DNA from: Candidatus Bathyarchaeota archaeon
GTDB lineage: Archaea; Thermoproteota; Bathyarchaeia; Bathyarchaeales; Bathycorpusculaceae
Assembly: GCA_018396875.1 (NCBI GenBank)
Contig: JAGTQG010000004.1
Location: 1-62,309 of the forward strand
Length of the DNA: 62,309 nucleotides
Direction: 5' to 3'
Position numbers and translations under genes: made by a program. Under the pieces are notes generated by a model. The model worked only from the letters and a program-made list of their open reading frames with translations, was not told the origin of the DNA and ran no database searches. Shown here piece by piece: positions 1 through 62,309 of the stretch; within the stretch, counting starts at the first letter, position 1, and every line of letters starts with the position of its first letter.

Positions 1-62
1 ATTTGAACCCGGGTCGGGCGGGCGACAGCCGCCTATACTAGACCGGGCTATACTACCAGGGC
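1..62 (-). tRNA. tRNA-Asp (GTC), 3' end cut by window edge
   Basis: Read on the minus strand, the segment begins GCCCTGGTAG and has a D-arm, an anticodon loop CTGTCGC with anticodon GTC between GGCGG/CCGCC-type stem halves, and a T-arm ending GGGTTCAAAT. About ten bases of the acceptor 3' side lie outside the window. The anticodon assigns it to aspartate. It heads toward the window edge, in tandem with the tRNA-Ser next to it. Confidence 0.9.
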
Positions 63-119
63 AGTTGATGCCAAAATGAATAGAAAACGTTAGGGCTAAT
101 TAAGTTTTCTCGGCATGGC

Positions 120-204
120 GCGGGGTGCGGGATTTGAACCCGCGCGGCCGAAACCGGCCACAGGCTTAGCAGGCCTGCCCCCTACCAGGCTAGGGCAACC
201 CCGC
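120..204 (-). tRNA. tRNA-Ser (GCT)
   Basis: The acceptor halves GCGGGGT and ACCCCGC pair perfectly. The anticodon stem AGGC/GCCT encloses loop CTGCTAA, giving anticodon GCT (serine AGC/AGU codons). The long variable arm, with GGCCG pairing across TTT to CGGCC, is typical of class II tRNA-Ser. Total length is 85 nt with no intron. No CCA is encoded. Confidence 0.95.
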
Positions 205-356
205 CATGATTTTACTTGACTTCGCACATTTTTAACATTTCCCTTCACTTGCATTTTTTAGAAGAAAGCGTAGGCAAGCCTTAACAATATGAAAAGCTTA
301 TGAATTTATGCAGTATAATTTCAACGATTTTGTTGGTTGTGTTCCATGCGTGGAGG

Positions 357-370
357 TTTAAATTTTATAA
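357..370 (+). promoter_or_regulatory. TATA-box-like element upstream of the 407 gene
   Basis: An AT-rich run TTTAAATTTTATAA lies 37-50 bases before the ATG at 407, which puts a predicted transcription start near 390 with a short leader. This is assigned by archaeal TATA spacing only. Confidence 0.4.
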
Positions 371-406
371 TTGTATTTTTCAACATTTTCGCTATATGGT
401 GGTGCT

Positions 407-1084
407 ATGGTCAAAAGGATTTCATTGACGGTCAGCGATGATGTCTATGAAAAATGGGTTGCTTTAAGCAGTTGTTATAACGAGGATTTGCAAGACGCGA
501 TTAAAGGTGTACTGGAGGCAATCAGCATGAATAGTCGGCGGATTATAAGCCTAAAGGACCATTATAGGGTACCAGTAAACCTTGGGAGGGCTTTGATGCA
601 TATAATTGATGATGCATTTCACTCGTTAAGTCTTTTTGACGAAGTTCTTTGGAAGATGGATGTTAAGGGGCTGTATAAACTTGAGGATTTTGAGGTTGAC
701 TTAGACGAAAACTATATGCGGCTTTTTTACAGTGCCCTAGCGGGTTGCAGCCTCAAGATCGACGAGTTTGATATAACTGTTCAGAACGGGAGTAAGCGCC
801 TCTCAACTTTCACGTATATAGAGGTCGGAGAAAATAATAAGAGAGCGCTAAACGGTTTGAAAAAATATGTCCAAACAATACCATGGGATGTAACTCAGCT
901 TCCAGAAGAACTTGAAAATTTTGAAGAATACCTTGAAGAATTCGATATTGGAATAACTGAGGGAGAAGAATTTTGGACGCTTCAGATTGATTGTATAGCG
1001 GATTCTTTCAATGACTTGCCAAGCATAAGAAGACTGTCGCGTTTTGTGGGAAGACTCCTTAAAAAATTTAGGGTTAGAGTATGA
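407..1084 (+). CDS. Hypothetical protein with ribbon-helix-helix-like N-terminus
   Basis: A 225-residue soluble acidic protein I do not recognise. I start it at the ATG at 407 because a GGTGGT purine-rich run sits just upstream; an in-frame TTG at 371 would add 12 residues. The first 20 residues (VKRISLTVSDDVYEKW) read like the strand-helix start of a ribbon-helix-helix DNA-binding domain, in which the strand dimerises and contacts DNA. The remainder is mixed alpha/beta without a recognised motif, ending in a basic stretch (RRLSRFVGRLLKKFRVRV). No signal peptide or membrane segment is visible. It stands alone, with tRNAs upstream and a convergent gene downstream. A DNA-binding regulator is possible, resting on the N-terminal pattern only. 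Confidence 0.6.
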   Translation: MVKRISLTVSDDVYEKWVALSSCYNEDLQDAIKGVLEAISMNSRRIISLKDHYRVPVNLGRALMHIIDDAFHSLSLFDEVLWKMDVKGLYKLEDFEVDLDENYMRLFYSALAGCSLKIDEFDITVQNGSKRLSTFTYIEVGENNKRALNGLKKYVQTIPWDVTQLPEELENFEEYLEEFDIGITEGEEFWTLQIDCIADSFNDLPSIRRLSRFVGRLLKKFRVRV

Positions 1085-1115
1085 ACAGAAAATAACCATT
1101 TCACAGTCCACAGCA

Positions 1116-2558
1116 TTACGTTTTCGCTGGTAGCATTTTTGCCATGTTGTCTAATATTGCCACGTAGGATTTTTCGAGGGTTGTTAGGCCTCCTGTTGGG
1201 CCTCCTTCACTTATGACTATGTATTCGTTTGGGGCGTGGGCTCTTCCTCCGTGGCCTATTCCTCCCATGACGAAGGGTAGGTTTAGTGGTTCGCGGTTGA
1301 ACATGCAGAAAGGTGCACTTCCAGCCATGTGGGGCCATATTTCTGGTTCATAGCCGAATTCGCGATATGTCTTCAACACTGCTTGGGCTGCTGGTTCACG
1401 GATGCTTGTTTTAGCCCATCCATAGCCCTCTTCTAGCTGCACTATTTTTATCTCCTTAAATCCATGCTTGTCCAAGTGGCGCCTAATTTTTGGGATAACT
1501 TCATCCACCGTCATGTTGGGCACGAGACGTACATCAACTTTAACCGTTATTTTATGGGGCAAAACTGTTTTCGTGCCGGGACCCGTGTATCCGCTCCAGA
1601 TTCCGTCAATGTTTAGGGTTGGCGAATAAAGATATTTCAGCAGCGCCTCTTTTCCGTGCATGTCGTTTATGAAACGCTCGACCTTCATCTCTTTTTTGAC
1701 AGTTTCTTCATCGAATGTTTTTTCCAGCTTTTCAATTAGCTCAAGGTCTTCTTGGCTTGGAGGAGCCACATTGTCGTAAAAGCCTTCCACGAGGACGGTG
1801 TTGCCATCCTTCGTCGTGAGCGTGCTTAGGGCCTGTATCATTCTAAGGGCTGGGCTGTCAACTCAAGCCTTGTTACTTCCGTGAATATCGAACTCCGTTG
1901 GTCCGTAGCCCCAGCTTTTCCCGTCAAGCTCAAGTTCAAAGTAGACTATGCCCTTAACGCCTAAAGTCATCTGCACTTTTCCCTTCTCGTCTTGGTCTGC
2001 GGTTGGAAAGAAGACCGCGTCCGCCTCTTTCAGCTTGTCTAGATACTTGTTTATGAATTCTGGAAGGTGGCGGCTTCCAAGCTCCTCTTCACCTTCAGCC
2101 ACGAAAATGAGGTTTAATGGTATTTCTTCGCCAGCAGCTAAAATGGATTCACATGCGTTTATGAAGGCGCCAAGCTCGCCTTTAGTGTTTATGGCACCCC
2201 TTGCCACTAGGCATTTCCCGAAAGGCTCCATTTCAACAACGCGTCCCTCCAAAGGCGGAACAATCCATCCGGGCTCGTCAACGGGCTGCGTGTCATACAT
2301 CATGTAAACTATCAAGGTTTTGTCTGCACCAGCATCATAATAGCCGTAAACAACGGGGTTGCCAGAAGTCTCCACAAGCCTGGCGTCTTTACAGCCCAAA
2401 GCCTTGAAATAGTCTTTCACGAGGTTTGCGCATTCTCTTATTCCGAGGCCTTCAGCCGATATGGATGGTTGTCTAACAAGCTCTTGCAGACGTTTAAGAT
2501 GGTCCTCAAAATGTTCATCAATATACTTAAAAACTTTCTCCTTGTTCAACTTCAACAC
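1116..2558 (-). pseudogene. M20-family metallopeptidase/amidohydrolase interrupted by in-frame TGA
   Basis: Two open segments in one reading frame are parted by a single TGA at 1863-1865. The first (1863-2558, 231 aa) covers the N-terminal catalytic half: YDTQPVDEPGW, ARGAINTKGELGAF and the EGEEELGS metal/catalytic acid motif. The second (ATG at 1841, to 1116) covers the lid/dimerisation domain and C-terminal catalytic part, with GHGGRAHAPNEY carrying the expected late histidine. Together they give about 480 residues, the usual length for carnosinase/DapE-like M20 enzymes, which hydrolyse dipeptides or acylated amino acids. Eight sense codons lie between the TGA and the ATG, all in frame, so nothing is lost apart from one codon, probably TGG. 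The usual HxD ligand pair appears as MMYD, so metal binding may differ from classical members. It is a recent pseudogene, a sequencing error or a readthrough case. Confidence 0.8.
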
Positions 2559-2619
2559 CCATCCGAGGATATTGGCTTAAACACGTTTAAAAGACTTCTG
2601 AAATGTTGTGGCTGGATAG

Positions 2620-2634
2620 TTTAATATATAAAAA
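2620..2634 (+). promoter_or_regulatory. Strong TATA box for the coiled-coil protein/rpiA unit
   Basis: TTTAATATATAAAAA lies about 40 bases before the TTG start at 2670, giving a predicted transcription start near 2650, just ahead of the GAGAGGTAGAGGG ribosome binding site. It sits in the divergent gap with the M20 gene. Confidence 0.6.
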
Positions 2635-2669
2635 GTTGAGAATCTTAATGGAGAGGTAGAGGGAAACTT

Positions 2670-3377
2670 TTGCCCTTCAGCGACGCCTTAACCATTGCGC
2701 TTATAATAACAACCTTAGCGACAATAATCGCATCGTCTATGGTCATCTATTCCATGAGGAGAAAACTGCGGGAAGAAAAACAAAAAGTGGACGTCGGAAA
2801 GGAGGGTGGCACTGCAAAGGCTTTACCCTTTAAAATTGTTAAAACGGTTTCCCCGGAAGAGGCTGCAAAAGCCAGAGAAGAACTGCGGATACTTGACTTG
2901 GAGAGGGAAATTCTAAGCGACGCCATAAGAAAGCTTTACGAGGCCCATGCGGAGGGCAAAATAACGGAGGAAGAAAGGGATAGGCTTGCCCAAGCCTACA
3001 AGGAAAGAATGATGATTGTTAAGGAGGCAATAGCAAAGGATGAGTCTCTTGTGGCACTCCACGAGCTTGAAGCCATGCAGGAAGATTTGATAAAACTTTT
3101 CAGCGAACGCTTCGACGAAATAAGCACAAAAATAGAAGAACTACGTTCAAAAGTGGAAGCAAAACCCATAAAAGAAATCGCCATACCAGCAGCTAAACCA
3201 GCAAAAACCGTGGAGGAAAAACCGGAAGCTGAAGCTGAGGAAAAGGCGAAAAAGAAACGTAAACCACCAGCAGCTAGGCCTTCTCCAAGGTCGGAAGCTG
3301 AAAAACGAATAGAAGAGATTCGAGCTGAAGTGGAAAAAGTCTTGGAAAGACTGGGGCAGATGGAAATTGAAACCTAG
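2670..3377 (+). CDS. Membrane-anchored coiled-coil protein
   Basis: 235 residues, TTG start chosen because GAGGTAGAGGG lies 7-8 bases upstream and no ATG fits. Residues about 5-27 form one hydrophobic segment, followed by RRKLREEKQK, so a single N-terminal membrane anchor with a cytoplasmic remainder is likely. Residues about 60-165 are charged heptad-rich helices (EEERDRLAQAYKERMM), and the C-terminal 70 residues are lysine/alanine/glutamate-rich and low in complexity. I recognise no enzyme motif. The stop codon overlaps the start of rpiA by 11 bases, so the two are co-translated. A scaffold or membrane-tether role is guesswork. Confidence 0.75.
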   Translation: MPFSDALTIALIITTLATIIASSMVIYSMRRKLREEKQKVDVGKEGGTAKALPFKIVKTVSPEEAAKAREELRILDLEREILSDAIRKLYEAHAEGKITEEERDRLAQAYKERMMIVKEAIAKDESLVALHELEAMQEDLIKLFSERFDEISTKIEELRSKVEAKPIKEIAIPAAKPAKTVEEKPEAEAEEKAKKKRKPPAARPSPRSEAEKRIEEIRAEVEKVLERLGQMEIET

Positions 3378-4077
3378 AAGCGAGGAGGTAGAAAAAGCCA
3401 AAAGAAACGCTGCTCTGGAAGCCGTAAAACATGTTGAAAACGGTTTCGTAATTGGGCTTGGAAGCGGAAGCACCGTTGCCTACGTTGCAGAAGAAATCGG
3501 AAAAAGGATAAAAGCTGAGAGGCTCCAAGTGAAAGCTGTTCCCACATCATATCAATCCCTTACTCTGGCTGTCAGGAACGGTATCCCAACAACAAGTTTA
3601 GAGGAAAACCCCACATTAGACTTGACCATCGACGGAGCAGACCAAATAGACGAAAACTTAAACCTTATCAAGGGTATGGGTGGAGCCCTAACCCGCGAAA
3701 AAATAGTGGCCGCCGCCTCCAAAACCCTTATCATAGTCGCAGACTGGAGGAAAAAAGTGAAAATTTTAGGAGAGAACGGGCAACCAGTCCCGGTGGAAGT
3801 CTTGCCCTTCGCACTCTCCCTTGTAATTAACAAAATAAATATGCTTGGAGGAAAACCCGTCTTAAGAGAATGCTCTGGAAAAGTCGGACCAGTCGTAACG
3901 GACAACGGCAACTTCATAATTGACGTGGACTTCGGACCTATAAAAAACCCGGCTGAGCTCGAAAAAACATTAAAAACGATTCCGGGAATTGTTGAAACAG
4001 GCCTATTTGTAGGAATGGCTGACGTGGTTTATCTTGGAAGACCAAACAAAGTTGAAAAGCTTAAGCGAAAGAAATAA
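3367..4077 (+). CDS. rpiA: Ribose-5-phosphate isomerase A
   Basis: Interconverts ribose-5-phosphate and ribulose-5-phosphate, supplying ribose for nucleotides. The family motifs are present: GLGSGSTVAYV near residue 31 (phosphate loop), TIDGADQIDE with catalytic acids, IKGMGGALTREK, and GPVVTDNGNFIID near the C-terminus. The length of 236 aa is normal. The TTG start overlaps the preceding gene; the next in-frame starts would cut into the N-terminal helix. Archaea lacking the oxidative pentose phosphate pathway typically use this enzyme together with the RuMP or transketolase routes. Confidence 0.95.
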   Translation: MKPRSEEVEKAKRNAALEAVKHVENGFVIGLGSGSTVAYVAEEIGKRIKAERLQVKAVPTSYQSLTLAVRNGIPTTSLEENPTLDLTIDGADQIDENLNLIKGMGGALTREKIVAAASKTLIIVADWRKKVKILGENGQPVPVEVLPFALSLVINKINMLGGKPVLRECSGKVGPVVTDNGNFIIDVDFGPIKNPAELEKTLKTIPGIVETGLFVGMADVVYLGRPNKVEKLKRKK

Positions 4078-4115
4078 CAACAAGCACTTTTTCACTGAAT
4101 ATTGAAAAGATGGGT

Positions 4116-4220
4116 GCCGGGGTAGCCTAGCCTGGAATGGGCGCCAGACTCATAATCTGGAGTCGAACGGGGCTAAGCGCCCAACGCCAGAGGTCGCGGG
4201 CTCAAATCCCGCCCCCGGCA
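4116..4220 (+). tRNA. Elongator tRNA-Met (CAT) with a 30-nt intron in the variable region
   Basis: The acceptor halves GCCGGGG/CCCCGGC pair, the anticodon stem CCAGA/TCTGG closes loop CTCATAA (anticodon CAT), and the T-arm CGCGGGCTCAAATCCCGC is intact. Thirty extra bases (4163-4192) lie between the anticodon stem and the T-arm. Removing them leaves TCTGGAG joined to GTCGCGGG, a normal 75-nt tRNA. Exon CTGG (4157-4160) can pair with intron CCAG (4187-4190), leaving 3-nt bulges AGT and AGG with the cut between their second and third bases, as in the bulge-helix-bulge motif cleaved by archaeal EndA. Acceptor sequence and discriminator A favour elongator Met over initiator or Ile2. Confidence 0.9.
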
Positions 4221-4347
4221 CTAAAGTTCAGTTCCAATTCTGAAGTTTTCTTCAACCTCCTATGTACGGTAGACTCTTATTACCACGTTTGAAAAGCCAC
4301 ACCGCAAAGTTCAACAGTTCACTGTTATATGTGGGTGGCGTCAAAAA

Positions 4348-4419
4348 GCCGGGGGTGGGAGTTGAACCCACGTATAGCTGCTCTGCAGGCAGCCGCCTGA
4401 ACCGCTCGGCCACCCCGGC
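4348..4419 (-). tRNA. tRNA-Cys (GCA)
   Basis: On the minus strand GCCGGGG pairs with CCCCGGC at the ends. Anticodon stem GCTGC/GCAGC encloses loop CTGCAGA, giving anticodon GCA for cysteine. D-arm and T-arm (GTGGGTTCAACTCCCAC) are complete. It is 72 nt with no intron and a short variable loop, and it converges with the tRNA-Met 128 bases away. That gap shows nothing else. Confidence 0.95.
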
Positions 4420-4463
4420 ATTTTTCTGTAGTGTTTAAAGTTTGTTTGGGATAATAAATGTTA

Positions 4464-5507
4464 TTAGTTTAGGCCTATTTTTTGTTTGATTTCATTGTAG
4501 ACTTTTACGGCAGTTTCTTCGTCTGGGACATTTTTTATTAGCATGCGTCCTCCGTTGAATAGTGTTATCTCATAGTTTTTGTGGATGAAGATGATAGCTA
4601 TTGATGTTTTTAGGCGAGTTTTGAAGTTTTTCTTTATCCTTGCATAAATAGTTTCCATGTCTAGTTTTGTTGGTTTTTCCGGGTTTATGTTGACGGTGTT
4701 CCGTCCGCATAGCCAGACCAGTTTTTCATGAGTTTTTTGAACTACTGTTTCGCCTCGGCATGCTGGACATTCCAGTCTTTTGTGGATTTCTATGGTGGTG
4801 AAGTACATGTCGTTGAAGTCGCAGATCATAAGTTTACCCTTTAGGGGCGTGCCTATTCCCGCTAACAGTTTTATGGCTTCCATGGCTTCCATGGTGCCTA
4901 TTATCCCTGGGGTTGCACCGAGCACCCCTCTAACATCGCATGTAAGCAGCATGCTGTCGTCAATGTTTGGCAGAACACATTCGAGGCATGGAGTTTCCGG
5001 AGGAGCGAAAACGGATAGGTTTCCTTCAACGCCTATGGCTGCGCCGAAAACATACGGGATTTTAAGCTTTGCACACGCACGATTAACCAAGTAGCGGGTT
5101 CGCATGTTATCCAAACCATCAACGACACAGTCAACGCCGCTCAGAAGTTTTTCAACATTGTCAGCGTTTACATTTTCCGGAACGGGCTCAACATTTACGA
5201 AGGGGTTTGTTTCCGCAAGTTTTTTCGCCGAAACCTCGGCTTTTGGATAGCCCAAATCTTTTGGCGTGTATAAGACTTGCCTGTGAAGGTTATGGGGTTC
5301 AACGGTGTCCTGGTCTATTAGGCGTAGGTGGCCGACGCCTGCCAACGCCAGATAAAGCGAAGAAACTGTTCCAAGGCCTCCTAGCCCAACAACTGCGACT
5401 TTTGATTTTGCAAGTTTTTCTTGGCCTTCTTTGCCAAGTTCCTTGAGGGCCAGTTGACGGCTGTAAAATTCGTTGTAGGGGATTTTTGGCTTTTTTGTTT
5501 TTATCAT
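4464..5507 (-). CDS. ThiF/MoeB/HesA-family E1-like adenylyltransferase
   Basis: 347 residues. Residues about 30-75 hold the Rossmann nucleotide site (VVGLGGLGTVSS) and the arginine-containing HNLHRQVLY motif of E1-like enzymes, which adenylate the C-terminal glycine of ubiquitin-like sulfur carriers. CLEC and CPAC form the structural zinc site, and LTCDVRGVLG carries the candidate catalytic cysteine. About 80 C-terminal residues beyond the zinc site form an extra alpha/beta domain. No ubiquitin-like partner is encoded in the window, so a role in molybdopterin, thiamine or tRNA thiolation cannot be assigned. It lies 7 bases downstream of the ligase gene start region, in the same operon direction. 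Confidence 0.9.
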   Translation of the reverse strand: MIKTKKPKIPYNEFYSRQLALKELGKEGQEKLAKSKVAVVGLGGLGTVSSLYLALAGVGHLRLIDQDTVEPHNLHRQVLYTPKDLGYPKAEVSAKKLAETNPFVNVEPVPENVNADNVEKLLSGVDCVVDGLDNMRTRYLVNRACAKLKIPYVFGAAIGVEGNLSVFAPPETPCLECVLPNIDDSMLLTCDVRGVLGATPGIIGTMEAMEAIKLLAGIGTPLKGKLMICDFNDMYFTTIEIHKRLECPACRGETVVQKTHEKLVWLCGRNTVNINPEKPTKLDMETIYARIKKNFKTRLKTSIAIIFIHKNYEITLFNGGRMLIKNVPDEETAVKVYNEIKQKIGLN

Positions 5508-5514
5508 TTCAAGC

Positions 5515-7233
5515 TCAGCCCTTCAAAGCTTTGTCTCTGTTTTCAAGCCATATATTACCCTTTTTAGAGAACTGGCTTTCATAAATCTCTCTAACCCGCT
5601 GTATGGTGTCAGCCTCTTCCGGGGTTTTATCATCTCTTATGCGGGTTATCCGTGCAAAACGCAACGCCATACCACACTGGTATTTTGGGCTTTTCTGGAT
5701 TTCGTTGTAGGCAACTTCCACAACTATTTTTGGAATTACAAAGATGCGTCTAGGCTCTTCTCTTATTGCGAGTTCTTTGAGGCGTTTCGTCATCTCAACG
5801 ATTTCGGCGTCTGTTAAACCCTTAAAAGTCTTCCCAACAGTTAGAAACTCACCGGTTTCGGCGTCCCTAGCCGCCAAATAATAGTCTGAAAGCCACCCGT
5901 GTCTTTTCCCATAACCATACTCGGCGGCAACAATCACCAAGTCAAGCGGTGGAAGCGTAGGCTTAATTTTGAGCCACCGTTTTCCACGGATACCTGGAAC
6001 ATAGTCGCTGTCAATCTTTTTAGCCATAAGCCCCTCGTGTCCAGCGTCTGTAGCCTCTTTGAGAAACCTTTCAGCCTCTTCGACACTGTCGGTCACTATT
6101 TGTTTTGTTAAGGGGATTTCTCCGGCATTTTCTGCCAGAATTTGTCTCCTCTGAAGGTAGGGAAACCCTATCAAGCTTTGCCCGTTTAAGTAAAGGATGT
6201 CAAAAAGGAACAGTTTGACTGGAATTGTCGAAGCTACATCCTCGACCTCGTGGACCCTTTTAAATCTCCGCATCAAGTGCTGAAAGGGAAGAGGGTGTCC
6301 CCTACCGTTAACTGCTATGACTTCTCCCTCTAAGATTGCGCTTTCAGCCTTGATATTTCTCCTGACTGCTTCGACGATTTCTGGAAGGCTTTCAGTGACG
6401 TCGGTCAGTCTGCGACTAAAAATTTTGACCACTTCGCCTTCCTTATGGATTTGAACCCTCGCGCCGTCAAGCTTGTATTCGAAAGCTGTTTTTCCACCGT
6501 GCTCTTTTAAAGCTTCAGCCACGTCATTGGCCATCTGCGCCAACATAAGTTTGACAGGTCTAAAAACTTTGAAGCCCACCTTTAACAAGCCTTCTTTTCC
6601 CTCGACTTTAGCCGTTGCTGCCACAACCCCAATGTCACCCAAAATCATGCTGGCCCTTTGAACTACTTCAAGCGGAACGTGAAACGCTTCGGAAACAGCT
6701 TGTTCCATCAAGCCTTCATGGAAGCCCGTGCGCATCTCTCCAATAATTATCTTGACTAGGTACTTGGCTTCAAGCGGTGACGCAGAGCTTAGCAAAGCCT
6801 CTAAAAGGCGCTCCTTCTTTTCCCTAGAACCGGGACCAACAGCATTGGCTATAGCCTCAAAACTCTTACGAACATCCTTTATTGTCAAAACCCTTTCGAA
6901 TAGTGAAATTTGCCTTTTAACTCCGCTGCTTTCAAAAACCATTTTTGTTGCGGCGCCTATGTCTCCGGTTTTGCTGAAGGCGTCTGTGAAAACTTTCCAA
7001 TCCACCCCGGTTGTGCGCCTTATTATTTCACTGAGGGTAGCCCAGCTCACTTCCAAAGTTTGCTCGCTATATTTGGGAAGAGCCCTACCCAAAATCATTG
7101 AAACAGCAGGTTCAATCTCATCTGGCTCTAGACTCTTTAGAAATTCGGAGACTAGGCTAATCATTGATGTACGCTTTCTCATACCCTCAAGTTTTTCACA
7201 TAACTCTGCAAGAGTCCTAAAAAGGGTGGACAT
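5515..7233 (-). CDS. lig: ATP-dependent DNA ligase
   Basis: Seals nicks in duplex DNA by adenylating itself and then the 5' phosphate, at replication and repair. At 572 aa it has the three-domain archaeal layout: an all-helical N-terminal DNA-binding domain (1-230), the adenylation domain with motif I EYKLDGARVQ (lysine 254 is the AMP attachment site), motif III-like LFLFDILYLNG, motif IV GLMAKK and motif V WLKIKP, then an OB-fold. The ATG start at 7233 fits the family N-terminus. All expected catalytic residues are visible. Confidence 0.97.
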   Translation of the reverse strand: MSTLFRTLAELCEKLEGMRKRTSMISLVSEFLKSLEPDEIEPAVSMILGRALPKYSEQTLEVSWATLSEIIRRTTGVDWKVFTDAFSKTGDIGAATKMVFESSGVKRQISLFERVLTIKDVRKSFEAIANAVGPGSREKKERLLEALLSSASPLEAKYLVKIIIGEMRTGFHEGLMEQAVSEAFHVPLEVVQRASMILGDIGVVAATAKVEGKEGLLKVGFKVFRPVKLMLAQMANDVAEALKEHGGKTAFEYKLDGARVQIHKEGEVVKIFSRRLTDVTESLPEIVEAVRRNIKAESAILEGEVIAVNGRGHPLPFQHLMRRFKRVHEVEDVASTIPVKLFLFDILYLNGQSLIGFPYLQRRQILAENAGEIPLTKQIVTDSVEEAERFLKEATDAGHEGLMAKKIDSDYVPGIRGKRWLKIKPTLPPLDLVIVAAEYGYGKRHGWLSDYYLAARDAETGEFLTVGKTFKGLTDAEIVEMTKRLKELAIREEPRRIFVIPKIVVEVAYNEIQKSPKYQCGMALRFARITRIRDDKTPEEADTIQRVREIYESQFSKKGNIWLENRDKALKG

Positions 7234-7314
7234 TTTTCACCCTTGCGTTTTTCTAACAGAAATGTTTAGAGCCCTTGTTAATAAGTTGCACAAAGGAAAG
7301 AATGGAGTGAAGCT

Positions 7315-7689
7315 TTAGAAAGACTCTTCCAAGCGCTTTTTAACCTCTTTTATCCTCTTTTCTATTTCTTCAACCTTCTCATTCTGTGCCGAAGCCTTGT
7401 AACAATCCCTTGCATATTCTAGTGCGCTTACTCCAAATCTGTCAAAGCCCTTGTTAAAGGATAAGTCCGCGGATTTTAGGAAATGTTCAACGGCTTTCTC
7501 GTAGTTTTTAAGCATAAATGCGCATTCACCAGCCTTGAAAAGCGAGTACGCCGCGTCAAAGAAGTTGTTTGCCTTTTGGTAAAGCTCAGAAGCTCGTAGA
7601 AAATTTTCCTCGGCTTCCGCATACTTGCCAAGCTCGTAAAGGGTGTTTCCGTCCTTATGCAGTTTCACGGGATCTTCTTTTTCCGCCAT
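7315..7689 (-). CDS. Small TPR-like/SNAP-like helical repeat protein
   Basis: 124 residues from the ATG at 7689 (AGGT 8 bases upstream; an in-frame TTG at 7698 is less likely). It is made of helical hairpins with TPR-like spacing: NTLYELGKYAEAEENFLRA, then FKAGECAFMLKNYEKAVEH, then a third hairpin and a charged helix. Such proteins bind partner peptides. No membrane segment or catalytic motif is seen. The gene lies between a glycosyltransferase and DNA ligase on the same strand, and the context does not indicate a partner. Confidence 0.75.
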   Translation of the reverse strand: MAEKEDPVKLHKDGNTLYELGKYAEAEENFLRASELYQKANNFFDAAYSLFKAGECAFMLKNYEKAVEHFLKSADLSFNKGFDRFGVSALEYARDCYKASAQNEKVEEIEKRIKEVKKRLEESF

Positions 7690-7770
7690 CACAATCAACC
7701 TGCAATCAACATAAGTATACGGATAGGCAATTTAGCTTTTCCTCCATTTAAACCTCAAGAGTGGAAGTCT

Positions 7771-8802
7771 TTAGGAAAGCTTTCTGCCCAACGGCTTTAA
7801 TAAACGCTGCATTCCGCCGACTACAAAGGCTAAAGAACGTGCAATATCAATGAATGGATAAAACAGTATACGCCAGTACATACCATCTCCTAGGCGAATG
7901 GTTTTGTAAGCGTATAATGCCATAAGCCCCGCAAGAGGGAGAAACAGAAGCGCAGATAAGGCTGCTAGAAACTCGGTGGACCACGTCAAAACTGTGTATA
8001 CAGCTAGCGAGAGCATCACAAAAAACCAGATGGAGAAAGCAGCTACGCTGAACAAAATCCACTTGGATAATATGCTGTTGAATCCTTTAATTTTTGGCAC
8101 TAACCCGCCGCCTTGCCCGTAGCGGAACGCTTGCTTGAGAAGCTCAGATAAGCTTGAGCGATGCTTGTGTTTAACTGTGATTTCAGGAGTTAACAGTATT
8201 TTGTATCCTTTCTCGCAAACTCTTTCAGCAAACTCTAGCTCGTCAAAGCCATACTCAAACCTTTCATCAAAAAACCCTGTTTTTTCCACGGCTTCCCTCT
8301 TCACGGCAAAGTTACATCCAACGGGGTAGTAAACCGGGGAACCTATCCTATCCAATAATGTTTTCTTCTTGAATATGCGCATTACAGGGATTATGCTTTC
8401 ATCAGCATACCGCGCCAAAAACTCGTCGTTATACCTTAAAATTTGTCCACCTACGCATCCGACTTCGGGGTTTTGGAGGTTTTCAACTATTTTTTTGATC
8501 CAATCCTTTGGAACAACACAGTCATGATCCGTAAAGGCTATGATTTCCCCCGTGCTAATTTTTATGCCAGTGTTTCTCGCAGCATTAACCCCTGGTTTTT
8601 TCTCTACCACAAGCTTCACTGGATATTTGGAGACTATATCCCGTGTGCCGTCGGTTGAACATCCATCAACAACTATTATTTCAAGCTTATCTTTGTCATA
8701 GTCAACTTTCATGAGGGAGTCCAAAAGATCCTTTATTTTCGCAGCTCCATTTTTAACTGGGATCACTACCGAAACTTTTGGATAAGCTTGACCCAGTTTC
8801 AA
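7771..8802 (-). CDS. GT2 family glycosyltransferase with C-terminal membrane helices
   Basis: 343 residues. The N-terminal GT-A fold shows VSVVIPVKNGA, IIVVDGCSTDGT and the DxD-like metal site TDHDCVV, with a later GFDELEFAERV acceptor-side motif. Residues about 240-310 contain two or three hydrophobic segments that would hold the enzyme at the membrane facing the cytoplasm. It transfers a sugar from a nucleotide or dolichol-phosphate donor; donor and acceptor are unknown. The TTG start at 8802 has AAGGA 7 bases upstream. It probably acts with the adjacent sugar epimerase. Confidence 0.9.
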   Translation of the reverse strand: MKLGQAYPKVSVVIPVKNGAAKIKDLLDSLMKVDYDKDKLEIIVVDGCSTDGTRDIVSKYPVKLVVEKKPGVNAARNTGIKISTGEIIAFTDHDCVVPKDWIKKIVENLQNPEVGCVGGQILRYNDEFLARYADESIIPVMRIFKKKTLLDRIGSPVYYPVGCNFAVKREAVEKTGFFDERFEYGFDELEFAERVCEKGYKILLTPEITVKHKHRSSLSELLKQAFRYGQGGGLVPKIKGFNSILSKWILFSVAAFSIWFFVMLSLAVYTVLTWSTEFLAALSALLFLPLAGLMALYAYKTIRLGDGMYWRILFYPFIDIARSLAFVVGGMQRLLKPLGRKLS

Positions 8803-8820
8803 GCATCATTCCTTCAGGGT

Positions 8821-9789
8821 TTATTTGCCCTTCAGGATTTCCTCCACAGCCCTCTCCACTGCTTGTCGACTGTTAAGTTTGGGCTTCCAACCCAGCCTTT
8901 TGATTTTATTAATGCTTAAGAGCATAAATTTTACGTCTCCCTTCCACCCTCTTCCGCCGTCAACACCGCCCGTAAACACGTATTCAACGTTTTTCAAGCC
9001 CATTTTTCTGCAAACTATGTCTGCTATTTCTTTAACGGTCACCTGATCTTCCGAACCAACATTAAAAATTTCTGCTTTTTCACGTGTAAAGTTCACGCCG
9101 AACAAAATTGCGTCCACACAGTCTTCGACATGAAGGTAAGATTTCTTTTGTGTTCCATCTCCAAGGATTTCAAGTTTTTTTGGGTTATCTCTCAATTTTT
9201 TAACGAAGTCACAGATTACTCCATGCTGCGCCCTAGACCCAACTATGTTAGCAAGTCGATATATGACTGCTTTAAAGCCGTAGTTGTGAGCATAGCTTAT
9301 TATTAGGGCTTCTGAAGCCAGTTTAGAGGCGCCGTAAACTGAAATAGGTTTTAAAGGGGCGTAATCCTCGGGTGTTGGAATTTGTTGAGCGTCTCCATAA
9401 ACTGTTGATGTAGAAGTGAAAATTAAGGTTCTGACGCTGTCGGTTTTGCGAACAGCCTCCAGCAAGTTGAAAGTTGTAAGCACGTTCTGTTCAAAATGAA
9501 GTTTAGGGTTTTCAGAGCTTATCTTAACTTCTGGGTTTGCTGCAAGGTGAAAAACGGTTTCACATCCTTCCAAGGACTCTAAAATTTTTTCTGGAAACAA
9601 AAGGTCGCCTAAAACAAACTTGAAATTAGGCGCATCCAACCACTTTTCAATGTTCTCCAGCTTTCCCGCGCTTAAGTTGTCAAAAACAACCACGTCTACA
9701 TGCTCTACGCATAACTTATCGGTTAAGTGGCTTCCTATAAACCCCGCCCCGCCCGTTATGAAGACCTTTCCAAGGTCTGAGTATGGCAT
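8821..9789 (-). CDS. NAD-dependent nucleotide-sugar epimerase/dehydratase (GalE-like)
   Basis: Extended short-chain dehydrogenase of about 322 residues. VFITGGAGFIGSHL is the NAD-binding glycine motif, with STSTVYG and YGASK supplying the Ser/Thr-Tyr-Lys catalytic set. It most resembles UDP-glucose 4-epimerases, but dehydratases and decarboxylases share these motifs and the substrate is not readable. I prefer the ATG at 9789 because AAGGGA lies 6 bases before it; the ATG at 9795 directly abuts that site. The glycosyltransferase follows 18 bases downstream, so both likely serve a common surface glycan. Confidence 0.9.
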   Translation of the reverse strand: MPYSDLGKVFITGGAGFIGSHLTDKLCVEHVDVVVFDNLSAGKLENIEKWLDAPNFKFVLGDLLFPEKILESLEGCETVFHLAANPEVKISSENPKLHFEQNVLTTFNLLEAVRKTDSVRTLIFTSTSTVYGDAQQIPTPEDYAPLKPISVYGASKLASEALIISYAHNYGFKAVIYRLANIVGSRAQHGVICDFVKKLRDNPKKLEILGDGTQKKSYLHVEDCVDAILFGVNFTREKAEIFNVGSEDQVTVKEIADIVCRKMGLKNVEYVFTGGVDGGRGWKGDVKFMLLSINKIKRLGWKPKLNSRQAVERAVEEILKGK

Positions 9790-9834
9790 GCCCATTCCCT
9801 TATGGGATAATTTTCTAACTAGTGTCGCCTTGAT

Positions 9835-10851
9835 TTATGTGTGTTTTGCTAGAGCAAGCCATAAATGGTCGCTCTCTGGACGGGGAAGCACTTCCACAGC
9901 ACCTTTTTTCCTAACCAAAAGGCGCTGGCTTTTAACGGCTAGGAATTCCCCAATCACTGAAGCTCCAATTCCGTTTTTATCCAACTCCTTGACAATCTTT
10001 TCCGTACATTCTGGTCTTGACGCTATAAGCAAAGCCCCAGAACTTATTAGTTGCATGGGATCTATCTCAAAAAAGCTGCAGATTTCAATAGTTTCTTTTG
10101 CAACCGGAATTTTTTCCTCGAAAATTTTAACGCCTAAGTTTGATGCATCAGCCATCTCGTGAACCCCTCCGAAGATGCCGCCCTCAGTTGGATCATGCAT
10201 GGCGTCAACACCGCCGGTTTTGTAGGCTAGAATAGCCTCTTTTACGATACTTATTTTCTCAAAAAACCTTTGCGCCGACCTCAAAAGTCCCTCGTTGAAA
10301 CCGTTTTTAAGGAGCAAGCTGTAACGTTCCGTGGCAAGGATGGCAGTGCCTTCAACTCCAGCGCTTTTTGTCAATATCAACCTATCGCCAGGTTTAGCGC
10401 CTCCGGCAGTTACATAATTCCCTTTGCGGGTTATGCCCATGGCGCAGCCAATGACTATTGGATTGACAAGATTTGGGGTAACTTCGCAGTGACCGCCTAT
10501 AATGGCTATTCCAAGACTTTTGGAAGCTCTGTTCATTTGCGAGCATATGGTTTCAACGATTTGTTCATCAGCGTTTTCTGGCAGGAGAATGCAGGAAGAG
10601 AAAAATGCTGGCTCAACTCCAAAGGTTGCCACGTCGTTGGCATTGACGTTGACGGCAAGCCACCCTATCCGCTCAACGGCCCCTGTTATTGGGTCCATGG
10701 AAACTATCAATGAGTTCCCGTCAATATCTATCACTGCGCCATCAAAGCCAGCAGAAGGGCCCAATGCAACCTCTTTTCGCTTTGCCCCCAAATTTTTGAA
10801 AACTATCCTCTCTAATATCTCAACGGGAACTTTTCCTGGAGGCAATTTCAA
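9835..10851 (-). CDS. AIR-synthase-related protein (PurM/HypE/SelD superfamily)
   Basis: 338 residues with both halves of the PurM fold: an N-terminal ATP-binding domain (VNVNANDVATFGVEP, IIGGHCEVTP) and a C-terminal domain with DPTEGGIFGGVHEMA. The superfamily uses ATP to activate amides, carboxamides or selenide, but the substrate of this archaeal branch is unknown to me. It lacks the PRIC C-terminus seen in true HypE, which is encoded separately at 29.7 kb, so it is not a second HypE. The TTG start has GAGGGA 7 bases upstream. It is 12 bases downstream of the ECF S-component gene and probably co-transcribed with it. Confidence 0.85.
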   Translation of the reverse strand: MKLPPGKVPVEILERIVFKNLGAKRKEVALGPSAGFDGAVIDIDGNSLIVSMDPITGAVERIGWLAVNVNANDVATFGVEPAFFSSCILLPENADEQIVETICSQMNRASKSLGIAIIGGHCEVTPNLVNPIVIGCAMGITRKGNYVTAGGAKPGDRLILTKSAGVEGTAILATERYSLLLKNGFNEGLLRSAQRFFEKISIVKEAILAYKTGGVDAMHDPTEGGIFGGVHEMADASNLGVKIFEEKIPVAKETIEICSFFEIDPMQLISSGALLIASRPECTEKIVKELDKNGIGASVIGEFLAVKSQRLLVRKKGAVEVLPRPESDHLWLALAKHT

Positions 10852-10863
10852 CTTTGGTTCCCT

Positions 10864-11604
10864 CTAGCTTTTAAGTTGTGGCAAGGTGCGCTTAACAACT
10901 TTTACTATGGGTGTTGCTACGGTAAGTCCAATAACCATTTGCCCAATGTTTATGGGAACCTCAGCGAAGGCGAAGACTCCTAGGAAAAACTGTTCATAAA
11001 GAAAGTAGCCAAAAACCATCAACAATCCTCCAAAAATGCATGAAATAATAGCGAAACCGTATTCTGGTTCAGAAAACACTGCCAGAAACGTAACCATCAA
11101 AACTGTGAATGCGCCCACTCCAAACCAGAACTCTGCAGGGATAAAGAGATTTAACGTTGGATTTTCGGTGGAAAAAATGCCAGAGTAAAGTTCGACAAAA
11201 CCGCTGTAGTACAGAAAGCCTACAAGGCTTACAAGCGCACCGACGAGGAGACCCATTTCGATGGTAAAGATTTTCAATTCACGCCTTGTATATGCCTCGA
11301 CGAAAGCTCGCCCCCTTTCATTTAAGAAACCGACAGCAAACCCTTCAAGGGCTTTAATAACGAGCGTCGCTGGAGCATAGTAATAGTAACCGAGGAAGAT
11401 GTCGGCGAGCATAGAGCCCACACCACCAGCAAAAGCGCCTACAAAGGGACCGAAAAGGATTGCTGCCGCATAAACCATTGTTTCGCCAACATTAAAGTAG
11501 CCTCTCGTGCTCGGTACGTAAACCGTAAAACTAATAGTGGCTATACAGACAAGAGCTGTAAAAACGGCGATGACGCTGAACTGCCTCGTAGGATTTCTTC
11601 TCAC
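10864..11604 (-). CDS. ECF-type vitamin transporter S component
   Basis: A 246-residue membrane protein with about six hydrophobic segments. The N-terminal part (FTALVCIATISF, then GYFNVGETMVYAAAILFGPFVGAFAGGVGSM split over helices 2-3) matches the substrate-binding S components of energy-coupling-factor transporters, with the usual polar GE and small-residue helix packing. Such proteins capture a vitamin or cofactor precursor and dock on a shared EcfAAT module, which is not in the window. The GTG start has AAGGAG 9 bases upstream. Substrate is unknown; pairing with an AIR-synthase-like gene hints at a purine- or thiamine-related compound, which is weak inference. I saw no riboswitch upstream. 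Confidence 0.8.
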   Translation of the reverse strand: MRRNPTRQFSVIAVFTALVCIATISFTVYVPSTRGYFNVGETMVYAAAILFGPFVGAFAGGVGSMLADIFLGYYYYAPATLVIKALEGFAVGFLNERGRAFVEAYTRRELKIFTIEMGLLVGALVSLVGFLYYSGFVELYSGIFSTENPTLNLFIPAEFWFGVGAFTVLMVTFLAVFSEPEYGFAIISCIFGGLLMVFGYFLYEQFFLGVFAFAEVPINIGQMVIGLTVATPIVKVVKRTLPQLKS

Positions 11605-11686
11605 ATTCCAGCTCTCCTTGAGGTGTGATAATTATAGTATGGTTGCAGCTTAACTATTTTAGTTTACCATTAAATCGCCCAAAAAC

Positions 11687-13096
11687 TTATAGCAGAACTT
11701 TTAGGTCGTCAAAGGCTTTGAGGACTTTTTTTCCACGCTTCGTGATTTTGAAAAACTTTCGCCCATCCTTCTCGTAGCTTGCAACGAGCCCCCTGCTTGA
11801 AAGCTCGTTTAAATGCTGATAAACAGCTGCCCTCGTCATAACTTTTCCAAGCTCCTTCCACAGTTCATAGCCGTATGCATCCTTTTTGCTCAAAATCCTC
11901 AATATTTTTTCCTTAGTGCTCAGCTCCAAACCAACAACCGCCGTTTTCCTTTTTTTAATCAAGACTTGTAAAACGTCAGTTGCCTTAAGCCCGCTTCCGG
12001 TTATTAAACATACAATATTGTCCGATTTGTCGATGAGCCCTTGATTTGCAAGTTTCTTTACAGCAGCATACGTGGCGGCGCTTGCAGGCTCAGCGAAAAT
12101 TCCTTCAAACTTCGCCATTTCCCTTTCAGCTGAAAAAATTTCCTCGTCAGAAACTGCTACAGCTAAACCTTTGGACTCTTTGATGGCTTTTAGGGCTAAA
12201 ACCCCGTATGCTGGGTCTTTAACTAAAATTGCAAGGGCATGGGTTGAAGGTTTTGTTTTTAGGATTGGCTTGCTTGTCTTCCATAGGTAGGCGTTAACTA
12301 TAGGTGAGCATCCTTCAGCTTGCACGCCCACCATTTTTGGCAGAGTGCCTACTTTGCCAGCCTTTTCAAGCTCCTTGAAACCTTTCCACACAGCGTAAAT
12401 TGTTCCGCCACTACCCATAGAAACTATGAACCAGTCTGGAACACCCATTTGCTCGAAAACTTCGTAGGCGATGGTTTTAAGTGCCTCCAAAGCCAGAGGG
12501 TTCAGTTCAAAAGAACCTTGATACCAACTCGTTTCTTTCGCAATTTCTCCAGCCCTTTTTAAAGATTCGTCGACTAGCTCGCCATACTCCTCTATCACAG
12601 CATCGTAAATGAGCATTTGGGCAAGCTTTCCAACATCCACGTTTTTAGGAACCACGACGTGACAGGCAAGTCCAAACTTTGCACAGTAAGCAGCTAATGA
12701 AGCGCCAAGGTTCCCGTTTGTGGCACAAACAATAGACTTGTATCCTAAGTCTAAGGCGTTGGAAGTAAGAAGCGTTGCACACCTATCCATAAAAGAGTTT
12801 GTAGGGTTTCTGGTTTCATCCTTAAAGTAGAAGTTGGTGAACCCCACGTTCTTGGATATTCTATGAGCCTTATGAAGTGGTGTGCCCCCCTCCCCCATGG
12901 AAACAATATTCTTAACTTCTGGCAAAAATTGCCTGTAGCGCCAAAAAGAAAAACGCTCCGTAAATTTTGCAGCCTTAAACCTTTCATAATCATAGTTGTA
13001 TTCCAATGTGCCCCCACAATTACCGCAGAGAATCCGCGGTGGGAAAGCATCAAACTTTGAACCGCAAGCCACACATTCAAGAAACGCCATTTCCAC
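11687..13096 (-). CDS. Threonine-synthase-like PLP-fold protein lacking the PLP lysine, fused to a C-terminal winged helix
   Basis: 469 residues. Residues 6-30 hold a zinc-ribbon-like CVACGSK...CGNCGG. Residues about 60-385 are a fold-type II PLP enzyme of the threonine synthase family: KDETRNPTNSF, TNGNLGASLAAY, SMGSGGTIYAVWKG and ITGSGLKATD. The family Schiff-base lysine belongs in the SFKDR position, but here the codon at 12788-12790 is ATG, giving NPTNSFMDR (residue 103). Residues about 392-469 form a PadR/ArsR-like winged helix (DAYGYELWKELG, AAVYQHLNELSSRGLV, FFKITKRGKKVL). Loss of the lysine plus a DNA-binding-like domain suggests a sensor or regulator derived from threonine synthase. 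Alternatives are an enzyme with changed chemistry or a local sequence error. The start may also be ATG 13090. Confidence 0.85.
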   Translation of the reverse strand: MEMAFLECVACGSKFDAFPPRILCGNCGGTLEYNYDYERFKAAKFTERFSFWRYRQFLPEVKNIVSMGEGGTPLHKAHRISKNVGFTNFYFKDETRNPTNSFMDRCATLLTSNALDLGYKSIVCATNGNLGASLAAYCAKFGLACHVVVPKNVDVGKLAQMLIYDAVIEEYGELVDESLKRAGEIAKETSWYQGSFELNPLALEALKTIAYEVFEQMGVPDWFIVSMGSGGTIYAVWKGFKELEKAGKVGTLPKMVGVQAEGCSPIVNAYLWKTSKPILKTKPSTHALAILVKDPAYGVLALKAIKESKGLAVAVSDEEIFSAEREMAKFEGIFAEPASAATYAAVKKLANQGLIDKSDNIVCLITGSGLKATDVLQVLIKKRKTAVVGLELSTKEKILRILSKKDAYGYELWKELGKVMTRAAVYQHLNELSSRGLVASYEKDGRKFFKITKRGKKVLKAFDDLKVLL

Positions 13097-13101
13097 CTAA
13101 C

Positions 13102-14157
13102 TTAGCGATTGTTAAATGAGTTATAAAGAATTTGTTTCGCCCTAAGCTTAAATTCCATAATAGTTGCGCGGATATCATTCCTAATAAAACCTAGCTTAAA
13201 AAGCTCAGAGTCCTTAACCTTTCTGGACGACTGTATAACAGCTCTTTTCTTTAAAATTTCCCTAAAATTCAAAAGCGGATGAAAAAGACCATTGAAAGTT
13301 TCTTTAGCCTCTAAAAAGTGCCCAACCGCCGCAAACCCGGCACACGCCGAGACCGTTAGAAGGTAGTATATGATGAATCTCCATAACAGGTTTTTAAACT
13401 CGTAGTTCTTAACCATTGTGTAAACTCTGTTTTTAATAGAATGCCGAAGCTTTCGTGGATTCAAAGCCTTTATAGGATCTCCATTGTGGAAGACTATAGC
13501 TGAGGGAACTAATACGATTTTGTATCCGAGTAATCTTACTCTAAAGGAGAAGTCCGTGTCATCGTCGTAGATGAAGTATTCTGGATCGAAACCACCTGCC
13601 TCATCAAAGACTCCCATTCGCACTAAACACCCAGCGGAGGATGCGGCAAAAAGCTCCATCACTTCTTGAAAAGCTTCTGCTTTCAAACCTCTTGTGGAAT
13701 ACCATGTCCCTAAAAAGTCTATGGCTAGTCCAGCGTTATCCATGAGTTTTTCATTAAACGTCACCAACAGTTTTGCTTGAGCGACGCCTATCTTTTCGTC
13801 ATTCTCCATAACTTTCACAAGTTCAGTCAACCAGTTCTCGGTTACATAGGCGTCATTGTCAACAAAAGCTATGTACTTGCTTTCAGGGTTTAAAACATGT
13901 TTTCCAACGTTGTGAGATGCTGAAGGTCCAATGTCATAGTCGTAATGGACAACCTTTACGTTTGGAAAATGTTGTTTAATCCAAGATTCTAAGTTATCAG
14001 TCAAACAATCTATGACTATCACTTCAAAGTTGGGGTAGTTTGTTCGCACTAAATGGGTCAGACATTTTTCAAGTTGACTTGTCCCCTTAAAGTTGATTAC
14101 AACCACTGAAACCATAGGCCACTTTTTTTGTGACAAGAAACCACCACGAACATGCAA
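13102..14157 (-). CDS. GT2 family glycosyltransferase (rhamnosyltransferase-like)
   Basis: About 351 residues from a TTG; the family-typical N-terminus MVSVVVINFKGT begins at the ATG at 14115, which is a credible alternative start. GT-A motifs: FEVIVIDCLTDN, YIAFVDNDAYVTENW (DxD) and EYFIYDDDTDFSFRVRLLGY. A hydrophobic segment near residue 265 suggests membrane association. It belongs to the WbbL-like group that adds sugars to surface polysaccharide or glycoprotein precursors. It follows the RGP-like gene by one base, so the two are co-transcribed. Confidence 0.88.
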   Translation of the reverse strand: MHVRGGFLSQKKWPMVSVVVINFKGTSQLEKCLTHLVRTNYPNFEVIVIDCLTDNLESWIKQHFPNVKVVHYDYDIGPSASHNVGKHVLNPESKYIAFVDNDAYVTENWLTELVKVMENDEKIGVAQAKLLVTFNEKLMDNAGLAIDFLGTWYSTRGLKAEAFQEVMELFAASSAGCLVRMGVFDEAGGFDPEYFIYDDDTDFSFRVRLLGYKIVLVPSAIVFHNGDPIKALNPRKLRHSIKNRVYTMVKNYEFKNLLWRFIIYYLLTVSACAGFAAVGHFLEAKETFNGLFHPLLNFREILKKRAVIQSSRKVKDSELFKLGFIRNDIRATIMEFKLRAKQILYNSFNNR

Positions 14158-14158
14158 A

Positions 14159-15271
14159 TTACGATATTTTGTCCGTTACTTCAATCCACCTTTGCATGTT
14201 TTCTATCTGAACTCTCCAAAATTCTACGTGTTCCGGACGTTTAGCCAAAATGTTCAGATTTTTGTTGAGGTGGTTGGCTAATTCAAGATAACAGTCTGTA
14301 TAGTTTTTCGCTGAAAAATCTGCCGCTTCGCAAATCTTCCATAGGTACTCATTAATCTCCAGCCCGTTTACCTCTTTGAGCAAATCCTTAAAAATGCTTC
14401 TACTTCGCTTGACATGCTTTCCGGATGGTTTGCCTAAACAGAGTTTATCACCTATATGGTCGGCGATTTTTTTGAGGAAAATTCCTGACCAGATGTCGTC
14501 AAATCGATCAATGCCGTTGAAGTTCATGTAAAGCTGGTAAAAGGCTGGCACAATTTTTGGCAGAAAAGAGGTGTTCATACTGCAAACCCCGAAATAGGTT
14601 CCTTTTCCCAATATCACCTTGTTTCGTTTGTGTCCGAAACTTTCTATTGGACACTTGCCGTCTAACCCACCATAATAAAGAATTGTTAACGCATCCAAAT
14701 CGGGGTGACCGCCCCACAGCCCCATGTTCAGAACACATTTTCCACCCTCATTCACCCACTTATAATTCTCGCTTCTGCATGTTGGATCGTATGGATGTCC
14801 TCTCGGAAAAATTGTTTGGTTAACGTTTAAGTTAAGATTTTCAATGGTGTTATACCATTTTCCAGAAGCGCTTACGGTTACACCGTCTTCGTTAAAAAGG
14901 TTGTCAACGTGAGCCTCTAGAAAGCCTTTCGATAGCTCAACGTCATCGTCTAATTCCAGTATGACATCTGCTCCATCCTCGTAAGCCTTCAAAAAGCCAA
15001 AGGAAACTTCCGCATGGCATCTTTCAGGAATAAGCTTGAGATAATTCTGGTAGGATTGTCCAAACCTATCCTTGAACCACGTCGCTCTTTCCTTCGGCCC
15101 ATAATATTCATGGGGTAAATCTGATAAAAGTTTCTCATTTATTTTGCGAATACTTTCATCCCCCTCATCTATAACTATGACTTTGACTTCATCGGAATAG
15201 GATGAGCACCCAGCAAGTGCACAAAGATTTTCAAGAGGATTTATAGACGCTGTAACCACGTAAACTTGCAT
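14159..15271 (-). CDS. Reversibly glycosylated polypeptide (RGP, GT75)-like protein
   Basis: 370 residues resembling plant and archaeal RGP/UDP-arabinopyranose mutase proteins. Key matches are ELDDDVELSKGF (DDD metal site), FPRGHPYDPTCRSE, LNMGLWGGHPDLDALT and DDIWSGIFLKK, all in the family order. Plant members interconvert UDP-arabinopyranose and UDP-arabinofuranose and glycosylate themselves on an arginine; whether this protein does so is not known. It is soluble, with no signal peptide. The gene sits among GT2 genes, which suggests it provides or transfers a furanose-type sugar for a surface glycan. ATG start at 15271. Confidence 0.85.
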   Translation of the reverse strand: MQVYVVTASINPLENLCALAGCSSYSDEVKVIVIDEGDESIRKINEKLLSDLPHEYYGPKERATWFKDRFGQSYQNYLKLIPERCHAEVSFGFLKAYEDGADVILELDDDVELSKGFLEAHVDNLFNEDGVTVSASGKWYNTIENLNLNVNQTIFPRGHPYDPTCRSENYKWVNEGGKCVLNMGLWGGHPDLDALTILYYGGLDGKCPIESFGHKRNKVILGKGTYFGVCSMNTSFLPKIVPAFYQLYMNFNGIDRFDDIWSGIFLKKIADHIGDKLCLGKPSGKHVKRSRSIFKDLLKEVNGLEINEYLWKICEAADFSAKNYTDCYLELANHLNKNLNILAKRPEHVEFWRVQIENMQRWIEVTDKIS

Positions 15272-15355
15272 TTAAATCACTCTAAAGCTCTGGTTCATTG
15301 CAGATCCCTCTATAAGCTTTTTTGGAAAACGAGGAGAAGTTCCAATGACTCTAAG

Positions 15356-15613
15356 TTAGGATTCTATGTCTGGCAAAAGTGCTAGAATCGCCGCAACCTC
15401 TCTAAGAGTTGAAAAGCTAGTGAGTTCACTTTCGTGAGGTGTTTTAACGTCTAAGTTATGAAGATAAATGAGATCGTAGTCTATAATGATTTTTGGTCCA
15501 GGATCTTCTGGTCTTTTCAACTCAATTATGGACGGCAGAAGTGTAAGGATGATGAAAAATAATACGCCAAAGAACGCCAATATCATAGAGATCAGATTCG
15601 GATTCGGAATCAT
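15356..15613 (-). CDS. Small single-pass membrane protein downstream of a glycosyltransferase
   Basis: About 85 residues if begun at the ATG at 15613, 10 bases after the glycosyltransferase stop. The same frame stays open upstream to 15706, overlapping that gene. One hydrophobic segment (LISMILAFFGVLFFIILTLL) is followed by a soluble tail with KIIIDYDLIYLHNLDVKT. I do not recognise it. Ribosome binding is weak (ACGGTAAGA). It may be a separate accessory protein, or the out-of-frame tail of the glycosyltransferase if that gene is frameshifted. Confidence 0.5.
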   Translation of the reverse strand: MIPNPNLISMILAFFGVLFFIILTLLPSIIELKRPEDPGPKIIIDYDLIYLHNLDVKTPHESELTSFSTLREVAAILALLPDIES

Positions 15614-15623
15614 TCTTACCGTT

Positions 15624-16919
15624 TCAACGTTTTTGAAAAATTGCAATATAACAGTTTCCGTTTCCAAAATGTGCTGTTTTGTCCCAATGATTGCTATTTT
15701 TTCCAATAAGCTTTGAAAACAGAAGGTCTAGGAAAGCTTTTGTGCATATTGGAACGTTATATAGAAAAGTGAAAGCTAAGAGTGGGATAAGCCACTGTGC
15801 CCGTGTTCTGCCGTCTAAGTAAGCTCCTACGCCTACCTCATAGAAGGGTGCAAAATTTCCAACAGCACTATACATGGATATGGAGGCTGCAACCCAGAAA
15901 GGAGAAAGCCACCGGCAGAACTTCAAAACAAATAGCGGGATGCTTACTATCCATGAAGTGAAGACTAGAATTGGCATGAAATAAACGTTTAGCAGGAGCA
16001 GCCCGTCAATTTTTTGGATTAATGTGAGTTTATCGCTTTTCAAAAGGTTTAGGGCATGTTTAAAGGCACATTGCATATGTCCCTTCGCCCACCTATACCG
16101 CTGCCTCCAATAAGCTTGCCAGCTGTCCACAGCCTCCTCGTAGCATTCAGCATCCAAAACATACTTGACCTTATAGCCTGCGAGGTAAATTCTGAAAGTT
16201 AGGTCTGTGTCTTCTGCAAGCATCTGCTCGTCCCAGCCGCCAAGTTTTTCCAAAAGTTGTCTGCGAAAACCGCCAACAGTGCCGCCGAACTGTGTTATAA
16301 GTCCAAGTCTGTCGCGGGCTTCTTGGTCGACACGGTATCCACCTGTCCTTTCAAGTGCAACAAGCCTTGTGACAACGTTTTGCGGCTCGTTTAGGACCAC
16401 TACCCTGCCCTGGACGGCCCAAACTGTGGGGTCTGCAAACTCTTTCACAAGTTTTTCAACTATGTCTTTTTGTGGATAGTAGTCTGCATCGAAGCATAAG
16501 ACTATTTCGCCGAGGGCATGTTTTAAGCCAGCGTTTAGGGCTGAAGCCTTTCCTCGTCCGCCTTCATGCTCGCCACGGTGAATTACTTTCACGTAACTGT
16601 ACTTTTCAGAATACTGTTCAGCTATTTTTCCAGTGCCGTCTCTTGAAGCATCGTCGATAACTATTACTTGCAGTTTATCCTTAGGATATGTTAGCTCTGT
16701 CATCCTTTGGAGGAGTCTCCCAATAACGTGTTCCTCATTGCGGGCTGGTATCAAGATTGAAACCGTCGGTTGATAACTCGCATTCCCATGGTTGGAGGCT
16801 GTTTTCCATTTTTTACCAAATTTAAGCACCGCTATGGTAAAGAGGTAGTGGCGGATAAGATAAGCAGCCATTACCATTGTGGAAAGGAGAAATAATGCTT
16901 CCAAAAATTCAATGAGCAC
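15624..16919 (-). CDS. Processive-type membrane GT2 glycosyltransferase (cellulose/PGA-synthase-like)
   Basis: 431 residues. One N-terminal membrane helix (1-25) precedes a GT-A domain: VSILIPARNEE, VIVIDDASRDGT, LCFDADYYPQKD (DxD), AEDTDLTFRIYLAGY and the QxxRW-type WRQRYRWAKGH that marks processive enzymes. Three or more membrane helices follow (residues about 290-400), making the pore through which polymer may pass. The C-terminus HWDKTAHFGN resembles the end of poly-N-acetylglucosamine synthases, arguing the protein is complete. GTG start. It overlaps the upstream small membrane protein gene by 11 bases. Confidence 0.9.
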   Translation of the reverse strand: MLIEFLEALFLLSTMVMAAYLIRHYLFTIAVLKFGKKWKTASNHGNASYQPTVSILIPARNEEHVIGRLLQRMTELTYPKDKLQVIVIDDASRDGTGKIAEQYSEKYSYVKVIHRGEHEGGRGKASALNAGLKHALGEIVLCFDADYYPQKDIVEKLVKEFADPTVWAVQGRVVVLNEPQNVVTRLVALERTGGYRVDQEARDRLGLITQFGGTVGGFRRQLLEKLGGWDEQMLAEDTDLTFRIYLAGYKVKYVLDAECYEEAVDSWQAYWRQRYRWAKGHMQCAFKHALNLLKSDKLTLIQKIDGLLLLNVYFMPILVFTSWIVSIPLFVLKFCRWLSPFWVAASISMYSAVGNFAPFYEVGVGAYLDGRTRAQWLIPLLAFTFLYNVPICTKAFLDLLFSKLIGKNSNHWDKTAHFGNGNCYIAIFQKR

Positions 16920-17295
16920 CTTTTTCCCAACCCTCAGGTTTAGCTTCAGCCAAAAATGTTAAGCCTATAGACCAAAAAGACACCATCCACAGCAAATTCA
17001 AAAGCGGGTTTAGAAAGGCTAGCAGAGCGTTAAAGTCGCCACTCAAGTAGGCGGAAACTGCACAGACAAATATGGAGAACATCATGTTCCACAAAAAACA
17101 GATGACATTTCCAGCGAGAAGGACTGCCACCTTTCTTTTTAACGGGCCATTCAATGGAAAATACACGCACACAAAAAAGATGTTAAAAATGAGCAATGCT
17201 TGAAGAACTTCGCTGGGAACATATAAGAGATGGAAAAAAACAACCATAAGGGTTCCTATAACCAACCCGAAGACCATAGACTTCAAATTAGCCAC
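16909..17295 (-). CDS. Small four-helix membrane protein
   Basis: 128 residues, almost all hydrophobic, with about four membrane segments (around 5-28, 31-50, 56-80 and 92-115) and charged ends. No family is recognised. Its 3' end overlaps the start of the processive glycosyltransferase, so the two are translationally coupled, which suggests an accessory or scaffolding role in the same glycan export unit. That role is inferred from position only. Confidence 0.7.
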   Translation of the reverse strand: MANLKSMVFGLVIGTLMVVFFHLLYVPSEVLQALLIFNIFFVCVYFPLNGPLKRKVAVLLAGNVICFLWNMMFSIFVCAVSAYLSGDFNALLAFLNPLLNLLWMVSFWSIGLTFLAEAKPEGWEKGAH

Positions 17296-17393
17296 CCTTT
17301 CTCGATAGCTGATTAGGCCTTTAATATGGAAATAGAGGAATTTTACAGAAGATAATTTCAGCTAGTTTCTTTTTAAAAATTACGAGAGGAATC

Positions 17394-17972
17394 CTATTTG
17401 TTAAAAACTATTTTGTCCAATACCGCTACCAAGGTTTGGAAGACCTCTTCCGCCGTTAAGTTGTCCGTGTCTAATATTAGGTGGAAAGGTGTGAAGTCCT
17501 CCCCTAGGCTAAAACCGTAAAGCTTTTTATAGATAGCCTTCGTTTTCTCCTCCTTGTTCTTCAATGCTTCCAAGGCTTTTTCAACGCTTATTCCGTCTCT
17601 CCGCGCAACTCTTTCAGCCCTCCTCTGCAGTGAAGCTTCCAGCCATATTTTAAAGCCTTTTTTGAGAAGCCATGGCATGGTCCAGCTGTCCAGCACCACA
17701 TTGCCCTGCTCAGCCAATTCCAAAAGTTTTTTGTCCACGGCCCTGTCAAACTCTGGGTTTTTATCCCTATTTTCTAGGAAAGCTAAGCCTTCTGGACTTT
17801 CCCACCAACCCTTTTGGAGAGGTTTGTAGCCTTTTTCTATAGCGAGAGCCTTTAAGGCATCCCCTCCAGAATAATATTTTAAACCATATTTTTCAGCTAA
17901 CTTTTTGGCCACCGTGCTTTTTCCACTTCCAGCCATTCCACAAATGCAAATAATCACGGGTTCTCTGGACAT
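17394..17972 (-). CDS. cmk: Cytidylate kinase (archaeal type)
   Basis: Phosphorylates CMP and dCMP with ATP. 192 residues with P-loop GMAGSGKSTVAKKL at 10-23, the nucleotide-binding SGGDALKALA and lid ERVARRDG. The 12-base gap from eL34 upstream and its place after SecY, DUF106 and eL34 match the usual archaeal gene order, which supports Cmk over adenylate kinase. The WWESPEGLAFLENRDKNPEFD insertion is normal for the archaeal enzyme. ATG start at 17972. The eL14 and TruB genes that often follow are absent here. Confidence 0.92.
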   Translation of the reverse strand: MSREPVIICICGMAGSGKSTVAKKLAEKYGLKYYSGGDALKALAIEKGYKPLQKGWWESPEGLAFLENRDKNPEFDRAVDKKLLELAEQGNVVLDSWTMPWLLKKGFKIWLEASLQRRAERVARRDGISVEKALEALKNKEEKTKAIYKKLYGFSLGEDFTPFHLILDTDNLTAEEVFQTLVAVLDKIVFNK

Positions 17973-17982
17973 TTCTTCAGCC

Positions 17983-18270
17983 TCAACTAGCAGCCCTTGT
18001 AGCTCCAGCTCTAACCGCTTGCTTCAAAGCCGTTTTTAGGCATCTTGAACAAAGTTGTCCACCATAAATTCTCGAAACTCTTCTCTTTGAACGGTTGAGC
18101 TTTCTAATCTCTGACGGAAGCAGCCGAGGGATCCCGGCTAAAGGGCTGCCGCAAATGCTGCATGTGGCTTTGCCAGGCATTTCATGTTTAACGTGTATGC
18201 CGCTTCTTCCTCCGGGCAAAGCTTTGGAAACACGTTTTCGACTTCTGGTCCGTAGGGCTGGACGTGGCAT
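17983..18270 (-). CDS. rpl34e: Large ribosomal subunit protein eL34
   Basis: 95 residues from the ATG at 18270, which gives the family N-terminus MPRPALRTRS with GGAG 8 bases upstream; an ATG at 18276 and a GTG at 18279 are nearer but badly spaced. Two CxxC pairs (CSICG and CSRC) make the zinc site, and the chain is strongly basic. eL34 is an archaeal/eukaryotic 50S/60S surface protein. The binding site for its ribosome lies inside the DUF106 gene end, so translation is coupled. Confidence 0.95.
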   Translation of the reverse strand: MPRPALRTRSRKRVSKALPGGRSGIHVKHEMPGKATCSICGSPLAGIPRLLPSEIRKLNRSKRRVSRIYGGQLCSRCLKTALKQAVRAGATRAAS

Positions 18271-18275
18271 ATCCA

Positions 18276-18752
18276 TCACTCCACGCCAACCAAGCCAAAT
18301 ACGTGAGAAAATAACGTGCTAAAAAGGAAGGAGCACAACATATACCACCAAAATAGAGAGGTTATGGGCCATGGAAGCAGTGGAATGTATAGGTGCCATC
18401 CCAAGCCCGGGAAATAGGCAATTTCGTTTCCTCCATATATTCCTCCAAGGAAGAACCAGACAATCCACAGTGGAATAAGGAAAATTAGCATCACTTTGGT
18501 TGATTGCCATGAGATTTTGGCGTTAAGCTGCAAAATGTACTGCTGTTTTTTCATAAGCTTTTCCATCAATTTTTTATCACCACTTTTTTGGGCTTCCCGT
18601 AGCTGCCTATAATAGTCAGAGATTTCTTTCCTCCAAGCCTTCAGCTTTTCAGGGTCCATGAAAAGGCGGTTTGCAAGAGTCATTAAAAAGGTGATTGTAG
18701 CAGCCAGCAGGAAAAAGAAAAGCGTTGACCCGGGAGGAGACGTGGGCAGCAT
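18276..18752 (-). CDS. DUF106 (EMC3/TMCO1/YidC-type) membrane insertase
   Basis: 158 residues with an N-terminal membrane helix (about 10-30), a cytoplasmic coiled-coil hairpin (KAWRKEISDYYRQLREAQ... KKQQYILQLNAK) and two or three C-terminal membrane helices. This is the layout of the Oxa1/YidC/EMC3 superfamily, which helps insert membrane proteins. It follows secY by three bases, the usual archaeal setting, though the adenylate kinase gene often found between them is missing. ATG start. Confidence 0.88.
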   Translation of the reverse strand: MLPTSPPGSTLFFFLLAATITFLMTLANRLFMDPEKLKAWRKEISDYYRQLREAQKSGDKKLMEKLMKKQQYILQLNAKISWQSTKVMLIFLIPLWIVWFFLGGIYGGNEIAYFPGLGWHLYIPLLPWPITSLFWWYMLCSFLFSTLFSHVFGLVGVE

Positions 18753-18755
18753 TTG

Positions 18756-20168
18756 TTAGCCCCCGAATATTTTTCTGAAGGCTGGGTACATTTCAGCCAC
18801 TCTTTCGCGTACAAGAATCTCGTAGTACTGGTAGATTATGCCAACTGATAAGAGAATACCGACACCGGAGCCGAAAACTCCGAAGAAGTCTGACAAGCCA
18901 GCGATAAGTCCAACAATTATTCCACCAAGCACCGTTACGGCTGGAATGTAGCGTTTAAGAATCTGTTCCACAGCTTTTCCAGAACGCCGGTATCCCGGAA
19001 TCTGCATGCCAGCATCCACAAGCTGCTTTGCAACTGTAGAAGGCCCCAAGCCTCCGACTTCAAGCCACGTAAGCGAGAAAACGACACAGAAAACCACGAG
19101 AATTGTCAAGTAGCCAAGGGCCCGCACTGGTTCGGCTATCACGTTTGAAAGGTTGCCCGGAGAAGTCACATAATAAACTAAGCCTCCGGCGGGCACATAT
19201 TGGTTTCCTTCTAGTTTATAATAGCCTAATAGGTTAACCCAGAAGTTGTTTCTCCCCCATGGCTGGTTCCAAAGAATGTAGGAGAAAAAGTATATGTTTG
19301 CGAAGAGGGCTGAAGCAAAGATTACTGGAAGGTTTGAAACATACAACAGCTTAATCGGGTAGCGGCTTCTGAAACCACGATAACCAGCGTAGGAAATAGG
19401 CAGCTCCACTCTAACGCCTTCCATATAGATTATTGCAAGAAAAGCTGCAACAGTCGCTATAAGGCCAACCAGCGACGGGTAGTTTCCTCTGAGCAGCAAA
19501 CCGGTTACTGGTTTTCCACTCATTATTGTCTGCGCCAATGCAATGAAGATCCCAACGCTTCCATACTCGTCGACGGGCGGCGAAGGGTTAAAACATTCCA
19601 TGAATATTTGTTGAGCTACACCCGCCATTATAAAGAGGCTTATTCCACTGCCGAATCCCCAACCTTTTTGGATAAGCTCGTCCAGCAACATAACAATCAT
19701 TCCAGCAGCCAACAACTGTAGAAATATTATTATCGTTATTGTACCGGGCAGTTGGCCGTACATGCCGCTTATGATGTAGGCTGACGCTTGAACGCCCGTC
19801 AGAATTAGGGCTAAAACTTTGCTTGCCGCCGTGAACAGCGCCCTGTCTTCAGGCTTTGACATGTCGCATTCAATCATGGCTGAGCCGACTAGAAGTTGCA
19901 AAATCAGGCCGGCGGTTACTATTGGACCAATGCCAAGCTCCATTAGAGTTCCTCTTGTCGATGCGAAGATTATTCGTAGAGGGGCGAGGCTTTCAGTCAC
20001 TTCTCCCCGAAGACCGTATAATGGAATACTTGCCATGACAAGGTATACTATTAGAGCTGTAGCGGTCCAGAAGAGTTTCTCATTAAAGCCTACCCGTCGC
20101 TCTGGGGCTTTGACTTCTGGGATGAACCTTGCAAGGGGTTTGAAAGCGTTTAGGAATCTTCCAGCCAT
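18756..20168 (-). CDS. secY: Preprotein translocase subunit SecY
   Basis: The pore-forming subunit of the Sec61/SecYEG channel. 470 residues with ten membrane segments, the N-terminal PERRVGFNEKLFWTATAL, helix-2 plug region SMIPLYG-like stretch (MASIPLYGLRG), and cytoplasmic loops GYRGFRSRYPIKLLYVSNLP and the conserved QIPGYRRSGKAVE of loop 5/6. The final segment before the C-terminus, RVAEMYPAFRKIFG, is a normal ending. ATG start 9 bases downstream of the uL15 stop. SecE and SecG/Sec61beta are not in the window. Confidence 0.97.
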   Translation of the reverse strand: MAGRFLNAFKPLARFIPEVKAPERRVGFNEKLFWTATALIVYLVMASIPLYGLRGEVTESLAPLRIIFASTRGTLMELGIGPIVTAGLILQLLVGSAMIECDMSKPEDRALFTAASKVLALILTGVQASAYIISGMYGQLPGTITIIIFLQLLAAGMIVMLLDELIQKGWGFGSGISLFIMAGVAQQIFMECFNPSPPVDEYGSVGIFIALAQTIMSGKPVTGLLLRGNYPSLVGLIATVAAFLAIIYMEGVRVELPISYAGYRGFRSRYPIKLLYVSNLPVIFASALFANIYFFSYILWNQPWGRNNFWVNLLGYYKLEGNQYVPAGGLVYYVTSPGNLSNVIAEPVRALGYLTILVVFCVVFSLTWLEVGGLGPSTVAKQLVDAGMQIPGYRRSGKAVEQILKRYIPAVTVLGGIIVGLIAGLSDFFGVFGSGVGILLSVGIIYQYYEILVRERVAEMYPAFRKIFGG

Positions 20169-20177
20169 GGGTTAGCG

Positions 20178-20621
20178 CTACTCCCCAGATTCTTCGGAAG
20201 ATTCGGTTAAAACTTGTCCTCCCGCCTCTCTTATTTTTTCAGCTGCAATCTTAGAGCATGAGGCAACCTTAACCACAAGGGGCTTTGAAACCTTTCCAGC
20301 TCCGAGAAGCTTTGTTATTCCAAACTTTTCCAAGTCTACAAAAATTTTGCCGCCCTCTTCTTTCGGCTGGAATTTTTCAATCTTTTCTTCAAGTTCTCCA
20401 ACGTTTATGGCTTTAACCACCCGCCTTAAACTTTGGGGAGATGTGAAACCCTTCTTGCCGAAATATTCTGGCTCGTATTTTATGACATAGGTCCATCCAT
20501 GCTTGTGGCGGCCTGCTCGCCTATAACCTTTTGAACCAGATTTTCTGTGCTGGCCCACTCTACCGTAGCCGCATGTTCTGGAGCCACGTTTTTTCCGGAT
20601 TTTTCTTAACCTATGGGGCAT
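20178..20621 (-). CDS. rpl15: Large ribosomal subunit protein uL15
   Basis: 147 residues. The basic N-terminal tail MPHRLRKIRKKRGSRTCGYG, GQHRKSGSKG and AGRHKHGW matches archaeal/eukaryotic uL15, and the globular C-terminal half ends with VKVASCSKIAAEKIREAGG. It threads through 23S rRNA in the 50S subunit. It lies four bases after the Hsp20-like gene and just before secY. ATG start. Confidence 0.95.
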   Translation of the reverse strand: MPHRLRKIRKKRGSRTCGYGRVGQHRKSGSKGYRRAGRHKHGWTYVIKYEPEYFGKKGFTSPQSLRRVVKAINVGELEEKIEKFQPKEEGGKIFVDLEKFGITKLLGAGKVSKPLVVKVASCSKIAAEKIREAGGQVLTESSEESGE

Positions 20622-20624
20622 CTT

Positions 20625-21107
20625 TTAACCAGCCAGTTTGCTTATGGCGCTCTCTTTTGCGGCTTTCTTAAGCCTTATTTCCAACACTCCATTCTTATAA
20701 GTTGTATGCATGGATTCAGGAATAACCACGTCCGGCAGATTTAAACGTTTATAGTATCTGCGGTTTTGAGACCTTGCCGAGAGAGTCAGCTGCTGGTTTT
20801 CCACGCTTACTTTTATGTTTTCCTTTTTGAAGCCCTTAAGTTCCGCAACAACCACTATGCAGTTTTCCTCATTAAAAATGTCCAGCAAAGGTTTAGGTTC
20901 CCGCCACTTGGAAACTGCTTCCCCCTCAACATTCAACCGTTTATACGAATGACTATACGGGCTTCGTTTAGTTCTAAACTCTTCCAGTCTAAATGGTTTA
21001 AAACGTTCCTTACCTTCAACCTCGTCCAGCCTTCTCACGGCTTTGAACCATTTTGGGCGCTTGTTGCTTCTTCGCCATCGCATTCTAAACCTTCTCCCTC
21101 GTAGCAT
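20625..21107 (-). CDS. Hsp20/alpha-crystallin-domain protein with basic N-terminus, inside the ribosomal block
   Basis: 160 residues. Residues about 70-155 form an alpha-crystallin domain (VVVAELKGFKKENIKVSVEN, then QQLTLSARS and the closing YKNGVLEIRLKK signature), as in small heat-shock chaperones that hold unfolding proteins. The first 45 residues are very basic (MLRGRRFRMRWRRSNKRP), unlike typical Hsp20, and could bind rRNA or a nascent chain. The C-terminal IxI/V motif needed for Hsp20 oligomers is not obvious, though AISKLAG ends the chain. It sits between uL30 and uL15, a place normally without this gene, and seems to have its own TATA box. Confidence 0.85.
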   Translation of the reverse strand: MLRGRRFRMRWRRSNKRPKWFKAVRRLDEVEGKERFKPFRLEEFRTKRSPYSHSYKRLNVEGEAVSKWREPKPLLDIFNEENCIVVVAELKGFKKENIKVSVENQQLTLSARSQNRRYYKRLNLPDVVIPESMHTTYKNGVLEIRLKKAAKESAISKLAG

Positions 21108-21126
21108 AATGGCATCTATAAACTGG

Positions 21127-21136
21127 TTATAAAAGG
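21127..21136 (-). promoter_or_regulatory. TATA box for the Hsp20-uL15-SecY unit
   Basis: On the minus strand CCTTTTATAA is centred about 25 bases before the Hsp20 ATG, so a transcript would start at or next to that codon and be leaderless. It lies in the only sizeable gap (60 bases) of the ribosomal block. Confidence 0.5.
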
Positions 21137-21167
21137 TATCGCCCTACAACATAACTGCTGAAAGAAG

Positions 21168-21656
21168 CTAAAGCATTCTTTCCAATAAGTCGTTGATTTT
21201 TTCGCCTCTGTATCCGAGTTCGCCGCCCATTCCGTAGCCCTTCTTTACTTTGCCCCTAAACCCTTTCGTTGGCGGATGTAAGCGGAAATAGGGCTGTACG
21301 TCTGGAAGTTTCCAATATTCAACTTTGCAGGCGTATATGGCTTCCGCCAGCTCGTCAAGCGATTTGAAACCAAGCCTTTGCGCATATTCATCCGTCAACT
21401 TTTTGTTCCCAACAAGGCGCCCCCTCTTTTTTAGCAACTCAACCACTGTTTCCTTTGAAACCTCTCCCCAAGTGATGAAGTTTTGCGCTGCCTTGAGCAT
21501 GCCCAAGAATGATGGACGATTGTCAATCAAAACTGCATAGTTGTTTCTTCTCAAGTTTAGCATGCGGAGGGTTTCCCTAACCTCTAGGGGGGCACTTATG
21601 ATTCCGCGAATCCTCACAGCGGCTATGCACTTGCGTTCTTGGGGTTGATCAGTCAA
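21168..21656 (-). CDS. rpl30: Large ribosomal subunit protein uL30
   Basis: 162 residues of the longer archaeal/eukaryotic uL30 type. AAVRIRGIISAPLEVRETLRMLNL is the conserved N-terminal strand-helix, and YFRLHPPTKGFRG with KKGYGMGGELG is the archaeal C-terminal extension. The TTG start directly follows the uS5 TAG stop, with GGGTGAG four bases upstream inside uS5. Binds 23S rRNA. It is the last gene before the 60-base gap preceding Hsp20. Confidence 0.95.
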   Translation of the reverse strand: MTDQPQERKCIAAVRIRGIISAPLEVRETLRMLNLRRNNYAVLIDNRPSFLGMLKAAQNFITWGEVSKETVVELLKKRGRLVGNKKLTDEYAQRLGFKSLDELAEAIYACKVEYWKLPDVQPYFRLHPPTKGFRGKVKKGYGMGGELGYRGEKINDLLERML

Positions 21657-22289
21657 CTATCTCACCCAATCCATCGGGGTTATTAGGCTGTAGGTCTTCT
21701 TTAAAGCGTCAAAAACAGCATAGGCAAAGGATGGAACCGTTCTTGTTGAGCCATAGCTTCTAGTCCAGCAATCCTTTATTCCGGCGAGGCCAAGAATGAC
21801 TTTCGCAACCTCGCTGGCGACAAGACCTAAACCTCTCGGTCCCGGGACTATGACAACCCTGACACCGCCGCATTTCCCCTCCACTTGGAACGGCACAGAG
21901 TGGGGTTTTCCGCATCCGCATTCCCAGCTTCCGCATCCCCGTCTGATTGGAATGATGTTTAGTCTAGCATTCATGGCCGCCTTTTCAATGGCTGTCCGCA
22001 CTTGGCTTGCCTTGCCTGCGCCAAGTCCAAGGTAGCCGTCCCTGTTTCCAACGGCAACAATAGCCTTAAACCTCGACCTTTCCCCAGCATCCGTCTGCTT
22101 TTGAACAAGGTTTATGTTTATAACTTCCTCTTGAAGGTCTGGAAGCAAAACGTCAACGATTTGAGGCTCCCTTATAGGTAAGCCTTCCGTGAAAACCTCT
22201 TCGATGCTGGTTATTTTACCCTCTTGGACGAGTTTTCCAAGACGAGTTCTGGGAACCCACTGTTCAAGACTGCTTGGTTTATCTGCCAC
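21657..22289 (-). CDS. rps5: Small ribosomal subunit protein uS5
   Basis: 210 residues from GTG 22289, chosen because GGAGGT lies 7 bases upstream; the frame is open to 22319 but that start has no binding site. The double-stranded RNA-binding fold shows [25 protein letters not shown] split over the S5 core, and [12 protein letters not shown]-like [19 protein letters not shown] is archaeal. The protein shapes decoding accuracy near the mRNA entrance. The gene overlaps the end of uL18 by 11 bases. Confidence 0.95.
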
Positions 22290-22893
22290 GGCTCTTACCT
22301 CCACCCTCAAACGCGGCAATCACAGCCTTCCTAACTTCTGCGAAATGTTCTGGAAGCTGTTCCGGCTGAAGCTTGCTTTCCAAGTATTTGGAGAACGCAG
22401 CCATATACCTTTCAGTGTTAGCAGACAAGAGTTTAGCATATTGGGCTATATGCACGCCCCTGATTCTGTCCTCGTCGGGAAGCTTCTCTTCACCATGGGG
22501 AACGGATAAGCCAGCATCTAAAACTCCTTTTAAAGCGGCAAAAACCCTTGCGCCTTTCGTCGGAGAATGCAGTCCAATATCCAAAATAGCCTCGTTTATT
22601 CCTTTTGCTTTAGCCTTTAAACCGCAAAGAAGTCCCGTCAAATAGGCTGTGGGAACATTGCCCCTTGGAGCCTTCCAGCCAAACTTTTTCATAAGCTCCC
22701 TGCTATGGGCTGAAACCAAAACCTCATCGCCTAGAGGTTTGGCTGCAACTATCTGGACAATAATGTTCTTCAACGAACCGCGAACAACAAGCCTAGGCTT
22801 CCCAGAAAGTATTAACGCCTTCCGTTTCCGATAGTCAGTTTTGCCCTCCCTTCTTCGGCGGTAAGGCACACAGTAACGGGAATCCCTCGCCAT
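22279..22893 (-). CDS. rpl18: Large ribosomal subunit protein uL18
   Basis: 204 residues from the ATG at 22893, which overlaps the eL19 stop as TGATG and has GGAGG 8 bases upstream. 5S rRNA-binding protein. The motifs [18 protein letters not shown] and [19 protein letters not shown] are typical, and the length fits the archaeal family. A GTG/other start at 22908 would add five residues without support. Confidence 0.95.
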
Positions 22894-23348
22894 CAACGTT
22901 TCCTCCACAAGTCATGCGCCTTTATATAACGCTCCATATCTGCAACAGAGGTGAACTTTCCACTTTTCGCCATCACATATAGTTTCCGATAGGTGCTTTC
23001 GGTGATCACTTTTTCAGCCTTAAGTTCGCGAAGCCTCTTCCGCAAAGCCCTAATCTTGTTCATCCAAGCTTCTTTCTTGGAAACTTTAGCCCTCGCAGCT
23101 CCGCTTTTGCTTCCAGGTCCCCGTCTCAAACCCTTCTTTTTCTTTTCATGAACCTTCCGTGCCCTCGCGCGGCTAACTCCCTTCTCTTTTAGGGGTTTGA
23201 TGACGCCTTCATGTATCAGTTTTCTAATCTCTTCTCGGGTTATAGCAGCCTCCACATCCTCTATTCTGTTTGGATCTATCCAGACTCTATCCTGTCCCAC
23301 CTTCAGTATCTGCGCCGCCAAACGCCGTTGGCTTCTCAAGTTTGTCAC
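22893..23348 (-). CDS. rpl19e: Large ribosomal subunit protein eL19
   Basis: 151 residues, starting GTG within the eL32 stop (GTGA overlap). [16 protein letters not shown] and [20 protein letters not shown] match the globular N-terminal domain, followed by the long basic helix [20 protein letters not shown] that reaches into rRNA. Present only in archaea and eukaryotes. No unusual feature. Confidence 0.96.
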
Positions 23349-23917
23349 TGTTCTTGTTTCCCTCCCTCAACTTCGCTGGGTTTTTTAGTCCTCTTTCGTT
23401 CAGCCTTCGATTTCTCCTTTTCGGCAGTCTCCTCCACTTTTTCTTCCTTTCCTTCGCCCTCCTTAGCCTCTTCCTTTTCCTCTTTCTCAACCGGCGCTTT
23501 TTTAACCTCTTCTTTAACTTCGCTCAAATTTAGAATTGTTATTTTCTTTTTCTTTGCCTCTTGGATAATTTGCATCCTCTTTCTTTTACCAACAGTATGA
23601 GCTATCCGCACAGCCTGCGTTTTGGGATCCACCTTTTTAAGGTCTTCAACATTGCAAACGATGACTTCCTCATAGCCTGAGGGGTGAAGTCCTCTAGCGG
23701 CTTTGGGTCCACGATACCCAACATTTACGGTGGGCGGCCAACCCTTAATTTTTCTTCGCATCTTGTTGTCTATGCCTTTTGGCCTGCGCCAGTTCTCCTT
23801 TAAACGGTCATATCTCCAGCTTTCCTGCCTCACGAAGTCCGGCTTCTTCTTTTTTATTTTGGCCCTTAAGCGAAGAGCCTTTTCTCTTTCTAAAACGGCG
23901 GTTTTAGGCTCGCTCAT
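23345..23917 (-). CDS. rpl32e: Large ribosomal subunit protein eL32 with charged C-terminal tail
   Basis: 190 residues. The conserved core is RRPKGIDNKMRRKIKGWPP, VGYRGPKAARGLHPSG and VRIAHTVGKRKRM. From about residue 135 a lysine/glutamate-rich tail of some 55 residues (KEEKEEAKEGEGKEEK) extends beyond the usual 120-135 residue family length. Low-complexity tails are also on uL24 in this block, so this may be a lineage habit. ATG start immediately after the uL6 stop. Confidence 0.95.
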   Translation of the reverse strand: MSEPKTAVLEREKALRLRAKIKKKKPDFVRQESWRYDRLKENWRRPKGIDNKMRRKIKGWPPTVNVGYRGPKAARGLHPSGYEEVIVCNVEDLKKVDPKTQAVRIAHTVGKRKRMQIIQEAKKKKITILNLSEVKEEVKKAPVEKEEKEEAKEGEGKEEKVEETAEKEKSKAERKRTKKPSEVEGGKQEQ

Positions 23918-24463
23918 CTAATCCATCCCCTCTTTACGCTCGTACAAATATATGCCGTCCAAGAAAACCCTCGGATCTTTTCGCCTTATTTTTGTTGCCT
24001 GTTCTATGTTTGCCGCTGTTTGGCTAACATCCTCAAGGTTTATCCCTTGAACAATCACATCGTCGCCTGAAACCTTAACCTTCGCGTCGCCGACTATTTT
24101 CGCTCTCCGCGGGTTTCTTTCACCAGTAAAGTTCTCGATTAAAACTGTGTCGCCCTGAACTTTAACTGAAATGGGGAAGTGGGAGAAAACTATTTTCAAT
24201 TTGTAGGTGAAACCTTTCCTTACGCCTGTTATCATGTTGTTAATGTGGGCGTAAACTGTGCCTACAAGGGCGCTTTCCTTTTTACGGGGCCAGTTAGCCC
24301 ATATCCTAAGGGTTTTTCCTTGAAGCTCCATTGAAATAGGAGCGTACGAAAAATCTCTTGTAAGTGTTCCAAGGGCGCCTTTAACGGTTACCCTTTTGCC
24401 CTCCAACGCGACCTCAACGTCGTCTGGAATTTGAAGAACCTTTGAAACTTCTACAGCCCGCAT
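23918..24463 (-). CDS. rpl6: Large ribosomal subunit protein uL6
   Basis: 181 residues with the two tandem uL6 domains: IPDDVEVALEGKRVTVKGALG in the first, and FSHFPISVKVQGD and NIEQATKIRRKDPRVFLDGIY in the second. It binds 23S rRNA near the GTPase centre. ATG start, 13 bases after the uS8 stop. Normal length. Confidence 0.96.
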   Translation of the reverse strand: MRAVEVSKVLQIPDDVEVALEGKRVTVKGALGTLTRDFSYAPISMELQGKTLRIWANWPRKKESALVGTVYAHINNMITGVRKGFTYKLKIVFSHFPISVKVQGDTVLIENFTGERNPRRAKIVGDAKVKVSGDDVIVQGINLEDVSQTAANIEQATKIRRKDPRVFLDGIYLYERKEGMD

Positions 24464-24476
24464 TGCAAAGCCCTCG

Positions 24477-24875
24477 CTAATACACGAACGCTAAAAGTCT
24501 CCCTCCAATCTTTTTCTCTTTAGCCTCTCTGTGGGAAAGCACGCCCTTCGATGTGGAGATTATTAGTAGTCCTACATCTCTGGATGGCAGAAACTTCTTC
24601 TCCCAATCTTCAATCTCGTCCACTGCCACGGCGAAGCGAGGTTTGATGGCGCCGCACTTATTTATTCTTCCTAGAAGTTGCACCTTGAATTTTCCAGTAC
24701 GCCCGTCATCTATAAATTCGAACTCGCCGATGTAACCGTGAAGTTGCATAACCCTCAAAACTTTACCTAGAAGTTTAGAGGCTGGACTAATTACACATTC
24801 ACGTTTGTTGCGCAACTCATTGTTCAATATTGTTGTCAAGCCGTTTGCCAGCACATCCATAGTCTTTTTCCTCAT
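24477..24875 (-). CDS. rps8: Small ribosomal subunit protein uS8
   Basis: 132 residues. [14 protein letters not shown] at the N-terminus, [15 protein letters not shown] in the middle and the C-terminal [12 protein letters not shown] loop of uS8. It binds the central domain of 16S rRNA. The start ATG overlaps the uS14 stop in an ATGA arrangement, so translation is coupled. Confidence 0.96.
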
Positions 24876-25036
24876 TCATACTTTTTGAAGCCCAGTTTTT
24901 TGGCCACTTCCCTAAAACAATGCCTACACAAATATAAATTATAACGCCTGATAATAGGCCCGTAAGACCCACATCTTATGCATGGCCTTGAACCCTTACC
25001 ATACTTTCGCACTTTTTTGGGCTTCTGTTTAGCCAT
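24872..25036 (-). CDS. rps14: Small ribosomal subunit protein uS14 (zinc form)
   Basis: 54 residues beginning [17 protein letters not shown] and ending [13 protein letters not shown]. The zinc site is CIRCG...CRHC, as in the short archaeal type. I use the ATG at 25036 because AAGGTG lies 7 bases upstream; an ATG two codons earlier (25042) is also in frame. It overlaps the uS8 start (ATGA) and lies 14 bases after uL5. Confidence 0.95.
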
Positions 25037-25050
25037 ACCCATACACCTTT

Positions 25051-25590
25051 CTAAACTATTTCAACCCCCAAAGTGTCCTTAACGAAAACCATAGTTTCTT
25101 CAGGAGTTAACACATGGTTACGGCCAATTTTCGACTTGGCTCTCTGCCGGTACTTAACTCGCCAGCCGGGTCGGCTTAGCGACACGCAGACATCCATGCC
25201 GAATATGCCGATCTCCGGGTCGTATTTGACACCGGGAATCTCTATGTGCTCTTTTATGCCAAACGCGAAGTTCCCATGTTTATCGAAGCAGCTTTTGGGA
25301 AGCTTGTAATCGACAACATGTAAGACCCTTTTCAGGAACTCTATGGCTTTCTGTTTTCTAAGCGTGACTACACAGGCGATGGGTTCGCCTCTCCTTATGC
25401 CAAAGTCTCTTATTGTTTTCTTTGCTTTCCTCTTGCAGGGCGTTTGCCCAGTCAAATCTTTCAATACCTTTGAGGCTTTCTCGAGGGGCTCTCCGGATTT
25501 TCCAACGCTTATGTTTACAACAACCTTCTCTATTCTCGGTTTAAGCATTGGATTCTCCTCCCATCGCCTTCTTATTTCGTCTTCAGACAT
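25051..25590 (-). CDS. rpl5: Large ribosomal subunit protein uL5
   Basis: 179 residues. [40 protein letters not shown] and the P-loop-like [16 protein letters not shown] are the archaeal uL5 pattern. It contacts 5S rRNA and the P-site tRNA. The ATG at 25590 overlaps the eS4 stop by eight bases. Confidence 0.96.
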
Positions 25591-26350
25591 TCGGTTGAGC
25601 CTCCGGCAACGATATTAGTGGGCGTTCTTCACCCACCGCGAAGACAAATTCTAGGATGGTTTGGTAGCGGTTTCCTTTTTCGTCTTCTATGGTTACTATG
25701 GCGTCTTTGCGTTTCTTGCCTTCAGCCTTCTCAATGTCAACTATCCGTCCATACTTTCCCATGTTTTTTCCGCCTGTTATGATGGCGAAATCCTTCTCCT
25801 TCATTTTTATATGTCCAATGATCTGCCTGTCTGGAAGGCTTAACTGGACGGTGTCAAAGGTTTTGTAAACGTCTTCTTGTGGGTTTTTGGGGTCCGCTAC
25901 TTTTACGAGAATATTTGAGCCGTCATGGAGGTTTAGCTGTATATGGCCATTCTTGACTGTTGTTTTGTTCTCTATTCGGCATAGCTTGAAGGTTGTTTCT
26001 TCCTTGGAGATTGGATGGAGAATTAGGCCTTTATGGGATGGCAAAACGCGGAAATGTTTGTCTATCTCTGGGAAAGAAACAACGTCCATAAGCCCAACTG
26101 GAAACTTGTCTTCGCGTCTAACCCTCCCATCAACGTAAACCTTTCCTTGAGCCGCTATAATTTTGGCTTCCCTTCTAGTCTTTGCAAACCCAAGAATTTC
26201 ACGCAACACTATGGTTAGGGGCAAACACTTCTCGAGAGAATGGGGCCCTGGTGTTGGCCTCACAACCCAAACATACTCTTTTCTGTGAATTGGCCAGATT
26301 TTTGGCGCTGGCTTACGTTTTAAGGTTGTTGAACCTCCCTTTTTACCCAA
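25583..26350 (-). CDS. rps4e: Small ribosomal subunit protein eS4
   Basis: 255 residues. The N-terminal tail MGKKGGSTTLKRKPAPKIWP, an S4-type RNA-binding segment (LGFAKTRREAKIIAAQGKVYVDG split across it) and a KOW-like GGKNMGKYGRIVD near residue 190 give the archaeal/eukaryotic order. The TTG start overlaps the end of uL24 by eight bases. Length and motifs are normal. Confidence 0.95.
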   Translation of the reverse strand: MGKKGGSTTLKRKPAPKIWPIHRKEYVWVVRPTPGPHSLEKCLPLTIVLREILGFAKTRREAKIIAAQGKVYVDGRVRREDKFPVGLMDVVSFPEIDKHFRVLPSHKGLILHPISKEETTFKLCRIENKTTVKNGHIQLNLHDGSNILVKVADPKNPQEDVYKTFDTVQLSLPDRQIIGHIKMKEKDFAIITGGKNMGKYGRIVDIEKAEGKKRKDAIVTIEDEKGNRYQTILEFVFAVGEERPLISLPEAQPNV

Positions 26351-26987
26351 CCCTTGATTCCTCCGAAGCTTTCCTTCTCCTTCTGGGTTTGGCTTTAGCC
26401 TCCGCCTTCGGCTTGGCTTCCTCTTCCGCAGTTTTCTTCACAGTTTTCTTTGCCGCCCTCCTTCTTTTCGGCTTTTCCTCCTCCGCAGCGGGCGGAAGTC
26501 TTTCTGCAACAACCGCTGCCTTTTCTTCCACTGGTTTTTCTTCGACCTTCACAAGGGCTTCTGGAGGCTTCTCGACTTTTTCCTCAACTTTCTCGACGAC
26601 TTCCGCCGCTTCCTTAGCCTTTCTTCGCCTTTCCAAGATTTTCCTTCGCCACTTGTCATCTAGGTTAAGCTTGGTTATCATGACTTTTGATGGATGCACG
26701 GGGACGAATACCGTTGTCCCATCAACCCTTTCTCTGGTTAACCCTTCAATGTAAATGCGGAATTTTTTCCTATCGATCCTGGAAACTTTCCCCTCAAACC
26801 CTTTACGATCACCTCGCATAACAAGGACCGTGTCCCCTGCTCTAACGGGCAAGCTTCGCGTGCCATAAGTTTTCCTTAACTCTGGCGAAAGAGGAGCCGC
26901 AAGATGCTTATAGCGTATGTGGTCTGGAGCTTGGAACAGCCTTTTCCTTTGCTTCGAGGGTTTTGACGTTTTAGCCACTACTTGCAT
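26343..26987 (-). CDS. rpl24: Large ribosomal subunit protein uL24 with long charged C-terminal extension
   Basis: 214 residues. The core is RKRLFQAPDHIRYKHLAAPL, the KOW segment GDTVLVMRGDRKGFEGKV and a strand ending FVPVHPSKVMITKL. After about residue 125 comes an 85-residue lysine/glutamate/alanine-rich tail (EKVEEKVEKPPEALVKVEEK, then AAKKTVKKTAEEEAKPKA), well beyond the usual 120-150 residues. The tail may be a flexible surface arm. ATG start at 26987. Confidence 0.94.
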   Translation of the reverse strand: MQVVAKTSKPSKQRKRLFQAPDHIRYKHLAAPLSPELRKTYGTRSLPVRAGDTVLVMRGDRKGFEGKVSRIDRKKFRIYIEGLTRERVDGTTVFVPVHPSKVMITKLNLDDKWRRKILERRRKAKEAAEVVEKVEEKVEKPPEALVKVEEKPVEEKAAVVAERLPPAAEEEKPKRRRAAKKTVKKTAEEEAKPKAEAKAKPRRRRKASEESRVG

Positions 26988-27004
26988 GGCTTTATCTCAC
27001 CACA

Positions 27005-27445
27005 CTATACTATTATGCTGGCTGCACTGGCTATCCTCGGCCACCTTTCAGCAGCCTCCTTTGCAACTGGTCCACGAATTTCGGAACCCTTCATTTCGCC
27101 TTCCGGCGTTATTATTACGGCTGCGTTGTCTTCAAATTGGACCCAAACGCCGTCAGCTCTCCGGAAGGGCATTCTCTGCCTCACTATGACGGCTTGGAAG
27201 ATTTTCTTGCGCATATCTGGGGTTCCACGCCTAACAGACACGGTGACACGATCTCCCACAGCGGCGGAGGGAAGTCTTCCACGCCTCCCTTTATAGCCCA
27301 TAACCTGAATTAGGCGCAGTTCCCTTGCCCCAGTGTTGTCTGTACATTTCAGTATTGCGCCTGTTGGCAGTCCACGTGAAATTTTTGGTCTTTGTCCAAT
27401 CACTCCTTTCGCAACTAAGCCTCTTGTTTTCGCTTTCGCAGCCAT
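27005..27445 (-). CDS. rpl14: Large ribosomal subunit protein uL14
   Basis: 146 residues from the ATG at 27445, which has GGAGGGGG nine bases upstream; the frame stays open to 27475 but those codons lie in uS17. [42 protein letters not shown] and the central basic strand are archaeal uL14. It bridges to the small subunit at the GTPase-factor side. Confidence 0.96.
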
Positions 27446-27446
27446 T

Positions 27447-27767
27447 TTACTTCGCCCCCTCCTTCTTCTCAACAACGACGAAGGAAACTGTTTTACTTAT
27501 TGGTCTGCACTCGGCTATCGTTACATAGTCGCCTTCTTTAGCGTCGATACATGGCGGGTTATGAGCTGGTATCCGGCTGCGCCGCCTCTCATACCTCATA
27601 AATTTTGGAACATAATGTAAATAATCGTGCCGCACTATAACGGTTTTATCCATCTTAGCGCTGACAACAACTCCTTCCAGTATGCGTCCCCTTATTGGAA
27701 GACTTCCATGGAAGGGACAGTTTCGGTCATTGCATGTTTTCTTTGGCTTCTTAAAGGTCAGCGCCAT
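27447..27767 (-). CDS. rps17: Small ribosomal subunit protein uS17
   Basis: 106 residues from the ATG at 27767 (TGATG junction with the Rpp29 stop, GGAGG 8 bases upstream); an ATG at 27773 is too close to that site. [19 protein letters not shown] with a zinc-like cysteine pair, then [20 protein letters not shown], is the archaeal/eukaryotic uS17/S11 pattern, an OB-fold binding 16S rRNA. Confidence 0.95.
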
Positions 27768-28048
27768 CACCATAACCTCCTAACCCGCTTTTTCAAGCGA
27801 TCTTCGGGACGCCCCAAAAGAAGTTTACCGTCAATCTCCACGACAGTTCCATCAGAAAATTTGAAATGAAAAACCGACGTGTCCTTAATAACCATTTTTC
27901 TTTCGCCGTTATGGAGTATTGTGAAAGTGTTTTTAGTTTCGTCAATAACTTTGCCGCGTATGCCCACACAGCTTGGATTTGTGCTTTTTGCAACCTTAGC
28001 CTCAGTTCCAATGAACTCGCAACGTATTATGTCAGGTGTCACTTTCAC
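27767..28048 (-). CDS. rnp1: Ribonuclease P protein component 1 (Rpp29)
   Basis: 93 residues. [36 protein letters not shown] and [10 protein letters not shown] match archaeal Rpp29/POP4, an Sm-like barrel subunit that helps RNase P cleave pre-tRNA leaders. Its place between uL29 and uS17 is the standard archaeal position. It overlaps uL29 by four bases (ATGA). Confidence 0.93.
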
Positions 28049-28296
28049 TTGTCGCTACCTCCACTTTTCCCAGACGCTTTTTGTGTTTTCTTTGCCTCAA
28101 GCTTCTGCTCGTTTTCAATGGTTAATATTCGAGCAATAGCCCTTCGTAGCTCCCTGATTCTCGCTGGGTTCTCCACAGCGCCGCCAGCCTTAACCATAGT
28201 CTTTAACCTAAGCAATTCTGTTCGAAATTCGTTAAGTTTTTTGGCTCGCTCTTCAGGGGTCATATTTCTTATCTCTTTAACTCTGATGATCGGCAC
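28045..28296 (-). CDS. rpl29: Large ribosomal subunit protein uL29
   Basis: 83 residues of two helices. IRNMTPEERAKKLNEFRTEL and KAGGAVENPARIRELRRAIA are the conserved uL29 hairpin; the tail EQKLEAKKTQKASGKSGG is a short extension. Located at the peptide exit. The start codon shares one base with the uS3 stop. Confidence 0.95.
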   Translation of the reverse strand: MPIIRVKEIRNMTPEERAKKLNEFRTELLRLKTMVKAGGAVENPARIRELRRAIARILTIENEQKLEAKKTQKASGKSGGSDK

Positions 28297-29012
28297 TATT
28301 TGGCAGCCTCCTCTTCATCGCTTGTTCCACCAGCCTCTTCGGCTTCCTTCTCAAATTCTTTGAGTGGTGCTCCCGCAGTCTCCTTTTCTTCAGCAATGGT
28401 CTCCGTTCCCGCTGTTGCAGCCTCCACTATCTCAAGTTTGTCTGGAAACTTTGCTTCCGGAGGCATTATCCTGACTTTAACGCCGTAAATGCCAGGCTTA
28501 AGCTGTACATGAACCTCAGCTTTCCGCATGTACTTCATGGCTGGGTCGCCACACTTAGGCAGGTAGCCAGCCCTAAACTTTTCATAACGCGCCCTTTCGG
28601 TTCTCAATTTACCGCTAATAATGATTTCAACCCCTAAAGCTCCTGCCTCCATAACTTGGTTTAGAGCCCAAAAGCCTGCCCGTCTGAAGTGTACGCCTCT
28701 TTCTAGGGCTGAGGCTATCCGCGTGGCGACGATGTATGGGTTTAACTCTGGAACCTCAATTTCGGAAACCGAAATCTGCGGGTTTGAAATGCCAAATTTT
28801 TCCTCAAGGGTTTTGGCAAGCTCCCTTATGGTTTCGCCGCTTCGCCCTATCACGAGACCGGGACGCATGGCATAAATGACTATGTGAGTGCCAAGGGGAG
28901 TTTCCGCAATATTCACTCCGCCATATCCAGCTTTTTCAAGTTTTTTCTGCAAAAACTCGTCTATTTCCGCCCTTTTCTTGGATTTGGATATAAAATGCTT
29001 CACGACAGCCAT
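28296..29012 (-). CDS. rps3: Small ribosomal subunit protein uS3
   Basis: 238 residues. The KH domain shows RPGLVIGRSGETIRELAKTL, and the C-terminal domain VEAGALGVEI-like (MEAGALGVEIIISGKL) and KPGIYGVKVRIMPPEAK. A 35-residue acidic tail follows. It lines the mRNA entry of the 30S subunit. The gene shares one base with the uL22 stop region. Confidence 0.95.
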   Translation of the reverse strand: MAVVKHFISKSKKRAEIDEFLQKKLEKAGYGGVNIAETPLGTHIVIYAMRPGLVIGRSGETIRELAKTLEEKFGISNPQISVSEIEVPELNPYIVATRIASALERGVHFRRAGFWALNQVMEAGALGVEIIISGKLRTERARYEKFRAGYLPKCGDPAMKYMRKAEVHVQLKPGIYGVKVRIMPPEAKFPDKLEIVEAATAGTETIAEEKETAGAPLKEFEKEAEEAGGTSDEEEAAK

Positions 29013-29563
29013 TAGGCTTCCTCCACGGCGGTTTCAGGCTGCTCCTCCAGAACAAGCTCAATATGGGTTAACGTTTCAAATTTTGGAGTGGCTCTTCCAA
29101 AAGCTCTTGGCGTATAACGCTTAATCTTCATGCCTGGATAAGCCGAAGCATGAATTATTTTGAGCCTTTCAGTGTCTAAGCCCTTGTTTTCAGCGTTTGC
29201 TTCTGCACCCTCTAGAATCTTCAAGATCTGTTTTGCCGCCTTAACTGGGTAGCGTCCAGCATAAGCTTTTTCCAAACCGTGGCGATGTCCCAGCTTCTTT
29301 TTATAACGCGTAAAGGGGACAGCCTTCTTTTTGGCTATAACATCCCGCAAGAATCTTTTAGCCTCGGTTAGATTCATCCCTTTAATGGTTTTGCATATTT
29401 CGCGGGCTGATTTATGGGATACCCTAACCTCTCGCCCGCTCGCCTTAACCGTTTTTTCCGGGTCTAACGCTTCTTCGGGTATCGAGTATCCCCATTCTGG
29501 CACTTGATAGACTCTCCAACTGTGCAATTGAACAGCTACATGGCGATTTATATGGTTTTCCAT
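29012..29563 (-). CDS. rpl22: Large ribosomal subunit protein uL22, first gene of the block
   Basis: 183 residues. VSHKSAREICKTIKGMNLTE, KKLGHRHGLEKAYAGRYPV and YTPRAFGRATPKFETLTHI are the archaeal uL22 pattern; the long hairpin lines the exit tunnel. The genes that normally precede it (uS19, uL2, uL23, uL4, uL3) are not upstream: the divergent hypE begins 185 bases away. It has an ATG start with little visible ribosome binding site. Confidence 0.95.
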   Translation of the reverse strand: MENHINRHVAVQLHSWRVYQVPEWGYSIPEEALDPEKTVKASGREVRVSHKSAREICKTIKGMNLTEAKRFLRDVIAKKKAVPFTRYKKKLGHRHGLEKAYAGRYPVKAAKQILKILEGAEANAENKGLDTERLKIIHASAYPGMKIKRYTPRAFGRATPKFETLTHIELVLEEQPETAVEEA

Positions 29564-29661
29564 CCAGTTAAAGCCGTTTCGGACTGCTTACAAACATCAA
29601 GCACTTACCTGACCAGCTAAAAGAAAAATTCTTACCAAAGACTAGAGGGGGAGGGGCACTA

Positions 29662-29718
29662 TTGGCTGGTTTAAAGCCAAAAATTGTTGCGATTCATTTA
29701 TTTTCAGCCACAGTCTAG
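29662..29718 (+). other. Possible short upstream ORF with a very strong ribosome binding site, ahead of hypE
   Basis: A TTG with AGAGGGGGAGGGG ending five bases upstream opens an 18-codon reading frame (MAGLKPKIVAIHLFSATV), stopping 29 bases before the hypE start. The same frame is open further upstream to about 29575, reading like coding sequence (FLPKTRGGGALLAGLK), but no good start exists there. It could be a leader peptide, the remnant of a lost gene, or chance. No known family is recognised. Confidence 0.3.
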
Positions 29719-29747
29719 TTATCTGGATATTGAGAAGGTGAAGCACT

Positions 29748-30815
29748 TTGAACGCCAGCAAGGGCGTTATAACCATGCTGCACGGCGCCGGTGGAACAGT
29801 AATGCATGAACTTGTCAAAAACTACATCGTAAAATACTTTGGTGGTTTCAGCGGTGCAGAAATCCCCTTGGAAGCCTTGGACGACGCGGCGGTTGTAGGC
29901 GACATAGTTTTGAAAAGCGATTCCCACGCCGTTAAACCCATCTTTTTTCCAGGCGGAGACATTGGACGTTTGGCTGTTTCCGGCACGGTAAACGATATCG
30001 CCGTTTTAGGGGCTGAACCATATGCTTTGACATGCGGCTTCATACTTGAGGAAGGACTTTCATTATCTGATTTTGAGAGAATCTTAGCAAGCATGAAGCA
30101 GACATGTCAAGAGGCAGGCGTGGGCATAATTACAGGCGACACTAAAGTTGTGGAGAAAGGCAATCTTGGCGGTTGTGTAGTAAACATTTCAGGAATAGGC
30201 AAGAGAACCGAAGCCCTAGAAAAAAATCTGAACGTTGTGAAACGGTTTAGGAGCGACTTTAAAGCGCGGTGGATTTTGGATTCCAACCTTAAGCCCGGAG
30301 ACAAAATAGTCTTGTCTGGAACCATTGGCGACCACGGCTTGGCAGTTTTATCCGCCCAAGAGGGTCTAAGTTTCGGAAGCAGCATAAGGTCGGACGTGAA
30401 ACCATTAAACCGTTTGATTCAACGCATGCTTGGCGAGGTGGGCGGCATAACAGCCATGAAAGATCCAACCCGAGGAGGTTTAGCCGACGCCCTAAACGAG
30501 TTCAGCGAAAAATCCAACGTTGGCGTTCTAATTTACGAGGACAAGATTCCGATAAGGAACGATGTTAGGGCGGCTTGCGAAATGCTCGGCATAGACCCCC
30601 TCGAAGTTGGAAACGAAGGAAAAATAGTCATAGGCGTCGTGAAAGAGAAAGCTGAAGAACTCCTAGAATTTTTGAGAACAACAGAAGAGGGAAAAGAAGC
30701 CCAAATAATAGGCGAGGCTACAAATGCGTTTACAGGCGTCGCCATGCAAACAGTCGTCGGCGGCAAAAGAATAATTCCAAGACCCGTTGGAGACCCCGTT
30801 CCAAGAATCTGCTAG
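29748..30815 (+). CDS. hypE: Hydrogenase maturation protein HypE (carbamoyl dehydratase)
   Basis: 355 residues. HypE receives a carbamoyl group from HypF on its C-terminal cysteine and dehydrates it with ATP to a thiocyanate, giving the CN ligand of NiFe hydrogenases. It ends in PRIC, the cysteine that carries the group. ATP-site motifs include MLHGAGGTVM, DDAAVVGDI and MKDPTRGGLADALNE. TTG start with AAGGTG eight bases upstream. It stands apart from hypC, hypD and hypF, on the opposite strand. Confidence 0.96.
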   Translation: MNASKGVITMLHGAGGTVMHELVKNYIVKYFGGFSGAEIPLEALDDAAVVGDIVLKSDSHAVKPIFFPGGDIGRLAVSGTVNDIAVLGAEPYALTCGFILEEGLSLSDFERILASMKQTCQEAGVGIITGDTKVVEKGNLGGCVVNISGIGKRTEALEKNLNVVKRFRSDFKARWILDSNLKPGDKIVLSGTIGDHGLAVLSAQEGLSFGSSIRSDVKPLNRLIQRMLGEVGGITAMKDPTRGGLADALNEFSEKSNVGVLIYEDKIPIRNDVRAACEMLGIDPLEVGNEGKIVIGVVKEKAEELLEFLRTTEEGKEAQIIGEATNAFTGVAMQTVVGGKRIIPRPVGDPVPRIC

Positions 30816-30829
30816 AAGCAACAGGCTGG

Positions 30830-31039
30830 CTATTTTGATTTCCTCCACAAATCTGAAACTCTTCCAACCTTAACGAGTTTCCATCGACCGAAAAAATCCT
30901 TCCTGTAAAAGTGGAACAATCCGCAGCGGGTGCACTGCATAACTCGACGGTTCTTTTCAAAATCCATCTCATACAAAACTAAAGGCGAACCACAGTCAAC
31001 ACATTTACCCGAATAGGCTCTGTCACCTTCGCTGCTCAT
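30830..31039 (-). CDS. Small zinc-ribbon protein
   Basis: 69 residues. CVDCG and CTRCG, 24 residues apart, form one four-cysteine zinc ribbon (residues 13-40), followed by a basic C-terminus (RWKLVKVGRVSDLWRKSK). The family is not recognised. Such ribbons often belong to ribosome- or transcription-associated proteins. It converges with hypE. A stand-alone adaptor is plausible but unproven. Confidence 0.65.
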   Translation of the reverse strand: MSSEGDRAYSGKCVDCGSPLVLYEMDFEKNRRVMQCTRCGLFHFYRKDFFGRWKLVKVGRVSDLWRKSK

Positions 31040-31114
31040 TTTAAACCGCCCCTATACATTTTGATTTTCCAATGTTTAAACTTAACCAATAACCAAAGAA
31101 ACAAAAAGAATGGG

Positions 31115-31741
31115 TTATGGTGGAGGAGGTTGCGGTGGCTGTTGAATCGCTACTGGCTGGACTGGAGCTTGGGCAGTTTTAATGGAGAAGAAACCTACAG
31201 CCATAAGTATCCATGAAATCCAAATAATTAATACTCCCACCAAAGGTATTACAGCACCTATAAGCCAAACCAAGCCAGCGGTTCCAAAAATTTTCTCACC
31301 GGACCGTGCGGAAAGCGCATCCAAAGCCTTTCTAAACAACACTGCTGAAACAACAGCTGAAATATAAAACACTATAAGGGCTCCGATGGCAGTTCCGGCG
31401 ATTTGCCAAGTAACATACATATTACCCATAAAGTATTGCTGAACTTCCATAGGGTTAGTCCAATCAATCGGTATATTGGACAGCACTTGCAGAACAAGAA
31501 TCACAAATATGGCGACCGTTGCCACTAAACCAACGATTACCGTGATAAATCCATAGAGGGCGTTATTGAAAATGCCTCCATCTTGATAGTGATCCGCAAA
31601 ACCTTTTAGGGATATTAGAACCAAAATGGCTCCGACAACAAGCAAAAACAAGAAGTACGCTGACCCGAGCAAACCAATGAGGCTTATAACCATTAGTAGC
31701 GCGCCGACACCGCCCAAAATCTTGTTTGATTCAAGGCTCAC
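31115..31741 (-). CDS. DUF996 family membrane protein
   Basis: About 208 residues with five or six membrane segments (LLMVISLIGLLGSAYFLFLL onward) and a proline/glutamine-rich tail (PVQPVAIQQPPQPPPP). DUF996 proteins are mostly archaeal and of unknown function. I prefer the GTG at 31741, six bases after GAGGT, to the TTG at 31747, which abuts it. No pore-forming or transport motif is recognised. It lies between the zinc ribbon and hypD on the same strand. Confidence 0.75.
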   Translation of the reverse strand: MSLESNKILGGVGALLMVISLIGLLGSAYFLFLLVVGAILVLISLKGFADHYQDGGIFNNALYGFITVIVGLVATVAIFVILVLQVLSNIPIDWTNPMEVQQYFMGNMYVTWQIAGTAIGALIVFYISAVVSAVLFRKALDALSARSGEKIFGTAGLVWLIGAVIPLVGVLIIWISWILMAVGFFSIKTAQAPVQPVAIQQPPQPPPP

Positions 31742-31795
31742 TTTCAAACCTCGCTTAAGCGATTCTTGGTACGTTGAATTACAATATAAAAGCTT

Positions 31796-32878
31796 TTACA
31801 TCATGGAAGATTTTGCCCAGATTCGGCATGTTCCTTCTATGCTTACCATACATGCGCCCACTGGTTTTTGCGGCGTGCAAGCCTTCATGAAAAGCGGGCA
31901 CTCCGTAGGTTTGATCTTTCCAATCATTACAAGGTGGCATTGACATCCGGGTGGCAGGTCTCGGCCTTTTGTGATGCGTATTCCATGTTTTTCTCTTGCG
32001 TCATAGATTGCAAACTCCTCTTTTAGTTTGAAGGCTGATGATGGCAGTCTGCCTAGCCCACGCCATTGGCTGTCTATAATGTCAAATGCCTTGTACATGA
32101 TTTCTTGGGCTTTAATGTTGCCTTCCCAACTTACAGCCCTAACATATTCGTTTTCCAGTCGCGCCGTGCCTTCCTTTACTTGTTTTAGAATCATGTAGAT
32201 GGCGAAGAGCACGTCTAAGGGTTCGAAACCGGCTACAACCGTCGGCATATGGTAGGCTTTTGGAAAAACCTCGTAGGCTTTCAAACCTATGATAGTGCTT
32301 ACGTGTCCTGGAGCGATGAAGCCGTCTATGTGGAGGTCGCCTACTCCAAGCAGAAGTTCCATAGCTGGTGGAATAAGCCTATGAGAAACCAGAAAACTCA
32401 AGTTTTTTGGCGGTTTTCGCAGAACCTCTAGGGCTGTTGACGGAGCTGTGGTTTCAAAGCCTATAGCGAAAAAGGCAAACTCCTTGTTTGGCTCTCTTTC
32501 AGCCATGCGGACAGCATCCATGGCGCTGTAGACAACTCTGACATCGGCGCCTTCAGCCTTGACATCCAAAAGAGACCTTTCGGAGCCCGGAACCCGCAAT
32601 ACGTCCCCAAAACATGTTACGGCAATTCCTTTTAGGGCTAAGGCAACAGCCTCATCCACCTCAGAAGCAGGGGTAACACACACTGGACAGCCAGGTCCAG
32701 CTATGACTTCAACGGTTGGAGGCAGTAAGCTCCGCAAGCCATAATGGGTTATGGTCCACTCGTGGGTGCCGCAGACATGGCAGATTTTAATAGTGTCCTT
32801 TCTGGGCGCTGTTTCGCGTATCTTTTCAACTACACGTTTAGCTACAGTTGGATCTCTAAACCTTAAATTTTCAGACAT
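31796..32878 (-). CDS. hypD: Hydrogenase maturation factor HypD
   Basis: 360 residues from the ATG at 32878; GTG/TTG codons further up (to 32893) are in frame but read less like the family. HypD is the iron-sulfur scaffold on which Fe(CN)2CO is built with HypC. CHVCGTHEWT, GPGCPVCVTP and the C-terminal cysteines (CPLFMKACTP, CMVSIEGTC) coordinate the Fe-S cluster and the iron site. It follows hypC by a short gap. Confidence 0.95.
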   Translation of the reverse strand: MSENLRFRDPTVAKRVVEKIRETAPRKDTIKICHVCGTHEWTITHYGLRSLLPPTVEVIAGPGCPVCVTPASEVDEAVALALKGIAVTCFGDVLRVPGSERSLLDVKAEGADVRVVYSAMDAVRMAEREPNKEFAFFAIGFETTAPSTALEVLRKPPKNLSFLVSHRLIPPAMELLLGVGDLHIDGFIAPGHVSTIIGLKAYEVFPKAYHMPTVVAGFEPLDVLFAIYMILKQVKEGTARLENEYVRAVSWEGNIKAQEIMYKAFDIIDSQWRGLGRLPSSAFKLKEEFAIYDAREKHGIRITKGRDLPPGCQCHLVMIGKIKPTECPLFMKACTPQKPVGACMVSIEGTCRIWAKSSMM

Positions 32879-32896
32879 TTCAATCAACAACACATA

Positions 32897-33133
32897 TCAT
32901 TTTGTTCCGTGCGAACTTTCAGCTTCTAGAAGTTCACGCCACAGCCGCAAGGTTTCTTCGGCTTCCTCTTGGCTTAATGCTTGGATGGCGTAGCCGGCGT
33001 GCACTAAAACATATTCGCCAACCTTAACTTCCACTAGGGAAATGTCAACCTCTCTTAGGACGCCTTCTCCAAAGTCCACTTGAGCTTTGCCGTCTTGTAT
33101 TTTGACAACCTTTGCCGGAATTGCCAAGCACAT
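32897..33133 (-). CDS. hypC: Hydrogenase maturation chaperone HypC
   Basis: 78 residues. The N-terminal MCLAIPAKVVKI with cysteine 2 is the signature of HypC, which holds the Fe(CN)2CO unit and passes it to the hydrogenase large subunit; VKVGEYVLVHAGYAIQ is the OB-fold strand. ATG start. Co-oriented with hypF upstream and hypD downstream. Confidence 0.95.
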   Translation of the reverse strand: MCLAIPAKVVKIQDGKAQVDFGEGVLREVDISLVEVKVGEYVLVHAGYAIQALSQEEAEETLRLWRELLEAESSHGTK

Positions 33134-33177
33134 ATTTCTCCATGAAAAGAAGACGTCCCTTAATAAAATGGTTGCGT

Positions 33178-35466
33178 TTAAAAATGGAAAAATCCAGCAT
33201 AGACGGCTTGTCCAAAAGATAAGCCGCCGTCGCCGGGCGGAACAGCCTCGTGGACGAGGAAACGTAAACCAGCAGCCTCTACAGTTTCACGCATAAGTTT
33301 GGTGAACAATTCGTTGCATGCAACCCCTCCAGAAAAACCAACAGTTTTAACGCCTTTTTCCAAGGCTTTTTCAACAGCAAGTTCAGCCAAGCCCTTAGCC
33401 AAATATGCATGGGCAGAGAAAGCCAAATCGGCTAGGGCGCACTTATCCCGTTTTTCAAATATCTCGAGCAGCATGTCTGTTGTTTCTAGAACATCACCTT
33501 CGGTTATAGGTTTTAATTGAAGAACATCTTTGCCACTTATAGCTGCGGATTCCAGCTTCATGGCTGGTTCACCCTCATAAGTGCGTTCATAGCACAAGCC
33601 AAGAACTGCCGCGGCAGCATCTAAAACTCTCCCGCAACTCGTCGTTTTAATTATACTTCGCTCTTTTCCCAACTGTTGAAGGATTAAGCAAACTTCGCTT
33701 TCGCCGTGCGGGAAAAAGCGCTTATTCTGCATAAGCCAATCCTCAACGTTTAGCCTTTTATGGAGAATCCCAGCCGCCATTCTAAGCGGGTAACGGGTCG
33801 CCAAGTCTCCGCCAACCATGGGCTGCTCTTCAAGGTGGGCGACGCGTTTTATTTCGGAGGAGCGGCGTGAAGCAAAAATTATTTCTCCGCCCCACGCTTC
33901 GCCATTGATTCCGTAACCGTAGCCGTCGCAGCATACGCCTACAATTTCGTCAACGCCGTGTTCAGCCATTAATGCGGCTACGTGGGCGAAGTGATGTTGC
34001 ACTTGGATAAGTTGCCAGCCATTCTTGGTTGCCAACTCTTGAGCAAGCTTTGTCGTTGTGAATTTTGGATGCAAGTCGCATGCAACAACTTCAACTTTAC
34101 TGTTTGTTAAGTGGGCCAGGTGTTCAGTAGCATTTCTGAGGAACTCGCGAGTTTCCACGTTTTCAACGTCGCCAACATGTTGGGATATGAAAGCCTTGTT
34201 ACTGTTCAAAATGCATGCAGTATTGTTGAGTTCGCCGCCCAAAGCCAAAACACATTTTGAGGCTTTCTCACGCAACATAACAGGCGCCGGAGCGTAACCC
34301 CTTGAACGTCTAATGAAAACTTGTTTTTCGTCATGCACCCGCATCACTGAGTCGTCGCATCGATGAGCAATCCGCCTATTATGGAAAAGGAAGTAGTCAA
34401 CTATACCGCCGAGAGTTTTCAAGGCTTCGTCGTCATCTTTAACAATAGGCTGGTTGGGCGGGTTGGCGCTGGTCATAACAAAGGCTGGATCGCTGACACT
34501 GTCGAAAAGCATGTAGTGTAAGCCCGTGTAGGGCAACATAACCCCTACATTGTGCAAGCCTGGAGCCACAAGCTCTGAAAGGTAGTAGCCAGCGCTTTTC
34601 TTTAGCAGAACTATTGGGCGCGTGTAAGAGGTTAAAAGTTCAGCTTCTTTGGGGGTTACCTCAGCAAAGGATTTAACAGCCTCTAAGCTTCGCGCCATGA
34701 TAGCAAAAGGCTTCTGCCATCTATGCTTAGCCCTTCTAAGCCTTATCAAAGGCTCATCTTTTAATGTGGACGCTGCAACATGGAAGCCGCCATAGCCCTT
34801 AACGGCGACGATAAAACCTTCAGAAATCAGCCTGCCAGCCTCCCGTATTGGGTCATTGCATGAAAGTTCTTCACCAGTGTTTGTTGTCAAGTAGGCTCTG
34901 GGACCACATTTTGGACAAGCCACCGTTTGAGCGTGAAAACGCCTGTTTGATGGGTCAGCATACTCGCTTTGGCAGAAGCTGCACATGGGGAAATCTCGCA
35001 TTGTCGTGTTTTCCCTGTCATAGGGAAGGCGTTCAATAACCGTGAAGCGGGGACCGCAATCAGTACACGTGATAAAAAAGTAGTCATATCTTGGATTGCG
35101 CTCGTCTCTAAGCTCCTTTAGGCATTCATTGCATATAGCCACGTCTGGAGGAATAACAGAACCGGAGAGCTCAGTCTCCTCGGAGCTTCTAACAATCCTG
35201 AAATCCGTGTATTCGTGTTCTCCCTCAAGCGTGGTTGTCAGTATTTCGTGGATCTGCGCCAAAGGCGGCTTCTCATTTTTCAAATCCCTTAGAAAATTGT
35301 TTATGGCGTCTTCCTCCCCTTCGAGAAGAATTTCTACGCCAGCATCGCCCATGTTGCGAACATAGCCTTTTAAGTCGTTTTTCAAGGCTATGCGGTAAAT
35401 GAACGGGCGGAAACCCACACCTTGAATTATGCCGGTAACCCTAACCTTCACTCGCAACAGAGCCAT
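33178..35466 (-). CDS. hypF: Carbamoyltransferase HypF
   Basis: 762 residues in the expected order: acylphosphatase domain (VTGIIQGVGFRPFIYRIA), two zinc knuckles (CNECLKEL, CTDCGPRF, CSFCQ, CPKCGPR), a YrdC-like domain (KGYGGFHVAASTLKD) and a Kae1-like domain (HHFAHVAALMAEHG, VGFSGGVACNELF). It converts carbamoyl phosphate plus ATP to carbamoyl adenylate and loads HypE. The start is an ATG after GAGATGG. Confidence 0.96.
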   Translation of the reverse strand: MALLRVKVRVTGIIQGVGFRPFIYRIALKNDLKGYVRNMGDAGVEILLEGEEDAINNFLRDLKNEKPPLAQIHEILTTTLEGEHEYTDFRIVRSSEETELSGSVIPPDVAICNECLKELRDERNPRYDYFFITCTDCGPRFTVIERLPYDRENTTMRDFPMCSFCQSEYADPSNRRFHAQTVACPKCGPRAYLTTNTGEELSCNDPIREAGRLISEGFIVAVKGYGGFHVAASTLKDEPLIRLRRAKHRWQKPFAIMARSLEAVKSFAEVTPKEAELLTSYTRPIVLLKKSAGYYLSELVAPGLHNVGVMLPYTGLHYMLFDSVSDPAFVMTSANPPNQPIVKDDDEALKTLGGIVDYFLFHNRRIAHRCDDSVMRVHDEKQVFIRRSRGYAPAPVMLREKASKCVLALGGELNNTACILNSNKAFISQHVGDVENVETREFLRNATEHLAHLTNSKVEVVACDLHPKFTTTKLAQELATKNGWQLIQVQHHFAHVAALMAEHGVDEIVGVCCDGYGYGINGEAWGGEIIFASRRSSEIKRVAHLEEQPMVGGDLATRYPLRMAAGILHKRLNVEDWLMQNKRFFPHGESEVCLILQQLGKERSIIKTTSCGRVLDAAAAVLGLCYERTYEGEPAMKLESAAISGKDVLQLKPITEGDVLETTDMLLEIFEKRDKCALADLAFSAHAYLAKGLAELAVEKALEKGVKTVGFSGGVACNELFTKLMRETVEAAGLRFLVHEAVPPGDGGLSFGQAVYAGFFHF

Positions 35467-35506
35467 CTCTTAACTGGGTTTTAGGAATTATTGGAACCCT
35501 TGAATT

Positions 35507-36256
35507 TTAAGGTTCACCCTTAGACTCTTTCCATAAATAGTTGAAGTAGTCTTTGGCAAGTCCAGCTAAGCCCGGATGGTCGGACCATATAGCTGTTATC
35601 TCGCCCTTTTCATCACTGAAAAGCAACAGCACTTCCACGCCGTCGGATATGGCGCCGCCACCGAACATTTTATCTCTTAATCTCACTTCGCCGATTCGTG
35701 AAAAAGCCTTGTAAACGTTTTCGTTAAGCCCCTTTGAAACCATGAAATGCACCTCCGCCTTCTCGCTTATTAAGGATTGAAGAAGAGGGAAAAAGTCCAT
35801 TATTAGCTCCTCTTTGATTGATGGAAAAGCTACCAGTAATTCTTCCTGGCATTTTTTAACCATCTCCTTAAACTTTGAAGCAATGTTTGACAAACCTCTT
35901 AAAATCCAAATGTCATATTTCTCTTTGCTCTTAACTTTCTCGTAAAGCGGCACCAACTCGTCCGCCACAACCTTTTCAATTTGCATCCACTCGCTTTCCA
36001 TGGCAGCTTTAGCCGCCTTCAACGCTGCCTCAGGAGATTTCGGAAAATATTTGCTAGGCCTTTTTCGGACAACCTCTACCCAACCCTTCTTCTCCAAACT
36101 GTTGAGAACTTGGTAAACCTTTGAAAATGGAATTTGCGCCCCATAGCTTATCTGCTTAGCTGTTAGGGCACCTTTTTCAAGAAGCGCGAGGTAAGCGTTT
36201 ACTTCATAGTCTGTTAGCCCAACCTTTCGCAGCAGAGCCTTTATTTTTTCGCTCAT
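35507..36256 (-). CDS. TrmB-family transcriptional regulator
   Basis: 249 residues. The N-terminal winged helix (VGLTDYEVNAYLALLEKGAL, then AKQISYGAQIPFSKVYQVL) binds DNA; the C-terminal domain is TrmB-like, seen in sugar- or metabolite-responsive archaeal regulators. The gene is divergent from the Tes-like radical SAM gene across 92 bases that contain a symmetric AT dyad, and 40 bases upstream of hypF on its own strand. A likely target is its own and the divergent promoter. The transcript would be leaderless. Confidence 0.85.
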   Translation of the reverse strand: MSEKIKALLRKVGLTDYEVNAYLALLEKGALTAKQISYGAQIPFSKVYQVLNSLEKKGWVEVVRKRPSKYFPKSPEAALKAAKAAMESEWMQIEKVVADELVPLYEKVKSKEKYDIWILRGLSNIASKFKEMVKKCQEELLVAFPSIKEELIMDFFPLLQSLISEKAEVHFMVSKGLNENVYKAFSRIGEVRLRDKMFGGGAISDGVEVLLLFSDEKGEITAIWSDHPGLAGLAKDYFNYLWKESKGEP

Positions 36257-36279
36257 GGAAGAAAATAATACCTTTCACC

Positions 36280-36307
36280 ATATTAAAGTTATGGAAATTT
36301 TAATATA
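36280..36307. promoter_or_regulatory. Divergent palindromic TATA region between trmB-like and tes-like genes
   Basis: ATATTAAA (36280-36287) and TTTAATAT (36299-36306) are perfect inverted copies around an 11-base spacer. Each can serve as a TATA box: the minus-strand one lies about 24 bases before the TrmB-like ATG, the plus-strand one about 48 before the radical SAM ATG. The dyad could equally be a TrmB-type operator. Confidence 0.5.
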
Positions 36308-36354
36308 GTCTTCAACAGCATAGCCAAATCAACGTCCAAAACTAGGGGATGAAC

Positions 36355-37884
36355 ATGACTGAAGATCAAGAAGTGGGGAAGTTTGAACGTTATTCAACGA
36401 GCGTTTGCCCAGAATGCCTAAACCGTGTTCCCATGAAAATCTACGAAGAGAACGGCGTAATCTACCTTGAAAAAACATGTCCGGAACATGGGAAGTTTGA
36501 GGATGTTTACTGGGGAGACGCTGAACTTTTCAAATGGATTTATGGAGGCTGGTATAACGCCAAATACAGTGGAACCGGTTTGGAAAATCCTCACATGAAA
36601 CCGGTTAAAGGCTGTCCATACGATTGCGGATTATGCACACAGCACAAGTCCCACACGGTTTTGGGCATAATAGATGTAACAAACAGATGTAACATGGCTT
36701 GTCCAGTTTGTTTCGCCTACGCCGGAGCGGTGAACTACGTTTACGAACCAAGCTACGAGCAAATCGTGAATATGATTAAGCTTCTTAGAAACAACAAGCC
36801 ATGGGCTTGTAATGCGCTTCAATTCAGCGGCGGCGAGCCCACAATAAGAAATGACTTGCCAAACCTTGTTGCGGAAGCAAAAAAGGCAGGGATAACCCAC
36901 GTGGAGGTCAACACCAATGGCCTGCGCCTTGCAGAGGACCTGGACTATTTCAAAAAGCTTTTGGACGCGGGTGTAAGCACGCTTTACCTTCAGTTTGACG
37001 GTTTAAGAGAGGAAATTTACAAGAAAACAAGGGGGAGAACAGACCTTGTCAAGGTGAAGCAGAAGGTTGTGGAAAACGCGAGAAAAGTGGGACTGGATTC
37101 CATAGTTTTAGTTGTCACATTGGCGAAGGGCATTAACGATAAGGACTTGGGCGATATAATCCGTTACGCCGTTCAAAATCATGATGTAGTTAGATGCGTC
37201 AACATTCAACCCATATCCATGGCTGGAAGGGCCCGCAAAGATGAAATGCGAAAAATGCGCATAACAGTGCCAGACGCCATCAAACTGATAGAGGAACAGA
37301 CAAACGGAAAAATCACACGGTGGGACTGGCGTCCCGTCAACTGGCCTGTGCCAGTTTCTAAGGGGATGGAGATAGTTAAGAACCGTGTTTATCCCGAGTT
37401 TACGATGCATCCCATGTGTGGAGCCGCAACCTTCATAGTTGTTGAGGAGGATGGCACGTACAAGCCTATAACTCAATATGTGGACGTGGACAAGTTTGCG
37501 GAAATTTTCTGGGACATTTACTACACTGGCTTGAAAGGTAAAAGGACTATGGCGAAAATGAAGTTGTTGGAGTTTCTGCCGATGGTGAAGTCGCCGCTTG
37601 TTAGAGGCTTACTCAAAGACGTTATAACTAAGGGAAGCTACGAGGCTCTTGGAAAATTCATGCGGAGAATCGTCATGATAGGTATAATGCACTTCATGGA
37701 CGTCTGGAACTTCGACCTAGACAGAGTTCAAAAATGCGTCATCCACTACGCCACGCCAGATGGTAGGATAGTGCCCTTCTGCACCTACAACAGCTTCCAC
37801 AGAAGCGCCGTGGAAAAACAGTTCGCCATACCGGTTAGTGAATGGACAGCTAAAACTGGAAAACGTCTAAACGAGCCAGTCTAG
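36355..37884 (+). CDS. Tetraether lipid synthase (Tes)-like radical SAM enzyme
   Basis: About 509 residues. An N-terminal CPECLNRVP and CPEHGKFED metal-binding stretch, GCPYDCGLCTQHKSH, and then the radical SAM cysteines RCNMACPVCFA (C-x3-C-x2-C), with SGGEP following. This arrangement is that of Tes enzymes, which join two archaeol chains with multiple Fe-S clusters to make GDGT membrane lipids; close relatives may form other C-C bonds. ATG 36355 is chosen for GGGG six bases upstream; an ATG at 36349 abuts it. The long C-terminal region (about 370-510) has cysteines near GAATF and RIVPFCTYN. Confidence 0.88.
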   Translation: MTEDQEVGKFERYSTSVCPECLNRVPMKIYEENGVIYLEKTCPEHGKFEDVYWGDAELFKWIYGGWYNAKYSGTGLENPHMKPVKGCPYDCGLCTQHKSHTVLGIIDVTNRCNMACPVCFAYAGAVNYVYEPSYEQIVNMIKLLRNNKPWACNALQFSGGEPTIRNDLPNLVAEAKKAGITHVEVNTNGLRLAEDLDYFKKLLDAGVSTLYLQFDGLREEIYKKTRGRTDLVKVKQKVVENARKVGLDSIVLVVTLAKGINDKDLGDIIRYAVQNHDVVRCVNIQPISMAGRARKDEMRKMRITVPDAIKLIEEQTNGKITRWDWRPVNWPVPVSKGMEIVKNRVYPEFTMHPMCGAATFIVVEEDGTYKPITQYVDVDKFAEIFWDIYYTGLKGKRTMAKMKLLEFLPMVKSPLVRGLLKDVITKGSYEALGKFMRRIVMIGIMHFMDVWNFDLDRVQKCVIHYATPDGRIVPFCTYNSFHRSAVEKQFAIPVSEWTAKTGKRLNEPV

Positions 37885-37915
37885 CCTACAACAAAAATAA
37901 AATGGGGTCTTAAGG

Positions 37916-39646
37916 TTAAGCTTTAGCCGCCATCTTTTTCAGCTCTTCTTCGCGCAGAACCCTTCGAAGAACTTTGCCAACGGCGCTTAAAGGCAGCTCC
38001 TTCCTAATTTCGAGCTCCCTAATCGCCTTGTACGGGGCAACTCTCTCGTTAACAAATTTCATAAGCTCCTCTTCGGTGGCTGTCATGCCCTCCTTTAAAA
38101 CCACGAAGGCCTTGGGAATTTCGCCTGCAACTGGATCGGGCTTGCCGATAACGCCGCAAAGCTTTACGGCTGGATGCTCGTACAAAACATCTTCAAGTTC
38201 TCTGGGATAGACGCTGTAACCCTTATATTTTATGAGATCTTTCTTGCGGTCCGTTATGTAGAAGTAGCCATCCTCATCCATTTTTCCAATGTCACCCGTG
38301 TAAAGCCAGCCATTTCTAAGAACTGCAGCTGTTTCTTCAGGCATTTTCCAATAACCCTTCATGACTTGAGGCCCTTTAACTATTAGTTCGCCAATTTCGC
38401 CGGGTGAAAGCTCTTTTTCACCTGTTTCTATGTCAACTATTTTTGCGTCGGTGTCAGGCCACGGTATCCCGATAGAGCCTATCTTTACCGTTTTCATGGT
38501 TTTGTCAAGCGGATTGGCATGGGTAACAGGCGAAGATTCTGTAAGTCCATATCCCTCAACCAAAACGCCGCCCGTAACCTCCATGAACCTTTTCTGTATA
38601 TCCGGTGGTAGAGGAGCTGCCCCGGATATACAGAATTTTACTGAAGTTAGGTTGTATTTCTTGAGGTCTGGATGAGCTAGCAGCATGGCATACATTGTGG
38701 GTGCGCCGCAGAAGACAGTTACCCTATATTTCTGGATAGCCTGTAGAACGGCTAAGGGGTCGAACCTTGGTAAAAGAACCATTGTTCCGGCAAACAGTAT
38801 TGGAGCGTTCATGCTTGTTGTCATACCGTAAATGTGGAATAGTGGAAGCACTGTTAAAACGACTTCTTCGCCTTCGTTGGCTTGCAGCCACTCCTTACAC
38901 ATAACGGCGTTTGAAACAAGGTTCATGTGAGTTAACATTGCCCCCTTAGAAATGCCAGTGGTTCCACCAGTGTACTGTAGGGCAGCCAAATCCTCTCTCG
39001 GGTTTATCTCAACTTTTGGCGGGTTAGCCCCATACCTTGCAATCAATTCTTTAAAGAAGTAAACGTTTGCCCTACGTTCCACACTACGTGAAGGAATCTT
39101 CCCAAGCAAAGATCCAAGAACAGCCTTGAAAGTCGGCATATAGTCCTTTAAGCCTCCAACAATAACGTTTCGAAGTTTTGTTTTTTCCCAAACCTTCTCA
39201 ACAATCGGGTACAGCAGGTCAAGCACAACTATGGTTTCAGCTTCCGAGTCGTTTAGCTGGTGTTCAACCTCCCGCTCTTTGTAAAGGGGACTTATAGCTG
39301 TGACAACAGCGCCAGCCTTTAATATACCGTAATAGGAGATCACAAACAGAGGAGTGTTTGGCAAAAATATGGCAACTCTGTCTCCCTTCTTAACTCCAAG
39401 ATCCGCTAAGGCTGTTGCAAATTTGTCTGTGAGAACATCCAGCTCCTTATAAGTCATTCTTCCATCAAAGTAAATTAAAGCCGTTTTGTCTGGATACTTC
39501 TGTGCTGAGGTTCTTAAAAACTCGTGAAGGGGCACTTCTGGATAGTCTATGTGTTTTCTGACACCGGGGAGATAAAACTTGTACCATGGTTTTTCCGCGG
39601 GCTTTTCTCCTTCCTCCTCAATTTTCTTTCTCTTTTTAGATGGCAT
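37916..39646 (-). CDS. Acyl-CoA synthetase (AMP-forming, long-chain type)
   Basis: 576 residues. It activates a carboxylic acid with ATP, then CoA. AMP-binding motif QYTGGTTGISKGAML, YGLTESSPVTH, GDIGKMDEDGYFYITDRKKD and the C-terminal lysine region KELPLSAVGKVLRR are all present. The N-terminal PSKKRKKIEEEGEKPAEKPW is a charged extension. The beta-oxidation genes upstream on the same strand imply it feeds them fatty acyl-CoA; chain length is not readable. ATG start. Confidence 0.93.
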   Translation of the reverse strand: MPSKKRKKIEEEGEKPAEKPWYKFYLPGVRKHIDYPEVPLHEFLRTSAQKYPDKTALIYFDGRMTYKELDVLTDKFATALADLGVKKGDRVAIFLPNTPLFVISYYGILKAGAVVTAISPLYKEREVEHQLNDSEAETIVVLDLLYPIVEKVWEKTKLRNVIVGGLKDYMPTFKAVLGSLLGKIPSRSVERRANVYFFKELIARYGANPPKVEINPREDLAALQYTGGTTGISKGAMLTHMNLVSNAVMCKEWLQANEGEEVVLTVLPLFHIYGMTTSMNAPILFAGTMVLLPRFDPLAVLQAIQKYRVTVFCGAPTMYAMLLAHPDLKKYNLTSVKFCISGAAPLPPDIQKRFMEVTGGVLVEGYGLTESSPVTHANPLDKTMKTVKIGSIGIPWPDTDAKIVDIETGEKELSPGEIGELIVKGPQVMKGYWKMPEETAAVLRNGWLYTGDIGKMDEDGYFYITDRKKDLIKYKGYSVYPRELEDVLYEHPAVKLCGVIGKPDPVAGEIPKAFVVLKEGMTATEEELMKFVNERVAPYKAIRELEIRKELPLSAVGKVLRRVLREEELKKMAAKA

Positions 39647-39723
39647 AATAAACCCTACTAATTAGTAAACACGGTTGGACGGTAATAATACTTTCCATGA
39701 GTGAAAACGCACGGTGTTCTCGG

Positions 39724-40155
39724 CTATTCTAGCCGTGTGAATTCATAGGTTAGGTTTCCTTCTGGAGTTATTTTTGCCACAAGCTTGGCCTTCATGCCCA
39801 CCTTGACCTCTGAAAGTTTAAAGCCCGTTAACCATGCGAGCACCCGCACGCCCTCCTTCAGTCTACCAATAGCCACAGTGTAAGGCTTCTCATGCTGGAA
39901 GGTTGTTGGTCTAACAACAACATGCGTGAAGGTTTCAATAGTTGCCTCGCCGCTGAGTTCAACCCACTCCATGTCAGAAGCTAAACATTGCGAGCAGTCT
40001 GCAACTGGCGGAAAATACAGTTTCCCGCACTTTTTACATTTTGTAGCTAAGACCTTTCCTTGTTTGAGGCCTTCCCAGAATGGCAAGGTCTTGCTAATAG
40101 GTATGTCCTGCACAATTTTTATTTCCCTCGATTTTAGGGAAGGCATGGCTGCCAT
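39724..40155 (-). CDS. DUF35 zinc-ribbon/OB-fold protein (thiolase partner)
   Basis: 143 residues. CKKCGKLYFPPVADCSQC is the rubredoxin-like zinc ribbon, preceded by an N-terminal helix and followed by an OB-fold (ATIETFTHVVVRPTTF). In archaea DUF35 proteins join thiolase and HMG-CoA synthase in a complex that shares the CoA site. It is four bases after the thiolase stop, which fits the same partnership. Confidence 0.92.
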   Translation of the reverse strand: MAAMPSLKSREIKIVQDIPISKTLPFWEGLKQGKVLATKCKKCGKLYFPPVADCSQCLASDMEWVELSGEATIETFTHVVVRPTTFQHEKPYTVAIGRLKEGVRVLAWLTGFKLSEVKVGMKAKLVAKITPEGNLTYEFTRLE

Positions 40156-40159
40156 ATGG

Positions 40160-41332
40160 CTACCTCCTCAAAATCGTCACATAACAATAGTGGCCTGTTC
40201 CGCCGACGTTATGAGCTAGCGCTATATAATTTTTCATAGGTGCCTGCCGCCCTTTTTCAACGGCTTCCTCCCTCAACTGTTTTGTCAACTCATATATCAT
40301 GGAGCAGCCTGTTGCGCCTATGGGGTGGCCTTTCGCTTTCAAACCGCCGTCAACGTTCACTGGAATTTTTCCACCTATCTCGGTTTGTCCCTCTCGGATT
40401 AGTTTGGCGCCTTCGCCCTTCTTGCAGAATCCAAGGTCTTCATACGCCATTATTTCGGCAATTGTAAAGCAGTCGTGAACCACTGCCACGTCAAGCTGGT
40501 CTGGCGAAATTTTAGCCATTTTATAAGCCATTTGGGAAGCTGAAACTGTCGCTTCCAGCCCCACGTAGTCAAGTCTTTTGCTCAAATTTGCCGTTCCAGA
40601 AGCATAACCTATCCCTGCAACCCATACAGGCGTGTCAATTTTAAGCTCCTTCACTTTCTCTTCTGACGCCAGAATTAGGGAGGCTGCACCGTCGGTTACT
40701 GGACAGCAGTCAAAAAGCTTCAAGGGCGCGGCAATAACCATTGAAGACAAAACATCGTCAACGGTTATCCTGTTCTGAAGGTGGGCTATCGGGTTCATTG
40801 AAGCGTACTTGTGGTTTTTAACAGCCACTAAAGCCAAATCCTCCTCCGTTGTTCCGAATTTTGCCATGTGAGCCGTTGCATATAGGGCGTAATAAGCGGG
40901 GAAAGTAACGCCGAAATTGTGAAACTCCCACAAGTAGTAGCCAGCCCTTCCAATCCATTCCATCATGGTTGGCGTGTCAATCTCCCTCATCTTTTCAACC
41001 CCCAAAGCTAGGGCAATTTCCGCTTGTCCACTTGCCACAGCCCAGTAAGCCGTTGTAAAGGCGGCGCTTCCACTAGCGCAGGCAGCTTCGCAGCGCACAA
41101 GTCCAGCGCCCGTTAAACCGCAATATTCAGCTGAAACCACGGCGGGAAGAAGTTCCTCGTACCATGCTCCTGCTCCGGTGGAGCCTACGGCTACAAACTC
41201 TATGTCCTTCGGCGATATTCCAGCGTCTTCGACTGATGGTTTGAAGGCTTCGAATGCCAGTTCCGCTACGTTCACGTCGTTTCTAACGCCGAATTTTGAG
41301 CTTCCAACACCTATGACTGCAACTTTTCTCAT
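40160..41332 (-). CDS. Thiolase (SCP-x-type acetyl-CoA acyltransferase)
   Basis: 390 residues from the ATG at 41332, starting MRKVAVIGVGSSKFG; an in-frame start at 41350 is poorly supported. Cleaves 3-ketoacyl-CoA, or condenses acetyl-CoA. The nucleophile region is EAACASGSAAFTTAYW, the histidine motifs are HDCFTIAEI and GHPIGATG. It resembles SCP-x-type thiolases that need DUF35. In this cluster it can run the last step of beta-oxidation, though mevalonate synthesis uses similar enzymes. Confidence 0.92.
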   Translation of the reverse strand: MRKVAVIGVGSSKFGVRNDVNVAELAFEAFKPSVEDAGISPKDIEFVAVGSTGAGAWYEELLPAVVSAEYCGLTGAGLVRCEAACASGSAAFTTAYWAVASGQAEIALALGVEKMREIDTPTMMEWIGRAGYYLWEFHNFGVTFPAYYALYATAHMAKFGTTEEDLALVAVKNHKYASMNPIAHLQNRITVDDVLSSMVIAAPLKLFDCCPVTDGAASLILASEEKVKELKIDTPVWVAGIGYASGTANLSKRLDYVGLEATVSASQMAYKMAKISPDQLDVAVVHDCFTIAEIMAYEDLGFCKKGEGAKLIREGQTEIGGKIPVNVDGGLKAKGHPIGATGCSMIYELTKQLREEAVEKGRQAPMKNYIALAHNVGGTGHYCYVTILRR

Positions 41333-41389
41333 CGCATCACTTCCATTCAACAGTTAGGAACTAGAAAGAAAGAAGGGTGTGTCAGAGGT

Positions 41390-42178
41390 TTACTTCCCCT
41401 TAAATTCGGGTTTTCGTCTTGACATGAAAGCCTCTACGCCTTCTTTCAAATCTTCGGTGGAGAATGTTAATGCCATAAGCCCAGACTCTATGCGCAGCCC
41501 AGCGTCTAGGGGCACTTGACTTCCAAAGTTTAAGGCGAATTTTGCATATTTTAGAGCTATCGGCGGGCCTTCGCTTAGTTTTTTGGCGAGTTCCCGAACC
41601 TCATCCCTAAGTTTTTCGTAATGCACAACCTTGTGGACCAGGCCTATCTTAAGCGCTTCTTCAGCTTTAAGGCGTGTTCCCAGCATAACCATCTCTTTGG
41701 CCTTTGCCAAACCAACAATCCTAACAAGCCTCTGGGTTCCACCCCATCCTGGTATGAGGCCCAAGTTTATTTCGGGGCTGCCAAGTTCTGCGTGTTCTGC
41801 AGCTATTCTGAAGTCGCATGCCAACGCAAGTTCTAGGCCTCCTCCCAAGGCGAAGCCGTTTATGGCGGCTATGACGGGCTTTGACATTTCCTCTATCTTG
41901 CTGAAAACCTTCTGCCCAAGCCTAGAGAATTCCTCAGCTTTGACTGGTGTAGCCTTTGGAAACATGGTTACGTCGGCGCCGGCGCTGAAGGCTCTATCTC
42001 CTTCACCTGTTATCACCACACACCTTACAGAGGGGTCTTTCTCAGCGGTGTCCAAGGCGTCTGCAAGCTCTTCCATTAACACGTCGTTAAATGCGTTGAG
42101 CCTATGAGGACGGTTGAGGATCAGCCACAGAATACTGTCCTCTCTTTCCACTTTCAAGGTTTCATACGCTTTACTCAT
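41390..42178 (-). CDS. Enoyl-CoA hydratase/isomerase
   Basis: 262 residues of the crotonase fold. The oxyanion loop is GDRAFSAGADVTMF, and the two catalytic glutamates lie in FALGGGLELALACDF and GSPEINLGLIPGWGG. It adds water to trans-2-enoyl-CoA, the second step of beta-oxidation. ATG start at 42178. Flanked by the thiolase and an acyl-CoA dehydrogenase in the same direction. Confidence 0.95.
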   Translation of the reverse strand: MSKAYETLKVEREDSILWLILNRPHRLNAFNDVLMEELADALDTAEKDPSVRCVVITGEGDRAFSAGADVTMFPKATPVKAEEFSRLGQKVFSKIEEMSKPVIAAINGFALGGGLELALACDFRIAAEHAELGSPEINLGLIPGWGGTQRLVRIVGLAKAKEMVMLGTRLKAEEALKIGLVHKVVHYEKLRDEVRELAKKLSEGPPIALKYAKFALNFGSQVPLDAGLRIESGLMALTFSTEDLKEGVEAFMSRRKPEFKGK

Positions 42179-42234
42179 AATATTTTCACCGAACCATGTT
42201 TTTGGTCAAACCCTATATTACTCTTTGGAGACTT

Positions 42235-43389
42235 TCAGAACTTTCTTAGGAGATACTTGAGCACCGTTAACTTCTGGATCTCGCTTGTTCCCTCATATAT
42301 TTCGGTTATTTTTGCATCTCTGTGGTATCTTTCAACGCGGTACTCGCCCAAATAGCCGTATCCGCCAAGTGTTTGAATGGCGAAGTCTGTGGCTTCCATT
42401 GCCACACGGCTTGCAAACTGTTTAGCCATAGCCGTTGCCATGGGATCCATCTTTCCAACGTCTATTAGCCAAGCAGCCTTGTAGGTCAAAAGCCTCGCCG
42501 CCTCTATTTTTGTGGCTAGTTCAGCCAAAGTGCAGCCTATGGCTTCATGCTGTATTATGGGCTGTCCAAAGGCTTCCCGCTGTTTTGCGTATTTGAAGGC
42601 TATTTCCCACGCGCCTTGAGCCATGCCGACGGCTTGGGCCGCCACGCCAACCCTTGTTTTGTCGAAGAACTCCATGGAATGGTAGAAGCCTCTGTTAAGC
42701 TCGCCTACAATATGCCAGTCTGTGACTTTAACGTTGTCAAATCGCACTTCACCGGTTACAGAGCACCTTATACCCATTTTGTTGTGAAGCTTTGTTGTTT
42801 CAAGCCCAGGTGTGCCCTTGTCAACCACAAACAACGTTTCGCCCCTATAGGTGGGTCTAACTTTCGTGTCTGTCTGCGTTAAAACAATTATGAAGTCGGC
42901 TATTGTGGCGTTTGTTATGAACGTTTTTGTTCCGTTTATCCACCATTCATTCCCATATTTTGTGGCTGTTGTCTCCATGCGGGTTATGTCGCTTCCACTC
43001 ACGTTTGGTTCCGTGAAGGCGGCTGCAGAAATATAGTCGCCTTTGCAAATTGGAGGTAAATACTTCTCCTTCTGTTCTTTACTGCCATAAGCGAGGATAA
43101 GTTCGCTGCCAAAGTTTCCACTTGAAATTGCCACACCAAGAGACGAGTCTGCCCTACACATTTCCTCTATTACAAGGCATGTTTCGAGAAGCCCGTAACC
43201 TTGCCCACCATACTCCTGAGGGAAGAACATGCTTGTAAATCCAAGCTTTGCAGCCTTTCGGTAAAGTTCTAATGGAAATTCTTCTTTGCGGTCCAGTTCC
43301 AAGGCGAGTTCGGGTTTAAACTCTTTTTCGCAGAACTCTCTGACAGCGTTTTTAATTCCCACCTGTTCTTCGGTTAGTTCAAACTTCAT
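42235..43389 (-). CDS. Acyl-CoA dehydrogenase (first copy)
   Basis: 384 residues. FAD enzyme making 2-enoyl-CoA, with electrons passed to ETF. Motifs: PQEYGGQGYGLLETCLV, AAFTEPNVSGSD, the FAD-side WWINGTKTFITNA, QREAFGQPIIQHEAIG and ITEIYEGTSEIQ, which holds the catalytic glutamate. It begins on the base after the HCDH gene stop, so the genes are coupled. ATG start. Confidence 0.95.
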   Translation of the reverse strand: MKFELTEEQVGIKNAVREFCEKEFKPELALELDRKEEFPLELYRKAAKLGFTSMFFPQEYGGQGYGLLETCLVIEEMCRADSSLGVAISSGNFGSELILAYGSKEQKEKYLPPICKGDYISAAAFTEPNVSGSDITRMETTATKYGNEWWINGTKTFITNATIADFIIVLTQTDTKVRPTYRGETLFVVDKGTPGLETTKLHNKMGIRCSVTGEVRFDNVKVTDWHIVGELNRGFYHSMEFFDKTRVGVAAQAVGMAQGAWEIAFKYAKQREAFGQPIIQHEAIGCTLAELATKIEAARLLTYKAAWLIDVGKMDPMATAMAKQFASRVAMEATDFAIQTLGGYGYLGEYRVERYHRDAKITEIYEGTSEIQKLTVLKYLLRKF

Positions 43390-44574
43390 TTAGTAGAACC
43401 CCCTTCCACTCTTTTTTCCAAGCCAACCCTTGCTGACGTACTCCTCCAACAACGGGCATGGCCTATACATCTCCATATTGTATTTGGCGTGAAGCTCCTT
43501 CAACTTTTTGACGATCACGTCTATGCCTGTTCTGTCCGCGTATTCGCATGGGCCAGATGGCCAGTATGTGCCAAGCTTCATTCCAGTGTCTATGTCCACC
43601 GGGGCTGCTGCGTCTTCATGTATTAACCATGCAGCCTCGTTCACGGCTACAGCCCAAGACCTTTCTACGTCGTATTCTTCCATAAGGTTGAAGGGGATTC
43701 TTGGACGCCCCTTAGTCCAGTCGTAGAAGCCCATCCCCGTTTTTTGTCCAAGTTTTCCCGCCTTGACCAGCGGTTCTATTACTTCTGCACATGGTTTGAA
43801 ACGTTCGCCGTAAGCCTCGTAAAGAATTTTTCCAACCTCGTAGGCAATATCCAACCCCACGAAGTCTGCTAGCTCAAACCAGCCCATGGGAAAGCCTCCG
43901 CCATATTTAACTGAGGCGTCTATCCCCTCTTTTGACGCTTCCCCGCGATGGTAAGCCCAGAAAGCTTCGTTGAAAACCGCGCCTAGAACACGGTTCACTA
44001 TGAAGCCCCGCACATCCTTCTTTACGACCACAGGGGTTTTTCCAAGCTTTTTGGCCAATTCCACAAGAGTGTCTACTGTTTCTTGACTAGTTTTTTCGCC
44101 TTTGATCACCTCCACCAGCGCCATTAACTGCGGTGGATTGAAAAAGTGCATTCCAGCCACTTTGTCGGGTCTGTTTGTGGCGTTTCCCATTTCGGTTATG
44201 CTTAATGTTGAAGTGTTAGATGCTAGTATCGCGTGGGGCGGTGCTATGCTGTCGAGTTTGGCGAAAACCTTCTTTTTAAGTTCAAGGTTTTCGGGGACAG
44301 CTTCAATGGCTATGTCTATGTCCTTGGCGGCTTCCTCATAGCTTGTTGTTGTTTTTATCCTTGCAAGCGCAGCGTCTGCATCTTCTTGCCTTATGCGCCT
44401 CTTCTCCACAAACTTGCCAAGGCTCCACTTGATTTTCTCCATAGCTTTTTGGAGAAGCTCGTCGCTGATGTCCACCATGGTTACCTCAAAACCGCTTGTC
44501 GCCAAAAGCTGTGTTATGCCATGTCCCATGGCTCCAGAACCAATGACAGTTGCCTTTTTCAATTTCTCTGTCAA
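43390..44574 (-). CDS. 3-hydroxyacyl-CoA dehydrogenase
   Basis: 394 residues. NAD site IGSGAMGHGITQLLA, catalytic histidine in GMHFFNPPQLMALVEV, and RGFIVNRVLG. The C-terminal helical domain occurs twice (about 190-290 and 300-394, each ending in a GxKxGxGFY-type stretch, KTGMGFYDW and KSGRGFY), as in dimeric-like duplicated forms. The TTG start has GGAGGA seven bases upstream. It oxidises 3-hydroxyacyl-CoA. Confidence 0.94.
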   Translation of the reverse strand: MTEKLKKATVIGSGAMGHGITQLLATSGFEVTMVDISDELLQKAMEKIKWSLGKFVEKRRIRQEDADAALARIKTTTSYEEAAKDIDIAIEAVPENLELKKKVFAKLDSIAPPHAILASNTSTLSITEMGNATNRPDKVAGMHFFNPPQLMALVEVIKGEKTSQETVDTLVELAKKLGKTPVVVKKDVRGFIVNRVLGAVFNEAFWAYHRGEASKEGIDASVKYGGGFPMGWFELADFVGLDIAYEVGKILYEAYGERFKPCAEVIEPLVKAGKLGQKTGMGFYDWTKGRPRIPFNLMEEYDVERSWAVAVNEAAWLIHEDAAAPVDIDTGMKLGTYWPSGPCEYADRTGIDVIVKKLKELHAKYNMEMYRPCPLLEEYVSKGWLGKKSGRGFY

Positions 44575-44676
44575 ACAACATTCCTCCAGAATCAGACTTA
44601 TGGCTATTCAAAATGTATAAAACTTTTCAGTGAAAACGTAAAATTGAAGCTCCCGCTTAAAAATAGGGAGAAAGAA

Positions 44677-45831
44677 TTATGACTGCTTTTGTAGGAAATT
44701 CACTATCGTCAGCTTTTGGATTTCGCTTGTTCCCTCATATATTTCGGTTATTTTTGCACATCGGTGGAAACGTTCCACATGGTAATCAGCCAAGTACCCG
44801 TATCCGCCGAAAATCTGTATAGCCTCGTCGGTCACCTCCATGGCAACGCGACTTGCATAGGCCTTCGCCATTGAGGTAGCGGCGGGGCTAGGCTTTTCAT
44901 GGTCATATATCCAAGCTGCTTTATATGTTAGTAGGCGGGCGGCTTCAATTTTCATCGCCATTTCAGCCAGTTTGAAGGATATTCCCTGAAAGTTGATTAT
45001 GGGTTGTCCGAACTGTTTTCGGGTTTTGGCGTAAGCCAGCGCCTTTTCGAAGGCTCCTTGGGCTATGCCGACGGCTTGAGCTGCAACGGTTATTCGTGTT
45101 CCGTCAAAAAGCTCGAGAGCGTAATAGAAGCCCTTGTTAAGCTCGCCGACAAGGTTCTCTTCTGGAACATGGAGGTCGCTCAGCGCTAGGGAACCCGTAA
45201 CACATGGTCTTATTCCCATCTTGCCCTGAAGCTTCGTTGCCTCTAACCCCGGCATGCCTTTCTCCGCAAGGAAGAGACTTTGCCCTCGATGAGGCGGCGT
45301 AGCATTTGGGTCTGTTTGACACAAAATTATGAAAGTGTCGGCTATTGGAGCGTTTGTTATAAACTGTTTAGAGCCGTTTATGACCCACTCGTTTCCAACC
45401 TTCACAGCTGTTGTGTCAAGTTTTGTTATGTCGCTTCCATGCTCGGGTTCCGTGAAAGCCGCCGCAGCGATTTTTTCACCCTTCGCCAATGGCGGGATAT
45501 ACTTTTCTCTCTGTTTTTCACTGCCGTGCTTAAGTAGGACATCTGGAACCATCAAGTTTCCAAGGGAAACAGCTACCCCTAGCCCGGGATCAACGCGACA
45601 GAACTCCTCGACTACGAGGCATTCCTCTAGAACACCGTAACCTTGCCCGCCATATTCTTCGGGTATACGCATGCTCGTGAAGCCTAGTTTCGCGGCTTTT
45701 CTGTAGAGTTCAAAGGGGAACTCCTCTTTACGGTCATATTCCAAGGCAAGTTCTGGCGTGAACTCTTTTTCCGCAAACTCACGGGCAGCCCGTTTTATCT
45801 CCATCTGCTCCTCTGTCAACTTGAACTGCAT
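44677..45831 (-). CDS. Acyl-CoA dehydrogenase (second copy)
   Basis: 384 residues from the ATG at 45831 (QFKLTEEQMEIKRAAREFAE); the TTG at 45843 is less likely because GGTGGG fits the ATG. A paralogue of the 42.2-43.4 kb enzyme, with the same AAFTEPEHGSD, WVINGSKQFITNA and ITEIYEGTSEIQ motifs. Having two suggests different chain lengths or substrates. It lies just before etfA, its electron acceptor. Confidence 0.95.
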   Translation of the reverse strand: MQFKLTEEQMEIKRAAREFAEKEFTPELALEYDRKEEFPFELYRKAAKLGFTSMRIPEEYGGQGYGVLEECLVVEEFCRVDPGLGVAVSLGNLMVPDVLLKHGSEKQREKYIPPLAKGEKIAAAAFTEPEHGSDITKLDTTAVKVGNEWVINGSKQFITNAPIADTFIILCQTDPNATPPHRGQSLFLAEKGMPGLEATKLQGKMGIRPCVTGSLALSDLHVPEENLVGELNKGFYYALELFDGTRITVAAQAVGIAQGAFEKALAYAKTRKQFGQPIINFQGISFKLAEMAMKIEAARLLTYKAAWIYDHEKPSPAATSMAKAYASRVAMEVTDEAIQIFGGYGYLADYHVERFHRCAKITEIYEGTSEIQKLTIVNFLQKQS

Positions 45832-45848
45832 AAAACCCACCAAGATAG

Positions 45849-46841
45849 TTATGAGGATTTTTGAGCTTTTAACTCGTTAATCTTGTTTTTCAGGACGGGC
45901 ACGATTTTGAAGAGATCCTCCACCACACCGTAGTCTGAGAAGCTAAATATTGGAGCCTTCGGGTCTTTGTTCACTGCTATTATTAGGTCTGAGTTTTTCA
46001 TTCCAAGAACATGTTGGAACGCTCCGCTTATTCCCAGCGCCAAGTAAAGTTTTGGTTTAACGGTTTTGCCGGAAGTGCCCACTTGCCTGTCGCTTGGAAG
46101 CCAACCCTTATCCACGATGGGACGGGAGCACGCCAAAACTCCGCCCAAAGACTTTGCCAGTTCCTCCACCATCGGTATGTTGCTTTGGTCCTTTATGCCT
46201 CTTCCGATGCCAACTAGAACATCGGCGGCTGTTATGTCCACGCCTCCGGGCGGCGGCAAAACATATTCCAAGAAACGCTTGCTTGTTATTTCCTCGGTTA
46301 GCGGCGATGGAATTTCCTCTATTTGACCGTTTATTGGGACTGAGGGTTTTTGGGCTTGGAAGGCAGCTTGGCGCACAGTAACCATGTAGCTTTCAGACTT
46401 GCGGAGAACAGCCTTCGCATTCACCTTTCCACCATACATCTGCCTCGTGACAGTGAACGCTTCGCCCTCAAAGCCAAAGTCTATGCAGTCGGTTGCCAAC
46501 GGAACGTTTAGGGCGGCTGCCAACCTTGGAGCAAGCTCAACACCGTAGGAAGTGTGTCCAATAATCGTTAGAACGGGTTTACGTTGTGTGATTAAGTGCG
46601 AAAGGACTTTCTGATATGCTTCAGAGTTAAAGTTTTCAAGCTTACCGTCCTCTACAAGTAAAACCTTTGGCGAATACTCTGCCAATGTTTTTGCAAGTTC
46701 TCTAACGTTTTTGCCCAACAGAACCGTTGTTAAACCGGCGTTTGTTTTTTCGGCTATTTCTCTTGCCTTGGTTAACATTTCAAAGGTTATGTCCCTCAAC
46801 TGTCCTTGCCTGTGCTCGGCTAGCACAAATATTTCAGCCAT
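45849..46841 (-). CDS. etfA: Electron transfer flavoprotein subunit alpha
   Basis: 330 residues. The C-terminal FAD domain shows LVGIGRGIKDQ, ACSRPIVDKGWLPSDRQVG, SGKTVKPKLYLALGISGA and INKDPKAPIF-like VNKDPKAPIFSFSDYG. With ETF-beta it takes electrons from the acyl-CoA dehydrogenases. ATG start one base after the etfB stop. No ETF:quinone oxidoreductase is in the window. Confidence 0.95.
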   Translation of the reverse strand: MAEIFVLAEHRQGQLRDITFEMLTKAREIAEKTNAGLTTVLLGKNVRELAKTLAEYSPKVLLVEDGKLENFNSEAYQKVLSHLITQRKPVLTIIGHTSYGVELAPRLAAALNVPLATDCIDFGFEGEAFTVTRQMYGGKVNAKAVLRKSESYMVTVRQAAFQAQKPSVPINGQIEEIPSPLTEEITSKRFLEYVLPPPGGVDITAADVLVGIGRGIKDQSNIPMVEELAKSLGGVLACSRPIVDKGWLPSDRQVGTSGKTVKPKLYLALGISGAFQHVLGMKNSDLIIAVNKDPKAPIFSFSDYGVVEDLFKIVPVLKNKINELKAQKSS

Positions 46842-46842
46842 G

Positions 46843-47631
46843 CTATATCAGCCCCTTAGACTTCAAAATCTCCACAATTTTAGATGCTATCTCGTCTGGG
46901 CTTCCTGTTAGAAATTCGGCTTGTTTCTCAACGGGTGGAACGTAAAGTCGCTCTATCGTAAGCCATGAACCCGCCTCGCCAACTTCGTTTTCGCCTAAGC
47001 CTATATCCGCCAGCCCCATAACTTTGATCTCTTTCTGCATTGCTTTGCGGATCCCCATGATTGAAACGTAACGAGGCTCGTTAATCCCAGTTTGAATAGT
47101 GAAGAGCGCTGGGAGCTTGACTTCTAACCGCTCCTCCAAACCTCCTTCAAGTTCACGGTTGACTATTGCTTTACCGTCGGCAAACTCGATTTTTTTAACC
47201 ATCGTTGCATGGGGAATCTTGAGAAACTCCGCCAAAACTGGACCTACCACGGCGCTTCCGTCGTCGCCAGCCTGCGCACCAGTTAAAATTATGTCGAAGC
47301 GCATGTTTTTAATGGCATTGTAAAGTATTTTAGCTGTAGCATAAGCGTCTGAACCAGCAAACTTCGGATCCGTCAACCGTATAGCCTTGTCTGCGCCTCG
47401 TGCCAAACATTTCCGTAACGTGCTGTCAGAATCCTCTGAACCCACCGTTATGGCTGTAACGGTTCCACCGAACTTTTCCTTGATCCGCACAGCCTCCTCT
47501 AGGGCGTAATCATCCCATTCGTTTATGTCAAAGACTAACCCAGATTTTTCTATGCCCTTACCAGTCGCATCTATCTTCAGTTCCGCTTCAGCTGTTTCTG
47601 GAACATGCTTAACACAAACAATAATGTCCAA
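46843..47631 (-). CDS. etfB: Electron transfer flavoprotein subunit beta
   Basis: 262 residues from a TTG at 47631, which gives DIIVCVKHVPETAE, the family N-terminus, with GGGGAG nearby; the frame stays open to 47706, but the extra 25 residues look non-coding. INEWDDYALEEAVRIKEK and GSEDSDSTLRKCLARGADKA are typical, as is LTGAQAGDDGSAVVGPVLAE around the AMP/FAD site. First gene of the beta-oxidation cluster. Confidence 0.94.
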   Translation of the reverse strand: MDIIVCVKHVPETAEAELKIDATGKGIEKSGLVFDINEWDDYALEEAVRIKEKFGGTVTAITVGSEDSDSTLRKCLARGADKAIRLTDPKFAGSDAYATAKILYNAIKNMRFDIILTGAQAGDDGSAVVGPVLAEFLKIPHATMVKKIEFADGKAIVNRELEGGLEERLEVKLPALFTIQTGINEPRYVSIMGIRKAMQKEIKVMGLADIGLGENEVGEAGSWLTIERLYVPPVEKQAEFLTGSPDEIASKIVEILKSKGLI

Positions 47632-47762
47632 ACTGCTCCCCCACTTTGGAGAAACTGTTTCACACTTCATTTTCATATAATTTTTGCTGTGAAACAAGCC
47701 TTTCAAACGTCGGTTTAACTGAGAAAAACAAATCCAAAAAGAAACTATCGACTCGACGAGAC

Positions 47763-50603
47763 TTATTTATGTTCGAGTTGCTTTTCCAGAACCTCCTCAG
47801 CTTTTTTAACGGCTTCCAACAGTTTTTCTTTTAAGGGTCCTCCACCTTGGGCAAAGTTTTTTCTCCCTCCGCCTCCGCCGCCCATTATTTTCGAGGCTTC
47901 TTTGGCTATTTCGCTGGCGTCCACGCCCTTTTCAACAGCTTTTTGTCCAGCCATAACCATTATTCTTGCGGTGTTCTCGTCTGCTCCATAGAAAATGGTG
48001 ACTATTAAGTCATCTTTTTTTATTAACTCGTTTGCCGTTTGCACCATGCGGTTAACTTCCACGTCCTCTCCGAAATCTCGTAAAATAAGCTTAACACCAC
48101 TAACTTCACGAACAGTGGCGGCTTCTGCTTTTTCACTCATGCCGAGACTTTCAAGCCTCGCTATTTCCTTTATCAACCTTCTTCTTTCAGCGTTCGCTTC
48201 TTTCAAATCCCTAACTATTTTTTCGGCTGTTTTGTCCAATTTTTCTAACGGCGAGTTTAAAATTTCTGAAACCCGCCAGAGAAGATCCTCGTTTCGCTGA
48301 ACGGCTTTTAAGGCGTTTATTCCAACTGAGTATTCGAGGCGCTCCACACCGTCCTGAATCCTTTCCGAGTGGATTATTTTGATGAAGCCTATTTCTCCAG
48401 TGTTCCGCACATGGGTTCCAGCACAGGCTTCAACTTCCCAGTCTCCAATTTTGACCACTCGAATCTCTTTTCCGGGAACAGCGCCGCCTTGGTAAAGCCT
48501 AAACCCGTAAAGGTTTTCGGCTTCAGTTCGCGGCATCCATGAAATCTCCACTGAAATGTTGCGGAAAACAGCCTCGTTAGCTAAAAGCTCAATTTTTTGC
48601 ATTTCTTCCCGTGTGAGGCGACGATAATGGGAAATATCCAGCCTAGAACTGTCAACGCCTTTTTGGGTGCCGAACTGCCAAACGTGCTGTCCAAGAACAC
48701 GCCGTGCCGCAGCGTTAACGATATGGGTTGCAGTGTGGCTTTTCATCAAAGTGTACCGTCTATCCCAGTCTATAAAGCCCTTTACAACGCTTCCTTCCGA
48801 GGGGGGACTTTCCCCTTTAATCTCGTGAACTATTACCTTGCCGATTTTTTGCACATCAACAACTTCAACTTTTCTTCCATCAAACATTAAAAAGCCTGTG
48901 TCAGCAGGTTGCCCTCCACCTTCCGGATAGAAGCATGTTCTATCAAGAACCACATATTTGTTCTTGAAGGTTTTGAGAACTTTTGCCTCAAAACTTGTCA
49001 TGTATTGGTCCTTGTAGTAGAGTTCCTCCGTTGCTGGAAGACCAGCCACCTCGTCTTCGATCCATTTTTCGTGTTCGGCTTCCTCTGTGGCTTTTCGGGT
49101 TTGCATGTGTTTTTCGGCGACGAGGCTGTAGAAGTTTTCTGGGACATCAACTGTTAAGCCTTCAGCCTCCGCTGTTTCCTTAACAATTTCTGGCGGGAGG
49201 CCATGCGAGTCGTAAAGTTCGATTAGAGTTTCAACAGGAACCTTTTTGAAGCCCTTAGACTTTAACTCCTCGGTTATGCGTTTCACGAGGCTGCTTCCCT
49301 TGGATATGGTTTCCTTGAATTTCTCCTCTTCTATATGGAGCATTTCCATTATTTCGTCTTGCATTTCTCGAAGATGGGGATAATCCTGAGACCAGCAGCG
49401 GATTTGCATGTCAAAAATGTCATAGAGCCTATTGGTAATCCCCAGCAGTCTCAACAGTCGGTAGATTCTTCTAAACAGCAGTCTAGCCAGATACCCCTCT
49501 TGAATATTTGATGGAACAACGCCCTCGGCGAGGATAAAGCTTAAACATTTCGTGTGGTCTGCAACCGCAAAAGCGTTTTCTATGGGCGACAAAACCTTTT
49601 CAAGCATGTCAGCTTCAACGCCTAAGATTTTGGCTATTTTACGCCTCGCCTCCATTAAACCGGCAGCCTTTTCCAAACTTACAAGGGCTGAAACTTTTGC
49701 AACGCTTGCCAACAAATCCGGGTCCACATGGGTTATTCCAGCCATTTCAAAGATCTTGTCGAGAATTTCACCGTAAATTGCATGGAAGGCGCTGGGAACT
49801 CCTTGCGAAAGCCAAGCGTAGCGCTCTATGCCATAACCTGTGTCAACAGTTTTAATTGGGAGTTTGACGAACTGGTTGCCAACAACTTTGTATTGCATGA
49901 AAACAAGCGTTGCAACCTCCAAGCCCCTAACTATGCATTCAAGGCATGGTCCAGCATTACCGCCGCCAGACCATATTTCCTCCTTGTAGGTTATCTCTTC
50001 GGGTTTTATGCCAAGCTCTTCGGTGGCAAAAACGTGGTGGAACCTAACCGTTTGATCTTTCCAGTAAACCTCCTTATCTGGATAGTTAAACGCGTGGTGC
50101 CCGCCCATCTCGAAGATTGTCAGATACTTGCCAAATGTTGGACCAGTATTAGCTATATCAACTAGGCGAATGCAAGGCTGAACTATAACCAGAGGATTTG
50201 CAGGCGGAGGCGCAATCCCCTCAGTTACGTAAGGTTGAAAATCTATTATGCTGGCATGCGTCAGGTAAATGTCGTCACGCCACCTCGCAACAACAGGATA
50301 AGGTTTGATACGCGTGTGGCCGTGCCTTTCAAAAAAGGATAGAAAAGCTTCACGCATCTCACGCAAACTAAAGCTTTTCCTAGTTGGCGGATTGCCGATA
50401 AAAGTGTAGGTTGCACATCCCTCAGCCCTTGCCTCACCGCATGTCTCCTGTTCCGGGTTTAAAGTCCAAAAGTATGTTCCGCACTTTGGGCAGAGCTTTC
50501 TAACATAACCGTGTTCCCTGAAAAAGGGAAGCGCGTATTCCTCTGCCGGAAACTTTTCCAACACCTCAACGCTCCTAGATTGTGAAGATCGTCGTCTTTT
50601 CAA
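47763..50603 (-). CDS. alaS: Alanyl-tRNA synthetase (archaeal type)
   Basis: 946 residues. Class II core with HASIIDFQPYVTEGIAPPPAN and GYGIERYAWLSQG, an editing domain (HTATHIVNAAARRVLG and EVEACAGTHVRNTGEIGF) and a C-terminal oligomerisation domain ending MGGGGGGRKNFAQGGGPLKE. The N-terminal CPKCGTYFWTLNPEQETCGE zinc stretch before the aminoacylation core is the archaeal layout. The TTG start has GGAGAG about 12 bases upstream. Confidence 0.96.
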   Translation of the reverse strand: MKRRRSSQSRSVEVLEKFPAEEYALPFFREHGYVRKLCPKCGTYFWTLNPEQETCGEARAEGCATYTFIGNPPTRKSFSLREMREAFLSFFERHGHTRIKPYPVVARWRDDIYLTHASIIDFQPYVTEGIAPPPANPLVIVQPCIRLVDIANTGPTFGKYLTIFEMGGHHAFNYPDKEVYWKDQTVRFHHVFATEELGIKPEEITYKEEIWSGGGNAGPCLECIVRGLEVATLVFMQYKVVGNQFVKLPIKTVDTGYGIERYAWLSQGVPSAFHAIYGEILDKIFEMAGITHVDPDLLASVAKVSALVSLEKAAGLMEARRKIAKILGVEADMLEKVLSPIENAFAVADHTKCLSFILAEGVVPSNIQEGYLARLLFRRIYRLLRLLGITNRLYDIFDMQIRCWSQDYPHLREMQDEIMEMLHIEEEKFKETISKGSSLVKRITEELKSKGFKKVPVETLIELYDSHGLPPEIVKETAEAEGLTVDVPENFYSLVAEKHMQTRKATEEAEHEKWIEDEVAGLPATEELYYKDQYMTSFEAKVLKTFKNKYVVLDRTCFYPEGGGQPADTGFLMFDGRKVEVVDVQKIGKVIVHEIKGESPPSEGSVVKGFIDWDRRYTLMKSHTATHIVNAAARRVLGQHVWQFGTQKGVDSSRLDISHYRRLTREEMQKIELLANEAVFRNISVEISWMPRTEAENLYGFRLYQGGAVPGKEIRVVKIGDWEVEACAGTHVRNTGEIGFIKIIHSERIQDGVERLEYSVGINALKAVQRNEDLLWRVSEILNSPLEKLDKTAEKIVRDLKEANAERRRLIKEIARLESLGMSEKAEAATVREVSGVKLILRDFGEDVEVNRMVQTANELIKKDDLIVTIFYGADENTARIMVMAGQKAVEKGVDASEIAKEASKIMGGGGGGRKNFAQGGGPLKEKLLEAVKKAEEVLEKQLEHK

Positions 50604-50636
50604 TGGATAGATGACTCTCCAACATTTAAACCATTA

Positions 50637-50960
50637 CTATCCAAGTTTAAGACCTAAAAGAAAACCCGCTACAAAGCTTGCAGCGAAGGGCAGCAAAGCT
50701 ATCGTGTGAACAAGCCAAGAGAATGCGCTGCCAGCTGTTCCTAAAAGTTCGCTTATAAAACTGAAAAGAGCTTCATAGTTTAAGCTTAAAACGCCTTTAA
50801 TGTTGAGGTAGACAAGGAAAACTATGAACAAGCCTAGCAGAAAAAGTATGAGTTTGCTTAATTTTTTAATGGTAAACCCTATTATGAAGCCGCCTAGACC
50901 CCCAAGTCCAAGTTCGTAGATGATTGGCGGTAAAACATCACTCATCCTATTGATCCTCAC
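50637..50960 (-). CDS. Small three-helix membrane protein
   Basis: 107 residues with a glycine-rich first segment (GLGGLGGFIIGFTIKKLSK), a second hydrophobic stretch and a C-terminal helix ending FVAGFLLGLKLG. It resembles FUN14-type membrane proteins in the GGFIIGFxIKK segment, but I am not sure. Likely in the cell membrane. The neighbouring alaS lies downstream in the same direction, the next gene is divergent. Confidence 0.65.
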   Translation of the reverse strand: MRINRMSDVLPPIIYELGLGGLGGFIIGFTIKKLSKLILFLLGLFIVFLVYLNIKGVLSLNYEALFSFISELLGTAGSAFSWLVHTIALLPFAASFVAGFLLGLKLG

Positions 50961-51033
50961 ATATCAAGAAACTTACATTCTTTAAAGGTTTATTGACCTC
51001 AGTTTAAATAGTGAAAGATATGGAGGTGGAAGA

Positions 51034-51282
51034 CTGGACCTTATTGATATCTACCTACTAAATCTAGCCCTAACCATAGGCATGTTTATCGTTTTGATTT
51101 TCAGAGCTTGGATTGAGCTGAAAAACTACAAAATGATGTGGAAAGAGCTGGAATGGAGACAGACATACCAAGCTGTTGGGCGGATACTCAGGGCTGAAAA
51201 AGACTTATTCTGCAAAGTTGAAGGAGGCGACGAGCTTTACCGACTGCTATGCGAAATATTCAAGGTGAAGGAAGGCGAATAA
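51034..51282 (+). CDS. Small membrane-anchored protein, possible CTG start
   Basis: If begun at the CTG at 51034 it has 82 residues and one hydrophobic segment (LALTIGMFIVLIFRAW) followed by a soluble helix (YKMMWKELEWRQTYQAVGR). GGAGGTGG lies five bases ahead of the CTG, whereas the first ATG (51082) has no ribosome binding site and would cut the membrane helix in half. No in-frame ATG, GTG or TTG precedes it. Function unknown. Confidence 0.55.
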   Translation: MDLIDIYLLNLALTIGMFIVLIFRAWIELKNYKMMWKELEWRQTYQAVGRILRAEKDLFCKVEGGDELYRLLCEIFKVKEGE

Positions 51283-51290
51283 TAGACGCG

Positions 51291-52631
51291 TTACGGAAAG
51301 TGCCACCCTTCAATCAGTTTAATCTCCGAGCCCCGCCGTTTTTCCATTCCGTAACGCACAAGAGGTTTCGTGAGATGCCTCTGAGATCGGGGTGAAGTAA
51401 TATACAAACCTCTTTTCAAATCGCGTTTAACGTGAACTGCGACTTTGGAAAGGTTGGGGAAACGTAAACCACATTTTTCACATCGGAAGCCCTTACCCGC
51501 ACCCATGGACTTTAAACGTTTGCCGCACTGTGGACAGAAAGGGTTACGGTAAACCACTTGAGGAGCAAGTTTCAACACATGCAGTTTCTCAAGGTTAATG
51601 GTTATTGGATGGTTTTTAGCAGAAGGGCGGACTCCACCATAAACCTCTACATAGTCGCCGACGATGAGTTTACTCGCCGCCTTCCTTAAAGCACCCGTAG
51701 GCGCGTAAGCTGCACAGTCAACGCGGGCACTGCCATCCTCAATTGTAAAGATGACGTGTCTTCTTGGAACTATTTTGGGATTTGTAGCCACAACTCCCTT
51801 GGCGATCACGGGGTGGTAAGGCTTTATTCGGCTCAGTTGTTTGACGCGTTTCAAGTGAGCGTCTGTACCGTGGTTTGTTCGAAAAATAACCCACCGTTCC
51901 ACGGGTTCGAGGGGCTTAACTATTTCAAAGGCTTTCTTAACAATCTCGGGAGTTTCACCTCTTATGCCGAAAAGTATTGGATCTGGTCCGCGAGGGGTTA
52001 TTAGGATTCTGCCTGTTTCTGGATCAAGATTGTTAAAAGTGTATGGCGTCGTTGTACGGTCCATCTCTATTACAGATTGTTCATCTATTCTTCTTTTCGT
52101 GCCACAGTTTTCTGGAGTGCGGTAGGCGATTATTTCAAAAGTGTGGTCGCCCCTTAATGTTTCGCCGACAGCCGCTAAGCCGCCTATTATTCCACGTCCA
52201 CTTTTAAAGCCTAAAGCTTCAGCCTTGAATCGTTTCAAAAGTTTCAGGGCTGTTTTCATACTGACGATTCCAGTGATGGCATTTTTAGCGAAAGCCTGAA
52301 TCTCCCTTGGAACTCTGGCTCTTGGAAGAAAGACTATACCGGGGTCCGTGCCTTTGTACGCTAGGTCAGAATTTTCTTCCACAATGTCCATGACTGTTTC
52401 CTTAACTTTGTCTGCAATGTTTTCGTTACATTTTATTCTCAGGCATAGGGCTCCGTTTCCACGGGTTTTCCAAGGAACGTTTGGATTTAGCCTAACAAGG
52501 TTTGGGTAGTCTGTAAACTCGACTCCGATTTTTTCCAGTTTTTCCACTAAAAGAGCCGCAATATAAGTCGTGCATCCTCTCCGTGGAGAGTCGGTATCAT
52601 CGAAGCCTATATGCATGTGCTGCAGAGCCAT
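51291..52631 (-). CDS. tiaS: tRNA(Ile2) 2-agmatinylcytidine synthetase TiaS
   Basis: 446 residues. TiaS attaches agmatine to C34 of tRNA-Ile(CAU) so that it reads AUA. The N-terminal IGFDDTDSPRRGCTTY, the OB-fold and the C-terminal zinc ribbon (CPQCGKRLKSM, CEKCGLRF) are in order. The substrate tRNA-Ile2 is not in this window; the tRNA(CAT) at 4.1 kb is elongator Met. An ATG at 52616 (MHIGFDDTD) is an alternative start. Confidence 0.95.
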   Translation of the reverse strand: MALQHMHIGFDDTDSPRRGCTTYIAALLVEKLEKIGVEFTDYPNLVRLNPNVPWKTRGNGALCLRIKCNENIADKVKETVMDIVEENSDLAYKGTDPGIVFLPRARVPREIQAFAKNAITGIVSMKTALKLLKRFKAEALGFKSGRGIIGGLAAVGETLRGDHTFEIIAYRTPENCGTKRRIDEQSVIEMDRTTTPYTFNNLDPETGRILITPRGPDPILFGIRGETPEIVKKAFEIVKPLEPVERWVIFRTNHGTDAHLKRVKQLSRIKPYHPVIAKGVVATNPKIVPRRHVIFTIEDGSARVDCAAYAPTGALRKAASKLIVGDYVEVYGGVRPSAKNHPITINLEKLHVLKLAPQVVYRNPFCPQCGKRLKSMGAGKGFRCEKCGLRFPNLSKVAVHVKRDLKRGLYITSPRSQRHLTKPLVRYGMEKRRGSEIKLIEGWHFP

Positions 52632-52718
52632 TCGCCACAGCCTAAAGATGCATTAGCCCATCTTAGAGATAAAATGAAGTTAGAAAGAGGTTGATTTTGG
52701 AAATAAATGAGATGATTG

Positions 52719-52961
52719 CTATTTCGGTGACTCTTCAACTATTATCATTGTGAGGGTTGACCTAACCTTGTCAAGCCTTCTTATACGCCAAGTAACGATC
52801 TCCTTAAGCTTGTCCATGGATTCCGCGCCCACTCTGCAGATTATATCGTATACTCCGTAAACGGCGTAGGCTTCTTCAACGCCTTCAATCTTTCTTAAAT
52901 CTTTTAGAACGTCGGCCTCTGAGCCTATTTCTGTGTTGATTAACACGAAAGCTTTTGGCAT
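52719..52961 (-). CDS. Stand-alone Lrp/AsnC effector (RAM) domain
   Basis: 80 residues made only of the ligand-binding alpha/beta domain (KAFVLINTEIGSEADVLKDL, YAVYGVYDIICRVGAESMDK), with no DNA-binding helix. Such proteins bind amino acids and can form mixed assemblies with full Lrp regulators. ATG start with GGAGG five bases upstream. It faces the NAD(P)HX repair gene. Confidence 0.88.
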   Translation of the reverse strand: MPKAFVLINTEIGSEADVLKDLRKIEGVEEAYAVYGVYDIICRVGAESMDKLKEIVTWRIRRLDKVRSTLTMIIVEESPK

Positions 52962-53082
52962 ATAAACCTCCTCGTAAGTACTGTCTACATTAATGCATTA
53001 AAATATTTTGTGTTACCTCGAGGATGAAAATTTGGAAATATTCTTATGCGGAGCCACGGTATTTAGGTGTTAGGTCTAGAAC

Positions 53083-54636
53083 ATGCTGAATGAGAGCGCT
53101 ATTAAAGGGGCTATTACAAGCCGTGAAATGCGAGCCTTAGAGTTAAACGCTGAATATTTTGGGGTTTCCCAGCTCCAGCTCATGGAAAACGCTGGGCGAA
53201 TCGTAGCTCAAGAAATAGCCTCAAGATTTACATCGGATAAAAAAGTTGCAGTTTTTTGTGGTTTAGGCGGAAATGGTGGAGACGGTTTTGTGGCAGCAAG
53301 GCATTTAGCGTCCATGGGCTTTAAAGTCGTTGTTATTCTTGCGGGAAAGGCAAGTGAAATCTCCCACAAAGCAGCCTTGGAAAACTGGAGAGTATTGCAG
53401 TTTCTAAGGGAAAGCATAACGATCCATGAAGTTTATGATAGCTCGCTCATACCGGACATAGACGCAGATATAGCCGTGGACGCTCTTCTAGGTATTGGCA
53501 CCAAGGGCAGGCTTAAACCGCCAATAAAACAGCTTGTTGAAAAAATTAATTCGCTAAACGCCTTCAAATTGGCTGTTGACGTGCCCACCGGCATAGACTC
53601 CGACACAGGCGAAGTTTTAGGAACCGCTGTAAAAGCCAACTTGACAATAACATTCTATAAAACAAAAAGGGGACTTGAGGTAGCGAAAGAATATACTGGC
53701 GAGTTAAAAGTTAAGGATATTGGACTGCCACAGGAACTTGAAAACTACGCCGGACCGGGAGACGTCAAACTTGTAGTGAAAGCCCGTGTTCCAGAATCCC
53801 ACAAGGGAGACTATGGACGACTACTTGTGATCGGTGGAAGCGAAACCTTCTCTGGCGCTCCAGCTTTGGTGGCGCTTGCCGCGCTGAGAACAGGCGTTGA
53901 TTTAGCCTACATCGCAGCGCCACAGAAAACGGCTTATGCGATTTCAGCCATGTCGCCAGATCTAATAACCATAAAGCTTGATGGGGAACATTTGAACGTT
54001 GGCAACGTTCCAACCCTAAAAACGTATGTTGAAAAGTCAGACGCAGTGGTTCTTGGTCCGGGACTTGGGCTTCACATGGAAACCAGAGATGCCGTAAAAG
54101 CCTTAATCGACGTTGTGGAGGGGGCAGGCAAACCGCTTTTGTTAGACGCTGACGGCTTAAAGGCTTTTGCAGAATTTAAGAGAAAACTGAACACACCAGT
54201 GGTTTTGACGCCGCATGCTGGCGAATACGCTATACTAACTGGGAAAACGTTACCGGAAAACATTAGAGAAAAAGCCTTGGAAACTCAGAAGACGGCTGCT
54301 GAGCTGGGCGCCGTAATACTTCTCAAAGGACCAGTTGACATAATCGCCGACGAGAAAAAATTTAAACTTAATTTTACAGGGAACCCGGGTATGACTGTTG
54401 GCGGAACTGGCGACGTGCTTTCCGGAATTGTGGGAGCGTTCTTGGCGCAAAGCGCTGATCCATTTGAGGCTGCTGTTGCTGGAGCCTTTGTGAATGGCGC
54501 CGCTGGAGACTTTGCCTTTGCAGAGAAAGGCTACCACATGATGGCTTCTGACCTTCTAGAATGGATTCCAAAAGTTTTAGATGACCCCATGAGCCATTTA
54601 AAGGTGCAGAAAACTGGCGGAGCAAAAACCGCTTAA
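53083..54636 (+). CDS. nnr: Bifunctional NAD(P)HX epimerase/dehydratase
   Basis: 517 residues. The N-terminal YjeF_N epimerase domain (VFCGLGGNGGDGFVAARHL; VDVPTGIDSDTGEV) is followed from about 225 by the ADP/ATP-dependent dehydratase of ribokinase fold (VLGPGLGLHMETRD, LTPHAGEYAILTG, NPGMTVGGTGDVLSGIVGAF). It restores damaged hydrated NADH/NADPH. The ATG is preceded by GTTAGGTCTAG. It overlaps tsr3 if that gene starts at its CTG. Confidence 0.95.
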   Translation: MLNESAIKGAITSREMRALELNAEYFGVSQLQLMENAGRIVAQEIASRFTSDKKVAVFCGLGGNGGDGFVAARHLASMGFKVVVILAGKASEISHKAALENWRVLQFLRESITIHEVYDSSLIPDIDADIAVDALLGIGTKGRLKPPIKQLVEKINSLNAFKLAVDVPTGIDSDTGEVLGTAVKANLTITFYKTKRGLEVAKEYTGELKVKDIGLPQELENYAGPGDVKLVVKARVPESHKGDYGRLLVIGGSETFSGAPALVALAALRTGVDLAYIAAPQKTAYAISAMSPDLITIKLDGEHLNVGNVPTLKTYVEKSDAVVLGPGLGLHMETRDAVKALIDVVEGAGKPLLLDADGLKAFAEFKRKLNTPVVLTPHAGEYAILTGKTLPENIREKALETQKTAAELGAVILLKGPVDIIADEKKFKLNFTGNPGMTVGGTGDVLSGIVGAFLAQSADPFEAAVAGAFVNGAAGDFAFAEKGYHMMASDLLEWIPKVLDDPMSHLKVQKTGGAKTA

Positions 54637-55147
54637 AATTGTTGTTTACCATGCTGGGCAGTGCGACCCCAAAAAGTGCACAGCCCTAAAACTTAAACGT
54701 CACGGTCTTGTCCGCCTGGTGCGGCAAATCAAGCTTTTGCCAAAAGGCGCAGTAATTCTAAACCCCTATTCAAAAATCGCCTTTTCACCCGCCGACAGAG
54801 AACGCATAGAAAAGCATGGGTTAGCAGCCCTGGACTTCAGCTGGGAACACGCCGAAAAACCACTAATGAAAAACGTTAGAGGCGCGTCAAGGTGTCTACC
54901 CTATTTAGTGGCAGGAAACCCCGTTAACTTCGCATGTCCAACAAAACTAAGCACCGCTGAGGCTTTAGCTGCAGCCCTTTACATTGCCGGATTCAAAGAA
55001 GAGGCGTTAAAACTGCTGTCCATATTTAAATGGGGACACACGTTTATAGAACTAAATAAGGAAAGGCTTGAAGAATACGCAAAAGCTAGGAATAGCAGTG
55101 AAGTTATAGAATTACAAAGACAATTTCTGAAAAACGTTCAAGGTTAG
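54614..55147 (+). CDS. tsr3: Tsr3 (DUF367) rRNA aminocarboxypropyltransferase
   Basis: About 177 residues. Tsr3 transfers the aminocarboxypropyl group from SAM to pseudouridine derivatives in small-subunit rRNA. IVVYHAGQCDPKKCTALKL is the family N-terminus and GASRCLPYLVAGNPVNFACP the SAM region. That N-terminus lies before the first ATG, GTG or TTG of the frame that keeps it whole; the frame opens at 54602, and a CTG at 54614 has AAGGTG seven bases upstream, so I start there. It overlaps nnr by 23 bases. Confidence 0.85.
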   Translation: MAEQKPLKIVVYHAGQCDPKKCTALKLKRHGLVRLVRQIKLLPKGAVILNPYSKIAFSPADRERIEKHGLAALDFSWEHAEKPLMKNVRGASRCLPYLVAGNPVNFACPTKLSTAEALAAALYIAGFKEEALKLLSIFKWGHTFIELNKERLEEYAKARNSSEVIELQRQFLKNVQG

Positions 55148-55803
55148 GCTTGAATTTTTCCACACAGTTCCCCGCAATACATGAAAACGTCTATAAGAGA
55201 ACGTACAGATGAAGCCTCTTTCAAATCGCCTATCAAGTAAAGCCTTGAATCCTTTTCGCTCAAGGATAAACGCTTGATGAACGCCTTCATTTCTAAAATG
55301 CGCTTCTGTAAGCGACGATCTGACAAAAACTTGTCTGCAAGCTCATGGTTTGAAGCTAAAACCGCAAAGGATTCGTAAAACTCGCCGTTGGAAATCACGC
55401 GGGTAAGCCCTCTTTCGTGTGCCACCTTTGAGCACAATTTTTCATCCTTTATTGGAAGAATCTCCATGCTAAACGGAATTGGGTTCTTAAAGAAGCCCCA
55501 ACATGCAAGGCGATCCTTATCTTTCGTAAGTATAGATAGCGGATAGTGCATAAGGTTTTCACGGTCTACCAGGCTTACAGCCATTTCAACTTCAGTGAAA
55601 GGCTCCTTCTCTTTAAGCTTGCAAAGGACTCTGAAGCCGCCGCGGCTATAGGGGCGGAAACCAACAAAGGTGCTTCGTTTGGACATATGCTCTTTAACTG
55701 TTCTTGCATAGTTAACAGCGATTTTTCGGTTACGGTACATCCCAACAAAATAGACAATTAAAAATAGGAAGGCTAAAGCAAAGATTATGGTTATCTCGTA
55801 CAT
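55144..55803 (-). CDS. Membrane-anchored protein of unknown function
   Basis: 219 residues: one N-terminal membrane helix (IIFALAFLFLIVYFVGM), basic stop, then a soluble domain (YSRGGFRVLCKLKEKEPFTE ... LLIGDLKEASSVRSLID). I recognise no family. It probably faces the cytoplasm by the positive-inside rule. It converges with tsr3 and diverges from cstA. The ATG has GGAAGGAG seven to ten bases upstream. Confidence 0.7.
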   Translation of the reverse strand: MYEITIIFALAFLFLIVYFVGMYRNRKIAVNYARTVKEHMSKRSTFVGFRPYSRGGFRVLCKLKEKEPFTEVEMAVSLVDRENLMHYPLSILTKDKDRLACWGFFKNPIPFSMEILPIKDEKLCSKVAHERGLTRVISNGEFYESFAVLASNHELADKFLSDRRLQKRILEMKAFIKRLSLSEKDSRLYLIGDLKEASSVRSLIDVFMYCGELCGKIQA

Positions 55804-55840
55804 GCCACTGCTCCTTCCACAATGAAGTTCTATCGCAAGT

Positions 55841-55850
55841 CTTATATTAA
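55841..55850 (+). promoter_or_regulatory. TATA-like element upstream of cstA
   Basis: CTTATATTAA lies about 37-45 bases before the cstA TTG start, giving a short leader that would contain GAGGGA. The gap is shared with the divergent gene at 55803. Confidence 0.45.
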
Positions 55851-55885
55851 GATGCCCAACAAACCATAAAGTCTGAGGGACCGTA

Positions 55886-57595
55886 TTGCTCTCAATAATA
55901 GTGATTCTGACAGGGATAATTCTCTATGCCATTGCCTACTGGGGCTATGTCAAATGGTTTGACAAAAACGTTATAATGTCAGATCCAAAACGCGAAACAC
56001 CAGCCCACACATACATGGACGGAGTAGAATTTTTCCCAACAAACAAATACATCCTCTTCGGATTCCAATGGAAAAGCATAGCAGCCCTAGGCCCAGTGCT
56101 AGGCCCAATAATTGCCCTTCAATGGGGATGGCTTCCCGCCTTTCTATGGATAGTATTTGGAACCATATTTATTGGATGGATACACGACTACGGAAGCCTT
56201 ATGGTTTCCGTCAGATCCGAGGGAGCATCATTCGGACCAATAACATATGAGTTAATTTCTCCAAGGGCAAGAACAATACTGCTTTGGTACATTCTTTGGT
56301 ATATCATCCTAATTCTATCCAGTTTTACAAATCAGGTTGCAAGGTTATTCCAAAGGTTTCCAGTGAGCCCTATACCCGTACTTATCGTGGCTATAATTGG
56401 AGTGATAGTAGGATTCCTGACATACAGGTTTAAGGTTAACATAGTGTACACAACAGTAATCGCGGTGATTATAATATTCCTCGGTATATGGGCAGGCATC
56501 GCCATGCCTTACACTGCCCCACTGGAGCCCGTGCCCGCCACAGGCCCAGTCCCACCGTTTCCAAACGCTTTAGACTTTTGGATGTTCATAACCTTGCTAT
56601 TCTGCTTTTTAGGTGCAGTGTTGCCCATATGGGTCTTCATACAACCAATCAACTACCTCTCATTCTACTTAGTTTATGCGGGCGTTATAGGTGTAATTAT
56701 CGGAGCTTTAATTGGAGCCCCCAACTATCAATACTCGATGACTACAACATTCTTTGACTCAGCGCTAAAAGTAACACCATCTGGTCCTCTATGGCCTATG
56801 ATGTTCGTAACAGTTGCTTGCGGTGCAATATCCGGATGGCACAGCTTAATAGGCTCATCAGTTTCCTCAAAACAGTTGGACACAGAACCAGACGCCCACT
56901 TTGTAGGCGGCGGGGCAATGCTCGCAGAAGGGATAATGGCCCTCGTAGCTCTAACATCCGTTGCGATTTTGAATCCGGCTACAACCAAAAACGTAAGCGA
57001 CCCTGCAGGATCGTTCGTAACGGGGGCACGAACTTTATTTGAGAATCTAGGGATACCAAGCAATGTAGGAGAAGGCCTAGCATCAGTCATGCTAATCATA
57101 CTTGCAATAACAATAATGCATATAGGGTTAAGAATTACCCGTTTAGTTCTAGCAGACTTAGCTGGCCCCAAAGCAGGTGGAATCTTCAAAAACAAGTACT
57201 TCAGTGCTATCGTAGTGTGCATAATAGTCTACATAGTAACAAGTCCACACATAGGGGCTGCGTTCCAGTATATTTGGGGCACTTTTGGTGGTGCTAACCA
57301 ACTCATGGCCGGACTAGCACTAATGATTGTCTCGCTGTGGCTGACAAAAGAGAAGCGTCCTAGGGTTTATACAATGATCCCGATGCTGTTCATGTTGGTG
57401 ACAACATTATCAGCATTAACATACCTAATTTATATTGGAATCTTTGGACCAACTGGTTACTTGGCGGACCCCACAAGATGGGGCGCGCTTGTAGCTGTAG
57501 GTGTTAACATCTTCTTACTAATTCTTGGACTTTTCATGTGCTATGAGGGGGCCAAAGCCTTTAAACGGTTAAGGGCTGCAGCAAAGACTGCCTAA
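55886..57595 (+). CDS. cstA: Carbon starvation protein CstA family transporter
   Basis: 569 residues with about 14-16 membrane segments. The characteristic HDYGSLMVSVRSEG, GPIIALQWGWLPAFLWI and GWHSLIGSSVSSKQLD motifs identify CstA, which carries peptides or pyruvate in bacteria; its archaeal substrate is unknown to me. TTG start with GAGGGA five bases upstream. It lies alone, between a divergent gene and the convergent ArsA pair. Confidence 0.93.
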   Translation: MLSIIVILTGIILYAIAYWGYVKWFDKNVIMSDPKRETPAHTYMDGVEFFPTNKYILFGFQWKSIAALGPVLGPIIALQWGWLPAFLWIVFGTIFIGWIHDYGSLMVSVRSEGASFGPITYELISPRARTILLWYILWYIILILSSFTNQVARLFQRFPVSPIPVLIVAIIGVIVGFLTYRFKVNIVYTTVIAVIIIFLGIWAGIAMPYTAPLEPVPATGPVPPFPNALDFWMFITLLFCFLGAVLPIWVFIQPINYLSFYLVYAGVIGVIIGALIGAPNYQYSMTTTFFDSALKVTPSGPLWPMMFVTVACGAISGWHSLIGSSVSSKQLDTEPDAHFVGGGAMLAEGIMALVALTSVAILNPATTKNVSDPAGSFVTGARTLFENLGIPSNVGEGLASVMLIILAITIMHIGLRITRLVLADLAGPKAGGIFKNKYFSAIVVCIIVYIVTSPHIGAAFQYIWGTFGGANQLMAGLALMIVSLWLTKEKRPRVYTMIPMLFMLVTTLSALTYLIYIGIFGPTGYLADPTRWGALVAVGVNIFLLILGLFMCYEGAKAFKRLRAAAKTA

Positions 57596-57608
57596 ACATT
57601 TCCCATTT

Positions 57609-58613
57609 TTATTTTTTGGCTAAGGCTTCTGCGACCCGTGCGATCATTTCTAGGCCCGTTACTTCTGTCTCGAACAGTGGCACGTATGCGCGGACCATTC
57701 CTGGAAACTTTTCATGTATAATTTTTAAGTATCCTTCCTGTTCTTTAATTTTGTTGACTATGTAGGATGAAGCGTTTTTTAGGTCGAATTCCTCTTTCGG
57801 CAAAACTTCATTCACTATTACTCCGCCTGTGGGGATATCGAATGCTTGAACCCAGCCGATGAAGCGTTCGATGACGGCTATTGGAAGCGAAAGGGGCAAA
57901 GTTACAAAGAAGAAGGCTGTTTTGTCTTTATCTGTTAAAAGCATGCGGCCTCTCTCAGTTTTCTCCCTCGTGGCTAATAGACTCGCAAGAAGTGGGTCCT
58001 TCTTGATTTCTTCCAATATCTTGTCCTTGCGGAAAGAAAGTTTAACACGTAGTGATAAGGCCTCTTCTCTGCTTTTAATCATTTTGTGCAGCCAAAGATC
58101 GTAAACTTTCGACATGCCCAAAAGACGGTAAGTGTGGGCTACAGGGGCTGTGTCAAACACATAAGCGTCAAACTCGCCCTTCAATATTAGGCTGATCATG
58201 TCGTCAAACATGGCTGACTCTTCAAAGGCGGGATTAGTTGTGGCAATGTCCACGAAAGGTTCAGGGTCTAATGGTATGTCAGCATACTTTAGGAAAGTGT
58301 AAATTTTCTCTCTAATCTCATCCTTGTATCGTTCAATAGTTTTTGATATGTCAATTTCAATAGCATAAAGGTTCTTTGTACCCTCAACCTTTTGGATCCC
58401 CTTACCCCAGAGGTCTTGACCGAAAGCGCTTGAGAGGCTGTGGACAGGGTTTGTAGACGAGATTAATGTTTTCTTGCCAAGTTTTTCAGCCAGATAGTAG
58501 GCTGTTCCAGCGGCTACTACAGTTTTGCCGACTCCGCCTTTTCCTCCAAAAAACAGATATTTCAGACTCGGTTTGGATGCAATGTAGTCGCTGAAACTTA
58601 GATCAGCACTCAT
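57609..58613 (-). CDS. ArsA/GET3-family ATPase (first of pair)
   Basis: 334 residues. FFGGKGGVGKTVVAAGTAYY is the deviant Walker A of the ArsA/MinD group, and DTAPVAHTYRLLGM the switch motif. No zinc-binding CxxC of eukaryotic Get3 and no arsenite-binding cysteine trio is evident. Two bases downstream of the second ArsA-like gene, so both are translated together. A membrane-protein targeting ATPase is more likely than arsenic resistance, since no ArsB is near. Confidence 0.88.
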   Translation of the reverse strand: MSADLSFSDYIASKPSLKYLFFGGKGGVGKTVVAAGTAYYLAEKLGKKTLISSTNPVHSLSSAFGQDLWGKGIQKVEGTKNLYAIEIDISKTIERYKDEIREKIYTFLKYADIPLDPEPFVDIATTNPAFEESAMFDDMISLILKGEFDAYVFDTAPVAHTYRLLGMSKVYDLWLHKMIKSREEALSLRVKLSFRKDKILEEIKKDPLLASLLATREKTERGRMLLTDKDKTAFFFVTLPLSLPIAVIERFIGWVQAFDIPTGGVIVNEVLPKEEFDLKNASSYIVNKIKEQEGYLKIIHEKFPGMVRAYVPLFETEVTGLEMIARVAEALAKK

Positions 58614-58615
58614 GT

Positions 58616-59605
58616 TTATTCCTCTCCAAACAAGGCTTTAGCCACTTCCGGAATCATTTTAAGCCCTTTAGGTTCACGGTCAAACATTGGAACAATCCCG
58701 CGGATAAGCGGGCCAAACTCTTGCTGGATAGTTTTCATATGTTTTTGCTGCATAAGTATCTTATTTTTCAAAAACTCTGGGACGTTTTTCTGCTTTAAAA
58801 GTTCAACTGGGTAGACTTGGTTCACTATGACCCCGCTTAAGGGAATGTTAAACTGCCTAAACATTTCCAAGGCCTTTTTTGTGTCCAGTATTGGCATAAG
58901 CTCTGGGATGAGAACATAAAAGAAGGCTGTGTGCTCCTCATCCCGCATCATGTTGCTCACGAAGCTCAGCCTTGAACGGATAAAGTCTAACTCTTCGAGG
59001 ATTTTATCCTCTTGAGCTAGACTGCCTTTACCACTCAGTACAGCGGCTACGTCGCCGTATTCGGCGGCTTTCTTCCTCGTTTCAACTATTTTGTTCACCC
59101 ACGCGTCAAGGATTTCCGACATTCCGAGGAATCGAACGGCATGTCCATGGGGCATCATGTCAAAAATGTAATAGTCGTAGGCTCCGCTTGTCATAAGCTC
59201 AACCATAGCGTCAAAAGTGGCGGATTCAGCCATGGCGGGTTCAGCAGCAGAAGACTTGATGTAATCGTCCACTTCTTTAGGGACTTCGCCGTACATTTTG
59301 ATTATTTTCTGTCGAATTTCCTCTTGATAGTCGGCTATGCGCTTGTCTGCGTCTATTTCCAGAGCGAAAAGATTGGGGGCTATTTCGACTTCTCCTTTGC
59401 CGAAAATGTTTCTTTCAAAAATGTCTGTAAGGCTTGCCTGTGGATCTGTAGAGAAAACCACAACTTTCTTGCCTCTTTTGGAAAGCCAATAAGCAGTGGC
59501 GGCGGAAAGGGTTGTTTTGCCTAAGCCTCCTTTACCACCAAAAAGAATGTACTTTATGTTGGGATGACTTGCAAAATACTCTTTAACCGAAAGGGCTTTT
59601 GACAA
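58616..59605 (-). CDS. ArsA/GET3-family ATPase (second of pair)
   Basis: 329 residues. Walker A FGGKGGLGKTTLSAATAYW, FSTDPQASL (switch), and DMMPHGHAVRFLGM, which replaces the usual DTAPTGHT by MMPHGHA. It is a clear paralogue of its downstream neighbour. TTG start with GGAGG seven bases upstream, 14 bases after the small protein gene. ArsA proteins need two nucleotide-binding halves; these two could form a heterodimer. Confidence 0.88.
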   Translation of the reverse strand: MSKALSVKEYFASHPNIKYILFGGKGGLGKTTLSAATAYWLSKRGKKVVVFSTDPQASLTDIFERNIFGKGEVEIAPNLFALEIDADKRIADYQEEIRQKIIKMYGEVPKEVDDYIKSSAAEPAMAESATFDAMVELMTSGAYDYYIFDMMPHGHAVRFLGMSEILDAWVNKIVETRKKAAEYGDVAAVLSGKGSLAQEDKILEELDFIRSRLSFVSNMMRDEEHTAFFYVLIPELMPILDTKKALEMFRQFNIPLSGVIVNQVYPVELLKQKNVPEFLKNKILMQQKHMKTIQQEFGPLIRGIVPMFDREPKGLKMIPEVAKALFGEE

Positions 59606-59619
59606 ACTTTATCCTCCTT

Positions 59620-59907
59620 TTAGGCGAAAACAGAATCCGTAACATCTCGTTCTCTAAGCAGAGTGCGTTTCCAAGTTTTTATGTGTGGAACACAGTAGGG
59701 CAAAAGTCTAAGACAATAGTACGGTGGCAGAACCGGAACACCCAACATATCACCCATCGTGATCAACATGAAAAGATTTTCTAGGTACATTCTTGTTTTT
59801 AGGGCATAACTAACCATGCCATGCATAGCCATACCGTAAACTAAGCCTTTGATGGCTTTTTTCACTTCACTTTCCTTTTTCTCTTCGCCAGCTTCATTCT
59901 TAGTCAC
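59620..59907 (-). CDS. Small ArsA-linked protein (copy A)
   Basis: 95 residues, no recognised family. A charged N-terminus, a moderately hydrophobic helix (AIKGLVYGMAMHGMVSYAL) and a second (NLFMLITMGDMLGVPVL), then the block YYCLRLLPYCVP...WKRTLLRERDVT. By eye, 27 of about 43 aligned positions are identical to the next gene. GTG start with GGTG eight bases upstream. It precedes the ArsA pair and likely belongs to the same transcript. Confidence 0.7.
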   Translation of the reverse strand: MTKNEAGEEKKESEVKKAIKGLVYGMAMHGMVSYALKTRMYLENLFMLITMGDMLGVPVLPPYYCLRLLPYCVPHIKTWKRTLLRERDVTDSVFA

Positions 59908-59975
59908 AGCTTTTTCACCACAAGGAATATAGAAAGACTATTGGGATAAAAAGATTGTTATACCATTTGTTTCTC

Positions 59976-60272
59976 TCATAGTTTCTCCGTTACGTCCCTC
60001 TCTCTAAGTAGGAAAGTTTTCCATTCGTTAAATCTGGGAAGCCAGTATGGAAGAAGCCTCAAACGATAATAGTTGGGAAGCGGGAAACCAAGCATGTCGC
60101 CGAGCACAACGAGCATCAACCCGTACTCAACCAATAACCGCCTCTCCTCAAGGTCTCTTACAACACTATAAACGGTTGCGCCAATTAGGAAATCTTTAAG
60201 CTTCCGCAGAAACCCAAACTTGGCTCCAATTTTATTCGACAAATCTAGTCTTCCAATTAAACTTAAATCCAA
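59976..60272 (-). CDS. Small ArsA-linked protein (copy B)
   Basis: 98 residues, paralogue of the 59.6 kb gene, sharing GDMLGFPLP, YYRLRLLPYWLP and LLRERDVT. The N-terminal part (LIGATVYSVVRDLEERRLLV) differs. The TTG start has no clear ribosome binding site, so the start is uncertain and may be leaderless or further in. It is the first gene of the ArsA-linked unit. Not recognised. Confidence 0.65.
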   Translation of the reverse strand: MDLSLIGRLDLSNKIGAKFGFLRKLKDFLIGATVYSVVRDLEERRLLVEYGLMLVVLGDMLGFPLPNYYRLRLLPYWLPRFNEWKTFLLRERDVTEKL

Positions 60273-60311
60273 AATACAGATATAACCTTAACCTCAACGG
60301 TTGGTGTGGTA

Positions 60312-61469
60312 ATGTTTGAAAGAGAGCTTCTCATGATCCCCGGTCCAACAAATGTTGATCCAAGAGTTTTGCGTGCCATGTGCAAGCCCCCATTATCCCA
60401 CACGAGTCTGGAGTTTGCCAGTATATTTAAAGAAGCTCTAGACAACTTGAAAAAAGTCTTCATGACAAGGGACGAAGTTTTCGTGGTGGCTGGTTCCGGT
60501 ACACTAGCTTTAGAGATGGCAATAGCCAACATAGTAGAGCCCGGCGACAAAGTGCTCAACACAGTTTCTGGATATTTTGGGCAGTATTTCGTTGAAATAT
60601 CAAAAGTTTACGGGGCAAAACCACGCGTCCTAGAAGTGCCATGGGGAAAACCCGTCAAACCAGAACTTGTCAAGGAAGCCTTGAAAGAGGATGATTACAA
60701 GGCGGTAACCGTTACCCATGTAGAAACCTCAACTGGATTGGTCAACCCTATTAAGGAGATAGGCGAGGTTGTTAGGAAAAACAGCAACGCCTTCTACATA
60801 GTTGACACTGTCTGCTCGCTGGGTGGAATGGAGGTTCGCGTTGACGACTGGCACATAGACATCTGCGTGTCTGGATCCCAGAAGTGCCTTGGCGTCCCGC
60901 CGGGTTTGGCGCTGGTTGCAGCAAATTCCAGAGCACTGGAACACGTTGAAAAGCGTAAAGCGTCCGTTGGTTCATGGTACGGAAGCTTCAAAAATTGGCT
61001 TCCAGTGATGCGTGACCCAACAAAATACTTTGCTACGCCGGCGGTCAACATGATTTACGCGCTTAATGAAGCCTTAAAACTTGTCCTCGAAGAGGGACTG
61101 GAGAACAGGTTTAGGAGACATTTTATTCTAGCCGAAGCCTTTAGAACGGCTATGGAAGCTTTAAACCTAAAACTTGTAGCTGAAAGAGAAAGTGCCGCCA
61201 ACACCGTTTCCGCCATCTACTACCCTGAAGGGGTGGATGACAACCAGTTCAGAAACAAAATGAAAGAACATGGAATAGTTGTCGCTGGAACACTTGGTCC
61301 GTTGAAGGGCAAAGGCTTCCGTGTAGGCCACATGGGGAACGTGAACCAAAACGACATTTTCGCCACGATAGCTGCCATAGAAAGCACTCTTAAACGGTTA
61401 GGATGCAAGGTGGAGATTGGAAAGGGAGTGGCAGCCGCCCAAGAAAAACTGCTCTCACTAACGAAGTAA
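60312..61469 (+). CDS. Class V aminotransferase (alanine-glyoxylate/serine-pyruvate type)
   Basis: About 385 residues. MIPGPTNVDPRVLRAMCKPP at the N-terminus, VAGSGTLALEMAIANI, and the PLP lysine in SGSQKCLGVPPGL; the C-terminal GFRVGHMGNVNQNDI binds the substrate carboxylate. Family members transaminate alanine, serine, aspartate or phosphoserine-like substrates to glyoxylate or pyruvate. ATG 60312 is chosen over GTG 60306. LysE follows at 25 bases. Confidence 0.93.
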   Translation: MFERELLMIPGPTNVDPRVLRAMCKPPLSHTSLEFASIFKEALDNLKKVFMTRDEVFVVAGSGTLALEMAIANIVEPGDKVLNTVSGYFGQYFVEISKVYGAKPRVLEVPWGKPVKPELVKEALKEDDYKAVTVTHVETSTGLVNPIKEIGEVVRKNSNAFYIVDTVCSLGGMEVRVDDWHIDICVSGSQKCLGVPPGLALVAANSRALEHVEKRKASVGSWYGSFKNWLPVMRDPTKYFATPAVNMIYALNEALKLVLEEGLENRFRRHFILAEAFRTAMEALNLKLVAERESAANTVSAIYYPEGVDDNQFRNKMKEHGIVVAGTLGPLKGKGFRVGHMGNVNQNDIFATIAAIESTLKRLGCKVEIGKGVAAAQEKLLSLTK

Positions 61470-61493
61470 CGATAAGCACAAAAGTGCAAAGGA

Positions 61494-62117
61494 ATGGAAC
61501 CAATAAACGATTTACCATTGTTTCTGGCTTCCGTAGCCCTAATCTCCCTATCCGGAGTTATGGCGCCCGGGCCTGTTTTTGCAGTGACCGTCGCAAAGGG
61601 GTATGAGGATAAAAAGGCTGGTGTTCTAATAGCCATCGGTCATGGTGCAATAGAGATTCCCTTAATATTCCTTTTATTTTTGGGGCTTTCAGAGTTTTTT
61701 CGTTCCATACTTGCTCAGAAAATTGTTGGTTTTCTTGGAGGCATAATCCTTGTTTACATGGGTTTTGGAATGCTTAGGAAACGTGAAGTGAAAAGCATAG
61801 AACCACAACGTTTGAGGAGCACCTCCTTTGTTAGCGGTTTTATAGCAACAGCCGCAAACCCCTACTTCTTCCTCTGGTGGGCAACCGTAGGCGCAGCTCT
61901 CATTCTCAACGCTTCTTTATTTGGCTACGTAGGGCTCATACTATTTACGGCTGTTCACTGGTCCTGTGACCTAGCTTGGGACACCTTTGTGGCTGTAGCT
62001 GTTTTTAAGTCGAGGCGCTTTTGGACTCAAAAAGTGTTCAACATAGTGTTTACTTTTTGTTTTGCCGTTTTGACTGCTTTTGGCTTATGGTTTATTGTTT
62101 CAGCCGTGCTGTGGTAG
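61494..62117 (+). CDS. LysE/RhtB-family exporter
   Basis: 207 residues with about six membrane segments. SGVMAPGPVFAVTVAKGYED is the LysE/RhtB signature, followed by GHGAIEIPLIFLLFLG and NPYFFLWWATVGA. Proteins of the family export basic or neutral amino acids, such as lysine, arginine, threonine or homoserine. Being downstream of an aminotransferase fits amino-acid handling. ATG at 61494. Confidence 0.9.
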   Translation: MEPINDLPLFLASVALISLSGVMAPGPVFAVTVAKGYEDKKAGVLIAIGHGAIEIPLIFLLFLGLSEFFRSILAQKIVGFLGGIILVYMGFGMLRKREVKSIEPQRLRSTSFVSGFIATAANPYFFLWWATVGAALILNASLFGYVGLILFTAVHWSCDLAWDTFVAVAVFKSRRFWTQKVFNIVFTFCFAVLTAFGLWFIVSAVLW

Positions 62118-62309
62118 GCTGCTCACTTTTTTAAGCCTATAACGCTCATAGAACAGATCGACACCATCTTTTTCCACTATGAACTCGACGGGGATCTTGC
62201 CGCCTGATTGAAGCGCGTAAAACCTCTTCACGTTGCCTTCAAGGTTTTCCGGAATCAGTGGGACCACCAAGTCCACATACTTGTCGCTGATTTCTATTTG
62301 AAGGATGCC
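62100..62309 (-). CDS. C-terminal part of an unidentified protein, cut by window edge
   Basis: The last 69 codons and a TGA stop (62100-62102) of a minus-strand gene. The visible stretch (QIEISDKYVDLVVPLIPEN, GGKIPVEFIVEKDGVDLFY) looks like a compact alpha/beta domain and ends RLKKVSSLPQHG. The reading frame is open throughout and overlaps the LysE stop region by 18 bases tail to tail. I do not recognise it. Confidence 0.6.
   Translation of the reverse strand, partial: GILQIEISDKYVDLVVPLIPENLEGNVKRFYALQSGGKIPVEFIVEKDGVDLFYERYRLKKVSSLPQHG

Follow-up and report, generated by a model that had tools for sequence, protein, structure and literature searches.

Within the window, by which we mean the whole stretch of 62,309 nucleotides of Bathyarchaeota DNA that was analysed, the minus strand carries a gene for a pseudo-threonine-synthase fused to a PadR domain (11687..13096; 469 aa, GTG start, no internal stop), and all other features of the locus discussed below lie on the same strand. 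The N-terminal part of the protein contains a zinc ribbon with the cysteines C8, C11, C24 and C27 (13016..13075), which are invariant in groups A1/A3. It is followed by a PALP domain, typical of fold-type II PLP enzymes, at residues 65-367 (11996..12904; Pfam E=1.5e-77), which is also recognizable from pocket conservation and fold match, by an interdomain linker at residues 372-391 predicted to be disordered (11924..11983; pLDDT <50) and by a C-terminal winged helix of the PadR type at residues 392-469 (11690..11923), which is present in the structure model and matched by PF03551 over residues 398-460 (E 9.9e-13; 48.3 bits against a gathering cut-off of 27). The motifs KDETRNPTNSFMDR, TNGNLGAS and SMGSGGT can be read from the translation. 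The AlphaFold model (mean pLDDT 88.7) predicts a threonine synthase fold with a separate winged helix, and its top Foldseek matches are all threonine synthases (from B. subtilis, M. tuberculosis, A. aeolicus and T. thermophilus). A preliminary description made from the letters of this DNA had recognized the zinc ribbon and the fold-type II layout, a PadR/ArsR-like helix-turn-helix at the C-terminus and the replacement of the lysine of SFKDR by methionine, and had proposed modelling the fold. The first two are borne out by the motifs, the domain matches and the predicted structure, and codon 103 (12788..12790), at the position of the Schiff-base lysine, is indeed ATG.

Downstream of the fused gene lies the gene of an ECF transporter S component of the HmpT/PdxU2 (vitamin B6) type, the putative target (10864..11604; PF07155 E 1.3e-30), and then an AIR-synthase/HypE/ThiL-like kinase gene (9835..10851; below all cut-offs), which is probably co-transcribed with the ECF gene. 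The gap between the fused gene and the ECF gene holds a predicted operator, TAGTTAAGCTGCAACCATACTA (11635..11656; 21.9 bits with a position weight matrix, PWM), abutted by the TATA-like stretch TAAACTAAAA (11657..11666), which was read directly.

Residue 103 and the history of the fused family

Homologues were fetched from 101 relatives, from the class and from the phylum, which gave 124 proteins with both domains. Residue 103 is arginine in 74 of them, lysine in 19 and some other, mostly hydrophobic or small, residue in 31. Among the 66 close Bathyarchaeia members, 64 have arginine (mostly AGA/AGG), one has methionine (the window protein) and one serine (a congener, G003), so methionine is true of the window protein and is not the state of its close orthologues. 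Eight more distant fused members all have arginine, while the 31 far members have leucine (16), isoleucine (7), arginine (2), methionine (2) and, in the rest, valine, phenylalanine, threonine or alanine. All unfused threonine synthases in which the site is present have lysine at the equivalent position; the sole exception among apparently unfused sequences (L107) is a fused gene truncated by a contig end, with arginine. The window codon ATG is one base from AGG. A sequencing error at codon 103 was considered and set aside, since independent non-lysine residues occur all through the fused clade and such an error would be irrelevant to the main point.

In a tree inferred from 133 sequences with the motif columns removed, the fused proteins form one clade across Thermoproteota, on one side of a branch, with moderate support (92) for the deepest forks and with some long branches. 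Two changes between lysine and non-lysine suffice on this tree, a loss near the base and one regain, and the 19 lysine-type proteins make up one nested clade (support 99) whose sister clade has arginine. It appears from the sequences that the loss of lysine went along with the fusion and that one branch has lysine again, a regain that may mark a functional change. Homologues with the same helix-turn-helix and a lysine, which according to the preliminary description would make the ATG of the window an error, are thus found in one nested clade; by tree and codons this lysine is specific to its lineage and does not point to an error here. Several of the lysine-type members (L178-L183, L187) are without an ECF gene or operator nearby.

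The PLP pocket and the substrate site

Across the window lineage the alignment shows little or no variation at K92, N129, the phosphate loop G228-S-G-G-T232 and S368, the last of which lies just outside the Pfam PALP match. In the Leu/Ile/Met clade the PLP pocket is partly variable (S368, phosphate loop). The stretch N-S-V-N-P-Y-R of A. aeolicus threonine synthase aligns with F-E-L-N-P-L-A of the window protein, in which F196, E197 and A202 stand at the positions of N, S and R; we take these positions to include substrate-phosphate ligands of T. thermophilus threonine synthase. A PLP site that has lost both its lysine and the accompanying substrate site suggests a sensor. A lysine-less fold-type II protein, the K41A mutant of O-acetylserine sulfhydrylase (presumably structure entry 1d6s), reportedly holds PLP as an external aldimine.

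With threonine synthases (PRK05638/TIGR00260) the window protein shares the fold, the zinc ribbon and most PLP-pocket residues, and PRK05638 aligns with it over its full length, helix-turn-helix included, at 417.6 bits, just under the cut-off of 421; it differs from them in the absent Schiff-base lysine and the replaced substrate-phosphate residues. It could still be a PLP enzyme that uses arginine or another residue in place of lysine, as its TIGR00260 thrC score above cut-off and the presence of lysine in one nested clade might be taken to mean. Such a catalytic role is very improbable given that position 103 is occupied by Arg, Leu, Ile, Val, Met, Phe, Thr, Ala or Ser across the clade, and that the window genome has two intact, lysine-bearing ThrC paralogues, both of which pass the cut-off of a threonine synthase equivalog. 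The preliminary description had proposed looking for a second thrC and had counted the lack of any other against its own reading; with these two paralogues that objection falls away. Judged by its residues, the fused protein would not be a threonine synthase enzyme.

A palindrome that accompanies the fused gene

A 22-bp palindrome, TAGTATAGTTNNAACTATACTA, of which the predicted operator of the window is a degenerate copy, sits between the regulator gene and the ECF S-component gene. Counted at two mismatches or fewer in the 101 relatives, with the reversed sequence as control, it is present in 43 of the 51 genomes that have the fused gene and in none of the 50 that lack it (p about 1e-20, unadjusted for phylogeny, as the counts ignore shared ancestry), usually as one site per genome; the reversed palindrome gave zero matches in the same 101 relatives. 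Where a strong ECF homologue is present, the operator is found in 34 of 40 genomes with the regulator and in 0 of 10 without it, and the promoters of nine of these ten ECF genes score below -9. The tenth, in G099 (L283), where no fused gene was found, reaches 13.3 bits and looks like an operator relic.

The fused gene is followed by the ECF gene in most relatives; a divergent arrangement of the pair is common in far lineages. The operator stays before the ECF gene also where that gene is distant from the regulator (G064:C66, G062:C56, G098:C2). Operators overlap or abut the TATA region and mostly end 0-40 bp upstream of the start codon, and an A/T-rich stretch equivalent to the TATA-like one of the window precedes operators elsewhere. 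The window operator, at its 21.9 bits, stands far above the next best site in 62 kb (-1.1) and above shuffled sequences (at most 8.6), and is visible only by weight matrix, the consensus palindrome giving no match in the window at three mismatches. The one perfect operator of the window genome lies on contig C18, 10 bp upstream of a second ECF S gene; at this locus (L258:6176-8186, G000:C18) it is followed by a 305-aa ECF S component and then by a true thiL. No ECF gene or operator was found near the regulator in some deep Arg-type lineages (f34, f38, f43 and f65) and in part of the lysine clade; the deep Arg-type members L044, L191 and L193-L196 stand directly behind gatD-gatE-like genes and not beside an ECF gene.

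The palindrome was assigned by co-occurrence, its binding is a prediction, and target sites often adjoin the regulator gene without being part of it, all of which would fit a palindrome belonging to some other regulator and a fused protein with a different job. We regard this as quite improbable: there is no operator where the fused gene is absent, even with the ECF gene present, the palindrome changes along with the fused clade, and the fused protein has a winged helix of its own.

The ECF S component and vitamin B6

Compared with the PDB, the profile of the ECF family has one credible relative only, 4hzu_S (E 3.3e-22), which is also the top Foldseek match of the ECF protein (target-normalised TM 0.79, against at most 0.65 for other S components). 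This protein, HmpT/PdxU2, has been reported to carry pyridoxamine, with E41, H84, Q87, Y120, N140 and Q143 as its vitamer-site residues (PMC4860826). Four of the six are shared by the archaeal family, E41, Y120, N140 and Q143 corresponding to E41 (28/32), Y200 (32/32), N219 (31/32) and Q222 (32/32), whereas H84 and Q87 are replaced, conservedly, by K (31/32) and E (32/32), and the archaeal protein is longer (246 aa against 166 aa). Riboflavin transport, after which Pfam names the family, was rejected, since among PDB entries the profile matches HmpT but not RibU. An EcfT-family gene is present in the window genome. Many genomes, far lineages (L209, L214, L220 and L225) included, have the AIR-synthase-like kinase gene behind the ECF gene. 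Because nothing in the window genome passes the cut-off of PF08543, that is, no clear pyridoxal kinase was found, this kinase could be a B6 kinase, which is pure speculation.

Only one route for making PLP de novo has been reported in archaea (PMC9997740), and its synthase is the product of pdxS. PdxS is missing from 96 of the 101 relatives, and in 398 Thermoproteota genomes, counted with phylogeny ignored, the fused gene and pdxS occur together in 9, the fused gene only in 82, pdxS only in 177 and neither in 130. All four Arg-type genomes with pdxS among the relatives have the operator in the pdxS promoter, with 28.6 (G071), 23.7 (G074), 20.6 (G089) and 15.9 bits (G058). None of these four loci has a better site, and in the three genomes where the start codon could be placed the operator is not more than 20 bp from it; the other pdxS loci examined had no comparable site. 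A sister clade has a different operator, TATAAGN4AGCCTATATATAGG, which lies between the regulator and the ECF gene (e.g. L226, L227) or between the regulator and pdxS(T), in G283 and G317 (1 mismatch) and in G131 (3 mismatches). In these three genomes the regulator is divergent from pdxS, and in G283 pdxT comes after pdxS. The two clades, whose predicted operators differ, appear to share their two kinds of target, the ECF gene and pdxS(T), whose B6 identity rests on homology.

That a different vitamin is controlled, with thiamine or its pyrimidine precursor, or else riboflavin, as the likeliest choice, seems improbable to us. HmpT was first named a hydroxymethylpyrimidine transporter (PMC4860826), Pfam calls the ECF family a riboflavin S component, an AIRS/ThiL-like gene is often found behind the first ECF gene, and the true thiL behind the second one in the window genome hints at some room for thiamine. 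Against this, the operator is also present at pdxS (four genomes) and that of the sister clade at pdxS(T) (three genomes), the sensor has a PLP fold, and PLP synthase is lacking in most of these genomes.

The ancestry of the protein in threonine synthase might instead have made it a sensor of threonine or phosphohomoserine that controls genes for amino acids of the aspartate family, and in family f9 and L038 the regulator is indeed near a canonical thrC or divergent from it, some of these loci being also near homoserine dehydrogenase and an ACT-domain gene. This is unlikely to be its function, as the gaps between thrC and the regulator score -10 to -20, the operator of these same genomes sits before the ECF gene, and the change from N-S-V-N-P-Y-R to F-E-L-N-P-L-A would have removed the phosphate ligands, whose identity we take from family knowledge. 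Regulation of threonine genes was rejected, the thrC-regulator intergenic regions showing no operator. The divergent placement (L100, L104, L105, L106 and L038, some near hom and an ACT-domain gene, with an operator-less gap) is possibly a trace of the regulator's origin.

A candidate regulator of vitamin B6 supply

We propose, with a probability of about 0.75, that the fused protein is a lysine-less PLP sensor and repressor of vitamin B6 supply, a one-component regulator. A copy of threonine synthase would have been fused once to a C-terminal PadR winged helix in the ancestor of these Thermoproteota and would have lost the lysine that ties PLP down. Since the window lineage retains the rest of the pocket, PLP is expected to bind reversibly and without catalysis, either by itself or as an amino-acid aldimine. 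The winged helix would bind the palindrome, which in target promoters lies across or next to the TATA region, as the co-occurrence of the palindrome with the fused gene suggests. The targets would be the ECF S component, for uptake of a B6 vitamer, and, where present, pdxS(T). Because the operator lies at the TATA region, we favour repression at high PLP levels and derepression when PLP runs low. Of the ligands considered in the preliminary description, PLP is preferred, while threonine and homoserine phosphate are disfavoured by the replaced phosphate-ligand residues and by the absence of an operator at thrC; its idea of a sensor that binds DNA, along the lines of the MocR regulators, is well supported by the matching predicted operator and regulon.

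In bacteria, pdxST and pdxU are under the control of PdxR, a PLP-responsive regulator of the MocR family, and this family is reported to have no members in Archaea (PMC5320631). PdxR and the fused family have in common a PLP-fold sensor derived from an enzyme and joined to a winged helix, and a regulon of pdxST and B6 transport, known for PdxR (PMC5320631) and predicted from operators for the fused family. They differ in fold, type I (aminotransferase) in PdxR and type II here, in the DNA-binding domain, an N-terminal GntR helix-turn-helix in PdxR and a C-terminal PadR domain here, and in the lysine, which is mostly lost in the fused family, unlike in PdxR. With fold type, helix-turn-helix and domain order all different, we propose that the fused family is a functional counterpart of PdxR and not a member of MocR. 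The usual PadR regulators carry a short helical tail. The fused protein shares with them the winged helix above the PF03551 cut-off and a predicted palindromic operator, and differs from them in that its winged helix is joined to a large sensor domain derived from a metabolic enzyme. With moderate confidence we extend this to an archaeal PLP-sensing regulator that arose from a fold-type II enzyme independently of MocR, in which a site that held its cofactor fast would, through the loss of lysine, have become a reversible sensor that may read aldimines of PLP with amino acids, and in which operators were switched while the B6 regulon was kept and one branch regained the lysine.

If so, this would be the first candidate vitamin B6 regulator in archaea known to us and a clear example of how a pseudoenzyme became a transcription factor, in convergence with MocR, and it would give a testable identity to the B6 importer of Bathyarchaeia without PLP synthase. 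No earlier description of the fused family was found in the open-access literature, which our search covered, subscription literature lying outside it. Annotation pipelines likely miscall the family as threonine synthase. As the operator of the window is degenerate and residue 103 is off the family state, the function may be drifting in this species, where activity is less certain than in the relatives. Two other genomes (G061 and G070) each have two fused paralogues, one of the Arg type and one of the Ile type.

Follow-up and report, generated by a model that had tools for sequence, protein, structure and literature searches.

A six-gene cluster around CstA in a Bathyarchaeota archaeon combines two unlike ArsA/GET3-family ATPases with CstX-like small proteins and a putative relative of CCDC47

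Two ArsA/GET3-family ATPase genes and two small genes, together with the genes of CstA and a CstY-like protein, form a cluster of six genes around CstA in the window, that is, the whole 62,309-nucleotide stretch of Candidatus Bathyarchaeota archaeon DNA analysed here (Table 1). The cluster type is already known from the CstA-CstX-CstY-ArsA operons of Castillo & Saier (2010; PMC2963123). We propose, with our judgement evenly poised, that the four ATPase and small genes encode the cytosolic components of a transport system centred on CstA, in which the ATPase duo would energise, gate or assemble CstA via CstX and CstY.

Table 1. Positions of the six genes of the cluster in the window
Feature	Position	Strand	Remarks
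CstY-like protein, 219 aa	55144-55803	-	PF07946; one N-terminal membrane span
CstA (carbon-starvation protein family, pyruvate/peptide transporter)	55886-57595	+	PF02554
ATPase b (ArsA/GET3 family)	57609-58613	-	334 aa; TIGR00345, PF02374
ATPase a (ArsA/GET3 family)	58616-59605	-	329 aa; TTG start as called; TIGR00345, PF02374
Small protein alpha, 95 aa	59620-59907	-	CstX-like by size and place
Small protein beta, 98 aa	59976-60272	-	Paralogue of alpha

The two adjacent ATPase genes are 2 bases apart, as an earlier note on this DNA had described them at the same positions, and all four ORFs are on the minus strand; the CstA gene is convergent with the ATPase genes and lies 13 bases from that of ATPase b. 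The unit described in that note left out two members, CstA and CstY. ArsA was found in the same locus as the small protein in 55 of 60 related loci, and the other five either run into a contig end (four) or are an extra copy in a genome with a complete main unit (one). ATPases and small proteins make up one conserved functional unit, in support of the earlier reading as one unit, and wide occurrence of the small proteins without ArsA was not seen in the search across genomes. CstA was likewise in the same locus in 55/60 cases; of the five exceptions, G295 and G576 have CstA elsewhere in the genome, one ends at a contig end, and L158 (G208) and L171 (G504, which also reaches a contig end) are additional small genes, CstA being present in the main unit of both genomes. 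In G138, CstX-like, ArsA and CstY genes are present and a PF02554 match is absent, and the congeneric genomes G095, G099 and G110 lack the small protein, CstA and the ATPase system altogether. Pairwise distances, calculated without a species-tree control, correlated between ATPases a and b (r 0.96), ATPase a and CstA (0.87), and ATPase a and alpha (0.91). The earlier note had also reported that no arsenic genes are near, and none was found among the five neighbouring proteins scanned in the window; with CstA as the partner, a role in arsenic resistance was rejected.

Both ATPases are single-domain proteins (334 and 329 aa; 39% identical to each other) that match PF02374 (E 7e-63 and 5e-70; one domain each) and exceed the cut-off of 135 bits of the GET3/TRC40 subfamily model TIGR00345 (219.1 bits for ATPase b, 228.0 for ATPase a). 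No further full-length ArsA/GET3 match to PF02374 was found in the window's genome, which is 94% complete. ATPase b carries the P-loop GGKGGVGKTV, switch I STNPVHSL and switch II DTAPVAH, and ATPase a carries GGKGGLGKTT, STDPQASL and DMMPHGH, the last instead of DTAPTGH. The CxxC metal motif typical of Get3 was present in 0/94 ATPase rows, 3 outgroup rows included. ATPase b has Asn where the catalytic switch-I Asp is expected, and this residue aligns opposite the Asp of 3ug6, the ArsA/Get3 of Methanocaldococcus jannaschii. In yeast Get3, D57 is catalytic and the D57N variant binds ATP without hydrolysis (PMC12506534), and ATPase b may be incapable of ATP hydrolysis, judging from its sequence.

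The Asp/Asn split was invariant: all 38 paired-ATPase loci (36 distinct) have the switch-I Asp in the first ATPase and Asn in the second, and by row Asp was present in 36/36 a-type, Asn in 35/35 b-type, and Asp in 20/20 single ATPases. In the tree, the a type (36 rows) and the b type (35 rows) each formed one clade with support of 100/100, which makes the two ATPases an asymmetric duo of ancient origin and indicates that they duplicated once, early. The gene order small-a-b was constant in 38/38 pair loci, with a and b co-stranded and gaps of -44 to +40 bases in 35 of them. ATPase b was found without a in 0 loci, and a without b only in L184, a locus ending at a contig end. Since switch II in the a clade departs from DTAP (DMMPHGH, DMPPFGH, DLVPLGH), ATPase a may also be impaired; its P-loop and switch-I Asp are conserved in all 36 rows.

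The two small proteins are paralogues, as the earlier note had held (34/77 identical, 44%, E 4e-21), and the 27 identities that it had counted in the C-terminal block were confirmed. Alpha is the constant copy, directly upstream of ATPase a, and in all 70 cases examined the ATPase, whether a-type or single, has a small gene directly upstream. Beta is a faster-evolving extra copy that grouped with extra-copy clades in the small-protein tree, where the extra copies are spread over several clades and force at least 5 changes. Pair loci (n=31) have one (4 loci), two (22) or three (5) small genes, and the Methanoperedens genome G380 has two ATPases and a single small gene genome-wide. Copy numbers and tree thus disagree with the earlier suggestion that the doubled ATPases and small proteins are coevolved pairs, and indicate that the doubling of the small proteins was separate from that of the ATPases.

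Relatives were found with the small-protein profile in 38/300 genomes of Thermoproteota, in 37/301 of the phylum to which an Anaerolineales locus belongs (Chloroflexota) and in 47/294 of that to which a Methanoperedens locus belongs; together with the constant small gene upstream of the ATPase, this sets the arrangement apart from chance. A single-sequence search across the order found 6/121 genomes at E 0.01; matches in G034, G042 and G065 (E 8e-4 to 6e-3) in this search were chance-like in appearance. The model NF041419 (cory-CC-star; cut-off 80 bits) gave 31.6 bits for alpha and 25.8 for beta and matched 19 of 20 small-protein relatives at E 0.01 (best 4.8e-10), suggesting that the small proteins are related to cory-CC-star without being members; the name is not mentioned in the open-licence PMC literature, in which CstX and CstA occur together only in PMC2963123. 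CstX is called a single-span protein of ~90 residues there (PMC2963123), and the small proteins match it by size (95 and 98 aa) and place. A 19-residue mean hydropathy of 1.6 was reached by only 5/36 alpha copies, and an AF2 model of the small protein showed two helices at low confidence (pLDDT 64.6, pTM 0.29). The PDB sequence search with the small protein gave one match, at chance level. Kinship of CstX with YbdD/YjiX found no support (hhalign probability to E. coli YbdD, 0.4%; no PF04328 match at E 1).

CstA, which is part of carbon-starvation physiology, matched PF02554 at E 4.9e-120 and is 28% identical to CstA of E. coli K-12. The E. coli protein imports pyruvate with the small protein YbdD, which is required, and no ATPase is reported in the available text of that study (PMC5847655); in principle, therefore, CstA may do without one. 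The stretch of K-12 shown has no ATPase gene next to cstA and ybdD or in the space separating them. Operon and tree evidence had led to an earlier proposal in which CstA is energised by homologues of ArsA and CstX serves as a linker (PMC2963123).

The CstY of the window matched PF07946 (CCDC47) with 30.0 bits (cut-off 27.7), residues 5-186 aligning with profile positions 6-206 of 326. At E <=0.1, PF07946 matched 8/12 near relatives of CstY and 5/30 diverse ones, and the relatives in L148, L150 and L234, scanned singly, matched below the cut-off. With an AF2 model of CstY (3 sequences, no templates; pLDDT 82, pTM 0.79), Foldseek and VIA-align matched the CCDC47 chains 7tm3_4 (E 1.2e-8, Z 18.6, 210/219 residues aligned), 9i78_4 (Z 15.6) and 6w6l_7 (Z 13.1). 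TtfA (6t84) gave Z 14.3 over 155 residues, and the best match outside CCDC47 and TtfA gave Z 8.8. Identity to CCDC47 in the VIA alignments was 12-16%, and the aligned range of 9i78_4, 76-368, equals the CCDC47 body, named 76-370 in PMC12572126. Sequence searches of the PDB, run from a single sequence and from three alignments, listed no solved CCDC47 chain up to E 10, and for that reason the link rests on Pfam and fold, which together point to CstY being a distant relative of CCDC47. The membrane span is N-terminal by hydropathy in 53/55 CstY-like ORFs, and K/R are more frequent after the span in 53/55. CstY stops with the globular domain, profile positions after 206 being unmatched, and thus has no latch helices or coiled-coil; in the Chaetomium model the latch helices span residues 371-447 (PMC12572126).

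CstY is present with CstA in loci of Thermoproteota, Halobacteriota and Chloroflexota. A CstY profile built without Chloroflexota rows found 12/20 Chloroflexota loci and L020 (E 1.8e-12 to 2.4e-7); the E-values of the full profile are inflated, because many matched rows built the model. CstY also occurs in four genomes without a PF02554 match (G007, G261, G121 and G138), suggesting that it is not tied to CstA transport, and it was undetected by profile in haloarchaeal and Methanoperedens loci, which retain CstA, CstX and ArsA. A neighbour of ~220 residues recurs in the haloarchaeal loci (9/9 compared) and had no Pfam match in the two scanned. CCDC47 is a subunit of the PAT complex of the ER multipass translocon (PMC7505659; PMC13261788), and a 2022 paper states, in its available part, that PAT components are absent from prokaryotes. 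The accessible sections of PMC11186639, PMC7505659, PMC12572126, PMC13261788 and PMC9630114 hold no statement on archaeal or bacterial CCDC47, and no paper in the open-licence PMC literature treats CCDC47 and TtfA together.

We infer that, in the proposed transport system, CstA would be the membrane transporter and a and b would pair as an obligate ArsA/GET3-type heterodimer with unlike halves: b probably binds ATP and leaves it unhydrolysed, and hydrolysis would take place at the site of a. The CstX-like small proteins may dock the ATPase onto the transporter, CstY may be a scaffold anchored through its one membrane span, and ATP binding and hydrolysis would drive, gate or lock CstA, by analogy with ArsA for ArsB. 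The possibly impaired a, the E. coli CstA with YbdD and no reported ATPase, G138 without PF02554, and a CstY that also fits biogenesis may speak against energising.

A tentative alternative, to which we give clearly less credence, is that the ATPase duo, CCDC47-like CstY and CstX insert, fold or assemble CstA and do not power transport. The possibility that CstA itself is what the system targets or assembles gains weight because CstY is CCDC47-like in its predicted fold, that of a PAT-complex subunit, and GET3 as a membrane-targeting factor, bacterial CstA functioning with YbdD, and CstY in four genomes without PF02554 are all in keeping with it. However, CstY has no latch helices, the ATPase rows no CxxC, and an Asterix-like partner did not turn up; CstA, CstX and ArsA are retained in haloarchaeal and Methanoperedens loci that have no detectable CstY, and ER CCDC47 acts on numerous clients, whereas the present set is encoded beside a single one. 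More speculative, and in our estimate unlikely, is that CCDC47 of archaea and Chloroflexota, encoded together with a many-span transporter and ATPases of GET3 type, belongs to a dedicated module for membrane-protein assembly from which, or from kin of which, parts of the PAT complex descend, the ATPase duo being a natural D57N-type hetero-pair with one hydrolysis per cycle.

The invariant Asn in b and the altered switch II in a, which fit slow or no hydrolysis, together with the carbon-starvation name of the CstA family, would also agree with a duo that senses ATP or energy state, with b as the ATP sensor, and switches CstA under starvation with little turnover, but we consider this improbable, as a retains the switch-I Asp and P-loop in 36/36 rows, suggesting that hydrolysis is used. 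The earlier note had proposed a two-part system for targeting or assembling membrane proteins, in which the small proteins serve as receptors or adaptors; of this, the adaptor role is plausible and a general targeting role, which the match to the GET3/TRC40 model and the lack of another full-length ArsA/GET3 match in the genome would favour, is very improbable, because the constant partner is CstA and the ATPases are without the CxxC of Get3, and given also that the system is absent from G095, G099 and G110 and that small-protein number does not follow ATPase number.

If the relationship of CstY to CCDC47 is true, the presence of the CCDC47 fold in CstA operons of archaea and Chloroflexota would provide prokaryotic kin for a eukaryotic factor and a simple system for learning the effect of a CCDC47 domain on one client. 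The invariant Asp/Asn split predicts that the natural ArsA/GET3 unit of this system should be a heterodimer in which one site hydrolyses ATP.

The operons in PMC2963123 share with the present cluster CstA, a small protein of ~90 residues (CstX there), a ~210-residue one-span CstY and a ~330-residue single-domain ArsA; neighbouring pairs of ArsA genes and paralogous pairs of CstX are reported there too, each in two organisms, and Thermococcus kodakarensis KOD1 is listed with two CstX paralogues and CstY. The likeness to the published proteins is one of size and place for CstX and of size, span and place for CstY. Single-domain ArsAs are viewed there as homodimers, whereas the pair here consists of one member of the Asp clade and one of the Asn clade, and CstY, given there for five archaea only, is here also found in Chloroflexota loci and tied to CCDC47 (PMC2963123). 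Get3/TRC40 has the same fold family, P-loop GKGG(V/L)GK(T) and, by homology, dimer-type ATPase, but in the present system two distinct genes invariably occur as a pair, b carries Asn in place of the catalytic Asp, a has an altered DTAP, CxxC is lacking, and there is linkage to a transporter. The ArsA-ArsB arsenite pump similarly has its ATPase encoded beside the transporter and two ATPase units, which are fused in ArsA; here the transporter is CstA, the ATPases are separate, and switch I is asymmetric. CCDC47 shares with CstY the N-terminal span, the globular cytosolic domain, PF07946 and the top PDB fold matches, whereas CstY is without latch helices/coiled-coil or a luminal domain and is encoded with one transporter. 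The mycobacterial trehalose monomycolate transport factor A (TtfA), a lipid transport factor by its PDB title, comes from a different organism, resembles CstY in fold, and has MmpL3, not CstA, as its transporter. In E. coli CstA-YbdD, CstA also has a small partner needed for uptake, but YbdD is no detectable kin of the small proteins here. A single structure entry (6bs3) likewise contains a pair of differing ArsA/GET3-like subunits, Rv3679-Rv3680 (BagA-BagB) of Mycobacterium, which are only weakly similar to ATPase a (E 6e-9 and 2e-5).

The four genes described in the earlier note, two ArsA-type ATPase genes and two small genes, are all present in the window. ATPases a and b both belong to the ArsA/GET3 family (39% mutual identity), and alpha, a CstX-like protein encoded just upstream of ATPase a, and beta, an extra copy, are paralogues (44% identity over 77 residues). 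The unit extends beyond these genes, CstA and a 219-residue protein, CstY, belonging to it as well. In a profile search of the window's own genome, ATPases a and b were the only full-length PF02374 members, and two more matches were short (37 and 26 bits). Left of CstY lie an epimerase-like gene, presumably NAD(P)HX-epimerase-like, and a Ribo_biogen_C gene.

Genes of the CstA unit in the window
Feature	Coordinates	Strand	Remarks
CstY-like 219-residue protein	55144-55803		Adjoins CstA; PF07946 (CCDC47) above gathering score
CstA, PF02554	55886-57595		Adjoins ATPase b
ATPase b	57609-58613	-	
ATPase a	58616-59605	-	
Alpha	59620-59907	-	
Beta	59976-60272	-	

Chance association was tested by searching for the small-protein family in three phyla. 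It occurred in 38 of 300 Thermoproteota genomes (profile A1) and, with profile A3, in 37 of 301 and 47 of 294 genomes of the phyla of an Anaerolineales and a Methanoperedens locus, respectively. Sixty regions picked from small-protein matches, 20 each from Thermoproteota, Chloroflexota and Halobacteriota (genomes assigned by the named loci L014-L021 and kinship), were annotated with profiles; ArsA and CstA were each found in 55 and CstY in 36 (15, 13 and 8 of 20, respectively). The proposed co-occurrence of the small protein with ArsA was borne out; of the five loci lacking ArsA, four are cut short where their contig ends (L149, L167, L171 and L186), and L158 is an extra small gene of genome G208. 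Loci without CstA comprised L151 and L180, with CstA elsewhere in the genome, L158 and L171, extra copies in genomes whose main unit has CstA, and L203, truncated by the end of its contig. Three congeners of the window's genome (G095, G099 and G110) had neither small protein nor CstA, indicating that the whole module is patchy within one genus. Beside all nine haloarchaeal CstA loci compared (L191, L193, L194, L196-L198, L201, L202 and L204), a protein of about 220 residues recurred, with no Pfam match for either of the two that were scanned, and no CstY was found there.

The ATPases form an asymmetric pair. The order a then b on one strand was found in 38 pair loci, 36 of them distinct (L014 and L163 are repeat views of one contig, and so are L016 and L206). 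In the ATPase tree (94 rows), a formed a clade of 36 rows, all with Asp (S[TV]DPQASL; support 100/100), b a clade of 35 rows, all with Asn (S[TLF]NPVHS[LI]; 100/100), and both a joint clade of 71 rows (100/92); single ATPases of CstA loci had Asp in 20 of 20. The Asn of b aligns opposite the Asp of 3ug6, and we take the switch-I Asp compared here to be D57 of yeast Get3. According to PMC12506534, hydrolysis depends on D57, and the D57N substitution leaves ATP trapped. Switch II reverses the pattern, b having DTAP wherever the pattern search matched (14 b rows gave no match) and a having DMMP, DMPP or DLVP; a and b have therefore specialised in opposite directions. ATPase b was never found without a, and a without b only at a contig end. 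Pairwise distances, with species history uncontrolled, correlated at r 0.96 (a-b), 0.91 (a-alpha), 0.87 (a-CstA) and 0.76 (a-CstY). In the a clade and in the b clade alike, two Chloroflexota genomes (G534 and G587; L172 and L183) are placed within Thermoproteota; their cassette therefore probably moved whole, a probable transfer between domains.

The small proteins have a different copy history from the joint doubling with the ATPases that the earlier note had suggested. Alpha, upstream of a, is the constant copy, and extra copies are scattered over several clades, well-supported branches forcing at least five label changes in a tree of few columns and many unresolved forks. The 31 pair loci among the 60 regions had one small gene in 4, two in 22 and three in 5, and genome G380 has one genome-wide. 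Given these clades, copy numbers and G380, joint doubling fails. Hydropathy did not support a clear membrane span (1.6 was reached by 5/36 alpha, 18/43 extra and 3/23 single-locus copies), and fold prediction was poor.

CstY is predicted to be CCDC47-like, CCDC47 being a PAT-complex subunit of the ER multipass translocon. The window CstY scored 30.0 bits on PF07946 (cut-off 27.7), and 8 of 12 near relatives matched at E 0.1 or better, falling to 5 of 30 once diverse relatives were included; scanned singly, 3 of 10 matched (L148, L150 and L234), with no match in the two Chloroflexota rows and the one Halobacteriota row among them. An AF2 model built on three sequences without templates (pLDDT 82, pTM 0.79) had as its best PDB matches 7tm3_4 (Foldseek E 1.2e-8, VIA Z 18.6), 9i78_4 (8.9e-8, 15.6) and 6w6l_7 (6.2e-6, 13.1), all from ER translocon structures, then mycobacterial TtfA (6t84; 4.5e-4, 14.3), the next row having Z 8.8. 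The search output leaves chains unnamed; the matched 9i78_4 range 76-368 corresponds to the CCDC47 body 76-370 in the portion of PMC12572126 consulted, and 6W6L contains CCDC47 (PMC7505659, in part). One N-terminal span was found by hydropathy in 53 of 55 CstY, and K/R were richer behind it in 53 of 55; the domain is therefore probably cytosolic, as in CCDC47. Unlike CCDC47, CstY is without latch helices. Sequence searches with CstY found no CCDC47 chain in PDB, and PAT components are absent from prokaryotes according to PMC9630114. An archaeal CstY profile with no Chloroflexota row recovered CstY from 12 of the 20 loci in Chloroflexota, and from L020 as well (E 1.8e-12 to 2.4e-7). CCDC47, CstY and TtfA appear to have one fold in common (TtfA versus the CstY model, Z 14.3); no paper with both CCDC47 and TtfA was found among open-licence PMC literature. 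A CCDC47-like CstY is an unexpected cluster member that merits follow-up.

CstY was found in 24 of 200 Thermoproteota and, among the loci examined, separate from CstA at L233, L234, L237, L240, L242 and L243, so its role may be wider than the CstA cluster. With PF02554, no CstA was found in G007, G261, G121 and G138, and CstA lay elsewhere in the genome in G187 and G220. In G138 (99% complete), CstX-like, ArsA and CstY genes are clustered (L243, 6318-9495), and a CstX-like gene can therefore occur without CstA, contrary to an earlier statement that the two are never apart in this way; an 84-residue hydrophobic protein is encoded upstream of the small gene. In G007, without CstA and small protein, look-alikes of the window's genes left of CstY lie beside a CstY-like gene (L233, contig C66, 3524-6817), which seems to have stayed after loss of the rest or to predate its arrival.

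Considering these results, the best supported scenario, to which we give about an even chance, is that ATPases a and b would form a putative hetero-pair, linked to CstA through CstX and CstY, that may drive, gate or lock CstA. Alternatively, the same set may serve the assembly of CstA, a close but more tentative rival. The CCDC47 kinship of CstY strengthens it, as does the CstA-YbdD pair of E. coli, with no ATPase reported in the excerpts of PMC5847655. General membrane-protein targeting has little support and is very improbable. The observation of the earlier note stands and its interpretation holds in part, the joint doubling being contradicted by the small-protein tree and copy numbers.

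In the available text of Castillo & Saier (PMC2963123), 26 instances of the association seen here are described, names are given to CstX, about 90 residues long, and to CstY, about 210 residues long and reported from five archaea, and adjacent ArsA pairs and paralogous CstX are each noted in two organisms; the finding is thus of a known kind. The same text proposes that CstA is energised by ArsA with CstX as linker, and notes that in single-domain homologues, suggested to be homodimers, the switch-I Asp is replaceable only by Asn. New here are the asymmetric ATPase pair, the small-protein history and the likeness of CstY to CCDC47.
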